Position numbers and translations under genes: made by a program. This document shows, one piece after another, positions 1 to 64,000 of a stretch of 64,000 nt of DNA; the first letter of the stretch is position 1, and every line of letters begins with the position of its first letter. Under the pieces are notes generated by a model, which saw only the letters and a list, made by a program, of their open reading frames with translations, made no database searches and was not told where the DNA came from. This DNA comes from Lineolata rhizophorae. Taxonomy: Eukaryota > Ascomycota > Dothideomycetes > Lineolatales > Lineolataceae. The DNA is taken from NCBI GenBank assembly GCA_010093515.1, contig MU001671.1:1324535-1388534 (forward strand). The letters run 5' to 3'.

Positions 1-257
1 TCTCGTGCGCGCGCGTGGGAGGGAGGAAAAGCTCGTGCGTCCTCTTCAAGTATCCATTGTACAAGGAAGTCCTCTTGCTCTGGTGTCAATCGTTGTTGGT
101 ATACGTGGCTGGTTTGGCTGTTCTGTGTGCCTCGTACACGGGCAGAGAAGGTAGCTTGAGGGATGTTGTACGCCTTTGCAGCAGCTCTTTGACTAGTAAA
201 AACACCAGCATTAAGATCGCGGATAGCTGCTTGAATAGATTCTTCACGGTTGTCCAT
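1..257 (-). mobile_element. Pogo/Fot1-type DNA transposase, N-terminal fragment cut by the window edge
   Basis: Reading the minus strand from ATG at 257 gives 85 open codons that run off the window. The N-terminus is a psq/CENP-B-like helix-turn-helix with the typical AAAKAYNIPQATFSARVRG core at about residues 23-41. It is followed by the linker RLTPEQEDFLVQWILEEDA and the start of the second DNA-binding module, PPSHARARE. This arrangement is characteristic of fungal Fot1/pogo transposases of the Tc1-mariner superfamily, which insert at TA and duplicate it. The DDE catalytic part lies outside the window, so I cannot say whether the copy is intact. No stop or frameshift is present in the visible part. 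Upstream of the ATG, 310-359 carries two related GGAACCCGG-type motifs. The end of the element may be at 359, with TA at 360-361 as target duplication, but the other terminal repeat is not visible to test this. Confidence 0.85.
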
Positions 258-2666
258 TTTGGCAGTGTGGGTGGTGAGAAAACACGTGTTTTGTTGAGGG
301 TGTTGAGTTCTGGGCAGTGAGTTGGAACCCCGGGTGACTCGGAACCCGGTCAGCTAGCTTACTGCCCACAATCGAATTGTTAGTCAAGCAGAAGTTGTCA
401 AACAGCCGTGACAGTGAAATCAAAATGTCCAAAACTTTGATAAAATATGAGGTTCGGTCTGATGACTGCATACTAAAGCTGACTTTTGGGATGAAAGTAA
501 TGACACAGACTCGGAATACCTAGTGTACAACTTGCCTAACTTCGTATACGCTAGATCGTATTGGTATATTATTTCACCTGCTAATTGGGTCATTCTGAGT
601 ATTTTATGTATCTGTCAGCAGTTTACCTTCAAGTTTAGTGCTTATGACGTACAAACGACTGCCGTTATCGATAAAGCTTAGCGTACTGCAAACTTCACTC
701 CTAGTGGACGACACTTCCTTCACGATGCATGGACATTGAATTATTCATGAATAATGACACTGACTTTTCGTACATTAATTTGTGGTATGATCCGCATGGA
801 GCTCTAGAGTCCATAGGAAGTCGGCGACTGTGGGCTGGTACTCTAGTTTTCTATTAACTCCTTGCCCCGCAAATACGAACGTACACCATTTTTACAATCA
901 AGTATGACCTTTTTCTATAGCAACAACCGCCTTGCAATGCTCTAGTACACTCCTTATATACATTTCAAAGGACTTTAACCTATATCTTCGTCCGTTCCCC
1001 TTTGACGAATGTACGTTTCTCTTATAATAGTAGGTCGATTATATTCGACAATATTGCAAAGGGTTAGAATTTCAATTCTCCTTTTTTCTAAAAGGCGCTA
1101 TGATAACAACAAAAAAGGACTCGTATAAAAGCTACAACCTTATAATCTTTCTGTTCTGATTAGAAGAGAGAAAGAATTAAAGGAAAAACTGGCCCCCTCG
1201 CTCACAGATCGATAGCGGCGATGAAAAGGGCATTGTCAGCCCGCATTTGCCACCTCTTGTGTGCAAATATTGCCGTCCCCAGCCAAAGGTCATGTGGATA
1301 GGGCCATATTTAGCTGATCGTAAGCAGGCGCTGCGTTCTGTGCTTTGATCATGTCTTACTTTTTTTTGGCGTACCAACTAGGAATGGACCAGGCTCCCCT
1401 TGAAGGCTGCACCTTACGCGTATTGACCCCCTTCAAGCGACGTTTACCCACTATGCAAAGAACCCCTTGGCAGCGGGGTAGCAAGTCAATGTGCACACAT
1501 CCCGAACACCGTATCCGAGGAAGCGGTCTTTGGATGTACAATTTCCTCCCTATCCCCGCGTGCCCTCCCCGTATCGTATATACGAGGGAGGGCCGAAGGC
1601 CCGACCTCGTCGTATATATTGCTTACTTTCCTTACATAGTATTGTGTGCCCTTTCCTAAGCTACAATACTGCGCGCTGTGTGCTCTTCCCTCAGGTGCGT
1701 AGTGTACCTACTTGTTTGTTATGCACTAAGCTTCCCTGAGGCGGGCTAAGCCGCAAATGGCAAACGAACCAGCGAGCCCCGAGTGAGCGAACGGAGCCAG
1801 AGCAGCCAGTATGGGTCTAGCCAGACTACGGAATGCACAGTATGGGCAGACCGAGTTAAGCAGTAGCCTCGAATTCGAGGACTTTCTGTTCTTTTCGAGT
1901 GCAAGATGCCCAGGCCAAGAACCAGGTTTGGTGCATTCTTTCATGGGCTACGAATTGGGACATTCAACTATTGGTTATTTCTCTTACAGGTGCCGCAGTG
2001 GTGGCAGACAGTTCCGTAGTCGTTTCGTGGAGTCAAAATGTGAAATTGGCACAAACAACACAAGAATTCTCTCATGATGTGAAACTAGGGGCCCCTTCTT
2101 AGTACTTGGCGAGTTCTGGCTTACAAAATTTCTCTGAGAGTTACAATTCTGTCATCTAACTGCTACTGTCGGAGCATTGCGTCACTCTGTTGCCATTCTC
2201 CGAGCTATTCCGCGAGTGCTTCCCCGAGTAGCACATGCGTTGCGTGAGAAACACGGCCATCCACGGGCCGAGCTGGACGGCGATGGCCTTGTTTGGGCCA
2301 ATGGTGGCCCGCATTCTCCGCGTGGGAAGGGACCTGGCACATGCTCACCGTGTCTAGATGCTCTCAAAACCATAGAACCGTGCCTCATCATCTTACACGG
2401 TAGTCGCGGGTTGGCCATAGATCCAGAAGCTTGGATGGACACCGAACCAGAGTTACGACGCAAAGTATGCCATCCCGTAGAGATAAAAGGGCTCCCGCCG
2501 CCCGCCGCCCTCCCTTCTTCCTTTTTGTTCTATCCCTCACACCGGAGCTCAGCAGTCTGAGGATTCAAGACGAGGCAGTTCGAGCCATCAGACGATATTG
2601 ATATCGCCATCATTCACTCTTATCGCGAATCAATATCGTCTCCATCACAAAAACCAGCACTCCAAC
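258..2666. other. Intergenic, AT-leaning, no gene recognised
   Basis: About 2.4 kb without a convincing reading frame. The part from 480 to 1170 is AT-rich and stop-dense. A nested hairpin lies at about 1573-1622. Around 1740-1800 there is a GC-rich stretch with alternating GCGAGC and GAGCGAACGGAGC words that could be old repeat DNA, but I could not assign it to a family. A perfect 12-bp inverted repeat at 2591-2640 belongs to the leader of the next gene. Confidence 0.5.
2591..2640. promoter_or_regulatory. Perfect 12-bp inverted repeat before the gene at 2667
   Basis: GACGATATTGAT at 2591-2602 is repeated in exact inverse complement as ATCAATATCGTC at 2629-2640, with a 26-nt loop. It ends 26 nt before the chosen ATG, so it would lie in the promoter or the 5' leader. 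It could be a dimer binding site or an RNA hairpin. The role is inference; the symmetry is visible directly. Confidence 0.45.
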
Positions 2667-3628
2667 ATGGGTAAATACGTTTGCCCCGCGAAAAGGGCTG
2701 CTGGTGCCCACAATTCACCCTCGACGGGCGGCAGCCCCTCCTCATCTCCCTCCTCCTCCTCCTCCTCCTCCTCCTCATCCTCCTCCTTCTCGGGCAACTG
2801 CCCTTCGCCCCCTCCTTCTTCCTCGGCCAGCTCCTCGAGCCGCGCCTCCTCTCCTCCCTCGGGCGGCAGGCGCCCCACCAGTTCGTCGTCGCGGGTGCTT
2901 TCCGCCCCCGACTGGCGAGCGAAGGCTCCCAGTGGGACGCCGAGCCTGCCTCCGTCCCGAGGCGACTCGGGCGCGCGACGAGACTGCCCGCTGACCGTGG
3001 GGGAAGCGCAGCCGGGCCACGTCGCCTTTCTCCGAAAAAGGGAGGCGCTGGCCCTGAACTCGGTGTTCCAAGGCACCGCGCTCGAAAACCCGAACGTTTT
3101 CGAGCACCCCGTCCTTATCATCGGGACGGATTCGGAAAGCGCGATGACCGACTTCATGGTCGTGAGTAGCCCTCTCGTTCGATTCCCGCCTGCGTCTGAC
3201 TTCAAGTTGTGCACACCTCTGAGTTCCCGGGCAAAAAAAAAAAAAAAGGAATACACTAACATTTTGGACAGATCACCTCGTTCGGAGCGTCTGATCTCCG
3301 AACACGCTTCGGTGGCAGCGGGTGCCGGCGCGCCGTCGAAAAGGAAGATCACATGCCCCTCGTCGACGCTTTCTTCGACGAGGGGTACGGCTTCCTCAAG
3401 AAGGAGTCGTACGTGAACACCTACGACATCCTTCGGATCGAGACGGCGAACTTGCGCCCGCTGCTCGGCGTCGTCGGCCCTCGCGGGCCCGGGCCCCGCC
3501 TGAACCCCGGCTGCCTGGCCAAAGTGTTGGGTCGTCATCGCGAGCGGGTGGCGGTCCCTGAGGCACGATTTGGCCGGTGGTCGGCGCGCTGCGTAGCCCC
3601 GCCCCTTGTGACGCTTTGGCGGTCTTAG
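2667..3628 (+). CDS. Conserved-looking fungal protein with PGHVA motif, function unknown
   Basis: Two exons, 2667-3161 and 3272-3628, joined by a 110-nt intron (GTGAGT donor, ACAG acceptor) that keeps frame and gives 282 residues. The ATG at 2667 sits in a good context (CAACATGG). The N-terminus is a long Ser/Pro tract, encoded by a CTC repeat near 2744-2790. After it comes a compact domain starting at PGHVAFLRKREALALN and continuing through ENPNVFEHPVLIIGTDSES. Across the splice it reads MTDFMV then ITSFGASDLRTRFGG, and later KKESYVNTYDILRIE. This order (PGHVA, HPV.I...., ..SF.., K.SYVNT) resembles a family of uncharacterised filamentous fungal proteins I know only as hypothetical. The C-terminus after about residue 230 is Arg/Gly-rich. 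I do not recognise a function. The long antisense open frame here is ignored because the spliced sense frame restores the family motifs. Confidence 0.7.
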
Positions 3629-3694
3629 GGCCGCCAGCAGCGTCGAGGTTGCTTCGTGTTCCGCGGGGTGTTTTTGATTTTTTTTTGGGCTTTC

Positions 3695-3939
3695 TTAGGG
3701 CGTTTTGGCGTTTGGCGTTTGGAGTTCTTTCCTTACGGCGCTGGGTATTCGGGGTTTGTCTTTCCGTACGGCGTTGGGCGTTTGGAGTTCTTCTTTCCTC
3801 ACGGCGTTTGGCGTTCGCTGCTTTCTTGGGGGTTCCTTCCGGCGTTTGGCGTTTGGCGTTTGGCGATGGGCGACTGGCGTTCGGCGTTTGGCGTTGGGCG
3901 TTTGGCGTTGGGCGTTTGGCGTTGGGCGTTTGGCGTTGG
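3695..3939. repeat. Degenerate GGCGTTT minisatellite
   Basis: The region is built from the heptamer GGCGTTT and its variants GGCGTTG, GGAGTTC and GGCGATG. It is densest at 3841-3939, where the 14-mer GGCGTTTGGCGTTG recurs in tandem. The units at the left are more diverged and separated by TTCTTTCCT-like spacers, suggesting an older part. There are no unique spacers of constant length, so it is not a CRISPR array. Confidence 0.85.
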
Positions 3940-3996
3940 TTTCTCTTTTGTTAGGGTGACGACGTCTCTCCACCTCCTCGTGGTGTTGCCTGGAAA

Positions 3997-4019
3997 CTCT
4001 GTAGCAAAATACTACAGAG
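3997..4019. other. Short perfect stem-loop
   Basis: CTCTGTAG at 3997-4004 and CTACAGAG at 4012-4019 form an 8-bp stem with a 7-nt A-rich loop, directly after the minisatellite. It could be part of the 3' end of the gene at 2667 or chance. Confidence 0.35.
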
Positions 4020-6289
4020 GCTAAGAGACCATGACATGCATAGGTGGAGCGGTCTTTCTGTGATCTTGTGATGCTCACGTGCATGTCGTGCCGTCTGACC
4101 ACGGGCACATAGAGCGCTAGCATTGGGGTTTTGGAACAAAAATGTTTCTATTATAGCCTATAATCTATCAAAAAGCTACCAAGATAGTAGCAAAAGCAAC
4201 GCGATCTGGTATACATAGTTGTTCGTTAAAACCACAGCATTGATGCAGGGTTAGGAGTATTCGTATATATGTGGTATTTGAGTGACATATGCATCAGAAC
4301 AGGACTTTCTCTTGTGACATTTCCTCTATGATCACAATACTTCGCTCATTCCATGATCGGCATTCTAAAATGTCATTGCTGGCAAACACGAAGATCGGGT
4401 TCCTAAACTCTCCAGTCGTCGTTCCGTTTCAAGTTCGAAAAACCATCTCAGTTACCTAGGAATTTTAGAATTGGGAGTTTTGGCGAGCGGTGGACAACTT
4501 TTCAAGTGTATCTCAAGAGATGGGCTTGTTGCACGCACGTATGCGTGGGAAGGCCGCAAGAAGCCTTCTTCTCGGGGCGCGCAATCGAAATGAGTGGGAT
4601 GGTCGTTGTCAGGAAGTTACTAACGGGACGTCCACTCAAATGTGAAACGTCACTTCTTAGATTGGTCGTTAAGCGCGCAGGAACCTTGCGAGCTTGGTCC
4701 CCCGCTCCTGGCGCTTAAGCGCGGCAAAGCTACCTAGGGATGGTCCTTAAAGGTCTAGCCATTACTAGACTAGTAAGGGCCTTCCGAATGTGGCTGGGCA
4801 GGCTCTGCGACGGATGTAGCAGTACCCGAAGCCGTGGCTGCGCTTACCCTGCGCTTCCCGGCAGCGCGTCACCCACCGAACTTACGTGCGTCAGTCCAGG
4901 CCTGGGGAAGGCAAGAGGTCTCCTTCCTACTGCGCTACTGTGGAATGATCTCGTTCCCCCGTCTCCAGCAGGTCGCAAAACCTGTACCTGAATAGGTGCT
5001 CTCGTTTTCGGGCAAGTTAAACAAAGGCCGCGCTGTCAGTTAGTACCTGGGCTGTTAGGAAAGACAATGAAATGTTCTGGACGTGGGGTGCCTCGGTGTG
5101 CAAGCGTCGCGCTGCCTGCTCGAAGCTTCTGGCGTCCTGCTTTACCGCGGTACGCCTGGGTTGTTCGGTGTTGTCCGTGCGCGCTGCGCGGTCCCTGCCC
5201 GCGCCTGGCATTCGCCTCCCGCAGCCCCGGCTCCGCGGACATCCGAGTTGGAACGCGCGAATCTGGGCGGGCCGAAAACCACATCCCAAAGCCTCCCCCT
5301 ATTTCCAATTCTACCTTCCTATCCTTCTTTCCAAGCGCCATGAACAAAGTCACCAGACCAGCCAATATGTTCTTTCCGGACCGACTTGCCATCACCTTTC
5401 GAGACGAGCCGAGGCGAGACGAGACGGCCGCACACCTCACGTGCCCCCCCAAATCGTTGAGCGCCCCAACCCTCGTATTTCCCAGAGAAAACAAGAAGCT
5501 TATTTCCCAATCCGGCAGCGCGGCGCACCCTCTGCGCGTGCCGACTGCGAAAAGGGATGCAAGCCACGCGGCTGCTCGGCATTCCCGAGAAGTCCCGAGC
5601 TGCCTCTCGCCCTGCCCTGTCGAACTGCGGGCAGCGAGCTAGCGTCGCAGAACATGCGCGCGGCGGTTGTCGGATGCCGCCGCTGTTGGCGGGCTCTTCG
5701 CGTGGCTGTGATGTGTGTGCTGCTTGTCTCGGCCGGGCCCGCCTCGATCGGCGTGGCCGCACGGACGCTTTGCGAACAATGGCCGGGGGAAGGCGCCGAA
5801 AGGATCAGTTGGCAACTCTGTTGAGCTTTCGGATGCGGCGGCGACCGTCCATCCATCGTCGAGCATTCCAGCCTCATGTGCGCCTTCTTGGCGCTTGCAG
5901 GGCGCTGCCTGTCGGGTGTCGCTCCTCGAAGCGCCCGTTTCCGGCATTTGCTTGTTTCTTGTTTCTTGTTTCGGCCTTTCGGTGCGGTCTCGTCGATTTT
6001 GAGCCAGTGGAACCTACCCGTACACGTCACGGGCGGCGGCTCACGCATAGCCGAAAAAGGCACCGTCTCATGTTTGATCGACCAAATCACCTGTCGTCTA
6101 ACGTCGCTCACAGATTCTGCACAGCTTACGGGATATCTACATTATACTTTGTTTCAAACTTTCCCTCTAGGAATCTTCGTTTCGTACATTCAATCGGTCA
6201 AAGTGTCCCCCCACGCCGCTTGGCCTTGGCGATCCGATCGCGGATCCCGTCGCGCTTCGTCTAGAAAGCTCAAAGCAGACGTCCAGCAT

Positions 6290-8090
<1,801 letters not shown>

Positions 8091-9517
8091 GACGGGCTAA
8101 TGATTGTTTGGGAGGATCAATTGAGGATATTACGGCGGCTTCTGGCGCTCAGGGGGGGGTGCACTTTGTATGTCGAGGGATGGAGACGAAGGAAGATGCT
8201 GAAGGCAAGAGCAGAACGCCCCGATGGCCGGGTTCCTGCTTGACTTTATCATCGATGATGTAGGCAAGGGCCAAAAGCAACGGGTTCTAGCCGCGGGTCG
8301 GAACCGGAAGTGCGTCACTTGTCCATCAGGGCGAGACCATCTCCGAGCTATTCTGCTCTCGGCGGGACTGTGAGCGGGCGAGCTATCGGCCGCAGAGCTC
8401 CCGGCGAAACGAGCACTCATCGAAAAGAGTCAGACAATTGGCCCTGCGCGAATTAAAAAGTTTTCCGCTCCTTTCCCCTCTCGAAGGTTTTCGTATACGG
8501 GCGCGGGTCTGACATGCGTTCGTGGGGAGAGAGAGAGCTTTTGGTGCGAGAAAAAAAATTGTGCTCGAGCTCATCTAGAGCTCGCGGGGTAGCAGACAGA
8601 AGGCTCTGCCCGCCGCGGGGCGAGGGGCCTAGGCGGGAATGAGCTTTGCTCTTGCGCGATGATGTTTGATGCCTAGACAGGCCTTATCAGCAGGCTTATC
8701 ACGGGCGCTGATTGGCCGGCTAGACGAGCGGGCCTGCGGGCTGAACGCATTCGATTTGCGAAATCGGCAGCGTCATCGGCGGGCGCGTTCCCTCGTCGCG
8801 ACTCGCTGCACCGCGCTGCAGCCCGCCGGGCTGGACGGGCCCGATGCGCCAGGCTTTCGGTGAGGTAAGCCGCTGAGTGAAGCCGCGTTCGCCCAGCCGC
8901 GCTTTACGTACATGAGTGCGCGCAAGCGACCTGCCATGGACAAACTCGGAAACCAAGTTGCCCTACTGAGCCTGGTCGGCGAACATCCAGCCACGAACCC
9001 GCCCGCGCCCTGCGGGGCTTGAGTGGGTTGGCACCTCGCTGCGTACGAGGGATCTTGTGTTGGTGGTGAGTCTTTTCTTTCTTTTTTTCCACCTCCCTCC
9101 CGTCACTCAAACTGCTCGTAGAGGGGCCCGCCGGCATTCCCGCTGCCGCACGACAGGGAAGGTTCTGCACTAGCCGCGCTCTGCTCGGCAAGCGAGCTAG
9201 CACACCGTGCGACCTCCACGCTGTACCTATGCGCTCAGGACCCTGCATTTTTTGTTTGGGGCTTAGGTGTTCGGTTGGTCGGACAAGAAAAATTTTATAC
9301 CCAACTCATCACGCGAACATGCAACCCCAGGGACTCTAGTGCCAAACAAATGTTTTAGTAAGGAATGCTTGTCTGAACCCCCATTCTCCTACCGCAACTT
9401 AGTTGTGGTGCCCGCAACGCACTGGGGCCCTGTCCACGCATCATAAGCAAAAGCAAGACCCACACCGCACCCCCACGGCCCCAAAGCCAAAAAATTTCCA
9501 AACTCTGTAGCTCCGGA
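8091..9517. other. Promoter and leader of GDH; 3' flank of the aldo-keto reductase
   Basis: No gene is seen. A 12-bp palindrome ATCATCGATGAT at 8248-8259 abuts TTATC (GATAA on the coding strand) about 160 nt upstream of the GDH start. Such GATA words are possible targets of the NIT2/AreA nitrogen regulator, though single copies are common by chance. The stretch 8580-9240 is GC-rich and 9240-9420 AT-rich, with nothing recognisable. Confidence 0.45.
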
Positions 9518-10796
9518 CTAGGAGCAATCCGTGGGATCCCAATCTGCCACCACTGTCAGCTTCACATTCGAACTTAAACGGGTAAGTAGAAGAGAAATGG
9601 GACGAGAGGAGAAAAGTTTGCTCCTTCAATGCTCTTTTTTTTTCTTGACTCACCTGTGACCAAGTACTCGTCGAGTCCGTCCAGGGTTTCCATGTCTCTT
9701 TGGTCGATCCCAAAGAACCCAATATTGCCGTTTTCTACAATGCGTTCTTTGCGGCTGCTTTTCGGCAGCGGCACGTAGCCGTGCTGGAGGCTCCACCGAA
9801 TCAGCAGCTGGCCCGGCGTGCACGAATATTTGCTCGACATCGACGAGATGGTGGGGTGTTTCATTCGAAGAGCGCGCGCCAGCGGTGCATACGCCTCCAC
9901 TACGATTCCGTGCTCTTGGCAAAAGGACACGATGTCCGTCCGGGTATTGAAGGGGTGAACCTCGATTTGGTTCACTGCAGGCATGATACGCGGCTTTGCA
10001 GTAACGAGCTCTTGGAGCTGGAGTTTTTATTTTTTGTGGCGACGGTCAGTTTCAGTGGACAGGACGAGAGGAGGCAACACGATGAAGATGTCGTGCGCGC
10101 TGAAAAACTGCCTGCAGCTGTGACGGCAGGTCTTGACCGGACATGCATCCTTACATGCTTTACGCCGTAGTTGCTAACACCACCGATCCGCACCTCACCA
10201 TCATCGATTGCGTCCTCGACCGCCCTCCACGATTCAAGGCGCGCCTTTTCGCCACCATAGGGGGAGTGGAGAAGAAACAAGTCGATATATCCCAGCCCGC
10301 ACTTGGCCAAGGAATCTTTGATCTCCCTCCGACAGTGGTCGTACGTCTCATTGGACGCTAGCTTGGTGGTGAAGTGGATACTTTCGCGGGTCAAGCCATC
10401 CGCGTTGGCGTCGCTGCTGAGATAGCTCCTGATTGCTTGGCCTGCCTCGCGTTCATTTCCGTACATGGTGGCGGAATCAACGCTAGCGGAGCCGTGGCGG
10501 CAATAGCAGTTAGAGCCAGGCCGACCCTTGAAACACACGGGACGCTTATAGTGCATATAGGACGCGGTTGGACGCACCCTCTATAGCCAGCCTCGAGAGC
10601 CCATTGGACGGCGTTCCGTGTTTCGTTCCCGCGGGTCATATACAGGCCAAGATGAAGCTGCGGCATAGACAAGCCATTGGAAAGCTGCGCAGGTTTATCA
10701 GATGCGGGTCAATCGGGCTGGACGGCACGCCGTGGAACGCGGCGGTAGACTTGCCTGAGCGCGACTGGCCAGGGACAAGGCGTTCGCGGATGCCAT
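9518..10796 (-). CDS. Aldo-keto reductase, NADPH-dependent
   Basis: Cytosolic (alpha/beta)8-barrel reductase of aldehydes and ketones. Five exons (10755-10796, 10482-10578 with 10684 as exon-2 start: 10578-10684, then 10155-10482, 9654-10017, 9518-9543) encode 288 residues. The tetrad is complete: Asp52 and Tyr57 in VDSATMYGN, Lys90 in FTTKLASN and His122 in [10 protein letters not shown]. Further barrel motifs are [22 protein letters not shown] and VPLPKS. The end reads LVTDWDPT, the usual C-terminus of fungal aldehyde reductases of this size. Intron 1 uses a GC donor (CAG|GCAAGT) with a CTGAT branch site and CAG acceptor; the phase-0 junction gives a sensible N-terminus, whereas no GT donor keeps frame. 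The last exon is only 26 nt. Substrate is unknown. Confidence 0.93.
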
Positions 10797-13700
10797 GGCG
10801 CCGCTATCGCCGCGGCGGGAGCAGGGGAGGCAAAGAGAGATGCAGATGCGGCTGTTATTTTTAATCGGGCGGTCAGGGTCAATGTTGCGCACGCAGGCTG
10901 ATGGCCGCCGGAGAGTTTCCGGGAGGAAGAAATCACCGCTTTGGGACAGAGCCACAGCAGCGCACGATGGAGGCGCGACGGGGCTCTGGCTGCGAGATTG
11001 TCGCCGCGGGACTGGCGGGCCCGCGGAAGCCGAGGCAAGGGCGTCACGATGCTGGGCGGGCGGCTCTGGCTGGCGTCGGGGGGGTGCAGCGCCTTCGGCC
11101 GCCTCCGGGTGTTCGCAGCCCTAGGTCGGGAATGACGTACGCGACCTTCGCTTCCGGCGCGGCGGCGGCACTCAAACCCTCCGGCTGGAAGTGGCCCCTC
11201 GGCCGGGCCCTGGATCCGGAGGCGGCGCGCCGCCCGCCCCCAGGGCCAAGCAAAGGCCCAACTGGACGGGCCTGGCCGGTCCAGCCCAGCCTTGCCGAAT
11301 CAGCGTCTCCGCGTGCGTCCTCCGCCGACGCCATCCAGCGCGCCGGCGCGCTCGATGCAAGCTGAAGACTTCCCTACTGTCGCATCAGCCGCAGCACGGC
11401 CCTGAAGGGAAAAAGCAACGGCCCGCTCGCTCCTGGTTGCCCTCGCGTCTCGGTGGCCTCGCGCCGGCGGTCGTGTTCCTGGACGGCGGAGCGCGCCACA
11501 CCCACATGGACGGGCTCAATGGCGCCGATCTGCAAGGAAGGGGGTTGGTCCATCTCGTTTCGAGGGCGATTGGCTTGGGTCCAAGGGGAAGCGTGATCGC
11601 GAGCGGCTAAGCACGCACGTCCGGTGGCGTCGAGCCGGAAATGTGACCCCCTACGGAACACCGGACGTGTTTCCCTTCGGGCGTTCACTCGCTGGCCGGG
11701 GGCTTGCTTCCCCCTGTCGAGTCAGTTATCGCGGGCCTCGTCTGGATTATTGATTGGCATCTTCTTGCTAAGCCTCCTTCGTGATTGACAGGCAGGCCGG
11801 CCTCGGCTTCTCTCAAAGGGGTCCAAGGTGCACTCCAAAAGCAAGCCTCCCACGAGCTTTGGAACAGTCTCGCCCGGCGGCCTGTCGCCGGCGAACGCGA
11901 CCCTGGCGACCAAGCCTCCAGCCACAAGCGAAAGACGCACCGCGCGCACCCATGCCGCCCCACCGAGGGTCTGGGGGCGGGCGTGCGGCACAGGCCCGCG
12001 CGCGGCCCTACAGCTCGGAGGGGCGGCAAGGGAGGGGGGCTATCTCTATTGGAATCCGGGGTAAAGCGCCAACAACTACATGTTGCCGTGGATGCAGTAT
12101 GTACGGGACGCCTACGTGCGTAGGCATGCACACGCGACCGCCCCTTGGGGCCATGGCGAGGCCCTTCCCAACGGAGAAGAATGCTCCAACCGTCTCGTGA
12201 TATGGCCCCAAGCGCACATGCGCCTGTTGGGCCCGGCGCGCCGTCGCCGGATGCCGGCGCCTGGCCCGTCAGCTCGGTGGACGGCGGGGAAGTCATTGCC
12301 TCGTCCTCATGCGCTCGCGCGCATTAGGGGAACGTTGGGATCCGTGTGCGGGTGCTCCGTGCCTGGTCTACGTAGGTACTACGCAGGGTGCATGGCATCA
12401 GGAAGTGCGTGCGCGCCACGTCCAAGAAGACGCAAAGCGAGAGAGCACGAGCACACGCACGTCGCCGCCTCCACCGCCCGCCGGACTACGAGACGGATGC
12501 TTTTTCCGGGCAACCTACCTAAAGCGCCACATCTTGTCGTCATCGGGTGCCGCGCATGTCCGCCGTGAAGGAAAGTTTCTCCAACGGCGTTTCGGCATCG
12601 GGGGATGGGTGGTGGTTCAGCTGTGCCGGCTGTCGCGGCGCCGGTCTCCGCGCGGCAGGTGGCGGCTACCGCAGAGCGGGAGCTGCCCCAGGAGGCGCGC
12701 TGTTCCGTCCGGTGCTAGGGCCCGGCACCCGGCACGCGCCACCACCAACACATGCTCACCCTGCAGGTCCAGGGCAAGCCACGGGCCGTGGAGCGGGTCG
12801 CCATGGGCTGGCCCTGGAGGGTGAAAAAACAAAATAGACCGAAACGGAAACACGGCGGGAGGGCGGACGCGGTGCGACGGGCGACGCAAACCCGCGATAG
12901 CTGAAGGAAAGCACAGAAGGTGGAGAGACGACATTCTGCAGCATCTGGCGTGCGCATGGTTCGCCGACGCTTCGGGCCAAGGCGGTGCGCCTTGGGGCGT
13001 TCTGCGGGCGGCGGCGCGCTCGGGGGGCGGGTTTTGACAGGGAGCTAGTCCGGCACCGCCAGCCAACGCGAGCAGCGAGAGAGCGCGCCCAAGAGGCTGC
13101 ACGCCCCCAAAGCACGCTCCGTCCCCCCCGAGCGCCCGCTGGCGCTGCCGCGGCGTCGACTAGACGTCTGCGTCTCGAGTATTTGATATCATCAATGCGG
13201 CAGCTTTGCCAAACAAATCCGCTCTCCTCAATAGAGACATGCACTCGAGCCCACGCACAACCAACCCCCCCTCCCCCAATCGCCCAGGCCGCATCACCAC
13301 CGAACCCACCCCCTCCCCCCCCAAGAGAGTCCCCAAAAATGCCCGTTTCAGACGCCGGGCGAGATATAACATCCAGGCCCTCGTCCGCCAGGCCAACCTC
13401 CTCCAAAGCAATCACCCGCACAGCCCGCAAACCCCAGTCGTGCTCCCTCAACCCCAGTACCTGACCTGGAGAACCAAGGCCTAGATTCACCGCCCAAACC
13501 ACTTTTAGCACGCGTCCAGTTCCAGGGTTCGGCCAACCCCGTCGTTAGTTTCGCCTACAAAGCTGTTGGCCCTCTATATTAAAACTTCCCTTGGGTCCCC
13601 CGAATTATTATTTCCTGCCGCCAAACTTTTCAAATAGCGCGTAAGTTCGCACGCAAATTTACTATATTCTCGTTCCGCCGGACACTTCCGTTTTCTTTTT

Positions 13701-13916
13701 TTTTTGGCGTGGCCGTTTCCTTCGCGGCCCGTTGTCGTCCATGAACCCCACCATCGAATAGAGTATAGCTACAGGCGCGCGAAAGAGAGAGAGGGAAGGC
13801 CCGTCTGGAGTGCTTCCTCGGTCTTTCTTTTTCCTATTATCTTCAAAGCTCATTCATGCGCGGCAGCAACCGACGTCGTCAATTTTTCAGTCGTGCCACC
13901 ACCGTCCTCTTCCTCG
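10797..13916. other. Intergenic between divergent genes; no gene supported
   Basis: About 3.1 kb of mostly very GC-rich DNA between the aldo-keto reductase (-) and the gene at 13917 (+). Many long open frames overlap on both strands, as expected at this base composition. None has recognisable motifs, and the antisense 12756-13511 frame is Gly/Arg/Pro-rich filler. From 13560 to 13916 the DNA becomes more AT-rich and pyrimidine-rich, typical of a fungal promoter and leader. Confidence 0.45.
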
Positions 13917-14648
13917 ATGGCTTTCCCTGGTAATCCCGACATCAACCCGGAGCAGTTCCTGCGTGATGCTCACTTCGGTGCCTCAGGCGCGTCGGTCGAC
14001 ACCCCGTCCGGCATGACGGGCGACCCGCAGTTCGACATCTTCGACTGGCACCCGGCGTACCAGAGCTGCCAGCGCTACTTCCTGGACCACGCGCAGCACA
14101 ACGGCAGCGTGCAGGCCGTGGCGGCCCTCATCAACATCTGCCTGCCGTTCCAGTGGACGCCGGCGCCCATCGTCAACTCGGGCCAGCCGCCGCAGGCCGG
14201 CGCGGGGCCCGGCGCGTACCAGACAGCGTGGCCGCGGCCGGGCCCCGTCGCCTCGTCCCGGCAGGGTCCCTACTCGTGGGTGTCGCTCGTGCCCTTCGTG
14301 CGGCGGCTGGTGGTGACGGGCTTCGACAAGGAGGCGGTGCTACACGGCTTCTTCGGCGACGAGTGGCGCAAGGGCGTCGGGCCGATGCAGGAGTGCGAGC
14401 GGCGCAACTACCTCTTCGCGGCCAAGAGCGTCGGCTGGGCCAAGGTCAAGCTCCAGTACGACATGAGCCCGCAGGAGACGGTGCCGTTCCTGCGGCCGCT
14501 GCAGAACGTCGAGCTGGCCGAGATCGAGGGCGCCGAGAAGACGTGGAGCGAGTGGCTGGCCATGGAGGACTGGATGGTCGGCCCGCGGGCGCCGGACGAG
14601 ATGCGCGAGGAGCCGACGGCGGACGTGCTCAGACACTCGGAAGACTGA
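13917..14648 (+). CDS. Conserved fungal protein ('ILP is an apoptosis inhibitor' family)
   Basis: A single exon of 243 residues. The frame is open for 71 codons further upstream, but that part is low in codon bias and pyrimidine-rich, so I chose ATG 13917 (MAFPGNPDINPEQFLRDAHFG), where strong GC3 bias begins. Motifs typical of the family are FDWHPAYQSCQRYFLDHAQHN (about 41-61), YSWVSLVPFVRRLVVTGFD, VLHGFFGDEWRKGVGP, ERRNYLFAAKSVGWAKVK and the acidic end WSEWLAMEDWMVGPRAPDEM. From memory these proteins are widespread in filamentous ascomycetes and carry the automatic product name given above. I know of no biochemical support for that name and see no BIR or other apoptosis domain. The protein has no signal peptide or membrane segment and is probably soluble. 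Confidence 0.9.
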   Translation: MAFPGNPDINPEQFLRDAHFGASGASVDTPSGMTGDPQFDIFDWHPAYQSCQRYFLDHAQHNGSVQAVAALINICLPFQWTPAPIVNSGQPPQAGAGPGAYQTAWPRPGPVASSRQGPYSWVSLVPFVRRLVVTGFDKEAVLHGFFGDEWRKGVGPMQECERRNYLFAAKSVGWAKVKLQYDMSPQETVPFLRPLQNVELAEIEGAEKTWSEWLAMEDWMVGPRAPDEMREEPTADVLRHSED

Positions 14649-16131
14649 GGCGGCCTGAGGGTGACGCGTAGAGCGGATCTGGACGAGGAGCGGCTAGGAG
14701 GCGGCGGGATGAACGAAATGCTGGCGGAAAAAAGCAGTAGCGATACAGGACCGGGAGCGGGAATTCTTGTTGTTTGGAGGAAGGGCGGGAGCCCCGTGGG
14801 TAAGGGGCGATCAGGGTCCCTTGGCCATCAGGGGGAGGGGGGGGAGAGAGAACGACAAAGCAGGCTCGATTTGGGAAGTCCTGGAAGCACACGATCAACA
14901 AGGGGCTAGGAGACCAGGAGTGACGGGGACGGGGCTATCCGAGCTGCATGCATGTGCATTTGGCGGTGGAGTATAAGGCGCAAAAATTAGGGACTTCATT
15001 TTTTTTTTCTATTTTCTTTCGCGGGTTGCATGCACTACAACTGCAAACGGCGCTTGAGATTACGATGACGATGACGCATGGCGTTGGATAGATGCGGGCC
15101 CGAGGACGTTTCAATTCTGTCCAGCCAGTCGAGGCCGGCTACTCCGGCAGTGCGAAGCAAGTTTGGGGGAATTCATTGTAGGCCTATTTTTGGTTCCTTT
15201 TTTTTTTTGGCTAGTAGTTTAGGTACGGGAGGATTGGGTGATTCGGTCGAGTAGAAGGTCGGCGATCTTTCCGCCGAAGTCGACGATCTCGCGCTCTCCG
15301 TCCGGCGGCGACACCGAAGCGGTGGTAAGGCCATTGGTAGCCAAAAGCCCAAGCAGAAATTTTGATTTTGATTCAGTGCTTCGTAACCTTTTTCTGCATT
15401 CTCCCTACTAGCCGCGCATGGGACGAGCCAGGAATGACGGAGATGGCTTGGGGAGAGCGCACGGGGGAAGCAGGTAGCATCCAGATAGGAAATCGGGCAG
15501 TAATGCGACGCTGTGATGTTATTGTTTCTTTGCTGCCAAAGAGGTGCGGCCTCGCAGTTCGGAGGGTCACAAGCAGCAAACGAAAAAAAGTTTGTTGGCT
15601 GTGCACGCCTTGCTAGGCGCGGCCAGCCACCGCCCCCGGCTGCCGCGGCCCCCAATCAGACGGCCGCTACAGCAAAGCGGCGGCGTTCGCCCGGCGCCGA
15701 GCGTCCTCCACAGCTTCGCCTGGCCTTGCCGTCCCTGCCCTGGCCTTGCTGCAGCTAGTAGCTCCCCACCCACACACTTCCGCAGCAGAACGTACGGTCC
15801 CTATCCCGGTCCGCGACTACGACGACGGAAGCTCCTCCTCTCCCTGGAGCAGCCCGCGCCCGCGGTGTGTGACCGGACTAGACGGTTTGCGCGGCCGCAA
15901 CTACGTCCTTCATCCCGGCGCGCCAAGCCTGCATCGCGGCCGGGGCAACAGAGACCTCGCTGCGCGTCGCCACGCTGAAAAAAAAAGAAGGTGACGACTG
16001 AGGGGGCTTTGAGTGGTGGTGGCTCCGGAGAGAGCATAATCAATTGAACTTGCCGCAAACATACACGAACGCCTCCCATTCCACTCCCCCCCTCCCCCCC
16101 TCCATTCCACTCCCAGCAGCGCGCGCGGACA
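14649..16131. other. Intergenic with one isolated exon-like segment
   Basis: 3' flank of the gene at 13917 and promoter/leader of MED5. It contains a possible orphan terminal exon on the minus strand (15219-15404), listed separately, and C-rich leader DNA at 16078-16115. Nothing else is recognised. Confidence 0.45.
15219..15404 (-). other. Orphan exon-like open segment, unrecognised
   Basis: On the minus strand this frame is open for 61 codons to a TAA at 15219. Its last half is GC3-biased and reads like a helical protein end: TTASVSPPDGEREIVDF, then GGKIADLLLDRITQSSRT. There is no ATG in frame, and a stop closes the frame on the upstream side, so it would have to be a 3' terminal exon or a gene remnant. 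I found no matching upstream exon between 15404 and 16131. It may also be chance. Confidence 0.25.
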
Positions 16132-19100
16132 ATGGAGCCTCCGTCAAAAGCATGGAGCGCCTTCTTTGCCGCCTGCTTCCAGCGGCGCATCAGAGCTGAC
16201 GGATTTGACGCGTTCGCCACCGAGCTCCACGGCCGGTTTCCGCTCCCCGGCCCCAGCCTGGCGGCCTTGCTCTTGAGGCCGCTAGGCCTGCAGCAGCGGC
16301 GGCAACTTCGGCGCCAGCCAAAGGCGCACGGCACTGCTCACGGCGGCAGCCAACAACAACAACACCAGCAGCAGCAGCAGCAGCAGCAGACCCAGCTGCC
16401 GACTTCGGCAGTGGTGGACCCCTTGATCCTCGTCTATCTGGATCGCCTCCTGGCCGCCGAATATGTCAATTGCTCCGACGTGCTGTACGTGCTGCTGTGG
16501 CTGGCCACCGGGGCCCACGACGAGCAGGACGGCCATCACCACGGCCCGCCGAAGCCGGCGGCGGGGGTGCCAGGGGCAGTGGCGGACGGAGCCGGCCAAC
16601 ACCAGCGCGACGGGGACTCGCGTTCGGCGTCGGCGTCGTCGTCCCGGTGCCCCCCGGACCTCGAGGAGCACGTCTTCTTCCGGCTCGCAAAGTGCTTCAC
16701 GGCCCCCGACCAACCGCGCACGGTGGCCGACGCCCGCCGCGTCCTCATCCTCGCCGCGCGATGGATGTCCTTCCTCGCGGCCAGCGACTCGATGCAGCAG
16801 GCCATGGCCGCCGCCGACGGCATCCAGCACGTCCAGCCGCAGTCGGCCATGGTCCGCGAGGCCTTTGGCACGCTGCTGCTGGCCCTCACGGAGAACCAGC
16901 GCGTGGTCGGGGTCCTCACCCATCTCCTATCCAAGGGTTAGTCGTTTCGTCCGTCTCGTGTTTTGTTCCCCTTTTTGTCCAAGGAGGACCCGCCTGGGCG
17001 TTATTAACTCTTGCTGTTTTCCGCGAATGTACTACTCTGATTGCACGACGCCACGCAAACGCACACCCACGCTATTACACAGACTAACACGACAGAGCAG
17101 AGTTTCGGCAGTCGTTTGGACAGAATCTCTCTCTGTTCATTCCCTTTTTGGCCCAGACGTCCATCCAGATCTCCAATAGGCTCGAGGTGTTCCAAAAGGA
17201 ACATGGCTTGGGCGGAGAGTCGATCAACGACCTTGCCGGCACGGCTGAGAAAGCTAGCTTCGACGCCATGCAGCTCGAGGCTATCTTGGATCTGCCAGCG
17301 GTCAATACTCGGGCTGGCATGTACATCTTCCTGAGCTCATTGGTCTGTTGTTCCTCGCGATCGTTTCTTGTGGTGGTCCGAGAAGGCAGGACTAACCCTT
17401 GAACGTCTAGCTCGCTGCGCGGCCCCTGACGGACGACCATATGGTTCTAAACTATCTGAATATGAGATACAAAGTATGTTGGCGCATGTTACGGGCATGA
17501 TGGGCGTTTTTTTCTAACACGGACTAGGGAGACGTGCACAGTTTGATCGTCGAACTCATTACGGGATCGTTCGACATCCTCGCCAACGGCATGTACAGAA
17601 ACGAGAGCCCCCATACCATGTCTGTCATGAGGTCGTTTCTCGTAAACAAAGTGCCTCTGCTGCTCACGGTCCTCTCGCAATCAATGTTCCCGCCCTTGAC
17701 GGCCGAATATTGCATCACGCAGGCACTCAGCCACGTCGACCCGAACACATTTCCGCCTCCTTCTGGAAATTTCAACTTTACAAGCGACAACAGTTCGCTG
17801 TCGGACATGCGGCAAGACTTTCTGTTCGCGTGCTGTCTGCACCAGTTGATTCCAGAAGATAGTATCGAGAGGTTGCTGGGCGAAGCGCCGCTCTCGTCGC
17901 TCCCGGCTGGCGGGAAGTACGTCAAAGAGACACTAGTGGCTCAGTGCTCCACGAATCCGGAGCGAGTGGAAGAGCTCTTGAATGAGCTCGAGAGTTTCGA
18001 TGGCAATGCCGGGGCCATCGTGGGCGCTGTTACAGAGGTAATGGCAAGAATATTCCGCATCGTAGCTGATCTGATTGTTGACCGCTCGAACGAAAGATTA
18101 TCCGCAACTTCTGCTCGACCAAGGAAACTCTGTCCTTGAAGTCAATATGCTACTCGTTGTCACGAAAGCCCCAGTCTCTAGATGTCATGATGCAGTTCAC
18201 GTCGCCGGCTAGTATTTTGCAGCCTCTCTGCCAGCTGCTGGACAGTTGGAAATGCGACGATGACCAAGGTAATTCAATCCGATCTTCCAGCAAATATCCA
18301 TTACTGATTACGTAAAGGCGAATACCAGCCCGTTTATGACGAGTTTGGGGCGGTATTGCTGCTGGTCCTGGCGTTTGTCCATCGTTACGATCTGAGCAGC
18401 TTCGATATCGGACTCGATCCTGCCTCATTTGTCTCACAGTTCTTAGACCACGGCCACCTGAGCATCCCGCTCGATTCTCTTACCGAGGATCAAAACAAGC
18501 ATCTTGGAGGGTGGCTCAAAGGCCTCTTCGAAGGCATTGAGGATGAACTGATGTCAACCTGCCGCCCGCAGGAATTCTACATGCTTGTTCCGACACTGAT
18601 GAACCAGATACTCTTCGCTTGTTCTGAAGATGTGCTGTCGCTCGAGACTGTCAAGGGAGGATTGGAATGTAAGCTCTCCCAATGATTTTTGTGAATACTA
18701 CTATTGACCTTTGTGACTAGTCCTGCTGGAAACATTCCTTTTGCCGTCTCTCGTGAGCGCTATCAGCTGGATGGCGACACATGCTCTCGAGACTTCCAAC
18801 AGGGATCTCGACATCCTCGTACAAATAATCAACAAGCTAGTCCAGCCGACATCCATCTCAGGAGATGCGCAAATCATGCATGGGACGATCCTCGCGATAG
18901 TTTCGAGTAGGCTGGACAAATGCATGCGGACATTGCGACGTCGCACGTCCAACTCTCACGAGATCGATACGCTCCTTCAAGCCATCAAACCACATCTCCA
19001 CTACGAGCGCAGTCCCTACAGCTCTATCCAAGAGATCGAGACTTGGACCTCCGCGCCGGGCAGCAACATGCGCCTCGCCGTCAAGAACCTCCTCCAATCC

Positions 19101-19925
19101 CTCGTCACTTGGTCCATCGCTCCCGAAATGGCCAACCCACCCTCATACTCGCACCGCCAATTCTTTACCGCCACCAACCTCAACGGCGCGCACAAGGTGC
19201 TTGGGGCCTTGCTCGAGGAGACCAAAACCCAGACAGAAACGGGTAATGGCTCGCTTGCCATCGACGTCGCTTCGTCCCTCATATGCGCCCCATCGGCCGA
19301 CAACAGCCCGGTCGCGATAGACTGGCTCGGCTTCCCCGCAACCGTTCACGCCCACCAGCAGCAACAGGGCCATCCAACGCAGCTGCGCACCCGCCTCAAC
19401 CTACGCGACGCTCTCCGCGGAGCCGTGTCAGGCAGCGGCGACGCCGCTAGCCTGCTGGCGCGGGACCCGGGCATGGCCGAGGCGCTCGTCCGCCTGCACC
19501 GCCGCGTCGAGGCGCAGCTGGCGCCCGCGGCGACGGCGGTCGATCCCGCGGCGGCGGCGGCCGGCGGCGCCGCCGGCCTGCACGACATCGCGGCCGCCGA
19601 CGTGGCGGCCCAGATGGCGGCCGCCGACGTCGACATCATGCAGGGCATGGACGACATGGCCGGGCTGGGGGGCGCGGCCGGAGACGCCGCCGGCGCGGGA
19701 GGCGCGGCGGCCGCGGAGGCGGAGGACCTCGAGCGCCAGTTGGAGATGGCGGCGGCGGGGGGTGCTGATGACGGGGGCGCGGCGGCGGCGGAGCTGGATG
19801 CGGCGTTGGGGATTGACTCGCTGGGAGGGGATATGGATGCGGGGGGGTTCGGGGTTCTGGGGGATGGGGATGATGATATTTTTGCGGGGCTGGACGATAT
19901 CGGCGCTGAGATGGAGAATTATTGA
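16132..19925 (+). CDS. MED5: Mediator of RNA polymerase II transcription subunit 5
   Basis: MED5 (Nut1) is a tail-module subunit of Mediator in the nucleus. Seven exons (16132-16936, 17101-17342, 17411-17473, 17528-18037, 18097-18268, 18318-18668, 18721-19925) give 1115 residues, near the usual 900-1100. The N-terminus [15 protein letters not shown] is the common MED5 opening. It is followed by a Gln/His tract around residues 72-86 encoded by a CAG run. The middle shows [42 protein letters not shown]-rich helices and [20 protein letters not shown], all typical of the family. A Gly/Ala-rich linker (about 920-1080) precedes the acidic tail [18 protein letters not shown]. Intron 2 has a GTCTGT donor, the least canonical junction; the others are GTTAGT, GTATGT, GTAATG, GTAATT and GTAAGC. 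Every junction keeps frame. Confidence 0.95.
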
Positions 19926-20816
19926 GGTCGGTGTCAGTGTCTTGGATGATGGTTCATGGGCAATACGCGCGCTAGTTCTGGTTTGTTGATTGGTTTTGGC
20001 TGGGAAAAGGGGTCATGGACGGATTGGTACGACGATAGGAGAGGCCATGTTCGGCCTTCTTTTCATGTCTGATGATGACGAGCTATGCGCAAGGGATTGC
20101 TGCATGAATGGGAATGGGAAACTGCGGCCTCTTGCAACGGCGTCCTATTTCGGTTTGGCAATCTGCTAAGCTGAAAAGTAACAAATTCAGGGTTCAAGTA
20201 GCGGAACTAGTTCTATCCGCACTTTGCTGATTCCGCGCTGACTTTGTTTGATTAGCAATATGCATTATAGAAACTTTGGAAACGCCCAAATGGACTGGGT
20301 GTTTCAAGGAAATTGTTTTGACCAAGCTTCTGAACTAGCCCAGCACCGATAGCCGAACAGAAGCAGGAGCAGGTCTAATCGATACGTGTACTACGTAAGT
20401 GCGAGATACCAATAGCCGAGGCCGGGACATCGGTATTCTTTGGCAATCGTCTTCCTTTCGGGACCATGAATTCCGATTTCCGTATTTCTGTCAACTCCTA
20501 CTCGTGAAATGTTCTTAGACACGTAGCTTCATTTCCGACAAGGGCGCTCTTCCTCACTTCCATAAAGCTGATTCCTGATCTTGGCCTCGCACCCTGCCAA
20601 TCGAGGGGCTTATTCCACGCGCGAGCAATCCAATCATCGGACCGAAAGCGGGGCAGTTCTTACTTACCCAGTTCGGCTTCCCGGGCACCATTTCACGTTC
20701 GCCTTACTAAATATATATAGCTGGAGACTTCCCGCACCCGCCTCTACTGCGCGGACATCCTGTTCAAATCTAGATTGGAAAGCGCTTGCCCAGATAACCC
20801 AAAGCTGTCCGCGACG
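19926..20816. other. Intergenic between MED5 and the short-chain dehydrogenase
   Basis: About 0.9 kb, moderately AT-rich, with no reading frame of note. It holds the 3' flank of MED5 and the promoter of the next gene, including a TATATATA box at 20712-20719. Confidence 0.55.
20712..20719 (+). promoter_or_regulatory. TATA box of the short-chain dehydrogenase gene
   Basis: TATATATA about 100 nt upstream of the ATG at 20817, in otherwise mixed-composition DNA. Position and sequence suit a TATA element; transcription start is not known. Confidence 0.5.
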
Positions 20817-22449
20817 ATGCCGTACAGCCTGAAGGGCAGGAACGTGCTGGTCACGGGCGGATCGCGGTACGTGTAGAGTTTCCACCAACACACACACACG
20901 CACACAATCTTCTTTCGAATCTACTAGTGCAACGGCCTGGCCTTCCTTCCAGCATTGTTCTTTCCCCGCCCCATCCCCCGCCCGTCAGACCGCGATAGTG
21001 GAGAGGCGAACATCGCACGACGTTACGCGCCTCCGTTGACGCAACAGCAGCGGCCTCGGCGCCGTCATATGCCACAAGTTCGCGGCCGAGGGCTGCAACG
21101 TCATCATCAACTACGTGAGCAACGCGGCGGCGGCGGAAGAGGTCAAAGCGGGGCTGGACAAGGAGTTTGACGTGAAGGTTTTCATTATGAAAGCGGTCAG
21201 TGTTTCGGTTTGGGAGCGCTTGTCCCTCGAGCGAGGTTTCCCAACGCGCAATTCTGATGAGGAGCATTGATATCGTACAGGATTGCGGTGTCACTGCCGA
21301 ATGCGAAAAGCTTGTCAGAGACACGATCGATATTCTCGGGGGCGTAGACATAATAATTGGAAACGCGGTAAGTTGGACTCGAACTCATATCACATTGTTA
21401 CAATCCCTTCGCGCCATCTCTAAATTCATACAAGCTTCCAACACACAATACTCAAGCCCCTTGCAAAATCCGTCATATAGCACGTCCTCCCGAATACTAA
21501 ACACTTTTGTAGGGCTGGACCCGCTTCTCCACCTTTGCCGATCTAGACGCCCTTTCGGAGGATGAATGGGACAAGGTACGCACAGCAGCACGCTAGCAGC
21601 AACAATTCTCAGCCTGACCAAGGCCCACCACTAGTGCTGGGCTACCAACGTAAAAGGCCAGATGGCGCTGCTCCGCGCCGCCATGCCGACTTTCAACGCC
21701 AACCCCGACGGCGGCGCCGTCATCTACACGTCTTCCATCGCGGTATGCGTATAACAAAACCAAACATAAGCCCCGGTTTTCCGCCCCCGAGACGTCGGGA
21801 TGCCTCACTAACGCTGCCAACAAAACAACAAGGGCGTTTCGCAAGGCGGCAGCTCCATGGCGTACGCCGTCACCAAGGCGGCGCAGCTGCAGCTCATGAA
21901 GTGCCTAGCCGCGACGCAGGGGCCCAAAGTGCGCGTCAACGCCGTGCTGCCCGGCCTGCTCCTGACGGACTGGGTGAGTTGCTGTTTTGCCAAAATCCGT
22001 GACGTTCTTTTGGCTCGCACCTGGAACGAGATAGGAGGGATGAGTGTGACGAGGCGAGAAGAACGAATGTGGGATGAAAAAGTTAATCACATTCCTGGTC
22101 GCTGCGGCAGGGCATGAAATATTCCGTCGAGGCGCGCGAGGCTCTGCAGGAGAAGGCGGCGCTCAAGAGGGCCGTAAGTGCAAGAACTCCAACTCCTTCT
22201 CGCCGGCAGGGCAAAGGAACAAAGGACTAAAAGCAGCTGGTAATTGAGTAGGTTGATCTGGGCGACTGCGCTGATGCATTCATCATGCTGGCAAAGAATA
22301 CCTCCATCACCGGGATGAAGGTCCAAGTCGGTAAGACATGCCCGTTATCACGTCCTGCCTGGCGGGTTCCCGCATATGCGTTTCTCGCCCAGATATTGTA
22401 AACTGAACCGTGGTTGGCAGATGCGGGTCTGAAAATAGATACTCCCTGA
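20817..22449 (+). CDS. Short-chain dehydrogenase/reductase (SDR), classical type
   Basis: NAD(P)(H)-dependent oxidoreductase with a Rossmann fold. Nine exons (20817-20866, 21051-21195, 21281-21367, 21513-21575, 21635-21742, 21833-21973, 22111-22173, 22252-22330, 22421-22449) give 254 residues, the usual classical SDR length. Landmarks are the cofactor motif TGGSRGLG at 13-20, NAGWTR, the TNVKGQ helix, the Ser of YTSSIAG near 148-149 and the active YAVTK with Tyr162 and Lys166. KVRVNAVLPGLL and the end ITGMKVQVDAGLKIDTP complete the fold. Eight introns in 1.6 kb is intron-dense for this window, and most are phase 0. Intron 2 uses a GTCAGT donor. Substrate cannot be predicted; the closest feel is to 3-ketoacyl-ACP-reductase-like fungal SDRs. 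It converges with the transacylase gene, with 403 nt between stops. Confidence 0.93.
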
Positions 22450-22852
22450 TCGACCGGCCAAGGGGATGCGTGCATAACCGCTGTGTTGAATAAGCGCTAG
22501 TTGAGGGGTTGAAAGGAGAAGGTTTGGTTGATCGGACTGGTGGTATTATGTAGACAAGCCAACCAATTGCGAATTTGTGGCGTTCGCCAAAAGTCTTTTT
22601 TGATCACCTCCTATTAAAACTTGGGGGCGGGTCGCAGAATGGGTCACAGGATTAAGCGCCCAGGTGATGGGAGTTCCCGACGTGGCGTGGCTGTGGGGTT
22701 GGAAACCGCGTCGCATTGTCGAATAACCGCGCGTGTGATAAGATACTCGCCCCGCTCGAGAGGAAGCCCCTCCAAGGCAGCGAAATGTTTTGGAATTGCG
22801 TGGATTGATGACGCAGGGCTAAGCCACGCGCAAACGGCCAAATCGGACTCGC
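22450..22852. other. Convergent 3' flanks
   Basis: 403 nt between the stop codons of the SDR (+) and the malonyl transacylase (-). No gene or strong hairpin is seen; both polyadenylation regions must lie here. Confidence 0.6.
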
Positions 22853-24149
22853 TCAAGCCTCCTCACCATCAAGTTGCTCAGTCGCGTCTAACCCGCGCAT
22901 TACTTCCGCCACCTCATCCGGATCGGTGATGGCCCAGACGCCGCCGCCTTTGACTTGGCCCTTCATCCCGACCTCTTTGCCGACCAGGTTACGTCCCACC
23001 TTGCCCGGACCAATCCCGATCCACCTCCTGACCTTCTCCTCTTGATCCAGGTACTTGACCGAGTCCCACCACCGCACCGTCTCGACGCATTGGCGCGCGA
23101 GTAGCTCCTTAAGCTGCTCACGTGACGTGAAGGGGCGCGCCGAGACGTTGGAGACGCAGGGAATGATGCCCGGAAACTTGACCATGTCTTCCCCCGTCGT
23201 CGGCGAGGGGCTGTTGAGTATGCGTTTGACCGTCTCCTGGGCGGGCCTCATGAGGGGGCTGTGGAAGGGGCTGTCGCAATTGAGGCGGACGTGGCGGGGG
23301 TCGTGGCCGCCGAACTGGCGCAAGTGGGTCAGCAGCTCCGTGATCTTGTCGATGAAGCCGCTCAGCACGATCTGGTTCTTGGAGTTGATGTTCGCGATGA
23401 GCACCTCCTCGACCGACGGGTTCTCCTCCGAGTCCTGCTTGGACCCGGCCGACTTGAGCTCGAGGAAGTCGTAGATGCCCTCGGTCAGCGCCTTGAGACG
23501 CTCCTCGTTCTCGCACACGAGCGCCACCATGCCGACCTCGCGGCCGCCCTCGCGCTCCGTGGCCTCCTTGGCGCAGGCCGCCATGACCTCGGCCCGGCGC
23601 CGCACTAGCCGCAGCGCGTCCGGGAACGACAGGTAGCCGCCGGCGACGAGGGCGGCAAACTCGCCGAGCGAGTGGCCCAGCGTCACGTCGACGCGCGCCT
23701 CCATCCGAAACCCGAACTCGCGCTCCAGCACCCGCAGGATGATGACCGACGTCGCCATGATGGCGGGCTGCGCGTTCTCTGTCGCCGACAGCATCGAGCT
23801 GGGCCCCTCGGCGATGATGCGCGACAGCGGATGCTTGAGGTTCGAATCGATCTCGTCGAGCATGGGCTGCACGGTGCGTGGGAACGCGTCTAGCCAGGGC
23901 GCCACCATGCCGACGCGTTGCACTCCTTGGCCTAGATGCGGCCAAGCGTTTGGCAAACTCTGATTAGTCTTCAAAGTTCAATTCTCCTAGCGTCACAACG
24001 CCGGGCGTGGACGTTGGCGTTTGGGACGCACCTGGGAAGAACAGGGCCGTTCGCGGCCGCCGCGCTGGTGCCGCCGAGCTATACCATCGCGGCCCCTTTC
24101 GCGTGGAGCGGACGCATCTCGCGCTCGACCAGGCGGAGCTTCCCCGCAT
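22853..24149 (-). CDS. MCT1: Malonyl-CoA:ACP transacylase, mitochondrial
   Basis: Transfers malonyl from CoA to acyl carrier protein in mitochondrial type II fatty acid synthesis (FabD/Mct1 family), the pathway that supplies octanoate for lipoic acid. Two exons (24032-24149 and 22853-23931) give 398 residues. The N-terminus is rich in Arg, Ser and Ala (SSAWSSARCVRSTRKGPRW) without acidic residues, a good matrix-targeting sequence. FFPGQGVQRVGM, the FabD opening motif, spans the 100-nt intron (GTGCGT donor, CTAG acceptor). The nucleophile motif GHSLGEFAAL has Ser127. Downstream are IANINSKNQIVLSG, NCDSPFHSPLM with the partner His, and CVSNVSARPFTS. Length and motifs are those of a whole enzyme. 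Start at 24149 is the only ATG that gives the presequence in this frame. Confidence 0.95.
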
Positions 24150-27100
24150 CGCTGTGGTTGGTGGCCGGGGGACGATTGATGACTGGGCGATTGATGGCCG
24201 AGCGCGGTGTCAAGGCTGCGGACGAAGAAAGAAAGATCACGCCGCGGCGAAAGCCATCCCAAACAGGCGCGGGAATGGGAGGGGAGGTTGGAGGTCGTGA
24301 TGATGGAGCGGGCGTGAGTCCAGCAGTTTATGAGTCCCCGCGGCCGCGCGGAAGGAAGGTTTGGTCCGGGCTCGCGGCCGTGCATGACCTCAGACCTCGG
24401 GCTGCCGCGGCGTCCCCCGTTCGTTCCCGCGGGGAAGTCGTGCCGAAGCGAGCGAAGCGAAAACCTTCCCCAACCTCTGGACAGAGAGAATTCTCTCCAC
24501 TCGGGCTGTCCTTGTTGCTTCTAGAGTACACTCAAATCCACTCAGCTAATACTCCATTAGTATAAAGCTCTACTGTGCATAACGTCTAATCAATCACAGC
24601 TAACACTCAGACTAATTTGTTTTACTTGGATCGCCGTGAAATGATCCCGTTTGAGCAACCCGGGCCAACGGGCGCCGGGTTTCAGTCGCGTGGAAAAGAG
24701 GGGAGCTCTAGACCTGAAAGATTTAAGACCTTCGCATGACTGCAACTTTATTCGGAAAATTGTACGTACTACGTAGTCGTGCTAGACTCCTACTAGTCTA
24801 AGAATTCAAAAACCAACCTTGATAGAAATGAGTGAAACTGACTGTGACGAGAGGCCATTAGCCTGCTAACCTCCCGCTCCGAGAGTGAAAATCGACCCTC
24901 AACGAGCCTACCAAATCACACTCGCAACAGAGAAAGAAACACGACCCGCAGCCACATCAATAATTCTTCAACCCTTCTCGCAACCACTCCGCCAACGCAG
25001 CGAACAGCAAACCCCTTATCCCACCGTCCGTCTTCCCCCTAGCCAATGACACCGGCTTGCTGCGCCCTTCCTACCGGCTCAGAACCTGTTTGCCTCGTTC
25101 CCGGCGCGGTGGATCAGTGCCCACCCAACGGACGGCCCATTGCGCACCGCGTCGCAGGCACGCTACACACGCGGCTATAAATAATACGTCCCGTAGCTTC
25201 ACGCGCCCCACCAGCCACACCGGACCCGATTCGATTGCGGACGAGGAGTTGGGGCGTACCAACCACAGCCGGGGGGATTTGCGTCTGGCTGGGTAAGTTG
25301 TGCATCGTTCCCGGCGCCGCGGGCAGCCTTTCGGCGTCTGGAATGTCTCAGGACGCCGATGCATGGGGGTGGGAGGCGCGGGCCGGGCGAGGGGACAAGA
25401 TGGAAAGCGAACTGATGCTCCGCTGTGCCGCACCCTGGGGGTCAGAGCCTCGCCAAAACGCTTGGGCCGAAGAGGCGGCAGAAACCCGGGGCCCGGACGC
25501 GTTTGCCATTGGGAACGGCCCCGGCTGATTGGTAGCATTTTGAAACAAGCGGAGAGGCGAAGGGTGCGAACCCGTTTTAACACATGGAGCTCGACCTCCG
25601 TTTTTGGGTTGTGGGATATAAAAAACACAAGTATAGCTGGAGTACAGTACGTAAAGGGCTTGGTGCGTTTCGAGGTTGGAAGGCTGTGGTCCCTCTTTGA
25701 GCGCGCATTCTTGGCGCTGCAAGGAACTCTCCGCTCGAGAGGTATGAGCGGCCTCCCATCTCCGCGATCAATTCCAGCGCAGCGGGTCTGTAACAAAACA
25801 ACAAAGGAGGGCGCGTCTGACCGACTCGGCGTATCTTGGTCGGCTAGGCCTCAAACGCAACTGAACGTAGCGATGCGGAGTTTTCAGTACTACCACTCAC
25901 AATGTCAACTGGGACCGCTCCACTTGTGCCGTCCATCGACGATCACGCGCTAAAGCCTGGTGAAAATTTCGGCGGAGACGACTGGCGAATTTGATGTGAC
26001 CAGTCAACTCGTCTCGGCGCTGCGCCGCACAAAACCCCCAGCAGACGAACGAGCGAGCCCACGCAGCCTACCCGATCCCCCCGACCGCCCGCATCTTCCC
26101 GCACCAAAGAGGTCGGGGTCCCGGCGACGGGTCGGGAACCTGGCCGCGGCCCGCCATCGAAGGGTAGCCCGGCAGAGGGCACCAGCGGGTTGAACCCGTC
26201 CCGCATGCGTCCCTTGCTGTTTTCCGACACGGGAAAAGCCGTTGTCGGGACAGTACGTCGGTATGCGCAGGCACATACAGTAGACGTGTGAAAAAAGAAA
26301 CTGTCACAACATAAGTACGTCGTCCCTGGCCATCACGTCGCCCCCGCACCGGGCCTTGTGGCTTTTCCCATCCGTGAGTGTGGAGGAAGCGGAAGGGCGG
26401 GGTCGAACGGGGTGGAAAACTCAGTCTAGCGAAGCGAGAAGAGTAGGGCCGAACGAAGATCGTCGTCCTGCAAGACATTTGGACTAAAGCGACGACGGAT
26501 ACGTACGTTCCCTGGTTGAAGAGCGTGATTGCATTTCTCGGTTGTCGAACCGAGAAAGCAAAGCGGAGCCTAGCTTGCGCGGACGAAGCAAGACATATTA
26601 AAGCAAGCCTGCGTAGTAGACTGAAGCAACGGGACGAAGTGGGAGGGACCACAGTCCAGGATAACCAATCCGGCAACACTATGCCAGCCTAACAGAGGCG
26701 AGAGACTAGGGTAGTGGTGAAGACAGATAGCCTATACGTTATTGACTGGCAGTTCCGGTGATGGCAGCGCTGTGCTACGACTGCCGCCCATGCCACGGCG
26801 CTGCAAAGGCGACGGTCGTGTTTTTCATTTTTGCCGCCGCCCGGGGACAAGGGACCAGGCTCGAGGCCAACCGCAAAAGTGCGCTGGCGCGCCGGGCCAT
26901 CGGACCCGCGCGGACCAGGGTGATGGCCGGGGCTGGGAAGAGGAGAGGGGGTAAGTACATACGTCGTACCTACTCGTGCCCAGCGGATGGGTTTGCTGCA
27001 GAGCGCCGACTGGTAGCACGAAGTTCTCTGGGTACGTGGAGGGGGTTCCGTGGAAGCGCAGGCTAGCAAGGGAGGGAGGGGGGCTTAACAGAGAGCGTCA

Positions 27101-30100
27101 TCCCTGCATCGATTGGAGCAATCATATCGCGGGCTGGCCTCGCGCGGTCGGTTTCGAAACGCGGCTTACAAGGCGAAGACGGGCCTGTGAGGGTGAAGAC
27201 GGCTGGGGCGGTGTTCCCCCCTGGCGGGTCCCCTCCGCACGCGTAGCGCGCCAAGCGGGCAAGGGAGGGGTTGAGAAGGGGGGGGGGAAGGGAATGGACC
27301 GTACGGAACATCAGAGATCCGCCGCGCTGCTGAGACATGGGCGGCCCCGGCGCCTGCGTCCTGGGCGACTATCGATGCCAGCGCGGGCGGTTCGAGCGAG
27401 AAGGGCCGGCGAGACGGCGGCGGCGAGTGAGAGGCGTCATTCCCAGACTTCTAGGTATGTCACAGCCCGGCGTCGAAAAGCAAAAGAGCAACGCCGAGCA
27501 TGTCTTATACAGCGCATCCTACACACGTCTTCTGCGCTCTAGTTTGACTACTAACCTAGTGCTTCACGCGCAACGCGCGCAGTCGCGAAGGAATGAGGTG
27601 GGTTGGTAGGAAGACTGTGTGACGCAGGCGTGCGACGACTCGGACTGGCCCGCGTCAGCCCTTGTAGCCGCCGACGCGATGCAGGCGGCGCCAAATGCGA
27701 GCAGGCCGATAGCTGCGAAGGAGCGCCAGCGCCAGCTGACGCCCGGTCCCGAGAGGGCCACGACTCCCACCCAACCCAAAGCGCCGAATCGAGCCGGACC
27801 ACGCCCCGGAGAGGGGTTGAAGGGGTTAGGGAGAGGAGGAGTACGAGGGGAAGGAGGAGGAGGAGGAGGAGGAGGGACGGAACCGGGAGCGAGACCAAGG
27901 TCGGCCTCGATCAAGCAATCTAGTATCTCGGACCCGTGATGGCGGCTGTCTCGAGGCGGCGCCGGCTGGCACGTCCCCATCGTCCATCCATGTCTCCCAG
28001 TCCCAGTTTTTCTCTGGCGCGCACAAGAGACGTGCGTGCCGTGCCGCGTGGGCGCGCCAATTGCATGCGAGCGACGGCGTGCGTTCGCGCGTGCATGAAT
28101 TCTTTCATCCCTTCTCTTTCTCAAATCGGAGGGGGGCCCCAAGGATGGTGAAAACGTGGCCATCGTTCTCGAACGGCGTGCCTCTGCTTCTCTCACCTAT
28201 AAGCAGCTGGAGGGGGGAGGGAGAGATGCAGCCCTCCGACTCGCCGCGAACCTGCGCGCGCGGCGCGGCGCGGCGCGGCCAGGGCGCCTTCCCCTCGGAG
28301 TGCGGGCGGTCGCGGCTTCGGTCCCTGCTGCGGCAACCGGGTGGTCTGTACTGTAAAGTTGGGTCAGTTCGTCACTGGTCCAACTCGGGCCGGGCGGATA
28401 GCGCGCTTTGGTAAGCTCGCCGTCCAAGTTTACTCGCGCAATATTGCGAGGACGCCGTATTTTACCCAGCTTTATAGGCCGCCGGGCGATGGGGGGAGGG
28501 ATCGCGGCGTCTCAACTCGGGGCGTGGCGCGCCAACCGGAGCGGGCGGTGGTGAGACGGCGTGACGGGGAAGCGGCCGCCGCGGGGCGACGGCAGTCAGG
28601 CGCGAGTCGAAGTCGCACCGGACGGCTGCCCCCGCGGCCGGGGCGCATTGGAGCCCTCCTGGGCAGGCAGTATAGAGGGCGGAGGATATATGGAGGCACT
28701 CCGTACAAGGCCGCAAGGCAGACTGCGCTTTCCGGCGGGGGCCGTTGCGAGGGGGAAAGGTAGCCAGGAAAAGAAAAATAAAAAGGCGGAGAAAGGGGGC
28801 CAAACGGCGCAAGAGGCGTCGAGGCGATGGGCGGGTCGCGCAAACGAGCTGGGATGGGGTGTGACGGAGGCGAGCGGGCCCGAAGCGCAGCGAGCGCGCG
28901 GGCTCCGCGTGCGTCGCTCGGCAGGCTGACGGCAGAGGGCGGAGCACCCCCGGCTGGCGAATCGTTGGCGCCGCTGCGGCTTTTTGCCAGAGCGCACGCC
29001 CGCCCTGCGCTCCGTCACCACGGTCGGCGCCTGCGCCCCCATGCATGTATGTACATATGTACACCTCGCCATCAAAACTTTGGCGTGCCGGGGTGTCGCG
29101 GGCCCGCGAACGGGTCGTGAATGGTTCGCTGCTATTTGTCGGCCATGGCACCGCGGCGAGAGGGCGGTGTAAACGAGGGCTAGCCAGCCCTACAGCGCGC
29201 TACATGCATCGTTTAATTGTATGTGCGTATAGAGAGTCCGGGGAAACAGGAGAGACCGTGAGGGGGGAGGACTGCAAGTGCCGCCGACCTGCCGGCCGCG
29301 CGCTCGTGGCGACCTCTCTGCTCACACGCCGCGCCCCCGACTGGTCCTCCCCCCTCCCCCCCCCTCACCCCCCCCAAATGCGCAGCACATCGTTCCTTCC
29401 CTCTCGGCTCTCGGGCACCCTAGAAGCGCTCGAGCACCGCAGTCTGCGTACATACCGCCAGCGAATTAGTCGGTTGCGTCCGCGCGCCCCCACCCCGGGG
29501 TGGTGCACTTGGCGGCGGACTTCAGATTGAAGAAGCAATGGATCTGAGCCAGGTCTGTGCCTAAGTTGGTTGCGCGCAGGAGGGCAGCAAGATCGTAGGG
29601 ATGATGCGCCGAACGACGACGATCAGTGCTTTCCCCCCTCTCAACATCCGTCGCAGGCGGCGGCGGCGGCGGCGGGTTAGCACGCACTTCATATGGCTGC
29701 GAGGACCCTTTGCAACACCCCCTGTCCGCTGTCCGCAATGATGTGGGCCGACGCGGAGACACCGAGGGCGGGCAGGCGCAGACGGGCGGGACGCGGGGGT
29801 GCGGATCGGTTGCGCCAACAAAGAGAGAGGGTGAAATGAGGGTGCGGTGAAATGCAGGCGGGCACGGCGGGCGGGCAGCGAGGGCGTGGCGCGGGAGCAG
29901 ATGCGGCACCGCAGGCTGGCGCGCCTGGCGGCGCCGCGACTCGTCCCAACGTGCAGCGGCGCGCGAGGCTGGCACCGGCGCAGGCCTGCCCCGGGGGATG
30001 GCCCGTGTGCCGCCCACCCAGCAGTGGACACCCCCCCCCCAAGTCCCCGCCCGCGGCGCCGGCGAGCCAGAGCCTGGCGTCAGCCGGCCGCCGGTCGACG

Positions 30101-31097
30101 GAGCGTTGAAGCGCCTTGCACCCTCCCCCCTGCCCTGCCGACCGGCCCGCCCAATCACCGCCCGCCCCGAGCCCTGCGCCTGCCCTCGCTGCCAGCTTGC
30201 CGCGGAAGACAAAAAGAACAGCCGCCCGCTGTCCGACCACCCTTCCCGCCCAGCTCTGCCCGCTTCGCCGCCAGCGCAGCTATATTTCCCTTCCCCTTCG
30301 GATCGTCGCCGGCCCACGACAATTGCTGCCGCCGCTGCTGCCGCCGCACGCTGCTACGCCGGCCTCGCCCGCCTGCTCGTCGCCCGCCCGCCGTTCATTT
30401 TCTGCGCCCGTCGCCCGACCCGAGTACCGCTCCCGCTTTCTTTTTCCGCCGCCGCTCGCCTCGCCGCCGCCGGGTTGGCCCTCCCCCGTCCGTCGCGGCT
30501 ACCACCCGCCCTCGCCTCGCTAGCCGAGCCACCCGCGACGGCCTCGCCCACCACCTTCGGCCGGCGCGCCCCAGTCAACCACGCCTTCCCGCTGCCTCAA
30601 ACTTTGGGAAAGAGCTCTCCGCCGCGCCCCGATCCAAGCGCCGTGGTTTTCCTCCGGCTCCGACCACATCGTCGCGGACTCGCCTAGCGCTAACGACTGC
30701 CGCGGCTACGCGCCTGCTCGCCCTCCCTTGGTGTCGCAAGCAAAGCAACTTGTGGAACTGCTGCTACGCCCGCCTTCCCGAGTGCAATCCGCAACGACGC
30801 GGCGATCTGACCTCGGTCGGCCCTGACGAGTCACCGGCATTATTACTGCGGATTGGAGACCTGCCCTATTCCACTCCTCCTATCCCAGAGGCCCGCCCAC
30901 CCCCTGGGCTGCAAAAGTGAGCCTCAACTAGCTCTCGTTGTTCCAGTCGCTATCAGCATAAGCCGCGAATCGCTGGCGCGGTTTTCCGCCTCCCGTCTTT
31001 CCTCCAGTCCCTTTTCACTTTCTTTTGGGCCGCCCGCCCGCCCGCCGCCTCTTTTGTCTGTCTTTCCTGACTCGGCCGGCAAAGCCACCCAGACACC
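24150..31097. other. Seven-kilobase gene-poor region
   Basis: No convincing gene was found on either strand. 24530-25020 is AT-rich with few open frames. From 25020 on, the DNA is GC-rich with many overlapping open frames of Arg/Pro/Gly/Ser-rich content, none showing known motifs. 27855-27880 holds a GGA microsatellite, and 29347-29378 has C-runs. The last kilobase (about 30100-31097) is a strong pyrimidine-rich CCG/CTT stretch that reads as the long promoter and 5' leader of the gene at 31098. Long upstream regions of this kind are common before fungal transcription-factor genes. Confidence 0.5.
27855..27880. repeat. GGA microsatellite
   Basis: About eight tandem GGA units in an otherwise purine-rich intergenic stretch. 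No open frame of interest uses it. Confidence 0.8.
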
Positions 31098-33699
31098 ATG
31101 ACCACCGTCGTGGAGGGCGTACAGAACGGAGCTGATCATTCCCGAAAGGACCGCCCCGCCGAGCCTCCCGCCTCTGGATTCACCGCGGTCAATGGTCGGC
31201 CCTCCCCTCCGCAGCCTCCGAGGACGAATGGAATGACCGTGGGTGAACACCGCACCTCCCCAACGTCGACGGCCACCATAGCGACGGAGAATACGTCGCT
31301 CTCTCCCCAGTCAGCGCATCATTCGCACAGCCTGGCAAACGGCTATCGTCACGCCAGTCCCGGCAAGCGCAAGCGGTCCGGTTCCGAAGTCAACGGGAGC
31401 AATTTGTCCCAGAGCGGTGGGCCCGCGCTTGAGACATCGAAGCGGAAACTAGAATCGTACGAATCAGACGCCTTGAGGGAGCGGAGCGCTCCCTCAAGCG
31501 TTGCCGCCCGCCACCCGAACTTCGTAGATCCGGCCATCGGCCGACCGCCGAACCTGCGTCTTTCGCACGGCGTTTCTCCCGACAGCGTCAATCCAAGTCC
31601 TTGGTCTGCCACCAGCCACGAAGAAAACGACGATTCCGAGAGCGAGCTCGCCGAGGCGCTTCAGCGCGAATCGAGGAATATGGACGAGCAGCAGAGAGCT
31701 GGCAACGGGGAGTCGCGAGGCATTTCTCTCGGTCATTCTCAGGCCCAGTCGAGCGATTTTAGCACGCCCATCACTACGGCGCGAACCGCGGCCGGTGTGC
31801 AGGTAGACACCAAGAGACGGAAGAGGGTACGGGATCTGCTTTGCGCCGTGTTTCTGGTAGCTGAAACCGACTAACATCAACTTTGCGCAGGTGTTTAGCA
31901 ACCGGACAAAGACAGGCTGCCAGACCTGCAGAAAGCGAAAGAAAAAATGCGATGAGGCCAAGCCAGAATGTTGGTTTCCCGTCCCCCTCGAAAATTATTT
32001 ATTGGCCCTGGAATTTCGTCATACATGCTTTTCAAATTCTGACACGTTTTGTGCGCAGGCAACAATTGCATCCGCGGCGGATTCGTGTGCGAGGGCTACG
32101 TCAGCAAGGCGACGTGGTCATCGAAGCCACCGATGAACAAAATTCCAGTTGCCCTCCAATCCAAGGAGCGCGGCGGCTACAATCCCGTACCAATATGGCC
32201 TAGGTAAGGACTCATTGAATTTGTCGCGCGAATTTTGGCTTGTTGCTTCCTTTTTTATCGCTTTGCTCTTTCCCCTCGCCAAATTAATTGAGGCGAAGCA
32301 CCGCCTCGCGAAACGTCGGCTCGCGATTCCCAAGTTGCGGTTGAAACAAACAACAACAACTTGAGATCCGAGGCACGCTTAAAATAGACATTTCATGTTG
32401 CGTTTCAATTCGAACCGCCGCGGCAACGCATTACTGATCAAGTACAGTCGCGACCCATACTCGGCGGACCTGAGCGCGCCTCAGGCGCCAGACAACGGGC
32501 GCGCGCGGGCGAGGCCAGCACCCGCCGAAGGGAGTTCGTCCCACGACCCGCCGAGGAGGTCGTGGTCGTCGGTGACTTGGCAGGATCAGAACCAGTCTCC
32601 GTATGCCCAAAGCCAACCACCGGCCAACGAAATTCGACAGCCTCCTAGTGCGACGAGCACCCAACCGCCGCAACTTCCCCCGCAACCGCAGCAAGCCCAA
32701 AGCCAGCCCAAAGAGACCATATCTGCCGAACGGCCGGGCTCAGCATCTGCGTCACGAGTGGAGGCACCTCACGTCCAATCAAGTCAAAAGTAAGTCTTGC
32801 CGACTTTGCGATCATGTGACTGGAGTGGTCGCGTTTGTTGTCAAAACAACGAACAAGCACCCCCTCTGTTCACTCCACGAGCCCCTGGAAATTGTCTCAC
32901 CCTTCCTTTTCTCAGCAACATGGCTGACCCTCGGTGTTCCGTCAGCATGATGACCTCGCAATCCGCCCTCATGGCGCAGCACACGGCGCACCAGGCTCTG
33001 CAGCGCGCTGCAAAGACGGAGAAGGAGAAGATGCGCGATGGCGAGTACTTCCACATGTACGACGACCAGCTCATCGACGAGCGCGAGCAGTGCAAGGCGG
33101 CGTTGTATCGCTACAACAGCAATGCGCTGAACCCTGCCAATGGGGTCAGCCGCGAGGAACGGGCGCGCATGTTCCGACAGATTCTACAACCGGGCAGCAC
33201 CGCCGCCGCCGCCACTCCAGCCGCCAACGATGCCGGCGTGCTGGGCAAGGGCGTCTTCGTAGAGGCGGCCTTCACGTGCGAGTACGGGTACAACATCAAC
33301 ATCGGCGACGACGTGGTGATCGGGCACAACTGCACGATCCTCGACTCGGCCCGGGTATCGATTGGGTCGCGCTCCATCATCGGGCCCAACGTCACCATCG
33401 TGTGCACCAACGCGCACACGGACCCAAACTACCGCGCAGGCAGCCAGGGCTGTTTCTACGCCAAGCAGGTCCTGATCGAGGAGGACACGTTTATCGGGGC
33501 GAACGTGACGATCCTGCCGGGCGTCAAGATCGCGAAGGGCTCGACCGTCGGCGCGGGCACGGTCGTAAATAAGGTATGTGTACCGCGGCGTCTTGAGCTG
33601 CTATGTGCTGACGTAGTGCTGCAGAGCGTCCCTCCTGGCGTCGTCGTGTCTGGCAATCCGATGCAGGTCAAGCATGGCGTTCCCCCGCGGAATGCGTAG
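31098..33699 (+). CDS. Zn2Cys6 cluster fused to NodL/maltose-type O-acetyltransferase
   Basis: Six exons (31098-31826, 31891-31969, 32059-32203, 32448-32789, 32916-33573, 33625-33699) give 675 residues. Residues 1-243 are Ser/Pro-rich and disordered with basic patches (KRKRSG, TKRRKR). A fungal binuclear zinc cluster follows with all six cysteines at 253, 256, 263, 270, 273 and 280 (CX2CX6CX6CX2CX6C). The fourth Cys codon is split by an intron with a GTTGGT donor. After a Pro/Gln-rich linker, a maltose-acetyltransferase (Mac) segment starts at about 467 (KEKMRDGEYFHMYDDQLIDE). A left-handed hexapeptide beta-helix follows to the end (NINIGDDVVIGHNCTILD, IGANVTILPGVKI). CTNAHTDPNYR carries the expected catalytic His. 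Acetyl-CoA would be the donor; acceptor sugar or other substrate is unknown. Intron phases agree at every junction, so fusion by mis-joined genes is unlikely. Confidence 0.9.
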
Positions 33700-34784
33700 T
33701 GAGATCGCGTCTTGAGAGAGCAGAGAAGAGAAGCTTGATGGGCATTCTGGTTCAGTCGCAGGGGCCGCTGCACCTACGTATTGGCAAATCGTTGGTTACC
33801 CGCCATGTTGCAAAGTTTTGCTGGTACACTAGGATTGGAAGTGGACGCCAGTCGTTGCAGTCGTTGGACAAGACCGGATTGGCATATACAGGCTGATCAC
33901 AGGACAACTGCGATGCGACGACGGTGTTGAAAAGTCGCCTTGCCATTTGCATCTTTAATGATGCTCTTGTGGGAGGCTATCTGTATTGTAATCGTTGTAC
34001 ATAGTACAAAGTTCTGACGAATTTGACATCGCTTCATGAGCCTACATATCCAATTCACTTGGACGAGTAAGATTCGGAACGTCACTTTTCGTCGCCGCAC
34101 TCGCCTCTAGCCGGTGGGTGCGCTTGCGACTCGACGCCGAACCCCCCTCATCATGGCCCCGAGAGCAGCGAGAGGCGCGCGCACGCAACCAACAATCCCC
34201 TCCCCCTCTCCCACGTGGGAAATCCAGATCCCCCGTTTTCACTAATCTTCCGATCTCCCCCAACACACCAGCCCGCCGCCGCACGCCCCGCCGCCGCCGC
34301 CGCCGCCGCCGCCGCCCAATCAGCCCGCCCGGCGCGTACGCACGTCGGGCGCGACCCCGTCGTCGCCCGGGCGCCCAGACGCCCGTTTCCCCCCCCCCCC
34401 CCCTTCCGGCGGCGCTTAACCAGCGGCACGGCGGGCGCGCAGGTCGTCCGCGCAGCAGGCGTACGTAGCAGGCATGCGCGCCGCACGGCATCCAGCGTGG
34501 GCGCGCGCGCCGCGTCGCGGGCGGAGCGGCCGCGGCGGGCTCGGCGAGGGCGGCGCTTGGGTGCGCGGGAGGAGCTGGTGCGGTTGATGGGGGGGCGGTG
34601 GGCGAGAGGGCTGCGGGGGAGCGTGGCGCCGCTGGGTGGGGAGGCGGAGGGGTTGGAGAGGAGAGAAGGGTGAGGATGGAGATAGGGAGGTGGGGTGCGG
34701 TGGGTTGGGCTGGGATGGGCTGGGCTGGGCTGAGTGTTTGCGCTTGCTTTGCGGCGTGGTGCGGGATGGACTGTTAGGCAGGCA

Positions 34785-34822
34785 GGTAGGTAGGTAGGTA
34801 GGTAGGTAGGGAGGGAGGGAGG
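34785..34822. repeat. GGTA then GGGA tandem microsatellite
   Basis: About six GGTA units are followed by three GGGA units. Just to the left (34700-34735) is a related imperfect GGGCT/GGGAT array. Non-coding. Confidence 0.85.
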
Positions 34823-36484
34823 ACAATGCGGGTTGGGGGGGAAATGAAGATCTCAGCTGCGGTCGGGGCTGCGAGGCGGGATACATAGCAGCGGGTATGC
34901 TAGATCGATGGTAGCGATGCAAACCAACGTTGGACCGCCGACTTCGTCTTCCATGAAGTGGGAGCGCCTGAGAGTCGATTCGTTCAATGCACTTTGCCGC
35001 CCGGCCGCGCCTCCCTAAGCCCTAAGCCCTCCCCCCCCCCGGGTCGTCAAATCTACCGCATGTACGAGCACTCCCGCTTCGCACCGACTCTCTCGATGCG
35101 CTCGATGCGCACCGACCACAACGGCGACCCTGCCCCACTCAATTGACACTGAGTGGCTAGTGCCTAAGCGACGGGATGGCGCTACGGAGTTACGTATGGA
35201 TTGTAGGACACCCCACACACAGAGCACAGATGTACGTAGCGGTAGTAGCTAGCGCTTGGGTGGCACGCTACGTACATGCCTAGAACACCCGGGTGAGGTC
35301 AGAGGCGCCGAGTATGGTGTCCTCTCAATGCACCGGACGGGCCTCGGTAAGACGGGGGTGGTTTGAGCCGTCAGGGATGAGTGATGAGAGTGACTTGGAT
35401 GCGGCGCGAGTGAGGGATCGCAGCATTTAGGAGCCCGTGTGGCGCGACCTTTTTTTCTTCCCCGGCAGTTTTTACAGTACCTGTGCATAGTAGAACAGGG
35501 CCCTGGGCGCTTGGAAGGGATTCAAGGGGCGGCATTTTCCGTCTTAATTGATGATGGTGGTGACGGCCGGCGGAAGGATCGGTGTTGCCTCCTCTTTCCA
35601 ATTCCCCTTCTACGGCGACGTATTCCTACGGCCACCGTATGGCGAGCGCGACGCTCAGAAATATCGAGGCGCTCAAGAAGATATTGCGGCGAAGCGCGAC
35701 GAATAGACAGGCCGAGATGAGTCGCATGACCAACTGACCGATTGACTGACTATCGGCAAGCCACCCTAGCATAGAAACCATCATTGCACCATCGCCGAAC
35801 AACAGGACGCGCTCGGCAGAAATGGAAAGGAAAAAGAAACAGAAAGCCGTCACCTGAGGCCTCGCAGCCTCCCCACACACCCGCCCGTCCGCCCGCCCTC
35901 GATGAAGCCATCCTCACGGACGCACCGGTCCAGCCAGCCAGGCCACCCTTACATATGTACATAGCTCAAGCGCGCGCAGCCTCCCCTCCCCTACCGGCGC
36001 CCCACCAGCCCCCCCGGGGGGGGCGAGGTCCCACCGCAACGGCGCGCCCGCCTCGATGTACTCGATGCTCCACACCTCCCACCCTCCCGCTACCCTTTTC
36101 TCCCTTCCGCTGCCCCCGGGGGCCTTCCTTGCCCAAGCCGATCCGCTTTTATTCTGCCCGCCTGCCTCTTGCGTACACGCGCACATGCATACAACTTGCT
36201 TTCCGACGCCGACCTACGTCGTTTGCGGGCAGGAACCACATGCGCACTGCGCGCGACGACGCCCCATGCGTATCCGTACCGTGTACATATATACATACGC
36301 AGTACGGGCCCGCGCTCCAGACGGAACATGCCGCGACGCGTCGAGCCGCCGGCCGGCGCCCGGCGCAAAAACGTCGGGCGGGCAGCGCCCCGCTCGCTCC
36401 CTCGCTCCCTCGCTTGCCGCGCGCCGCGGCACGGCGCGGCGGTCGGGCGGCGTCCGAGCGCATGTAATGCCCCCTTGCGTTGTC

Positions 36485-36522
36485 GGGGGGGGGGGGGGGG
36501 CGCCCGGCGGGGGGGGGGGGGG
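36485..36522. repeat. Paired poly-G runs
   Basis: Sixteen G at 36485-36500, then CGCCCGGC, then fourteen G at 36509-36522. Long homopolymers of G are rare in genomes. Run lengths could carry sequencing error. Confidence 0.8.
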
Positions 36523-37050
36523 CGGGCTCAGCGGAGATGGGCTAGGCGTGATTTTACATACATACATACGTAGGTACATGCGTAGTACTCCGTAGGGGCC
36601 CTCGGGCCCTCGGGGCATGGGGGCTCGTGTCGCGGGCGGCGGGCCGAGTGGCGGGGCGCGCTCGGACGCGGCCGGCCCGCCGGTGACGGCGGCGGGCGGT
36701 TTGATTCGTGGTGGGAGGGCCGGGTCGGCTCGTGCCGATTAGGGGGGAGTGAGGACTGGTGAGTGAGGACGCGGCCGGGTCGCGGATTGTGCCGCGTGAA
36801 GCAAGAGATTGGCGGGTGGGACTGGGGCTGCAGGTGTGTACATAGGAGCAAAGGTCGTGGCTAATAGGTATCTATGCAGTTTGCTAGAGGGCTTGTTTTT
36901 ACGCCGACTGGATGAGAATCACACAGGGGCTGCTTCCAAGGCGAGTCACTTTTCGGGGTAGCGCGGCACGTGATCACGCGGGTTTCTTCCAGTGCTTCGG
37001 GCTACGTAAACACCACGACATCCTCCAGATCGCCCCCTTCCCAGCTCGCA

Positions 37051-38291
37051 CTATTCGTCCTCGGCCGCCGACTCTGCCTCCGACGCGTACTCCTCCTGCG
37101 CCTCCTCGACGTCCTCCTGCGCCTCCTGGAGGTCCTCGAGCGCCTCTTCCTGGTCGCTCGAAGACGACGCCTCGGCCAGGTCCTGGTACGCCTCCTCGCG
37201 CTCCGCCTCCGCCTCCTGCAGGTCCGCCTGCGCCTCCTGCAGGCTTTCCTGGTCGCTGTCGGCGGCCGGCGGTGGCGCGGCGGACGGGTCTTGGTAGACG
37301 GGCGCCGGCGCGGGAGCTGGAGCCGGCGCGGGCGCCGCTGCGTGATGCTCTTCGTCCGAAGAAGAATCGTCGCCTGGAGATGAGGGCGGCATGTTAGCGA
37401 CCTGAGTGCTCTGAGCGCTCCATATGGGAGTTGAACATCGCAGGGAAGGGATTCGGCTGCATTATAGCCAAGATGTGTCGTCCTCCTTTTCCAACTTTCA
37501 TTCCCCCCGACGAGATAAGCCTCGGTCAAAACCGAAAGGGAAAAAAGATGAAAGAAGGCGGAGAAGAAGACCAAACAACTAAGACACACACTCCGAAACT
37601 CACCAAGCGCGTGCCCCACCATCGCCCCGCCAATCGCTCCGACCGCCAACCCCCCAGCCGCCCCCGCCATCATCCCCCCCTTCCCGCTCTTCTTCTTCTT
37701 CTCCTCATAATGATACGCCTCGCCTCCGGGTGTCGTCCCGTGCTCCGAGTAGTGACTCCGCATCTCGCCCCCTGGCGGTGGATACGACCCTCCCGGCGGT
37801 GGCGGCGACGACATGTACCCGGAAGCCGACGGCGGCTCCCATTGCGTCCGCCCCGTCGCCTGCTCGATGTAGAACCAGCGCTGCGACGCGTGGTCGAACT
37901 GGGAAATCCAGCCGGGCGGCAGGGGAGGAGGGGAGCCAGGGCCGCCAGAAGGGGCGCCGGGGGAGGGGTATTGTTGCCCGTAGGGCGGTTGCTGGCCGTA
38001 CGGTGGCTGTTGGCCGTACGGTGGCTGTTGGCCGTATGGTGGCTGTTGGCCGTATGGTGGCTGGCCGTACGGTGGCTCGCCACCGTGTTGGTTGCCGCGG
38101 TCGTGTTCTGAGGTTAGGATGCGTGTGAGTGTAAGAAGTCACAACTGCGGGACAGCGTCGCTCGTCGGTAGGGGAGGCCATAGGAAGAGCGACGTACCAC
38201 CGTGGGAACCTGAGCCGTGTTCGTCCTTCTTCTCGTCCTTATCGCCCATCAACCCCTCAAACTCCTTCACGAGCTTCTTCATAAAAGACAT
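37051..38291 (-). CDS. WW-domain protein with glycine-zipper segment
   Basis: Three exons (38198-38291, 37604-38107, 37051-37373) give 306 residues. The N-terminus MSFMKKLVKEFEGLMGDKDEK is followed by about six PPYGQQ repeats. Next comes one WW domain near residues 76-110 (LPPGWISQFDHASQRWFYIE, then TGRTQWEPP) with both signature Trp and the closing Pro. A Pro/Gly stretch leads to GKGGMMAGAAGGLAVGAIGG and AMVGHALG, a small-residue run like glycine-zipper membrane or amyloid-like segments. The last exon is an acidic, Glu/Ala/Gln-rich coiled-coil candidate (EALEDLQEAQEDVEEAQEEY). WW domains bind Pro-rich ligands such as PPxY; the protein's own PPYGQQ repeats could be self-ligands. Similar WW proteins occur across filamentous ascomycetes; I know no assigned function. 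Confidence 0.88.
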
Positions 38292-40719
38292 GTTGAAGCA
38301 ATTAGCTCAACTCAACAGCTCGAACCGGCGATTTGAGAATCAGAAGGTTGCGAGATACAATCGCGGGGTTTGACGACAGCAAACAGCAGCACAAGACACT
38401 CGTCCACCGTGGGGCTAGACGACCGAAGAAAAAGAGGGGTCTCCTTCTATCCCCAGGCAGTCGCTAGGGCGAACTTAAGGCGAAAAGAGCGCCCGGCCTG
38501 CAATGCGGCCCACCTTATCCGCCCGAAACGCCCGTCGCACGACGTTTCCCTTTTCCGTCTTTCGACTCAAGGTAGCCCCCCTCTATTATCTATCCGTCCT
38601 GCTATTCCCGGCCTACTCGCTTGGCCGGCCACGTGGAGCCACTCAGAAGCTTGCGCGAGCCCATCGGTGCGTCAAGATGGGCGTGGGATGCGGATTGCTT
38701 GGGGATATGACTTGCAGGCGGGGCGCAGCGGGGCACAGTGGGTGGATCTGACGGTAGGCGGGGTAAGGGACCGCGAGGCCGATGAGGTGAGAGGTAGGTA
38801 CCTTGAGATGCGACTGAAGAGTATAAGTGGAAGAAGATGAGGAATTGGATTCCCGGGTCAGTCGCCATGGCGATTCTCGCCGCTTTTCAGAGACGGGGTT
38901 TGGTACGTGGTGGAGCGCCAGAGGGCGTCGCCGGTGGGACGACGCCCGCTCGTACCGCCGCGGGTGAGCGAGAATTCGGGTATCAGGACGGCCCAGTACT
39001 CCCAACTTCCAACGGTGCTCCAGGTGCAGTCCCCGCTACTAGTGCTACAAGACACGCGGACTGAAGCCGGAACCCTTCTAGCGTGTGCATTCCAAGCAGA
39101 GAGTCAAGTCGCACCTGCTGGTGCAGGCCGTGATATTTTTAGTTTTGGAGTTGAGGATTGGACCCCTGTCAAGCTGAATGCTGCATGGCTAAGAGACGTT
39201 CGTCCTGGATGGTCGAAAACCGGCGACGAATAGCTTTTGGGCGTCGGGCCACGTGAACGGCTTGGTGTCTCCAGGCTTTGGGCAGACCTTGCGAGCCGAA
39301 TCGTCAAATGTCTTTTGGGAGGGGCGTTGGGCTTTCCTGAAGCCGAACACAAGACAGGATGGTTAAGGAACTATGTGACATGGCACTTGAACTATTGACG
39401 CCTCCCTTCGACAAGAGACGAGGCGGGGTGCCAATTGGAAGGAATGCTCAAGCTGAGGTACGCAAATGAGCGGCTACTGCACTGGCGCTGCAGGATCGCG
39501 ATAGGTAGCGCTCGTGGCGATGCCGGATAACCGACCCAGTGAGATGCATCCGGGTCTTGCGACGGTGCGTGGAGCTCTATTGCAACCTGAGATGTCAAAT
39601 GGGACGGACGCATACTACACGGATATGGACCGTCAAACGGCGCACGTAATCGACTATCCATGACTCAATTGTGTATGGCTGCTGCCCTAGTATTTGAAGG
39701 CTGGAGATCTCTGCGATCGCCGCTCCGTCTCCGTTTCGGCAAGCGACGCGGAAAACGCGCCAGCGGAGACATGGAGAGCACACGCATGGTGCTTGCGTCG
39801 TTTTGGTCGCATATTGCTCCTTATTGCTATCTCGTGGTCCTCCCCGGATCGTACGATACACGACAAAAGAACGTCCCGATAAGATTGGGCCCGGCCGCCA
39901 CGAGGGAACCAATTTATCCGCCCACTCATTGGCGTGTATCGCTCAGCCTTTGCGCCTATGGCTCGGGCTGTTCAAGCCAGGCTGTCGATCATCAAATCAC
40001 ATCAGTCGCGTAGACTTTTTCTCGATCGCAGTGTCTGCACACGGGCCCAACTGACGCGGAATAAATTGCCCAGCGAGTCTTTTGCAAACGTGTACCGGTG
40101 ATGATCGGGCCAGCAGCCTTCTTCGCGGAGTGGCGGTGTTGATTACGGAGCACGGAAAAGGGAGCAAAAATGCTTTTTTGGCAAACATTTCTTTTAACAG
40201 TTATTTTCTTTTTTTTTCTTTTTTTTTCTTTTTTTTTTTTTCTTCGTGCGACGTCGGCATCAGGGCTTCCCCTTCGGCGGCTGAAATGGCCGGCTGGGGC
40301 AAGGACCAAGGCAGCAAACAAGTACATAGCGCGTCATTCCTCGCTCGACTGCGCACTACGTACCACTTTGCTTCCACACGTCTCGGTCGCGCCCCCTCCC
40401 TCGCCAATCGTTCCTCAGACCCGGGCAAAGCTAGCCGTGGGCGGCTAGGGAGGCCGTCCAGGAAGTACGTTCTCTGCAGCGTTCCCACGTCCGCTCAAGT
40501 GAAGCGCGATTCGGTCTCTCCGCTGTGTCGCGATCGCAAACGGCCCTGACTCCGCCCAACCACCTCCGACCCGACAGGTACCTACTGCTCCGCCGTACCG
40601 TTCGAGCCGTCTCTCGACGCATTTTTTCACGCCGTCTGTGCTCGTTACTTCAACGGACTACCGGCTGTGACGACGTCGCCGCGTCTGTCCTCAGACACGT
40701 CCTAGAGGCAACCGCCAAA
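38292..40719. other. Intergenic between divergent genes
   Basis: About 2.4 kb between the WW gene (-) and the AT-hook gene (+). No gene is recognised. A T-rich tract with scattered C occurs at 40204-40242. The last 300 nt are pyrimidine-rich and probably the leader of the gene at 40720. Confidence 0.5.
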
Positions 40720-42455
40720 ATGATTGCCTCGCTGACGCCGCAGCACATGCCGCTGGTGTACTTCTCGCGCCTGCTCAATCGCTACCCGGAGCTCGTGCCG
40801 GACAAGCTGCGCGAGCTCGACCAGCTGCGTCTCGAGACCATTCCGGCCTCCCTGCAGCAGCGTGCGAAGAACGGGGACGCCTATTTGACCAAGGGTGAAG
40901 TCCTACAGCTAATGGAGTGGAAATTGTGCGTCGGACTTTTCTCCTTTTCTTCCGTTAATACTTTTTCCTTTGGCTTCGTATCCCGGGGTCGTCACGTGAT
41001 ACCAACGTGACCTTGGGCAAGTCACTCGCGTTATTGCATGAGGGTTACTCCTTTATAACCGTTCAATCTCTTTCTCGCGTGGTGACTTTACGATACTTCA
41101 TCTTGTGCGATTTTATCTTATATTTATAAGTGACTATGAAAAAAAAATTTGGGCCCAACTGACCCAATTCCAGAAAGCACGGCACATTTCGCCCCGGCTT
41201 GCTCAATCGCGTTGCCTCCAACTCATCCGAGGCCGTCGAATCCACCACCCGGGCCGCTTTTTACACGTATGCCAACTCTACCGGCTCTTCCGAGAGCGGC
41301 GTCAAGACGTCCGCCATGGCCTCCATGTCGCACCCTCCACTATCCACCCTAATCGCAGCCCTCAACACGCTCACCACGCTCAACGGCATCGGCCCCGCTA
41401 CGGCATCCCTCCTCTTATCCACGCTCGCGCCCGCCTCGGTGCCGTTCTTCTCGGACGAGTTGTTCCGGTTCCTGCGCTGGGAGACAGGCGGCCCGACGGG
41501 CTCGCGCGGGTGGGGCCGCAAGATCGCGTACTCAGGCAAGGAGTACGCCGATCTGGCGGAGCGGGCGTGGGAGGTGTGCGCGCGGCTAGGTGAGGAGAAG
41601 GAGAAGCTGGCGCGGGCGCGCGTGGGCAAGGAGGGCGCCGAGGAGAAAGGCGGCTACGTGGACGTCGGGGTCCGCGAGCTCGAGGCCGTGGCGTGGGTGC
41701 TAGGCAAGGAGGAGATCGTGCTCGATCAGGACAGCGAGATGGAAAGTAGCGAGATGGACGACTTTGGGAGCGACAGCGGGGTCGGCTTGGGCGGGGCCGT
41801 GGCTAGGTTTGCGAACGGCGCGCTGACGGGAGAGCATCCGGAAGATGCGGACGCGCCGGCGGACGCGGACGAGGCGGACGAAGACGATGAGGACGACGAG
41901 GACGGCGACGGCGATGAGGAAGAGGAAGAGGAAGACGATGATGACGCAGCTGCCAACGTTTACTCGTTCGGAGGCCAAGCCACAACCAGCGCTGCCATGG
42001 GCGCCGGCATGGCGGCTACCACCACCGCGGCCCCCGTTTCGGCCGTCCCCCAGAAGCGCGGCCGCGGCCGCCCCCGCAAGTACCCGGTCGAGGAGACGCC
42101 CGCTGGCCGCCGCGCCAAGGCGCTCGCCGAGGGCCAGCCGCCGCGCAAGCGGGGCCGGCCCCGCAAGTACGAGCCGGGGCAGGCGCCGAGCGCGAAGCGC
42201 GCGGCGACCTCGACCACGGCGGCGACTGCGGCGGTGTCGCGGTCAGCCGCGGGGGTCGAAAGCGGCGAGCATGCCCCGAGGGGCCGCGGTAGGCCGCGGA
42301 AGTATCCGCCGGGGGAGAGCCCGAGCGCGAAGAGGGCGGCCGAGGCGAGAGGGAAGGGGCAGGGGCAGGGGCAGGGGAGGGGGAGGGGGAGGAAGTCGAA
42401 GGATTGGCAGGAGAGCGAGGAGGAGGGGGAGGGGGAGGGGGGGTATGAGGGGTGA
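40720..42455 (+). CDS. AT-hook DNA-binding protein with helix-hairpin-helix-like N-domain
   Basis: Two exons (40720-40925 and 41174-42455) with a 248-nt intron give 495 residues. The N-terminal 180 residues form a folded domain (LTPQHMPLVYFSRLLNRYPE, VLQLMEWKLKHGTFRPGLLN). It includes LTTLNGIGPATASLLLSTL, which looks like the helix-hairpin-helix of DNA glycosylases, but no catalytic residues are evident. An acidic tract (about 270-300, Asp/Glu only) follows. Three AT-hooks come next, each with the GRPRK core: RGRGRPRKYP, KRGRPRKYEPG and RGRGRPRKYPPG. A Gly/Gln/Arg tail ends in EEEGEGEGGYEG. AT-hooks bind the minor groove of AT-rich DNA, so a nuclear chromatin role is likely. I know this architecture from uncharacterised sordariomycete proteins only. 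Confidence 0.88.
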
Positions 42456-43927
42456 TTGGGGTGAGCAAGTAGGGAAGGAGGGGGCTTGGCATGGATGAGT
42501 AGAGTGATATTTGGGAGGTGTGTACTACTCATGTAATTCTATTTCCTCTTTTGATGTGTGATGTTCAGCTTTGCCTATGTATCGATTGGTGCGAAAGTTG
42601 CTGAATGTAGGACGGATCGGATGGTGTGCTAATAGTTTGTTGATGTCTGATTTATGTGCTAATTGAAAAGCTCATGTTTGCGTATGCGGGGTTTGGAAGT
42701 TTCCGTACTGGAACGACCCTTCTAACCAGCCGTAGAACTTGTCGCTCTGCGTCTAACCTGTCTGGCCTGTCTAATTCGCCATATATGCCTAGTATAAAAT
42801 CGAAATTGTCCAACTATTCGTCATCTTGAGAACGCCTAGTTCTGGGTCTAACGGTGGGTAGTTATCTTTGATGTGTTTACATCCCAATACTAAAGTCACA
42901 TGCTTAATAACTTAGCATTATTAACTAAACCTATTTCCTGCTTGACACATTAGACTCACGGCATATGAACCTCAGGTAACCTGTCCATATAAACCAAGTG
43001 GATTACCCTAGAATCTATAGCTAGACCAGCGTGTTCAGTGCGTGATGAACTTCCTTGCTAAATCGAGCAAACAGGATACAAAAGTAGAAAGCGGGCAGTA
43101 GATTTAGAGCTCGTAGAGAGTAATAGGGTTCACATGGGCGAATTTTTCACTATCTCGACGTAGAAACTAAGTCTAATCTGTAAAACATATGTAAACAATA
43201 TAATGACTTGGTCTCCAAGTAAAATTGACTTCCCTCTTCAGCATTTCAGTTCAAAATTTCTAGGTGCAAAATGCTGTTGATGGTGGACGGTAGCAAACGT
43301 CCCAAAAAAACCAAATTAGAACATGGCGAGTACTTATATTGAAAAGCGTGCTTTATTGGCGTTAATTTTTGGCTTCTTGCTTTTCAAAGAAAAAGCAAAT
43401 ACGAACATCTTACAAACGCCTGTCCAACTATGCCGCTAACACAAGTTAAATGTAGTCCCAGTTTATCGAAGATCATACTAGAATTATGTCTTTTAACTTC
43501 TAACTGATGATGGTTCTGACTTTCAGATGATGTCTTTAGGTTGAGCTATCATAAGCCATTTGGATAACCGTAGTGCATTATGACTAGTTTGAATTTCGAG
43601 ACGATTGAGTACAGCATCGACTACGTGTCCGATTTTACTATACCGGAGACTGAATATGCATATCTGGTGCTATTGGATGTCTAAGAAATGCAGGATCCTT
43701 TTTTTTTAATAATATACCTACGAAGATTTTCTTGGAAGCAGCCTAGGAACGGTAGCTATTGACGAAAAAGGTCAATATGCAGGAAAATAGAAGTTGAGAT
43801 GTATGGACAGTACAATTGTCCAACAGCACCTTTAACGCCATGCCATGCTCACGAGACCGATACTGTACAAGTCTTTACTGCCCGAGCAATCCCATCTCAA
43901 AGTACCGCATCCTTGGCCCCAACCGTC
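42456..43927. other. AT-rich intergenic region, no gene
   Basis: About 1.5 kb between the convergent ends of the AT-hook gene (+) and COA1 (-). From 42540 to 43800 it is clearly more AT-rich and stop-dense than the rest of the central window, and no repeat ends or open frames stand out. The contrast in base composition could come from old repeat-induced point mutation of a lost element, but no recognisable element remains. Confidence 0.5.
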
Positions 43928-44623
43928 TCAAATGGGTCCCGCAAATCCTTCCTGGTCACCCCTCTGTGGCAGCGGCGACGCGCCTGCCTCGTCAGTCAAG
44001 AGCTGCAACACCGTGCCATCATCCATCGTCAAGCTCCACTCCTGCGTTTCGAACTGCGCAAGAGGCCAAGTCAGCACTTCCAACGGATCGAACAGGCTAA
44101 GAAACCATCCCCTCTCCGCCGGGAATCAGAGACTCACAAAGCCCATCCTATGCTTTCTCACCGCCCTGAACCGCATATACCCACTCCCCCTAGTCCCCTT
44201 AACCTTAAAACTGATATCGATCCTTCCATGCAGCTGGTTCAGCTCGCCCCAGATCCACGGCCACTTGTGCGCAAAGTACACGTTGTCCCCGAGCGCCTCG
44301 CGCGCCCTCGGGTGCGTCCGCAGCGCGTACAAGCTGCTCCCCACCACCGAGCTGCTCTGCCGCTGGTAGTTGAGCAGCGCGAGAAGCGCCGCGCCCGCCA
44401 CCGGCAGGAACACCGGCAGCGACCGCAGCCACGGGTTCGGCCCCTTCGCCGGCGGCAGCTCCCGGTCCGACCGCCGCGACATCATCAGGTTCTGCCACGG
44501 CTGCGAGCCGGGCCGCGGCGGCGCGACGAGCCCGCGCCCGCGCGCCCGCGGCGCTTGCGTGGGCCGCCGCGGTTTCGCGGTCGCGCGGCCGAGTGGCCGC
44601 GGGAAGAAGGGTTGGGGACGCAT
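43928..44623 (-). CDS. COA1: Cytochrome c oxidase assembly factor 1
   Basis: Mitochondrial inner-membrane protein that acts with Shy1/Mss51 in early assembly of cytochrome oxidase subunit Cox1. Two exons (44138-44623, 43928-44053) with an 84-nt intron encode 203 residues, close to yeast Coa1 (197). The N-terminus is a long Arg/Pro-rich presequence (MRPQPFFPRPLGRATAKPRR). A single membrane span follows at about 66-86 (LRSLPVFLPVAGAALLALLN). The conserved intermembrane-space domain has the family signature SSLYALRTHPRAREALGD, YFAHKWPWIWGELNQLHGRI and DISFKVKGTRGSGYMRF. It closes after the intron with FETQEWSLTMDDGTVLQL. The match to the Coa1 signature G(D/N)..F...WPWI.G..NQL.G.IDI is clear. Confidence 0.93.
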
Positions 44624-45220
44624 TGCGGGAGCGAGGAGGCGCGGATTGCCTCTGCTGCAATTGATCGAAAACGATCCAGGAGGCCGAATCGCGGTGCGGC
44701 GGCGCGGTCGATGTAGCGTCGTGAAATGTCGTGGAATGGACCCAGATCAGCCCACTCGAAGCGGAACGGATGAAGTTGGAGAAAGCCCCGTCGGCGGGCA
44801 TTGGGGCGATCGCGTGTTGGCGCTTGTTGGCGCGGCCCCTCCTGTCGGGCGCTTCCGGCGCGGCGCGTGTCTTGGCACGTAGGCGCGCGGCATGCGGCTG
44901 CGGCATCGCGAAAGTAGCGCCTTGCCGCTGAGCAAGCGGAGGATCATGGAGCAGTAAGAGTAATACCCGATTAGTTCGATTTCTTCCTGAATGTGACGAT
45001 TCTATCGCCCTTTCAATTCGCTATGAACTGTGTTAAGACATTATCGAATGAATTCAATTTCGCTCCTTTTCAGTGCATAGACTCCTCGGCTTTTTCTTCC
45101 GGTCAAGCTACCAATGCCGTATCAACCATCCCGTTTGCCCAAGCCCAATAAGTTAGCCTTACGTGGCTATATTCCGAATCCCAGTCCTTAGTTCCGAATA
45201 GCCCCCGATGCGTACCCGTT
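44624..45220. other. Promoter of COA1 and 3' flank of nuc-2
   Basis: 597 nt without a gene. The part next to COA1 is GC-rich with antisense open frames; 44950-45200 is AT-rich and probably holds the nuc-2 polyadenylation region. Confidence 0.55.
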
Positions 45221-48200
45221 CTACATGTCTACGCTGTCGTTAAATCGCAATACGCCGTTTCCCTTTAGCACGCCGTCAACGCCCGTCTGGGCGCTGGCAG
45301 CGCTGCTGGCCGAAGCTTGTGTTGCAGGAGGTTCGCCCGAAACATCGCTGATGAGAACGAGGCCGGCGACTTTGATGGAGCGGATGAGAGCGGGCGCAAG
45401 TTGCTTTGGAAGGAGCAAAGACTCTTGTCAGTTGGCGTCCAAGAAATAGGAGGGAGACTACGTAACATACCAGTAACCGCGAGCTGCAGATGACGCCCAT
45501 AAAGTTGTTGTTCTGCGCAATCTGCACGGCCTCTTTGACTGAAATAGACATCTGCCCACTCTTCTCCGCGCGAACACCCGGCTCCGCGCCGAGTTCGTTG
45601 CACAGAAGCACTGGGTCTGCAGCCCCGAGGAAAGGGTCTAAATTAGCGCACTAAAGCTTGCTCGTAAAAGAAAAACAAGGGCCCACTCACAGTTCGGCTG
45701 CTTCCAATTCAATGCCGTGCAAATCTGCGGATTAAAGCTCGAAAAGACGACGCTCCTGATGGATCCCGGCGCGCCAGCTTCCGCCAGGCTCATTCCTCCA
45801 CCAACCTCACTTGTGCCCTCGTTATTCCTCTCGCGCAGCGCCCTCGCGTGTTCAAACACGACGTCGAGCAGCGCGTCCGCGGCGTCGTTGATGTTCGCCG
45901 TGTGCCCGAGCCGAAGCCCTTCTTCCTCCGCCATGCTCGGATACAAGACGTGCAGCTCGACGTGAACTGAGGGCGGCAGCGCGGCGAGCGCCTCGGAAAG
46001 GGTCACGAACGAGGATTCGAGCAGCTCGAATAGGGCGGGCAAGTCGACAGCGGGGCCGGCGAGTAGGCGCGGCAGCGCGGCCCCAAGCATCGGTGCTTCG
46101 CTGGCCGCCCGACGCTGTCTGCCGATGGAGGCGAACTGGTCGAGCGTCAGGCTATTGATAGGCACTACGAGACCGTGGTGTGAGAGTTTCCAGCGCGGGT
46201 ACAGAATAGGCACGCCGTCGGCAGTGATCTGCACGCTCAGCCGGACGTAGTCGCCGCTCAGGCTAGAGCCCGTAACGAGCGTTGACGGATGCGCCTCGTC
46301 GTGGTGGCCGCCGTTGCTTTGCGAGCCGCTGCCCGTGGCCTTCCAATATGTGGCAAAGTGGGTGATCTCGAGCGGTGTTCCGCGGAATGGTTTGACAACC
46401 TGGAACGCGAAGCTGATGCGACCAATCGCGCGGAGACGCGGGTCGAACAACTCGAGGTGCCAGTGGCCCGAGCTACTGGCGCGATCCGTAAAAACTTTGG
46501 AGCTCGCCGCGGTACGAGCGATGACTTTTGACCCGAAAGTCGGGAAGATGTCGAAGTCAATTGAAAAGGTGTCCAGATTATCGATCTGGAACGAGATGAC
46601 TTTGAATTCGTCTTGGATAGGGAGAAGGATATTGCGGGGGACGAGGTCGGAGGATTTGGATGAGATGGTCAGGCGAGCAGCGGGGTACTTGGTGTTATCG
46701 TAAAATTGTATCGCGGATGAGGCGGGCTCGCCAAAGCTGAGCACGACATACGTCTTGCCTTCGAGAAAATTGTGGCCGTATCGCCGAGGTATAATCGGAG
46801 GGGGTAGTACAATTTCGGGAATGGCTTCGATATTCGACGGCATTGGCGCCGGAGTAAGGCTCGGCGGGGCTGCAGCTGCAGGACGCCGGGACGGAGGCAT
46901 TTGAGGAGACACTTGCTGCGGTAGAGAGAGTCCAAAACCTCGACCGACTTGCGCCAAATAGCTCATACACTCGTGGTGGCCTTCCCATATGGCGTAGTAC
47001 ATTGCGGGCAAGTGCTTCTCATCCTCGATGTCTGGATCCGCACCACAATTGAGCAACGCTCTAAGACACTCGACCTTGCCTTCACTCGCGGCATAAAAAA
47101 GGGGTGTCCATCGGTAGACTTTGTCGGGCTGATTCAGATCTGCTCCGTAATCTTTCAGAAGATTTACCAGTTGAGGATTCTTCCCAGACCTGGCGACTTG
47201 GTGTTGAGGATAGAGTCCCTCCGCATCCGGGAGAATTTGAGGCTTTCCCTTGAGCAAAAGCTCGACTATTTCCGCGGAGCCGTGCTGACAGGCTAGGTTT
47301 AGAGGAATATGGTCCGATCCGGTCGCAGGGTTACAGGAAGCATTGCAGGAGAGCATGACCTTCACGCACTCAAGCTCCGAGTGCGCGATGCCGTGTATGA
47401 GGGGAGTGAACTTGTCCAAGTCTTGCGCATCAATGGTATCCGGACCTGCTCGGATGAGCGTATCGATTATGTCTACATGGCCGTGCATGCATGCATAATG
47501 AAGAGGAATGCGTCCGTAGACGTCCGTGGCGCGCACGTCTACATTCTGTGAGAGTCCGAGCTCGAGAAGAACCTTGCGGCCTGAAATAGCGGCTTTGTGT
47601 AGGATGTTACGTTGATTTATCTCGTCTACTTCGTCGAGCCTGACGAGTTTGGTCTCGAAGATGGGCTGTAATGTCTGCTCAGGGGCTTCATCGGCTGTAC
47701 TCAAGAACGCTCTTGTAAGCCTCTCCTCGGCGTTTGGGAGACTTGTGACGCGACCGATCCACTCTTGGACGGCGGAAACGTTGCCTGCAGAAATGGCTTC
47801 TAGCACTTGGGGATCTATCTCCGTTTCTTCGAAGAACCCTCCGGATGCGCCGGGATCCCGAGGAGTGTACTGTCCCTGCTCGCCTTCCGCCCAGTCGGCG
47901 AGATCGAGTCGGTGGGTGGTGGCCTGATCGGACAGGTTGCTGATGACATCGCGGTTAAAACAGGGTTGTACGTCGACGGCTCGAGCCAGGAAAATTTCCT
48001 TCTCCTCTGACTAGAAAAAAACGTTAGGCATCGAAAGAAGCACCCAAGTAGCCGTTCGAGCGACGTAAAAGCGACAGTATGCATACCTTTGAAGTTTTAT
48101 CCCACTAGATAGACTAAATTAGCTAAAATTGTACGACACATTGCTGAGCAACACTGGGCTAAGCGAACCTTTTTTAGGATCTTTGAGAAAGCTTGGCCAT

Positions 48201-49030
48201 TGATCTCGACGAATTGCTAGAATGGGCGTCAACTACGTCTTCCGGCTTCGGCGAGTTTGGTAAAACAGGTTTGATTTTCCCACCTGAAGTTTGTCAAGAT
48301 CCGAGTTGAACTGCTGTAACCCTTCGTTCAAGGCGATGAAGTTGAATGATAGCTTGGACGCAGACGTGGATTGGGCCTGCATGGACTTCTTCTTCTCTAG
48401 TAAAGTCTCCAGTCTTAACTTGAGCTATGGTGCAGTTCAGTATCGGAGTAAAAGTTAATGAGTCAGACTTTGATCGACGAACCTCACCCTCCTTTTGAAG
48501 GTAAAACTTGTTGACTTTCTCGAGCTCGCGATCCTTAGAAAACACACGCCGTGTTAGCAATGTAGACAATTTTGGCTACTGCCGTTGCACTTTTAGCAGG
48601 GCAAGAGTTCGAGTGGTCGTACGAGTCGGAAGAAAAATGTGGCTTTGTTCGCCTGAAGCGCAGCCGGTCGATCGAGCAGCTCCGAGCCTTGTGCGACGGC
48701 ACCATCTTGAGCTTGGATGACGGGACTGGCACTCAACTGTTTGATGAGCTAAACTGAAGTCAGTATGTTCTTGTCGTAGGGCTCTTCTAGGATGGGAGCT
48801 AATATCTGCGGGACGCTAGTGGGATTTAACCTTTTTGAGGGCCTTGTAGTCGACGAAGCTGGCCGCGTACTCGGGGATTTCGAGCTGGCGCCTCTGGATA
48901 TACTTGCCAAACTTCCTGGTAAAACGGGGCTCGTCAGAATGGACGAGCAGCGAGGGCGTCGGCGAAGGGGACGAGCGCCGGCTTTCTCCAGGAGCCGCCA
49001 AAGGCTCCATAAGGGCTCGAAAACATACAT
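45221..49030 (-). CDS. nuc-2: Phosphate-sensing CDK inhibitor NUC-2/PHO81 (SPX-ankyrin-GDPD)
   Basis: Inhibits the PHO80/PHO85-type cyclin-CDK when phosphate is low, freeing the bHLH activator NUC-1/PHO4. Ten coding exons: 49029-49030, 48831-48915, 48623-48748, 48483-48533, 48284-48424, 48169-48216, 48087-48104, 45691-48010, 45471-45616, 45221-45403. They give 1039 residues (Neurospora about 1066). The start codon is split: AT ends exon 1 before GTATGT, and G opens exon 2 after TTTTACCAG, giving the SPX opening KFGKYIQRRQLEIPEYAASF. SPX (1 to about 155) includes LIKQLSAS and KATFFFRL...ELEKVNKFYLQKE. Ankyrin repeats span about 280-500 (TPLFYAASEGKVECLRALL). The C-terminal GDPD-like domain lacks catalytic residues (RLSVQITADGVPILYPRW in place of E.D...HD), so it is probably regulatory. 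Exon 7 is only 18 nt. Confidence 0.95.
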
Positions 49031-51504
49031 GTTGCAAGCAGGAGGCCAGGGAATACCAGAAGGTGTGCGCCTTGAGACGCCTCCCTGGAGATCGTCCGTA
49101 GGGCCCGACCCAGTCCCCGGGCGAGAGGGGGGGTAGCTTGTGCTGGCCTAAGCGAGCAACGGAAGCTGCAAAAGCCCGCCGCAGCGGCCGTGACGCCTTT
49201 CTCGGGGAGGGCCGAGGGCGGCCGGACTGCAAAGGGAAGCGAACGAGAGGCTCGGGGGAGGTCAGCGGCCAGCCAGGCTCCGCGCCTGCGCACACACACG
49301 CGCGCACAGAGCTCACTCCTTCACGTAGACTGCTCCGCAAACCGGACGATCTTCCTCTTCGCAGGGTACGACCAGGGGTGGAGCGTGCGGGCTTGCCAGC
49401 GGGCGGGCCGCCGAGGCCGGGCGGGAGACCCCAGTGGCTGCTTCGAGGGTTATGCAGCGCGGCACGGCGCGGCAGCCTGAGAGGGGGCTTGAGATCTGCA
49501 GGCCCGGCAGGCGGAAACGTGGGATATAAAGGCGCGGTGATTTGATGGGGGCTGGCCGGGCGGGCGGGTGTTGCGCGAGGGCGGGCAGGGCGTGGGCGGC
49601 GCGAGCGGAAGACAGAGATGGAAAGAGCGATGGCCGCAACCAAGCGAGCCTCTTTAGAATAAAATAAAAAGCTTGTAGGGAGTCGTAGGAAGGACACGGC
49701 GACGCCTCGTGGCCGTCGATGATAAGTAGAGGAAAAAAGCCCCGGCCCACCAAGGCGGCCGTAGGGGAATATTTCACCTTCGCAGCGTGCTGTCTTCATG
49801 CCCCCTTCCTCTCTTAGTACCTACGTCGTCCAGGCCAGCGGCCCTTGCAGCCCGCCTGGTGACTGGCCCGGCGCCGGGGCGGGCGCGTCCGCTGGCTAAT
49901 GTTGCGCGGCGGGCAGCAACATCGAGTTAGCGGTGCGCAGCGGGGCGGGCGTTGGCTGGCGAAGCCCCAGCAGGGGCCCGCGAGGGACGATGCCGGGAGA
50001 ACTAGAGCAAAACAGGGCGCTGGGGGAGCGTGATGGATAGTCGGGAGTCCCGCCAGGAAAACCGCCGCGCGCAGGCGCAGAAAACACTGCTTCCGCACGG
50101 CGGAAAGCACCAACCAATCGATCCGGAACGTGGTGCTCTTAGCCTGCGCTGCTTGGGCCCAAGGGCCGGGGTATGTGGGCCAGCGCAAACCTGCCCTGCA
50201 ATCTATCGACCGCAACCTGTCCGGCCGAGCCAAATGGGTTAAAAAAGGGCCCTTCAAGCCGGTATCGCCAAGTGACGGTTGCTTCCCAGCGTCGGCACCG
50301 TCGCCCGTTGGCTGCCCTCTCGCTCCGCAGAATTGTGCCCGGATATGGCTCCGTGAACGGCATTGACTGCGATGTGTGGGGAGGTCCCCGAGGGGACTAT
50401 TATGTAATGCCCGGTGGCTGTTCTAGGCTCCTCGGGCTCTTGGCTTCGAACCGTCTACCCGAGCAGACGTCGTCCAAGAGAGCACGTCTTCGACGGCCAA
50501 AGCGCGTGCTCGCCCCCTTCTGCGCTCGCTGCGGATGATCCGCGGCTCTGAGATCTACGGTGTGCTCAAACCGCAAACCGGGGCTGGGCGCCTTAGCCGG
50601 GCCGGTAGGGCTGTTCTCTGGACCGAATCCTACATACGAGCCATTGTCGTGCGTCTTGATAGGCCCGCCTGCTGTTGCGGATCCTTCGTGTGGCTAATGT
50701 GGCGCTTTGTATTTGTCACGACGAAGCTTTTGGCTTTGTGCTCTCCACTTGTGATTCTAGTCGTTATTATTTCCGGGAGTGGTCTCTGACTATCCTCCAC
50801 ACGTATGTAGAATCGTATAGTCCCATGGCTAGGATTGATAACATTTTTGAATCTCAGAAATGACCAGGTGACCGAGTTACTGCAGCCTTTCCTAAGAGTT
50901 TCTCGGAAATCTTAAGATGTCGAATATTTGTTTCGATTCGATGCTATTAAAGTATACCGTAGTAGTCTCGAAGAGCGCCTCATTCTTGGTTTGCTAACTG
51001 CTGCGCATCGCCGTACTCTATTCCCCTCACAAATTCTATCATGCAATCAATTCGTGAACATTCAAGCTCTGCATCGTTGAACAGTTCGCGCTTAAGTATG
51101 TGGGCGTGGTCCCGGCCCGGCGGCTCGCTAACTTTAAAATCAACGTCAAACGTGGTTCCCAAGGACCTGGGTTCATGATTTTGGCATTGCTTGTTCAGGG
51201 AAAGAGCGTGGTCAGCAAATGAGCCAGAACACCCCCTCTCTACAGAGGTGTCCCTTGAAAGTGTGAAGTTTTTTAGCCGGCGAAGAGTAGCGCATATGGG
51301 GGATATTCAATATGGGACATTTCTTGCCGTGTGAGGCGCACGGTACTAACATAGCACTGTTTTACTAGGCTCGAGGTAGTACGTAGTAGGTCTAGGACTT
51401 CACTAGAGCATTTTCCGCCCAGTTCCCGCGCACAGCGCGACAGGAGCGGCTCGAACCAGAACGCCAACGCCAGCGCTATGCACGAAATTCTGCGTACAGC
51501 CCAC
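49031..51504. other. nuc-2 upstream region and 3' flank of SWC4
   Basis: About 2.5 kb. 49031-50600 is GC-rich promoter-like DNA with no supported gene. An in-frame open stretch upstream of the SPX exon exists only because the first intron happens to lack stops. From 50780 the DNA becomes AT-richer. An open minus-strand frame of 108 codons without ATG (50980-51306) is noted in Part 2. Confidence 0.45.
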
Positions 51505-53759
51505 TTAGGTCCTCGCCCTTTTCGCGCTTTTGCTGCTCGCCCCGCTCAGTACGCTCGCGCTGCGCTTCTGGCCCGTGGAACTCTGCCGTTGCTGCGCCGC
51601 TGCTGCCGGAGCATGCTTTGACGGGTCGATCACGTCGACTTCGTCCTCGCCCTCGGCGTCGTCGTCGTCTTCCTCATCCGCATCCGCGTCCGCATCTGGA
51701 TCGGCATCGGCATCAGCATCGGCGTCGGCATCGTCGTCGCCTCTGGCATCCGCGTCTGCTTCAACCTCGCCATTGCCCTTGGCATCAGGCTTGTCATCCT
51801 CGGCCGGGTCAGCCTTGTCCCCATCTGCATCCTTCATCTCAGTATCGGCGGGTTCCGCAGGAGCCTTGTCATTCTCTTTCGCGCTTGCATCAGCGTTTTC
51901 TTTAGCTGCGTCTGCACCATCTGGTTTCTCCCCTGGCATCTCCTTGCTGGTCTCCTCTGCACCGTCCTCCTTCTCCTCCTTCCCCTCCCCCTCCTCCTTT
52001 TCGGCCATGACGATGCCCCTCTCCGCCCTCAACACCTTAAGCTCATTCGTCTGCTTCTCCAGTACCTTCCTCAGATCCAACATCTTGGTAATCTTGCCCA
52101 CCAGGGCCGCATACGCCTCGCACACGCGCGTCGTCGGCAGCACAAAGTCCGGGATGCCCAGCTCCGCCAGCGCCGTTGCAATCTTCTGCGTCTGGATCGC
52201 CGACTTGGCCTGCCGCAGCTTTTGCAGCCGGTCCGTCCGGAACGTGACGCCTGACGAGAGCCGCTCGTGCGTCGATACGCCGAATCGCGCCGCCGCCCGC
52301 GGCGCCAGCGTGCGCGACGGCTCCTTGGGCGCCGGTTGGTGGTGTCCCGGCCCATGTTGCTGGTGAGCGGCGCTGCCATGCACTAGGGAGCCCTTACGCG
52401 CACTTCCGCCGCTCCCGAGCAACGAGTTGCGGTGCGCTTCTGCTGACGTGGGCGTCTGGCCGGGACCGCCGGCCGCGGCGGTAGCGGCCGCGGCCGAATG
52501 TCCGCCTAGCGCGTCGGCCGGTAGCGACAGACGGCCGCGCTTCTTCGAGCGATCCGCCTGGAAGAGCTGGTTGAAGAGCATGGCGAGCGCGGTGGACGAG
52601 TCGTATTGGTTGGAGCCGGGTGCGGCGCGCGGGGCCTCGAGGCGGGCGCGGACCTCGGCACGCTCCGCCTCGAAGCGGGTTTGGTTGGTGGTGATGCGCT
52701 GGAGCTCGGCCAGTAGGAGCTCCTCCTCCTTGATCTCTTCTCGAGTGCGGTTAAGGAGCTGCTCGGCGACCTCCTTGCGCTGCCGCTCTTGCGCCGGGTT
52801 GAACTTGGCGAGCATCTCGTGCAGCGCGAACTCGGCAGGATCCATTTCGCTGACGGGGGTGTGAAGCTCCATGACGCGCGCGCAGATGTTGTAATAGCGT
52901 GCTTTTAGGTCGTCGGCAGTACGCGGCGGGGCTCCGGCCTTTTGCAACGCCATTTTGTCTTCCAAAGTACCATCCTGCGACTCCGCTTTTGTGTTTTGTG
53001 ATTGGAAATCGTACCGGTCTGCGATGACGGGCCAGCGCTGGTAATACTCCTTTACCAACCCAATTAAATAGTCTGTTTCTTCCCTACTCCAATCGTTACT
53101 CCGCATGTACAAGTCGTACTCCTCGTCAGAGAATGCCGGCGCATCAATCTCCACATTGTACTTCGCGTAAGGATACTCCGCTAGTGGAATTTGGTGCTCC
53201 ACGACGTCACCGTTCGTGCCCTCCTTATTTTGCCCGCCGTCTTCGCCTTCGGCACCTGCCATCGGGGTATCGCCTTGTCCATCAACTGCCTGTGACACTT
53301 CACCGCCAACACTCTTCCCGTGCGGCTTACGCACCCAGTGCTTGAGAACAAGACCATCTTTTCGCGCCGGGTTGATGAAGGGAGACCATTCCCAAGGGCT
53401 CGGTCGGAAGTGGCGTTGGGGCTTTGCGAGGTAGGTTTTCTGTACGTCCACGACAGCGACTGGCGGTGCGCGTTCGCCATGAAGGGCGAGAAGTTCGCGA
53501 TTCATTCCGGCTGCAAATTGCGAAGCATTAAAATCAAGCTCAGCAATATCGAACACATAATAGATCACAAGGCACAGCGATATTTTCCGCGGCGTAGAAC
53601 CGCTCTACGCCTTGGTTATTTTGCTGCGAAGGTGCACATACTTGGTCGCCTTCCTAGCCCGCCACCACCCCCTCCTTTCTTCTTGTTCGGTGCAGTTGCA
53701 GCGGGCGCTGCGCCAGCTTCTAGACCCATGATATCCCGCACATCCTTGCTCGACGCCAT
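51505..53759 (-). CDS. SWC4: SWR1-complex protein 4 (DMAP1 homologue)
   Basis: Shared subunit of the SWR1 H2A.Z-exchange and NuA4 acetyltransferase complexes in the nucleus. Two exons (53642-53759, 51505-53510) with a 131-nt intron give 707 residues. Exon 1 begins MASSKDVRDIMGLEAGAAPA followed by NKKKGGGGGGLGRRP, the usual sordariomycete SWC4 start. Then come MNRELLALHGERAPP and FRPSPWEWSPFINPARKDGL with HWV. A SANT/Myb-like module follows near 178-230 (NDWSREETDYLIGLVKEYYQ, RWPVIADRYDF). A DMAP1-type coiled coil has LLNRTREEIKEEELLLAELQ. The C-terminal 200 residues are an acidic, Lys-punctuated tail with long Ala-Asp alternation, ending in the basic SAKRART. The family is about 450-700 residues, so the acidic tail is long but not unique. 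Confidence 0.94.
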
Positions 53760-54697
53760 CGTGGGCGCGTCGCCCTCGCCGAAGTAAAAATCAACTGGTG
53801 CGACTTGGTGCAGACGCTCCCGATAATAAAACAGGCCGCCCTTTTACAACAGTTCGTTGGCGCCGTTGTTTAGGAAGAATGGCGGGTCGGACGGCGGAGA
53901 CACGCGAGGTTGCCACGGACCAAAGTCGCGGTCGACGTTGGTGGTTCAGTGTCGGTTCGAGCGGGCCGACGCGGCGTAACGCGCACGCTATGTACGTAGT
54001 AAGCACCCGTCCACGTGATATATCACGTGTATTGTTCGCATTCTTGCTTTTCTCCGTATATTTGATTGTTAGATGCTTTTATCATCAACGGTTTATTTTG
54101 ATATCTACAACACATAAAATCACTTCAAAACTTTGTCATCGCATCAGAGCCATGTGATCTTGCGTGGGTTTTGCTCAGTCACTTGCGGAAAGTGTCTTTA
54201 GCCCGGTTCGCAATTCAAGTGCACATTGTCGCAACAAGATACGTCGTAGGTTTAATCAATTATTACAGCAACCTATGCTCGAGAAAAGTCTCGCGAGTCC
54301 AATATCAATACGGACAGAAACGAAAGACGATTCCTAAACCAAATCGGGGGTATATACCAGCCGAAGCATCAAGACGTCAAATAGGACAACTCATTCATGT
54401 CCTTCAATCTGAAACCTCTGAAAACAAGACACAGCCAGCGCCAACGCAAAGCCAAATCAACAAGCAGTGCAAACCATCCCTTCCAGTACAAGTCTTGATG
54501 CATACCTCCGAAGCCATCATCCCAAAGCGAAGTTAAAAACATTCTTATCCAGGAACAACTTGAACGTGCGAAGGGAAGAAGTGAACGAAGGACGCAACCA
54601 GAAAACGCCCAGTCGGGCAAAACCAGCGTCAGAATTAGTACGAGCCGCACTTGTACCCAATTTGCGCACATCTAGTGGACAATTCCACGTGCTTACA
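53760..54697. other. Intergenic: SWC4 promoter and GPC1 3' flank
   Basis: 938 nt. The first 250 nt upstream of SWC4 are mixed in composition and end in an 18-bp double E-box palindrome (54012-54029). From 54040 to 54690 the DNA is AT-rich with no supported gene. Confidence 0.55.
54012..54029. promoter_or_regulatory. Perfect palindrome with two CACGTG E-boxes
   Basis: CACGTGATATATCACGTG is an exact 18-bp palindrome with a CACGTG core at each end (54012-54017 and 54024-54029), about 250 nt upstream of the SWC4 start. CACGTG is bound by fungal bHLH factors such as CBF1/CPF1-type and PHO4/NUC-1-type proteins. Both halves also read TCACGTG or CACGTGA, the extended CBF1-like form. Which factor binds is inference. 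Confidence 0.6.
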
Positions 54698-56594
54698 CTA
54701 ATTCACCTCCACACCCGTGCTCTTCCCTCCACTCCCAATCGTCCCGTCGCTTTTCTCGTCTAGTAGCGGAATCTGCTCAATGCTACTCCTCCTTTTTTCA
54801 TCTTCGCATTCATTCCCAACCTTCTTCTCATCCGCCGCCTTCGCCGGCGCCGACATAGGCTGCACATTATCCGGCTTCTTTTCCATCTTCCCTTCGTCCT
54901 TCTCGGCCTCCTCGCCGCCTCTCTGGCTCGAATTCGACGGCCCAGCATCCGGCGAGCTCTGCCACTTAGCGACGTCCTGCTTGAGCGCCTCGAGCTCGCG
55001 CTGGAAGCGCTTGCCGTAGTATTCGATGTAGTAGGTGGCGCCGTTGTACACGCTCCAGGTGAAGACGGTCGCGAGGAACGCGGCCGAGGCCCAGCGCGAC
55101 CAAAACCATAGAGGGCACGGCACCATGGTGAGTAGCGCATATACGTACTGGATCAGCATGAAGGCGGCTTCTTGCAGTTGCTCTGGCAGCGAGAGCACGA
55201 GGCGTCCGATCCACGTTGGCGCGTACGACTTGCGCAGCCATGTGAAGGACGTAGGCCGTCCGGCGGCAATCTTCTCCCGCCGCCGCACCGTGATGAAGAA
55301 GTGGTAAGAAAGTTGCCAGATGGCGTAGGGGATAGTAGCGTAGATGATCATCTCCGAGAGGGTGTAGTGTTGAGGAGAAGACGGTTCAGAGTAAGCGATT
55401 GTGTGGATGGCAGGGAAGCGTTGGAGTTGGAGGGAAGGCGGAATTAGATGCACTAGGCAGTGCAGCGTGACGCAAGGCATGATATGGATAAAGAGGCTGG
55501 CAAGATGAACAGTTAGCTTGCTGTAAACGAGAGCCCATGAAATAAACGCACCTAGTCACTTTGTCGAGGGAATGGAATACAAGTGAGTTGCGCCACATAG
55601 CGATCGCAACCGCATTATTGCCAAAGGCAAGGCAGTAGGTGCTGATAAAGAGGCGCTTTGAATTTGGGAAGACCCATATACTGAGTATCAGGAGGAAGTT
55701 GGTATAGTAGCAGAGGTCGGCCAAGAAGTAGTGATAGCCGATCTTGTGGTACTTGTAGTAACGGATAGGCATGAAATAACACAGCTGTGCCGTGTACCAG
55801 TAGTGGAAATACTGAGGAAATGCGCCGATGAGGTAGCCGCTGACGAACACGTTGAGGACACCGGAGATGAAAGAGATCTTCTCCCGAATCGTCACAGCTT
55901 TACTGTCATCCCACTGCTTGCCTAGCCGGTCGACTCCATCGCGCATGCGCTTCTTGTACTTGTCAAGCTGATCATCGGCCGGTGTAGGGATCCGACGGCG
56001 CCACTCGTCCACGACGCGATCCTTGGCGTTAATACCTCGGCTCCGCAGCCGTTCCTGATGCCGCCGCACCTTTTCTCCCTGCGCTTGTAATGACGTTTGC
56101 AGCTTCTCTAATCGCGATGGCAGCGCCAGGTTTTCGAGGAAGTCAAATACGGTTAGCCGGTCAATGGGCGGTACGTATCCGTCGTCTTCATCCTGGCTGC
56201 TGCTCGAGAGGGACGTGCGGCGTGAGAGTGCGCGCGGTGTCTGCGAGAACGACGAAGGCGTCGCGATGCCGAGCCCGGAAGACTTAGATCCTGGAGATGT
56301 CGCCTGCGAGGTACGGTCTGTCTGCAACGCCGCGACGCCATGAGTCATATCGCCTGGAAGCACTTGCGCGGAGAGGCCCGAGTCGGTGCTAAGTTCGGGC
56401 TGCGATTTGGATTTTTGAGCGACGCTCGACACCGCAGCAGAAGAATCGGACGAAGCCAGCGGCGTCAAGGCCATCTCATCTTGAGCGCTCGTCATGACGG
56501 GCAGGTCTTCGGGAACAGAGCTGAGGCTGGAAGGAGTCCTGCGGTGAAAGGGCCGCGGGCCGGCTGGTCGCTTGGGGAAGGCTACCGCTATCAT
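54698..56594 (-). CDS. GPC1: Glycerophosphocholine acyltransferase 1
   Basis: Acylates glycerophosphocholine with acyl-CoA to lysophosphatidylcholine, part of a phosphatidylcholine deacylation-reacylation cycle in internal membranes. Two exons (55552-56594, 54698-55496) with a 55-nt intron give 613 residues. Residues 1-150 are a Ser/Thr-rich cytosolic head. The family core (formerly DUF2838) starts at VFDFLENLALPSRLEKLQTS. It runs through KISFISGVLNVFVSGYLIGA, YWYTAQLCYFMPIRYYKYH and YHYFLADLCYYTNFLLI. Further spans are NAVAIAMWRNSLVFHSLDK, IHIMPCVTLHCLVHLIPP, IIYATIPYAIWQLSYHFFI and AFLATVFTWSVYNGATYYIE. About seven or eight spans are visible. The C-terminus is charged and disordered. It matches yeast Gpc1 (YGR149W) in order and spacing. 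It is divergent from SMC1. Confidence 0.94.
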
Positions 56595-57331
56595 TGGGCG
56601 CGCAGAGCAGTGCGTTAGTTGTTATTCCAAGGCACGACCTACAACCAGAATGGAACAAAGGAACCAAATAAGGAAAAGATAGGTAAGGAAACACCCGTCA
56701 GCGCGGTCTGTCGCGCAAACTACTCCTGAATCGTAGGTTTCCGTGCATTCGAACAACGACTATATGCGGGCGGACGGCGGATTTAACATGGAAGAGGGGC
56801 GGAGGGACATTTGCTCACATGAATAGGCTGCCTAAGAGAAGTGGAGGGTCATGGTAGCAGTGGGACGCGTCGGTGCCGTAGATAGGCCTTGCGCGCGGCG
56901 GGCTGAATGAAGGTGGAAGCGGTGGACGTGTGGTCGAAAGGAAAGCACTCATAGGCCAGTTTCCAAGGCGCGTCATGCTGGGGTGCGGAGTTGCGCGGAT
57001 GGCCGTTGCGGTCTGCCGTGCGCAGTCTGGCCCGCTTGCCTCGCTGTGGCGCTGGCGTCGATCGGTCGTGGCGCACATACGACGCGCCCGCGCTCCTTGG
57101 CACCAACACACCGATCCCGTCGCAACCCACACCCGACTCCCGCCCGCTGATCGTCCTTCGCAATCACGACACCCGTGTCATCGCCGTCGCCCGACGCGCC
57201 CGACGCGTTTCTACGCGCCTTCTCCGTCCGCTGAAGCCGTACATGCCATGCGATTGATGAGATCGTGACAGCTACGCTCGCGCTCATTCAGCATCGTCGC
57301 ATCCAGGCGCATCGAGTAACGCGTCGGCAAA
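56595..57331. promoter_or_regulatory. Bidirectional promoter of GPC1 and SMC1 with three ACGCGT boxes
   Basis: 737 nt between divergent start codons. ACGCGT, the MluI cell-cycle box bound by MBF in yeasts, occurs at 56865-56870, 57203-57208 and 57319-57324; the last ends seven nt before the SMC1 ATG. In budding yeast the cohesin genes are G1/S-expressed MBF targets, so the boxes fit SMC1. No other gene is seen in the interval. Confidence 0.55.
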
Positions 57332-60300
57332 ATGGGGAAGCTAATCCGCCTCGAGCTTTTCAGTACGCGCCCAGCCTTTCGCGTAAACTTCAGTATCGCA
57401 TTGCTAACAAGTTGCAGATTTCAAGTCCTACAAGGGACACCACAGCCTTCTCTTCGGCGACTCGTACTTCACGTCCATCATCGGTCCCAATGGCTCTGGG
57501 AAATCTAATTCGTAAGTATACCTACGCCCGTCCTTGCACGTCTATACCTCCACCCATGTCCACATCGTACTTCAAGTATGTCTTTCTCACGTATCGCCTA
57601 CAGTATGGACGCAATTTCCTTCGTCCTCGGAATCAAGTCGTCCCATCTTCGCTCGTCTCACCTCCGTGACCTCGTCTACCGCGGCCGCGTTCTACGCACC
57701 TCCAAGATCCACGCCGACGGCACCGCAACCACCCTCGGAGATGGCGAAGCTCCTCAGACAAATGGCCACACAAACGGTGACGCCGGCCACCACTCGGATG
57801 ACGATGAACCTACCCCGACGCAGACGCGCAGCCAGCGCGACGACCCGCAAACCGCGTGGGTCATGGCCGTGTACGAGGATGACGCGGGCGACGAACAGCG
57901 TTGGAAGCGCACCATCACGGCCACGGGCGCCTCCGAATACCGCATCAACAACCGCCTAGTGAGTGCTAAGCAGTACAACGACGCTCTCGAAGCGGAGAAC
58001 ATCTTGATCAAGGCCCGCAACTTCCTCGTTTTCCAGGGTGACGTCGAGGCCATCGCAAACCAGGCGCCCAAGGACCTCACGCGGCTAATCGAGCAGATTT
58101 CGGGTAGCTTGGAATACAAGGCCGAGTACGATCGGTTAAAGATTGAGGCGGAAAAGGCTGCGGATGATCAGACGTTCAAGCTAAACCAGCGGCGTGCGAT
58201 TAACTCGGAAATCAAGCAGTACCAGGAGCAGAAGCGAGAGGCTGAGAATTACGCTAGGAAGGCCGATGAGCGCGACCAGGCTATCATCAAACATGTCCTC
58301 TGGAAACTGTTCCATTTTCAGCGTGTTATGGACGAATCGGGCGCAGAGATCCAAAGGCACCAGGAAGAGCTTAAAGAGTACAGACGGAATGTGGAAAAAT
58401 ACGAGCAGAGGTTGGAGGAGACGAGGAGAGACCACGCCAAAGTCAACCAAAGCGTGTCTAAAGTCGAGCGAAGCATTAAGGCAAAGGAGAGAGAGATCGA
58501 GGAGAAGGAAAACAGCCTTGTACCAATTGACGAAAAGATCAGCATTTCAAAAGGTAAAATCGAGAAGTACGCGGCGAGAGTTGCGGAGCTCTCGAAAGAG
58601 CGCGATGACCAGAACCGGCAGGTCGAGCATCTCCAGAAGAGCCTCGATACCGTGCAGAAAGCGCAGGCCAAATGGGAGCAAGAGTGGACGCAACTTATGC
58701 AACGAGAAGGGCGCGAACTCAGTGAGGCCGACCTGCAAGAATACAACAGACTGCGCGGGGAGGTCAACAAGCGGACTGCAGCGGACCAAATTAGGGTTGA
58801 CAACCTGACGCGCCAAATCAAGACGGATGAAGAGACGGTCAACAGCCTTCTGAGCAAAGTCGAAACCTCCCAGGCGCAAGTGCAAAAGCTAGACGAAGAG
58901 ATGCGCGAACTCAAGGAGCGACGTGCCAATGTCAATTCCCTGGTGAAAGAGACCCAGAAAGAGATTGATGCTAAGAAAAAAGCATTCAACAAGGCACAAT
59001 CGGAACGGTTGCGCAAGGAGCAACTCCAGACAGAGCTGAACGAACGATTGCAGGAAATCCTAAAGCAGCTAGCTGAGGCGGATAACGGTCGACGGGAGAG
59101 CGAGAAGGAGCAGCGCGCGCGCGAGACGGTGGCTGCCATGAAACGCATCTTCCCTGGCGTGCGTGGTCGGGTACACGAGCTCTGCAAGCCTAAGCAAAAG
59201 CGTTACGAGACCGCAGTCAGCACGGTGCTGGGCCGACACTTTGATGCTATCGTAGTCGACACGGAGAAGACGGCCAAGGATTGCATCGGTTACCTACGCG
59301 ACCAGCGCGCCGGCCAGGCCACCTTTATCCCTCTTGACACTATCCAAGTGAAGGCGGTGAACTCGTCGCTCAAGGCAGCCCACCGTGGTGTACGCCTTGC
59401 CATCGACACGATCGAGTATGATAGTGTGGTCGAACGCGCCATGTCGTACGCCTGCGGTAACTCGGTCGTCTGCGATACCCTCGACATTGCGCGTGACCTA
59501 TGCTACGAAAAGCGTGTCGACGCTAAGGCTGTTACGCTTGATGGCGTCGTCATCCACAAAGGTGGTCTCATAACTGGAGGTCGCGGGCCGAACGACGCAC
59601 GCAACGCACGCCGTTGGGAAGACGCCGAGGTTGAAGCCCTGCGTCACCAGAAGGACAAGATCATGGCAGACCTCAATGCGCTACCCAAGAGCACGCGCCG
59701 TGTCGAGGAAGAGACATTGCAAGGCGAACTCGCCGGCCTAGAGCAACGCCTGCACTACGCGCATGAAGAGTCTCGCGCCCTGGAGCGCAATCTCGCGAGC
59801 AAGAAGAGCGAACGCGACCACGCCGCTCGGCAGCTGGCCGAGGCGCGACCCAAGCACGCGGAGCACGCGGCGCGGCTATCCTCGCTACGCGACGAGCTTA
59901 AAGGGCACGCGGAGCGCGTCGCCGAGGCCGAGGACAACGTCTTCGCCGACTTCTGCGCTCGCCTTGGCTACGCCGACATCCGGGCCTATGAGGCGCGCCA
60001 GGGCTCGGCCCAGCAGGAGCACGCTCAGAAGAAGCTCCAGTTCACGACGCAGCGCAGCAGGCTCGAGAATCAGCTGTCATTCGAGCGACAACGAGCGAAT
60101 GGCACGGCGGAGCGCGTGGCTAGCCTCGAGGCCACGGCCCGCCGCGACGAGGAGCTGTTGGAGCGTCTGGGCGAGCAGAAGGAAGATCTCCAAGCGGAGC
60201 TAGATGCCCTGAGGGAAGAGCTCGAGACGCTGGCAGGGCAGCTGGATGCGCAAAAGGAGAAGCTGAGCGCGCGGGCGGAGCGCGTCAACGAGGCGCGGCG

Positions 60301-61447
60301 CGAGCTCGCGAGGCGGAGCAGGAACGTCGAAGGCGCTCTCAAGGCCGTTGCAGAGCTGGAGGCCGAGGTACAACGCGCCGCGGCGGGACGGTACGCGCTA
60401 CTGCGCAAGTGTAAGATTGACGAAGTGAAGGTACCCCTAGTAGAGGGGAGCGCGACGCTAGATAGCTTGCCGTTAGACAACCTGCTGAGGCAGGATCCGG
60501 ACGCGATGGACGTGGATGGGGAGGAAGAGGAGAAGGACGGGATTGCGGCGCAGGCAGTAGAGGTACAGGACTATGGCATCGAGGTTGACTTTGATGGGCT
60601 GGACGAAGAGTTGAAAGAAGTACGTTAATTGGTTGTGAGCGCTGATTTTTTTTTTATGGATACTAACTTGATACAGGACCCTTCGCCCAAGGCCGAAGAG
60701 CCACTCCTCGAAACCATTTCCACACTTTCGGCCCAGCTGGACAAAATCTCGCCCAACCTCCGCGCCATCGAGCGCCTCTCCGGTGTGGAAGGGCGCCTCA
60801 AGACAGCGGAGAAAGACTTCGAAGGGTCGCGTCGCGCCGCTCGCCGTGCCCGCGCAGACTTTGAGGACGTGCGCGAAAAGCGCCTCGAGCTCTTCAACAA
60901 GGCCTTCTCGCACATCTCGGAGCAGATTGGCGGCGTGTACAAAGACCTAACGCGTAGCGCGGCCTTCCCGCTAGGTGGCCAGGCCCACCTCGACACCGAA
61001 GACGACGAGGAACCCTACAACGCCGGCGTCAAGTACCATGCAATGCCACCACTCAAGCGCTTCCGCGACATGGAACATCTCTCTGGCGGTGAGAAGACGA
61101 TTGCGGCGCTAGCGTTGCTATTTGCGATTCATAGTTTCCAGCCTAGCCCGTTCTTCGTGCTTGACGAAGTCGATGCCGCTCTTGATGCCGTTAATGTGGC
61201 GAAAGTAGCGGGCTATGTCAAGGAGCATGCAGGGCCCGGCATGCAGTTTATTGTAATCAGCTTGAAGAGTGGGTTGTTCCAAGAGAGCGAAACGCTAGTG
61301 GGTGTAGCAAGGGACCAGGGCGCGAATTCCAGTAGAGTGGTGACGCTGGATGTGAGTATTTACCTTTTATTTGTGTTACATCTTCATTGCGAGAATTCCA
61401 AGGCTAACAGATTGTGCGTCTAGCTTCGGAAATACCAACCCTCATAA
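57332..61447 (+). CDS. SMC1: Cohesin subunit SMC1
   Basis: ATPase arm of the cohesin ring, pairing with SMC3 and the kleisin to hold sister chromatids. Five exons (57332-57362, 57418-57511, 57604-60619, 60677-61351, 61424-61447) give 1279 residues, near the usual 1220-1270. It opens MGKLIRLELFNFKSYKGHHS, with Walker A GPNGSGKSN at 33-41. ARNFLVFQGDVEAIA and the SMC1-typical DLTRLIEQISGS follow. A long N-terminal coiled coil leads to a hinge at about 580-730 (FPGVRGRVHELCKPKQKRYE, QATFIPLDTIQVK, GGLITGG). A second coiled coil precedes the C-terminal head, with signature HLSGGEKTIAALALLFAIH and Walker B PFFVLDEVDAALD, ending TLDLRKYQPS. An acidic insert near 80-110 (SDDDEPTPT) interrupts the head after VYRGRVL. 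All four introns keep frame. Confidence 0.97.
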
Positions 61448-62282
61448 TTTCAACAAGGGTAATACCATGTCTGGGATTCTGCAATCGTCCGATTATCTTT
61501 ATTTTTCTTGTTCCTTGATGTGTTTTGCTAGCTTTATTGCCTATGGTTAATTAGGCGTGCTGGCGCTCGTGCGAGGATCCTATGGGTGTGGTATTTGCGA
61601 TTCAGTCCTGCTCGTGTTCCCCTGGGGGCTGGAAGTTTGAGCGGCTGCAGTGGGAGGCGCGAATGGAATGGTTATCTGGGTATTAGGAACCGGTTGATAG
61701 TAGGCCTCATGTCGTCTAATGCAACCCGATGCAGTTGCATGTATACAGTGATACACTATGTGAATTGCTGTCGATCTATCGGCCCCCGTAGGCTACACGT
61801 GGAGTTCTGGAGTTGTCATGACTATGCCCAAGGAAATCGAGAAAGACATCGACACGAAGGCAACATAATGAACCTACGAAACAATTACAAAGCTTATTTT
61901 AGGCGATCCGATACCGGTTGGGTAGGTCCGGCTGCAATCTCCATTCGGTACCCCTCTCTTCCTATTTACCATCCTAGAGCGAAATTTCCTTCGACAATTA
62001 TGCATTCCGATGCCATTCACACGGAACGTGATCAGAGCGCCTAGGGCATTAGTGCTCCGCGAAATGACATGCCTATGAGAGACCTTGAACTTCATGTTAT
62101 TCTAGCCTAGTTGCTACAGACTTTGCCCGCCAGACTTGATACCGTAGTTGATGTGTATACAGTCATATAGAATAGATTATCGAAACGGCCCTTCACATCT
62201 CCCTCTTCGGAGGCACGCGACTGTCTTTGCCTTCATCGAAACCAAGATGGGAGCACAATCCCGAAGAGCAACCAGAAACTCT
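61448..62282. other. 3' flank of SMC1, no gene
   Basis: 835 nt of increasingly AT-rich DNA. Short open frames only; nothing recognised. Confidence 0.6.
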
Positions 62283-62834
62283 TTAAAGAAGTAAGAACTT
62301 CTGTCCTCCGAGGATGTGTTCCGCCTTTGCATCTGGAACGCTAGCAAGTTCTTCGTATGCTGGAGGTAAGGCCATGAGTTCGGACCTGTATTTGGCCCGT
62401 TTGGAGTCGTGGACAGAACGCTTGGACCAAACAAGGTCCACGAAGCGTTGTGCGCCCTGAATGGTCGTCGGTGGGTAGTGTCTATTGGGAAAGTAATACA
62501 CGACGATCCTTTTATACATGTCGACTGCAGTGGATGCATCGGAGATGTTGTCGGCAATTTCGGGCGGCACGCTATTGAGGACGCGAAACTTGAAGTACGC
62601 ATTCCACTTATGTTGGATAATGCCCCAAGAATGGGGTGCGCCTGCCTCAGAGTTGTTCGAAAATGGAGGCGGTGGGCTGCATGTGGAATATGGCTGGAAA
62701 GTCCAGAAATAACGCAACCCCTCCATTTCGACCATGCATTTTAACGATGCTTGCCACTGCGCTTCGTTTTCTATCCCCTTTAAGTTTGGCAGGGAGACTT
62801 GCGTTGACGGAGGTGGCATGCCTTTAGCAACCAC
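62283..62834 (-). mobile_element. Gag-like fossil of a Ty1/copia-type LTR retroelement
   Basis: The minus strand holds a 183-codon open stretch resembling the N-terminal gag part of fungal copia-type elements. It shows an early NEAQWQASLKCMV...YFW segment, then WGIIQHKWNAYFKFRVLNSV and a later VDMYKRIVV..F helix. Protease, integrase and reverse-transcriptase parts are not seen anywhere in the window, and no terminal repeats were found. It is therefore a truncated remnant rather than an element. AT-rich surroundings suggest it is not recent. The family call rests on overall pattern, not on a database match; a domesticated gag-derived host gene is an alternative. Confidence 0.4.
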
Positions 62835-64000
62835 TCGTAGTATGTCGAAAGATTCTGTTCTGCGTGTTTGTGGAGTGAAGAGGATTGCAACCCGGGGGTC
62901 CCGGCAGACGCCCGGAATGGTTGTTATCGCGCTCCTGGAACCTTTTATCTATTGATGGTCCCGAAAGCAGTGGAAAATATCGCAGCCACGGTCAAGGAGA
63001 CGGGGAGTAAAGTTGGTGGTGCGACTGTGAGAGTAATAGAAGTGAAAACCCGCAAAACCGTAGATCTGTACTAGCTATTCGAGTCATGTAGCGAGTGGTT
63101 GAATAGTTCCCTGTCTTAGCTATGTCACCTCCGAAAATCCCGGCCCTTCGTCATGAATATCCAATGTAGCCAAATGCCGGTAAGAGGGGAGACAATACGT
63201 GGTCGGGTTGAATTCGTAGTTCCTTGTAGGTCGTGCTGCCGAAGAGCTGTAGGCTGAAGGGTGAGTTTTTGATTTGCGGAGTGGAACGAAGGAATGGCAG
63301 ACGGTCCGCTACGGAAGAGAGATCTTATACTCGCAGACACTCTTACATGATAACGTACTGGAGCGGATGATCTATTCCTTAGCAAGCTGTATACGTAACA
63401 CCACAAAAGTTAGCTGCAGACTTGAAATGAGTATCCTCAAAGCGTGAGCGCTGCAGTTCTACTGTTCGGGCATCTTCGTAGTCTTAGCCCTGCTCTCTAT
63501 GTAAAGGCAACGTTGTCGTGCTCTTTTGATCAAACAGCCCTTTTCGTCTTATCGTGCAGCAGTTTGAATAAAGTGAGGCTAGTTTTGATAGATCATCTGG
63601 CATTCTAGGCAATCGTGCAGCTTATAGGCATCGTACACGATTGCTCAAAGTCGTATTAAAGACTATGCTATTGATAATACACACATAGCATGGTTGTCTT
63701 GGCTGCAGGTGCCATTAATGCTACGAGCTGTCTTGGCCTATTTCATAGCCGTATCATAAAGTCAGAAGTTTGCACAGGAAACTCTACAAGTACGGATTTT
63801 ACAGTGTTATGTTGTGTTGTTAAGTAGCAGGACTAGAGCATCCTATGGCCTTAATTGGCCCCAAATTTGGTATCAAAGACTAATGTGCCGATAGTATATC
63901 TAAATGTAAGTATTTTGAAAACGTAATACTGTACCAATGTTCGTAATATGACCTGGCGTACAAGATCGAACCTGGCCGCAGTCTCAATTCGGGGAAGACA
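62835..64000. other. AT-rich tail, no gene
   Basis: About 1.2 kb to the window end, AT-rich and stop-dense, especially after 63400. No open frame, repeat end or RNA gene is recognised. It resembles the AT-leaning left end of the window. Confidence 0.55.

Follow-up and report, generated by a model that had tools for sequence, protein, structure and literature searches.

A gene on the plus strand of the 64,000-nucleotide stretch of the Lineolata rhizophorae genome analysed here (the window) appears to join a fungal DNA-binding zinc cluster to a domain of the maltose and galactoside acetyltransferase type. This combination raises two questions, namely whether the two halves belong to one polypeptide, and whether the second half could act as an enzyme at DNA.

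The spliced gene model of the window (31098-33699, plus strand) has six exons and encodes 675 residues. Exon 1 (31098..31826) carries the start codon and a low-complexity N-terminal region (residues 1-243) with a basic KRRKR at its end. The opening portion of the Zn2Cys6 cluster (Cys 253, 256 and 263) lies in exon 2 (31891..31969), whose last nucleotide opens the Cys270 codon; intron 2 (31970..32058, phase 1) interrupts this codon of the fourth cluster cysteine, as happens likewise in Bcin04g03490 of Botrytis cinerea, and the remaining cluster cysteines (270, 273 and 280) and the region after them are found in exon 3 (32059..32203). Exon 4 (32448..32789) encodes a Pro/Gln/Ser-rich linker, the positional counterpart of the Botrytis 'Mac-assoc' region, and is separated from the acetyltransferase-like half by intron 4 (32790..32915; 126 nt, phase 2). 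Exon 5 (32916..33573) contributes an N-terminal helix, the Mac cap (470-523) and the bulk of a left-handed beta-helix, including three altered positions discussed below (G568, A598 and F624), and exon 6 (33625..33699) the C-terminal end of this domain and the stop codon. All five introns are bounded by GT...AG, and each has a branch-like CTNAY site lying 9-15 nt upstream of its 3' end; intron 2 has an atypical donor (GTTGGT), and its position is nevertheless common to Botrytis. Intron 5 (33574..33624), whose 51 nt are a multiple of three and hold no in-frame stop, would add 17 residues if retained; the VVxK-xxPP join conserved among relatives speaks for its removal by splicing. Retention of intron 4 would bring an immediate TAA at the junction codon and leave a protein of about 432 residues that has the cluster and lacks the beta-helix, possibly as a regulated isoform. 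The coordinates, the length of 675 residues, the cluster at 253-280 and the phase-keeping junction 32789/32916 given in the sequence-only reading are all borne out by the gene model and the cysteine positions. Of eight neighbouring open frames searched against Pfam, two had no match and six matched Med5, an acyltransferase domain, a WW domain, ankyrin repeats with a GDE1-like C2 domain, a DMAP1-like SANT domain and an SMC hinge, which we read as an ordinary chromosomal setting.

Three Pfam domains score above their cut-offs along the predicted chain: Zn_clus (251-289, E = 1.4e-9), Mac (470-523, E = 1.7e-10) and Hexapep (E = 8.2e-15), so that the order is a Zn2Cys6 cluster, an unstructured linker and a C-terminal Mac plus hexapeptide (LbH_MAT_GAT) domain. 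The cluster cysteines, at 253, 256, 263, 270, 273 and 280 of 675, have the spacing CX2CX6CX6CX2CX6C and a central placement in the chain. Residues 293-465 are 45% Pro/Gln/Ser/Gly and 15% large hydrophobic, a composition that fits a disordered linker. The Fungal_trans middle homology region was absent from Pfam matches at E values up to 1, a search in which the HMMER filters drop most weak matches. Elsewhere in the genome, the best match to the cluster region lies on contig 35 (L014:2906-3550, minus strand; 35% identity over 199-401) and belongs to a different Zn2Cys6 gene, in which the cluster motif is uninterrupted.

A genome search found one fusion of a cluster with a Mac domain in the species' own genome. 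Domain architecture and intron position suggest, as the best explanation, that the window gene is an orthologue of FF-7 (female fertility 7), made as one polypeptide and of an already known kind. The sequence-only reading had held that such architectures lacked a functional description; this was wrong, as knockouts, missense alleles, ChIP-seq data and a protein partner have been published for FF-7 and Bcin04g03490. In Neurospora crassa, FF-7 is described as a Gal4-type cluster with a putative acetyltransferase domain resembling maltose acetyltransferase; it co-immunoprecipitates at low efficiency with the GATA factor SUB1, and ChIP-seq gave 2756 putative sites and 2315 linked genes with a motif printed as AACCGC in the Results and as AAGCGC in the Discussion (PMC4378982). 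The ff-7 transcript is reported to cycle with a period of about 7 h and FF-7 to target its own gene (PMC6260400), while the knockout lengthens the clock period (+0.87 h) and the gene is linked to ADV-1 and to the starch regulator COL-26 (PMC8495738). On the conidia of the N. crassa mutant the papers disagree, describing them as reduced (PMC4378982) or not altered (PMC8079791). The Botrytis gene was found mutated in seven non-pathogenic field isolates carrying six distinct alleles, its deletion abolishes sporulation, sclerotia and bean leaf infection, and its orthologues are apparently restricted to Pezizomycotina (PMC8079791). From this range the source fungus of the window would likewise belong to the Pezizomycotina. 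The same source names FGSG_10069 of Fusarium graminearum as an orthologue with an important part in growth, sexual development and virulence (PMC8079791); the row for this gene (GzZC087) in a published table reads None, Reduced, Reduced, Normal, under column headings not shown in the excerpt (PMC3197617). POX09752 of Penicillium oxalicum, with identical InterPro domains, is required for full output of raw-starch-digesting enzymes, and its counterpart PDE_06843 is named as an FF-7 orthologue (PMC6318894, PMC7652724). A C6 zinc protein of Tolypocladium guangdongense annotated as maltose O-acetyltransferase (CCG_00181) appears among light-responsive genes, in both the up- and the down-regulated lists (PMC6471507), and is probably a further member of the family. 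The main text of PMC5592922 (Carrillo 2017) is without ff-7 or NCU04001, ff-7 was not found in PMC4204872, and a search of the rice blast paper PMC4192604 for acetyltransferase terms found none.

Counts of the reported motif across the window were also obtained. AACCGC occurs at 30 sites against 49 expected by shuffling, and AAGCGC at chance (69 against 71 expected). Six of the 30 AACCGC sites fall within 1.7 kb over the gene (30978-32689), with a post hoc scan-statistic p of 0.028; we give this clustering no weight because the test was chosen after the positions had been seen and five of the six sites lie inside the gene.

The exon structure of the Botrytis gene allows a closer comparison. 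The reference splice form of Bcin04g03490 has one 5' UTR intron and one coding intron of 50 nt and encodes 754 amino acids; by its published coordinates, 1030 nt precede the coding intron, which thus follows the first base of codon 344, and since C330 is the second of the six cysteines, the CX2CX6CX6CX2CX6C spacing puts the fourth at 344 (PMC8079791). In the window gene, 808 nt precede intron 2, which interrupts codon 270, that of the fourth cluster cysteine, behind its first base; codon and phase are thus identical in the two genes. With its intron at this codon, the Botrytis gene therefore holds the remaining cluster, the linker and the helix in one exon, and the fused chain there is no annotation error.

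The fold of the acetyltransferase-like half was predicted from exon 5. Single-sequence structure prediction was poor (pLDDT 49.7), and an AlphaFold model computed from exon 5 aligned with 50 of 80 fetched bacterial relatives (pLDDT 89.1) was used in its place, an input that biases the model toward the fold of the bacterial enzymes. It contains the Mac helices, the beta-helix and an additional N-terminal helix (exon residues 5-31). Forty chains passed an E value of 0.001 in Foldseek; the first 26 rows were all of the maltose/galactoside acetyltransferase type, 15 of them at an rmsd of 1.5-2.1 Å and 11 at 3.2-6.0 Å, and the nearest solved folds include the CoA or acetyl-CoA complexes 4isx, 5u2k and 1kqa. 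Known enzymes with this type of fold are trimeric.

Conservation was assessed against the 80 best of 408 confirmed bacterial relatives, with the longest open part of each locus aligned; one of them, an acetyltransferase relative in Duncaniella muris (L053:601-1089), has one in-frame stop near its start and is open over the rest. The search patterns used to find the relatives cover window residues 550-559 and 642-651, and the three active-site columns lie outside both. All 80 of the best 80 of 408 relatives, as well as the apparently free-standing paralogue described below, have Asn, His and Trp at these positions, where the window protein has Gly568, Ala598 and Phe624. We take the three columns to be LacA Asn85, His115 (the general base) and Trp139, the Asn column presumably being the catalytic partner and the Trp column the acceptor site. 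The sequence-only reading had credited the domain with a catalytic-type His. This claim fails: with a profile built from bacteria alone, Ala598 occupies the His column with high posterior, and the nearby His599 adjoins this column one residue on. A shifted loop could in principle bring H599 into place, and Phe for Trp at 624 is a mild substitution.

The loss can be placed against the conservation of the whole domain. The best 80 of 408 relatives show no variation at ten columns of the window protein, four of these ten columns inside the search patterns, and the window protein keeps seven of the ten: G556, D575, P589, R605, G646, V649 and K651, the last of which we take to be a CoA-side residue. 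Outside the patterns there are six invariant columns, and the window protein keeps three (D575, P589 and R605) and loses exactly the Asn, His and Trp, as against six of six kept by the paralogue. At the level of at least 90% conservation among the same best 80 of 408, the window protein keeps 29 of 38 columns, 13 of the 38 lying inside the patterns; of the 25 that are pattern-free it keeps 18 and loses seven, the paralogue keeps 20 and loses five, and single bacteria lose 0 to 6 (median 1). Because the window protein loses seven of these 25 strongly conserved columns, the Asn/His/Trp changes belong to a wider drift of the domain. The chance that all three would fall among seven losses of 25 is 0.015, for columns picked after being seen. 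The NCBIfam maltose O-acetyltransferase model agrees more loosely with this divergence, giving 72.5 bits to the window exon (a query without the last exon) and 157.4 to the paralogue, both below the cut-off of 314. The changed Asn, His and Trp columns appear to be a new point for a protein of the FF-7 type: a search of titles and abstract starts in the non-subscription literature found no paper examining the catalytic residues of FF-7 proteins.

Two places in the genome carry a Mac domain, the window gene and a maltose-acetyltransferase-like paralogue on contig 14 (L013:3247-4100), which has the Asn, His and Trp columns intact and a long low-complexity C-terminal tail. The paralogue looks free-standing, because no uninterrupted zinc-cluster motif was found around it in six frames over 6.5 kb, a search that an intron-split cluster would escape. 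The window protein and the paralogue have in common an insertion separating the cap from the helix (window 526-541), which is absent in all 80 of the best 80 of 408 bacterial relatives, and they also share a short insertion directly after R605. Because both insertions are shared, the fused beta-helix domain looks, by sequence, like an offshoot of a fungal enzyme. A scan of viral contigs with exon 5 gave seven pattern matches, with no relative among them.

The alleles reported in Botrytis bear on the same domain. Loss-of-function alleles include C330Y (a217) in the cluster and G722R (a371) and Y633D in the helix, and neither a217 nor the truncated a459 and a471 rescue a371 (PMC8079791). The distance between Y633 and G722 is 89 residues, and two window pairs match it, Y555/G644 and Y557/G646; barring a gap, either pair could be the counterpart, and the spacing cannot choose between them. 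The columns of Y555, G644 and G646 are conserved in 77, 73 and 80 of the best 80 of 408 bacterial relatives, figures that are inflated because these columns fall within the search patterns. The helix alleles are what one would expect if the fold is required and are by themselves no proof of catalysis.

From these data we regard it as probable that the window gene encodes a regulator of development, light responses and carbon use orthologous to FF-7, whose C-terminal fold, without the three active-site residues, serves as a scaffold or CoA-binding module and is no tethered acetylase. The fold is kept and the three active-site residues are lost; therefore, the domain is most likely a scaffold with a binding surface or pocket, not a working sugar O-acetyltransferase. 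Gene structure, domains, predicted fold, shared intron and the Asn/His/Trp change were computed from the window and its relatives; DNA binding, the SUB-1 partner and the need for both domains come from the papers on orthologues. By analogy with these, the zinc cluster would position the protein at AACCGC-like sites. The beta-helix may then form a trimer, bringing several clusters to DNA and raising the strength of binding, and its pocket or surface would bind a partner or CoA/acetyl-CoA without acetyl transfer. We infer the trimer, the ligand, the scaffold or sensor role and the lack of catalysis from this combination.

As a special case of this explanation, the domain may be a sensor of acetyl-CoA or another metabolite that binds CoA esters without catalysis and signals to the DNA-binding half, a reading that we hold tentatively and at a low probability. 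It is compatible with the regulator sensing acetyl-CoA or a sugar that the sequence-only reading had also put forward. Lys651, presumably on the CoA side, is kept, and CoA and acetyl-CoA complexes (4isx, 5u2k and 1kqa) stand among the nearest folds. Expression of N. crassa ff-7 on amylose is lower without COL-26 (PMC8495738), and P. oxalicum has a lower output of raw-starch enzymes when its orthologue is deleted (PMC6318894, PMC7652724); however, carbon-related gene expression is no proof of ligand binding, and CoA binding is putative here.

We consider it unlikely that the domain is instead catalytically active and that the cluster tethers this acetyltransferase to promoters, where it would acetylate a chromatin protein or a small molecule. 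The Botrytis authors speculated along these lines, and their loss-of-function missense alleles fall in the domain (PMC8079791), whose predicted fold is retained together with Lys651 and other invariant columns. Such alleles establish a requirement for the domain but not catalysis by it, and the His, Asn and Trp columns, retained by all 80 of the best 80 of 408 bacteria and by the paralogue, are altered in the window protein, which weakens the DNA-tethered enzyme of the sequence-only reading. Moreover, ff-7 is reported as dispensable for light-dependent nucleosome eviction in N. crassa, unlike sub-1 and wc-2 (PMC6293562), and a term search for 'catalytic' in the text of PMC4378982 gave 0 occurrences.

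A decay of the enzyme half in the window species only, with orthologues elsewhere remaining active enzymes, seems to us improbable. The window protein was the one fungal orthologue sequence compared, so the Asn/His/Trp loss could be peculiar to the lineage; the active-site columns and, in all, seven of 25 strongly conserved pattern-free columns have changed. Against decay, the reading frame is open, 18 of those 25 positions are retained and the model of the fold reaches a pLDDT of 89.1. Finally, we reject as very unlikely the reading of two adjacent genes taken for one, the first encoding a short zinc-cluster protein and the second a free acetyltransferase, a reading for which an ATG at 32920 in the beta-helix frame and the TAA straight after 32789 upon retention of intron 4 could be invoked, because the gap is merely 126 nt and forms a GT...AG intron with a branch-like site, linker and helix share one exon in the Botrytis reference splice form, proteins alike over both domains are reported across representatives of the Pezizomycotina classes, and the cluster allele a217 and the truncated a459 and a471 do not complement the helix allele a371 (PMC8079791). 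The single fused chain of the sequence-only reading is thus supported by the gene model, the reported orthologues and the Botrytis genetics.

An extension of the preferred explanation, a scaffold or CoA-binding module without catalysis, to the whole FF-7 family is speculative and in our view rather doubtful: a sugar acetyltransferase would have been recruited, stripped of catalysis and turned into a module that forms trimers, senses CoA and couples development and light responses to the supply of acetyl-CoA. If this held family-wide, the published 'putative O-acetyltransferase' would be a pseudoenzyme. Reported functions of FF-7 orthologues include the control of fruiting, sporulation and light responses and, in plant pathogens, of infection; if their acetyltransferase-like half is a pseudoenzyme, attention should shift to oligomer formation and metabolite binding.

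Among known systems, the same architecture, a Zn2Cys6 cluster with a C-terminal maltose/galactoside-acetyltransferase domain, is found in Neurospora crassa FF-7 (NCU04001), Botrytis cinerea Bcin04g03490 and Penicillium oxalicum POX09752. Bcin04g03490 also shares with the window protein the central cluster, its CX2CX6CX6CX2CX6C spacing, the unstructured linker and the codon and phase of a coding intron; the two differ in length (675 residues in the window, 754 in Botrytis) and in coding introns (five, as against one in the Botrytis reference form). With ordinary Zn2Cys6 transcription factors of the Gal4 type the window protein has the Zn_clus domain in common; in contrast to them, its cluster is central, Fungal_trans was not found by Pfam, and a beta-helix is present at the C-terminus. 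With maltose and galactoside O-acetyltransferases of the MAT/LacA type it shares, in the predicted fold, the Mac cap and the left-handed beta-helix, whereas its active-site Asn, His and Trp have become Gly, Ala and Phe and the whole domain is fused to one that binds DNA.
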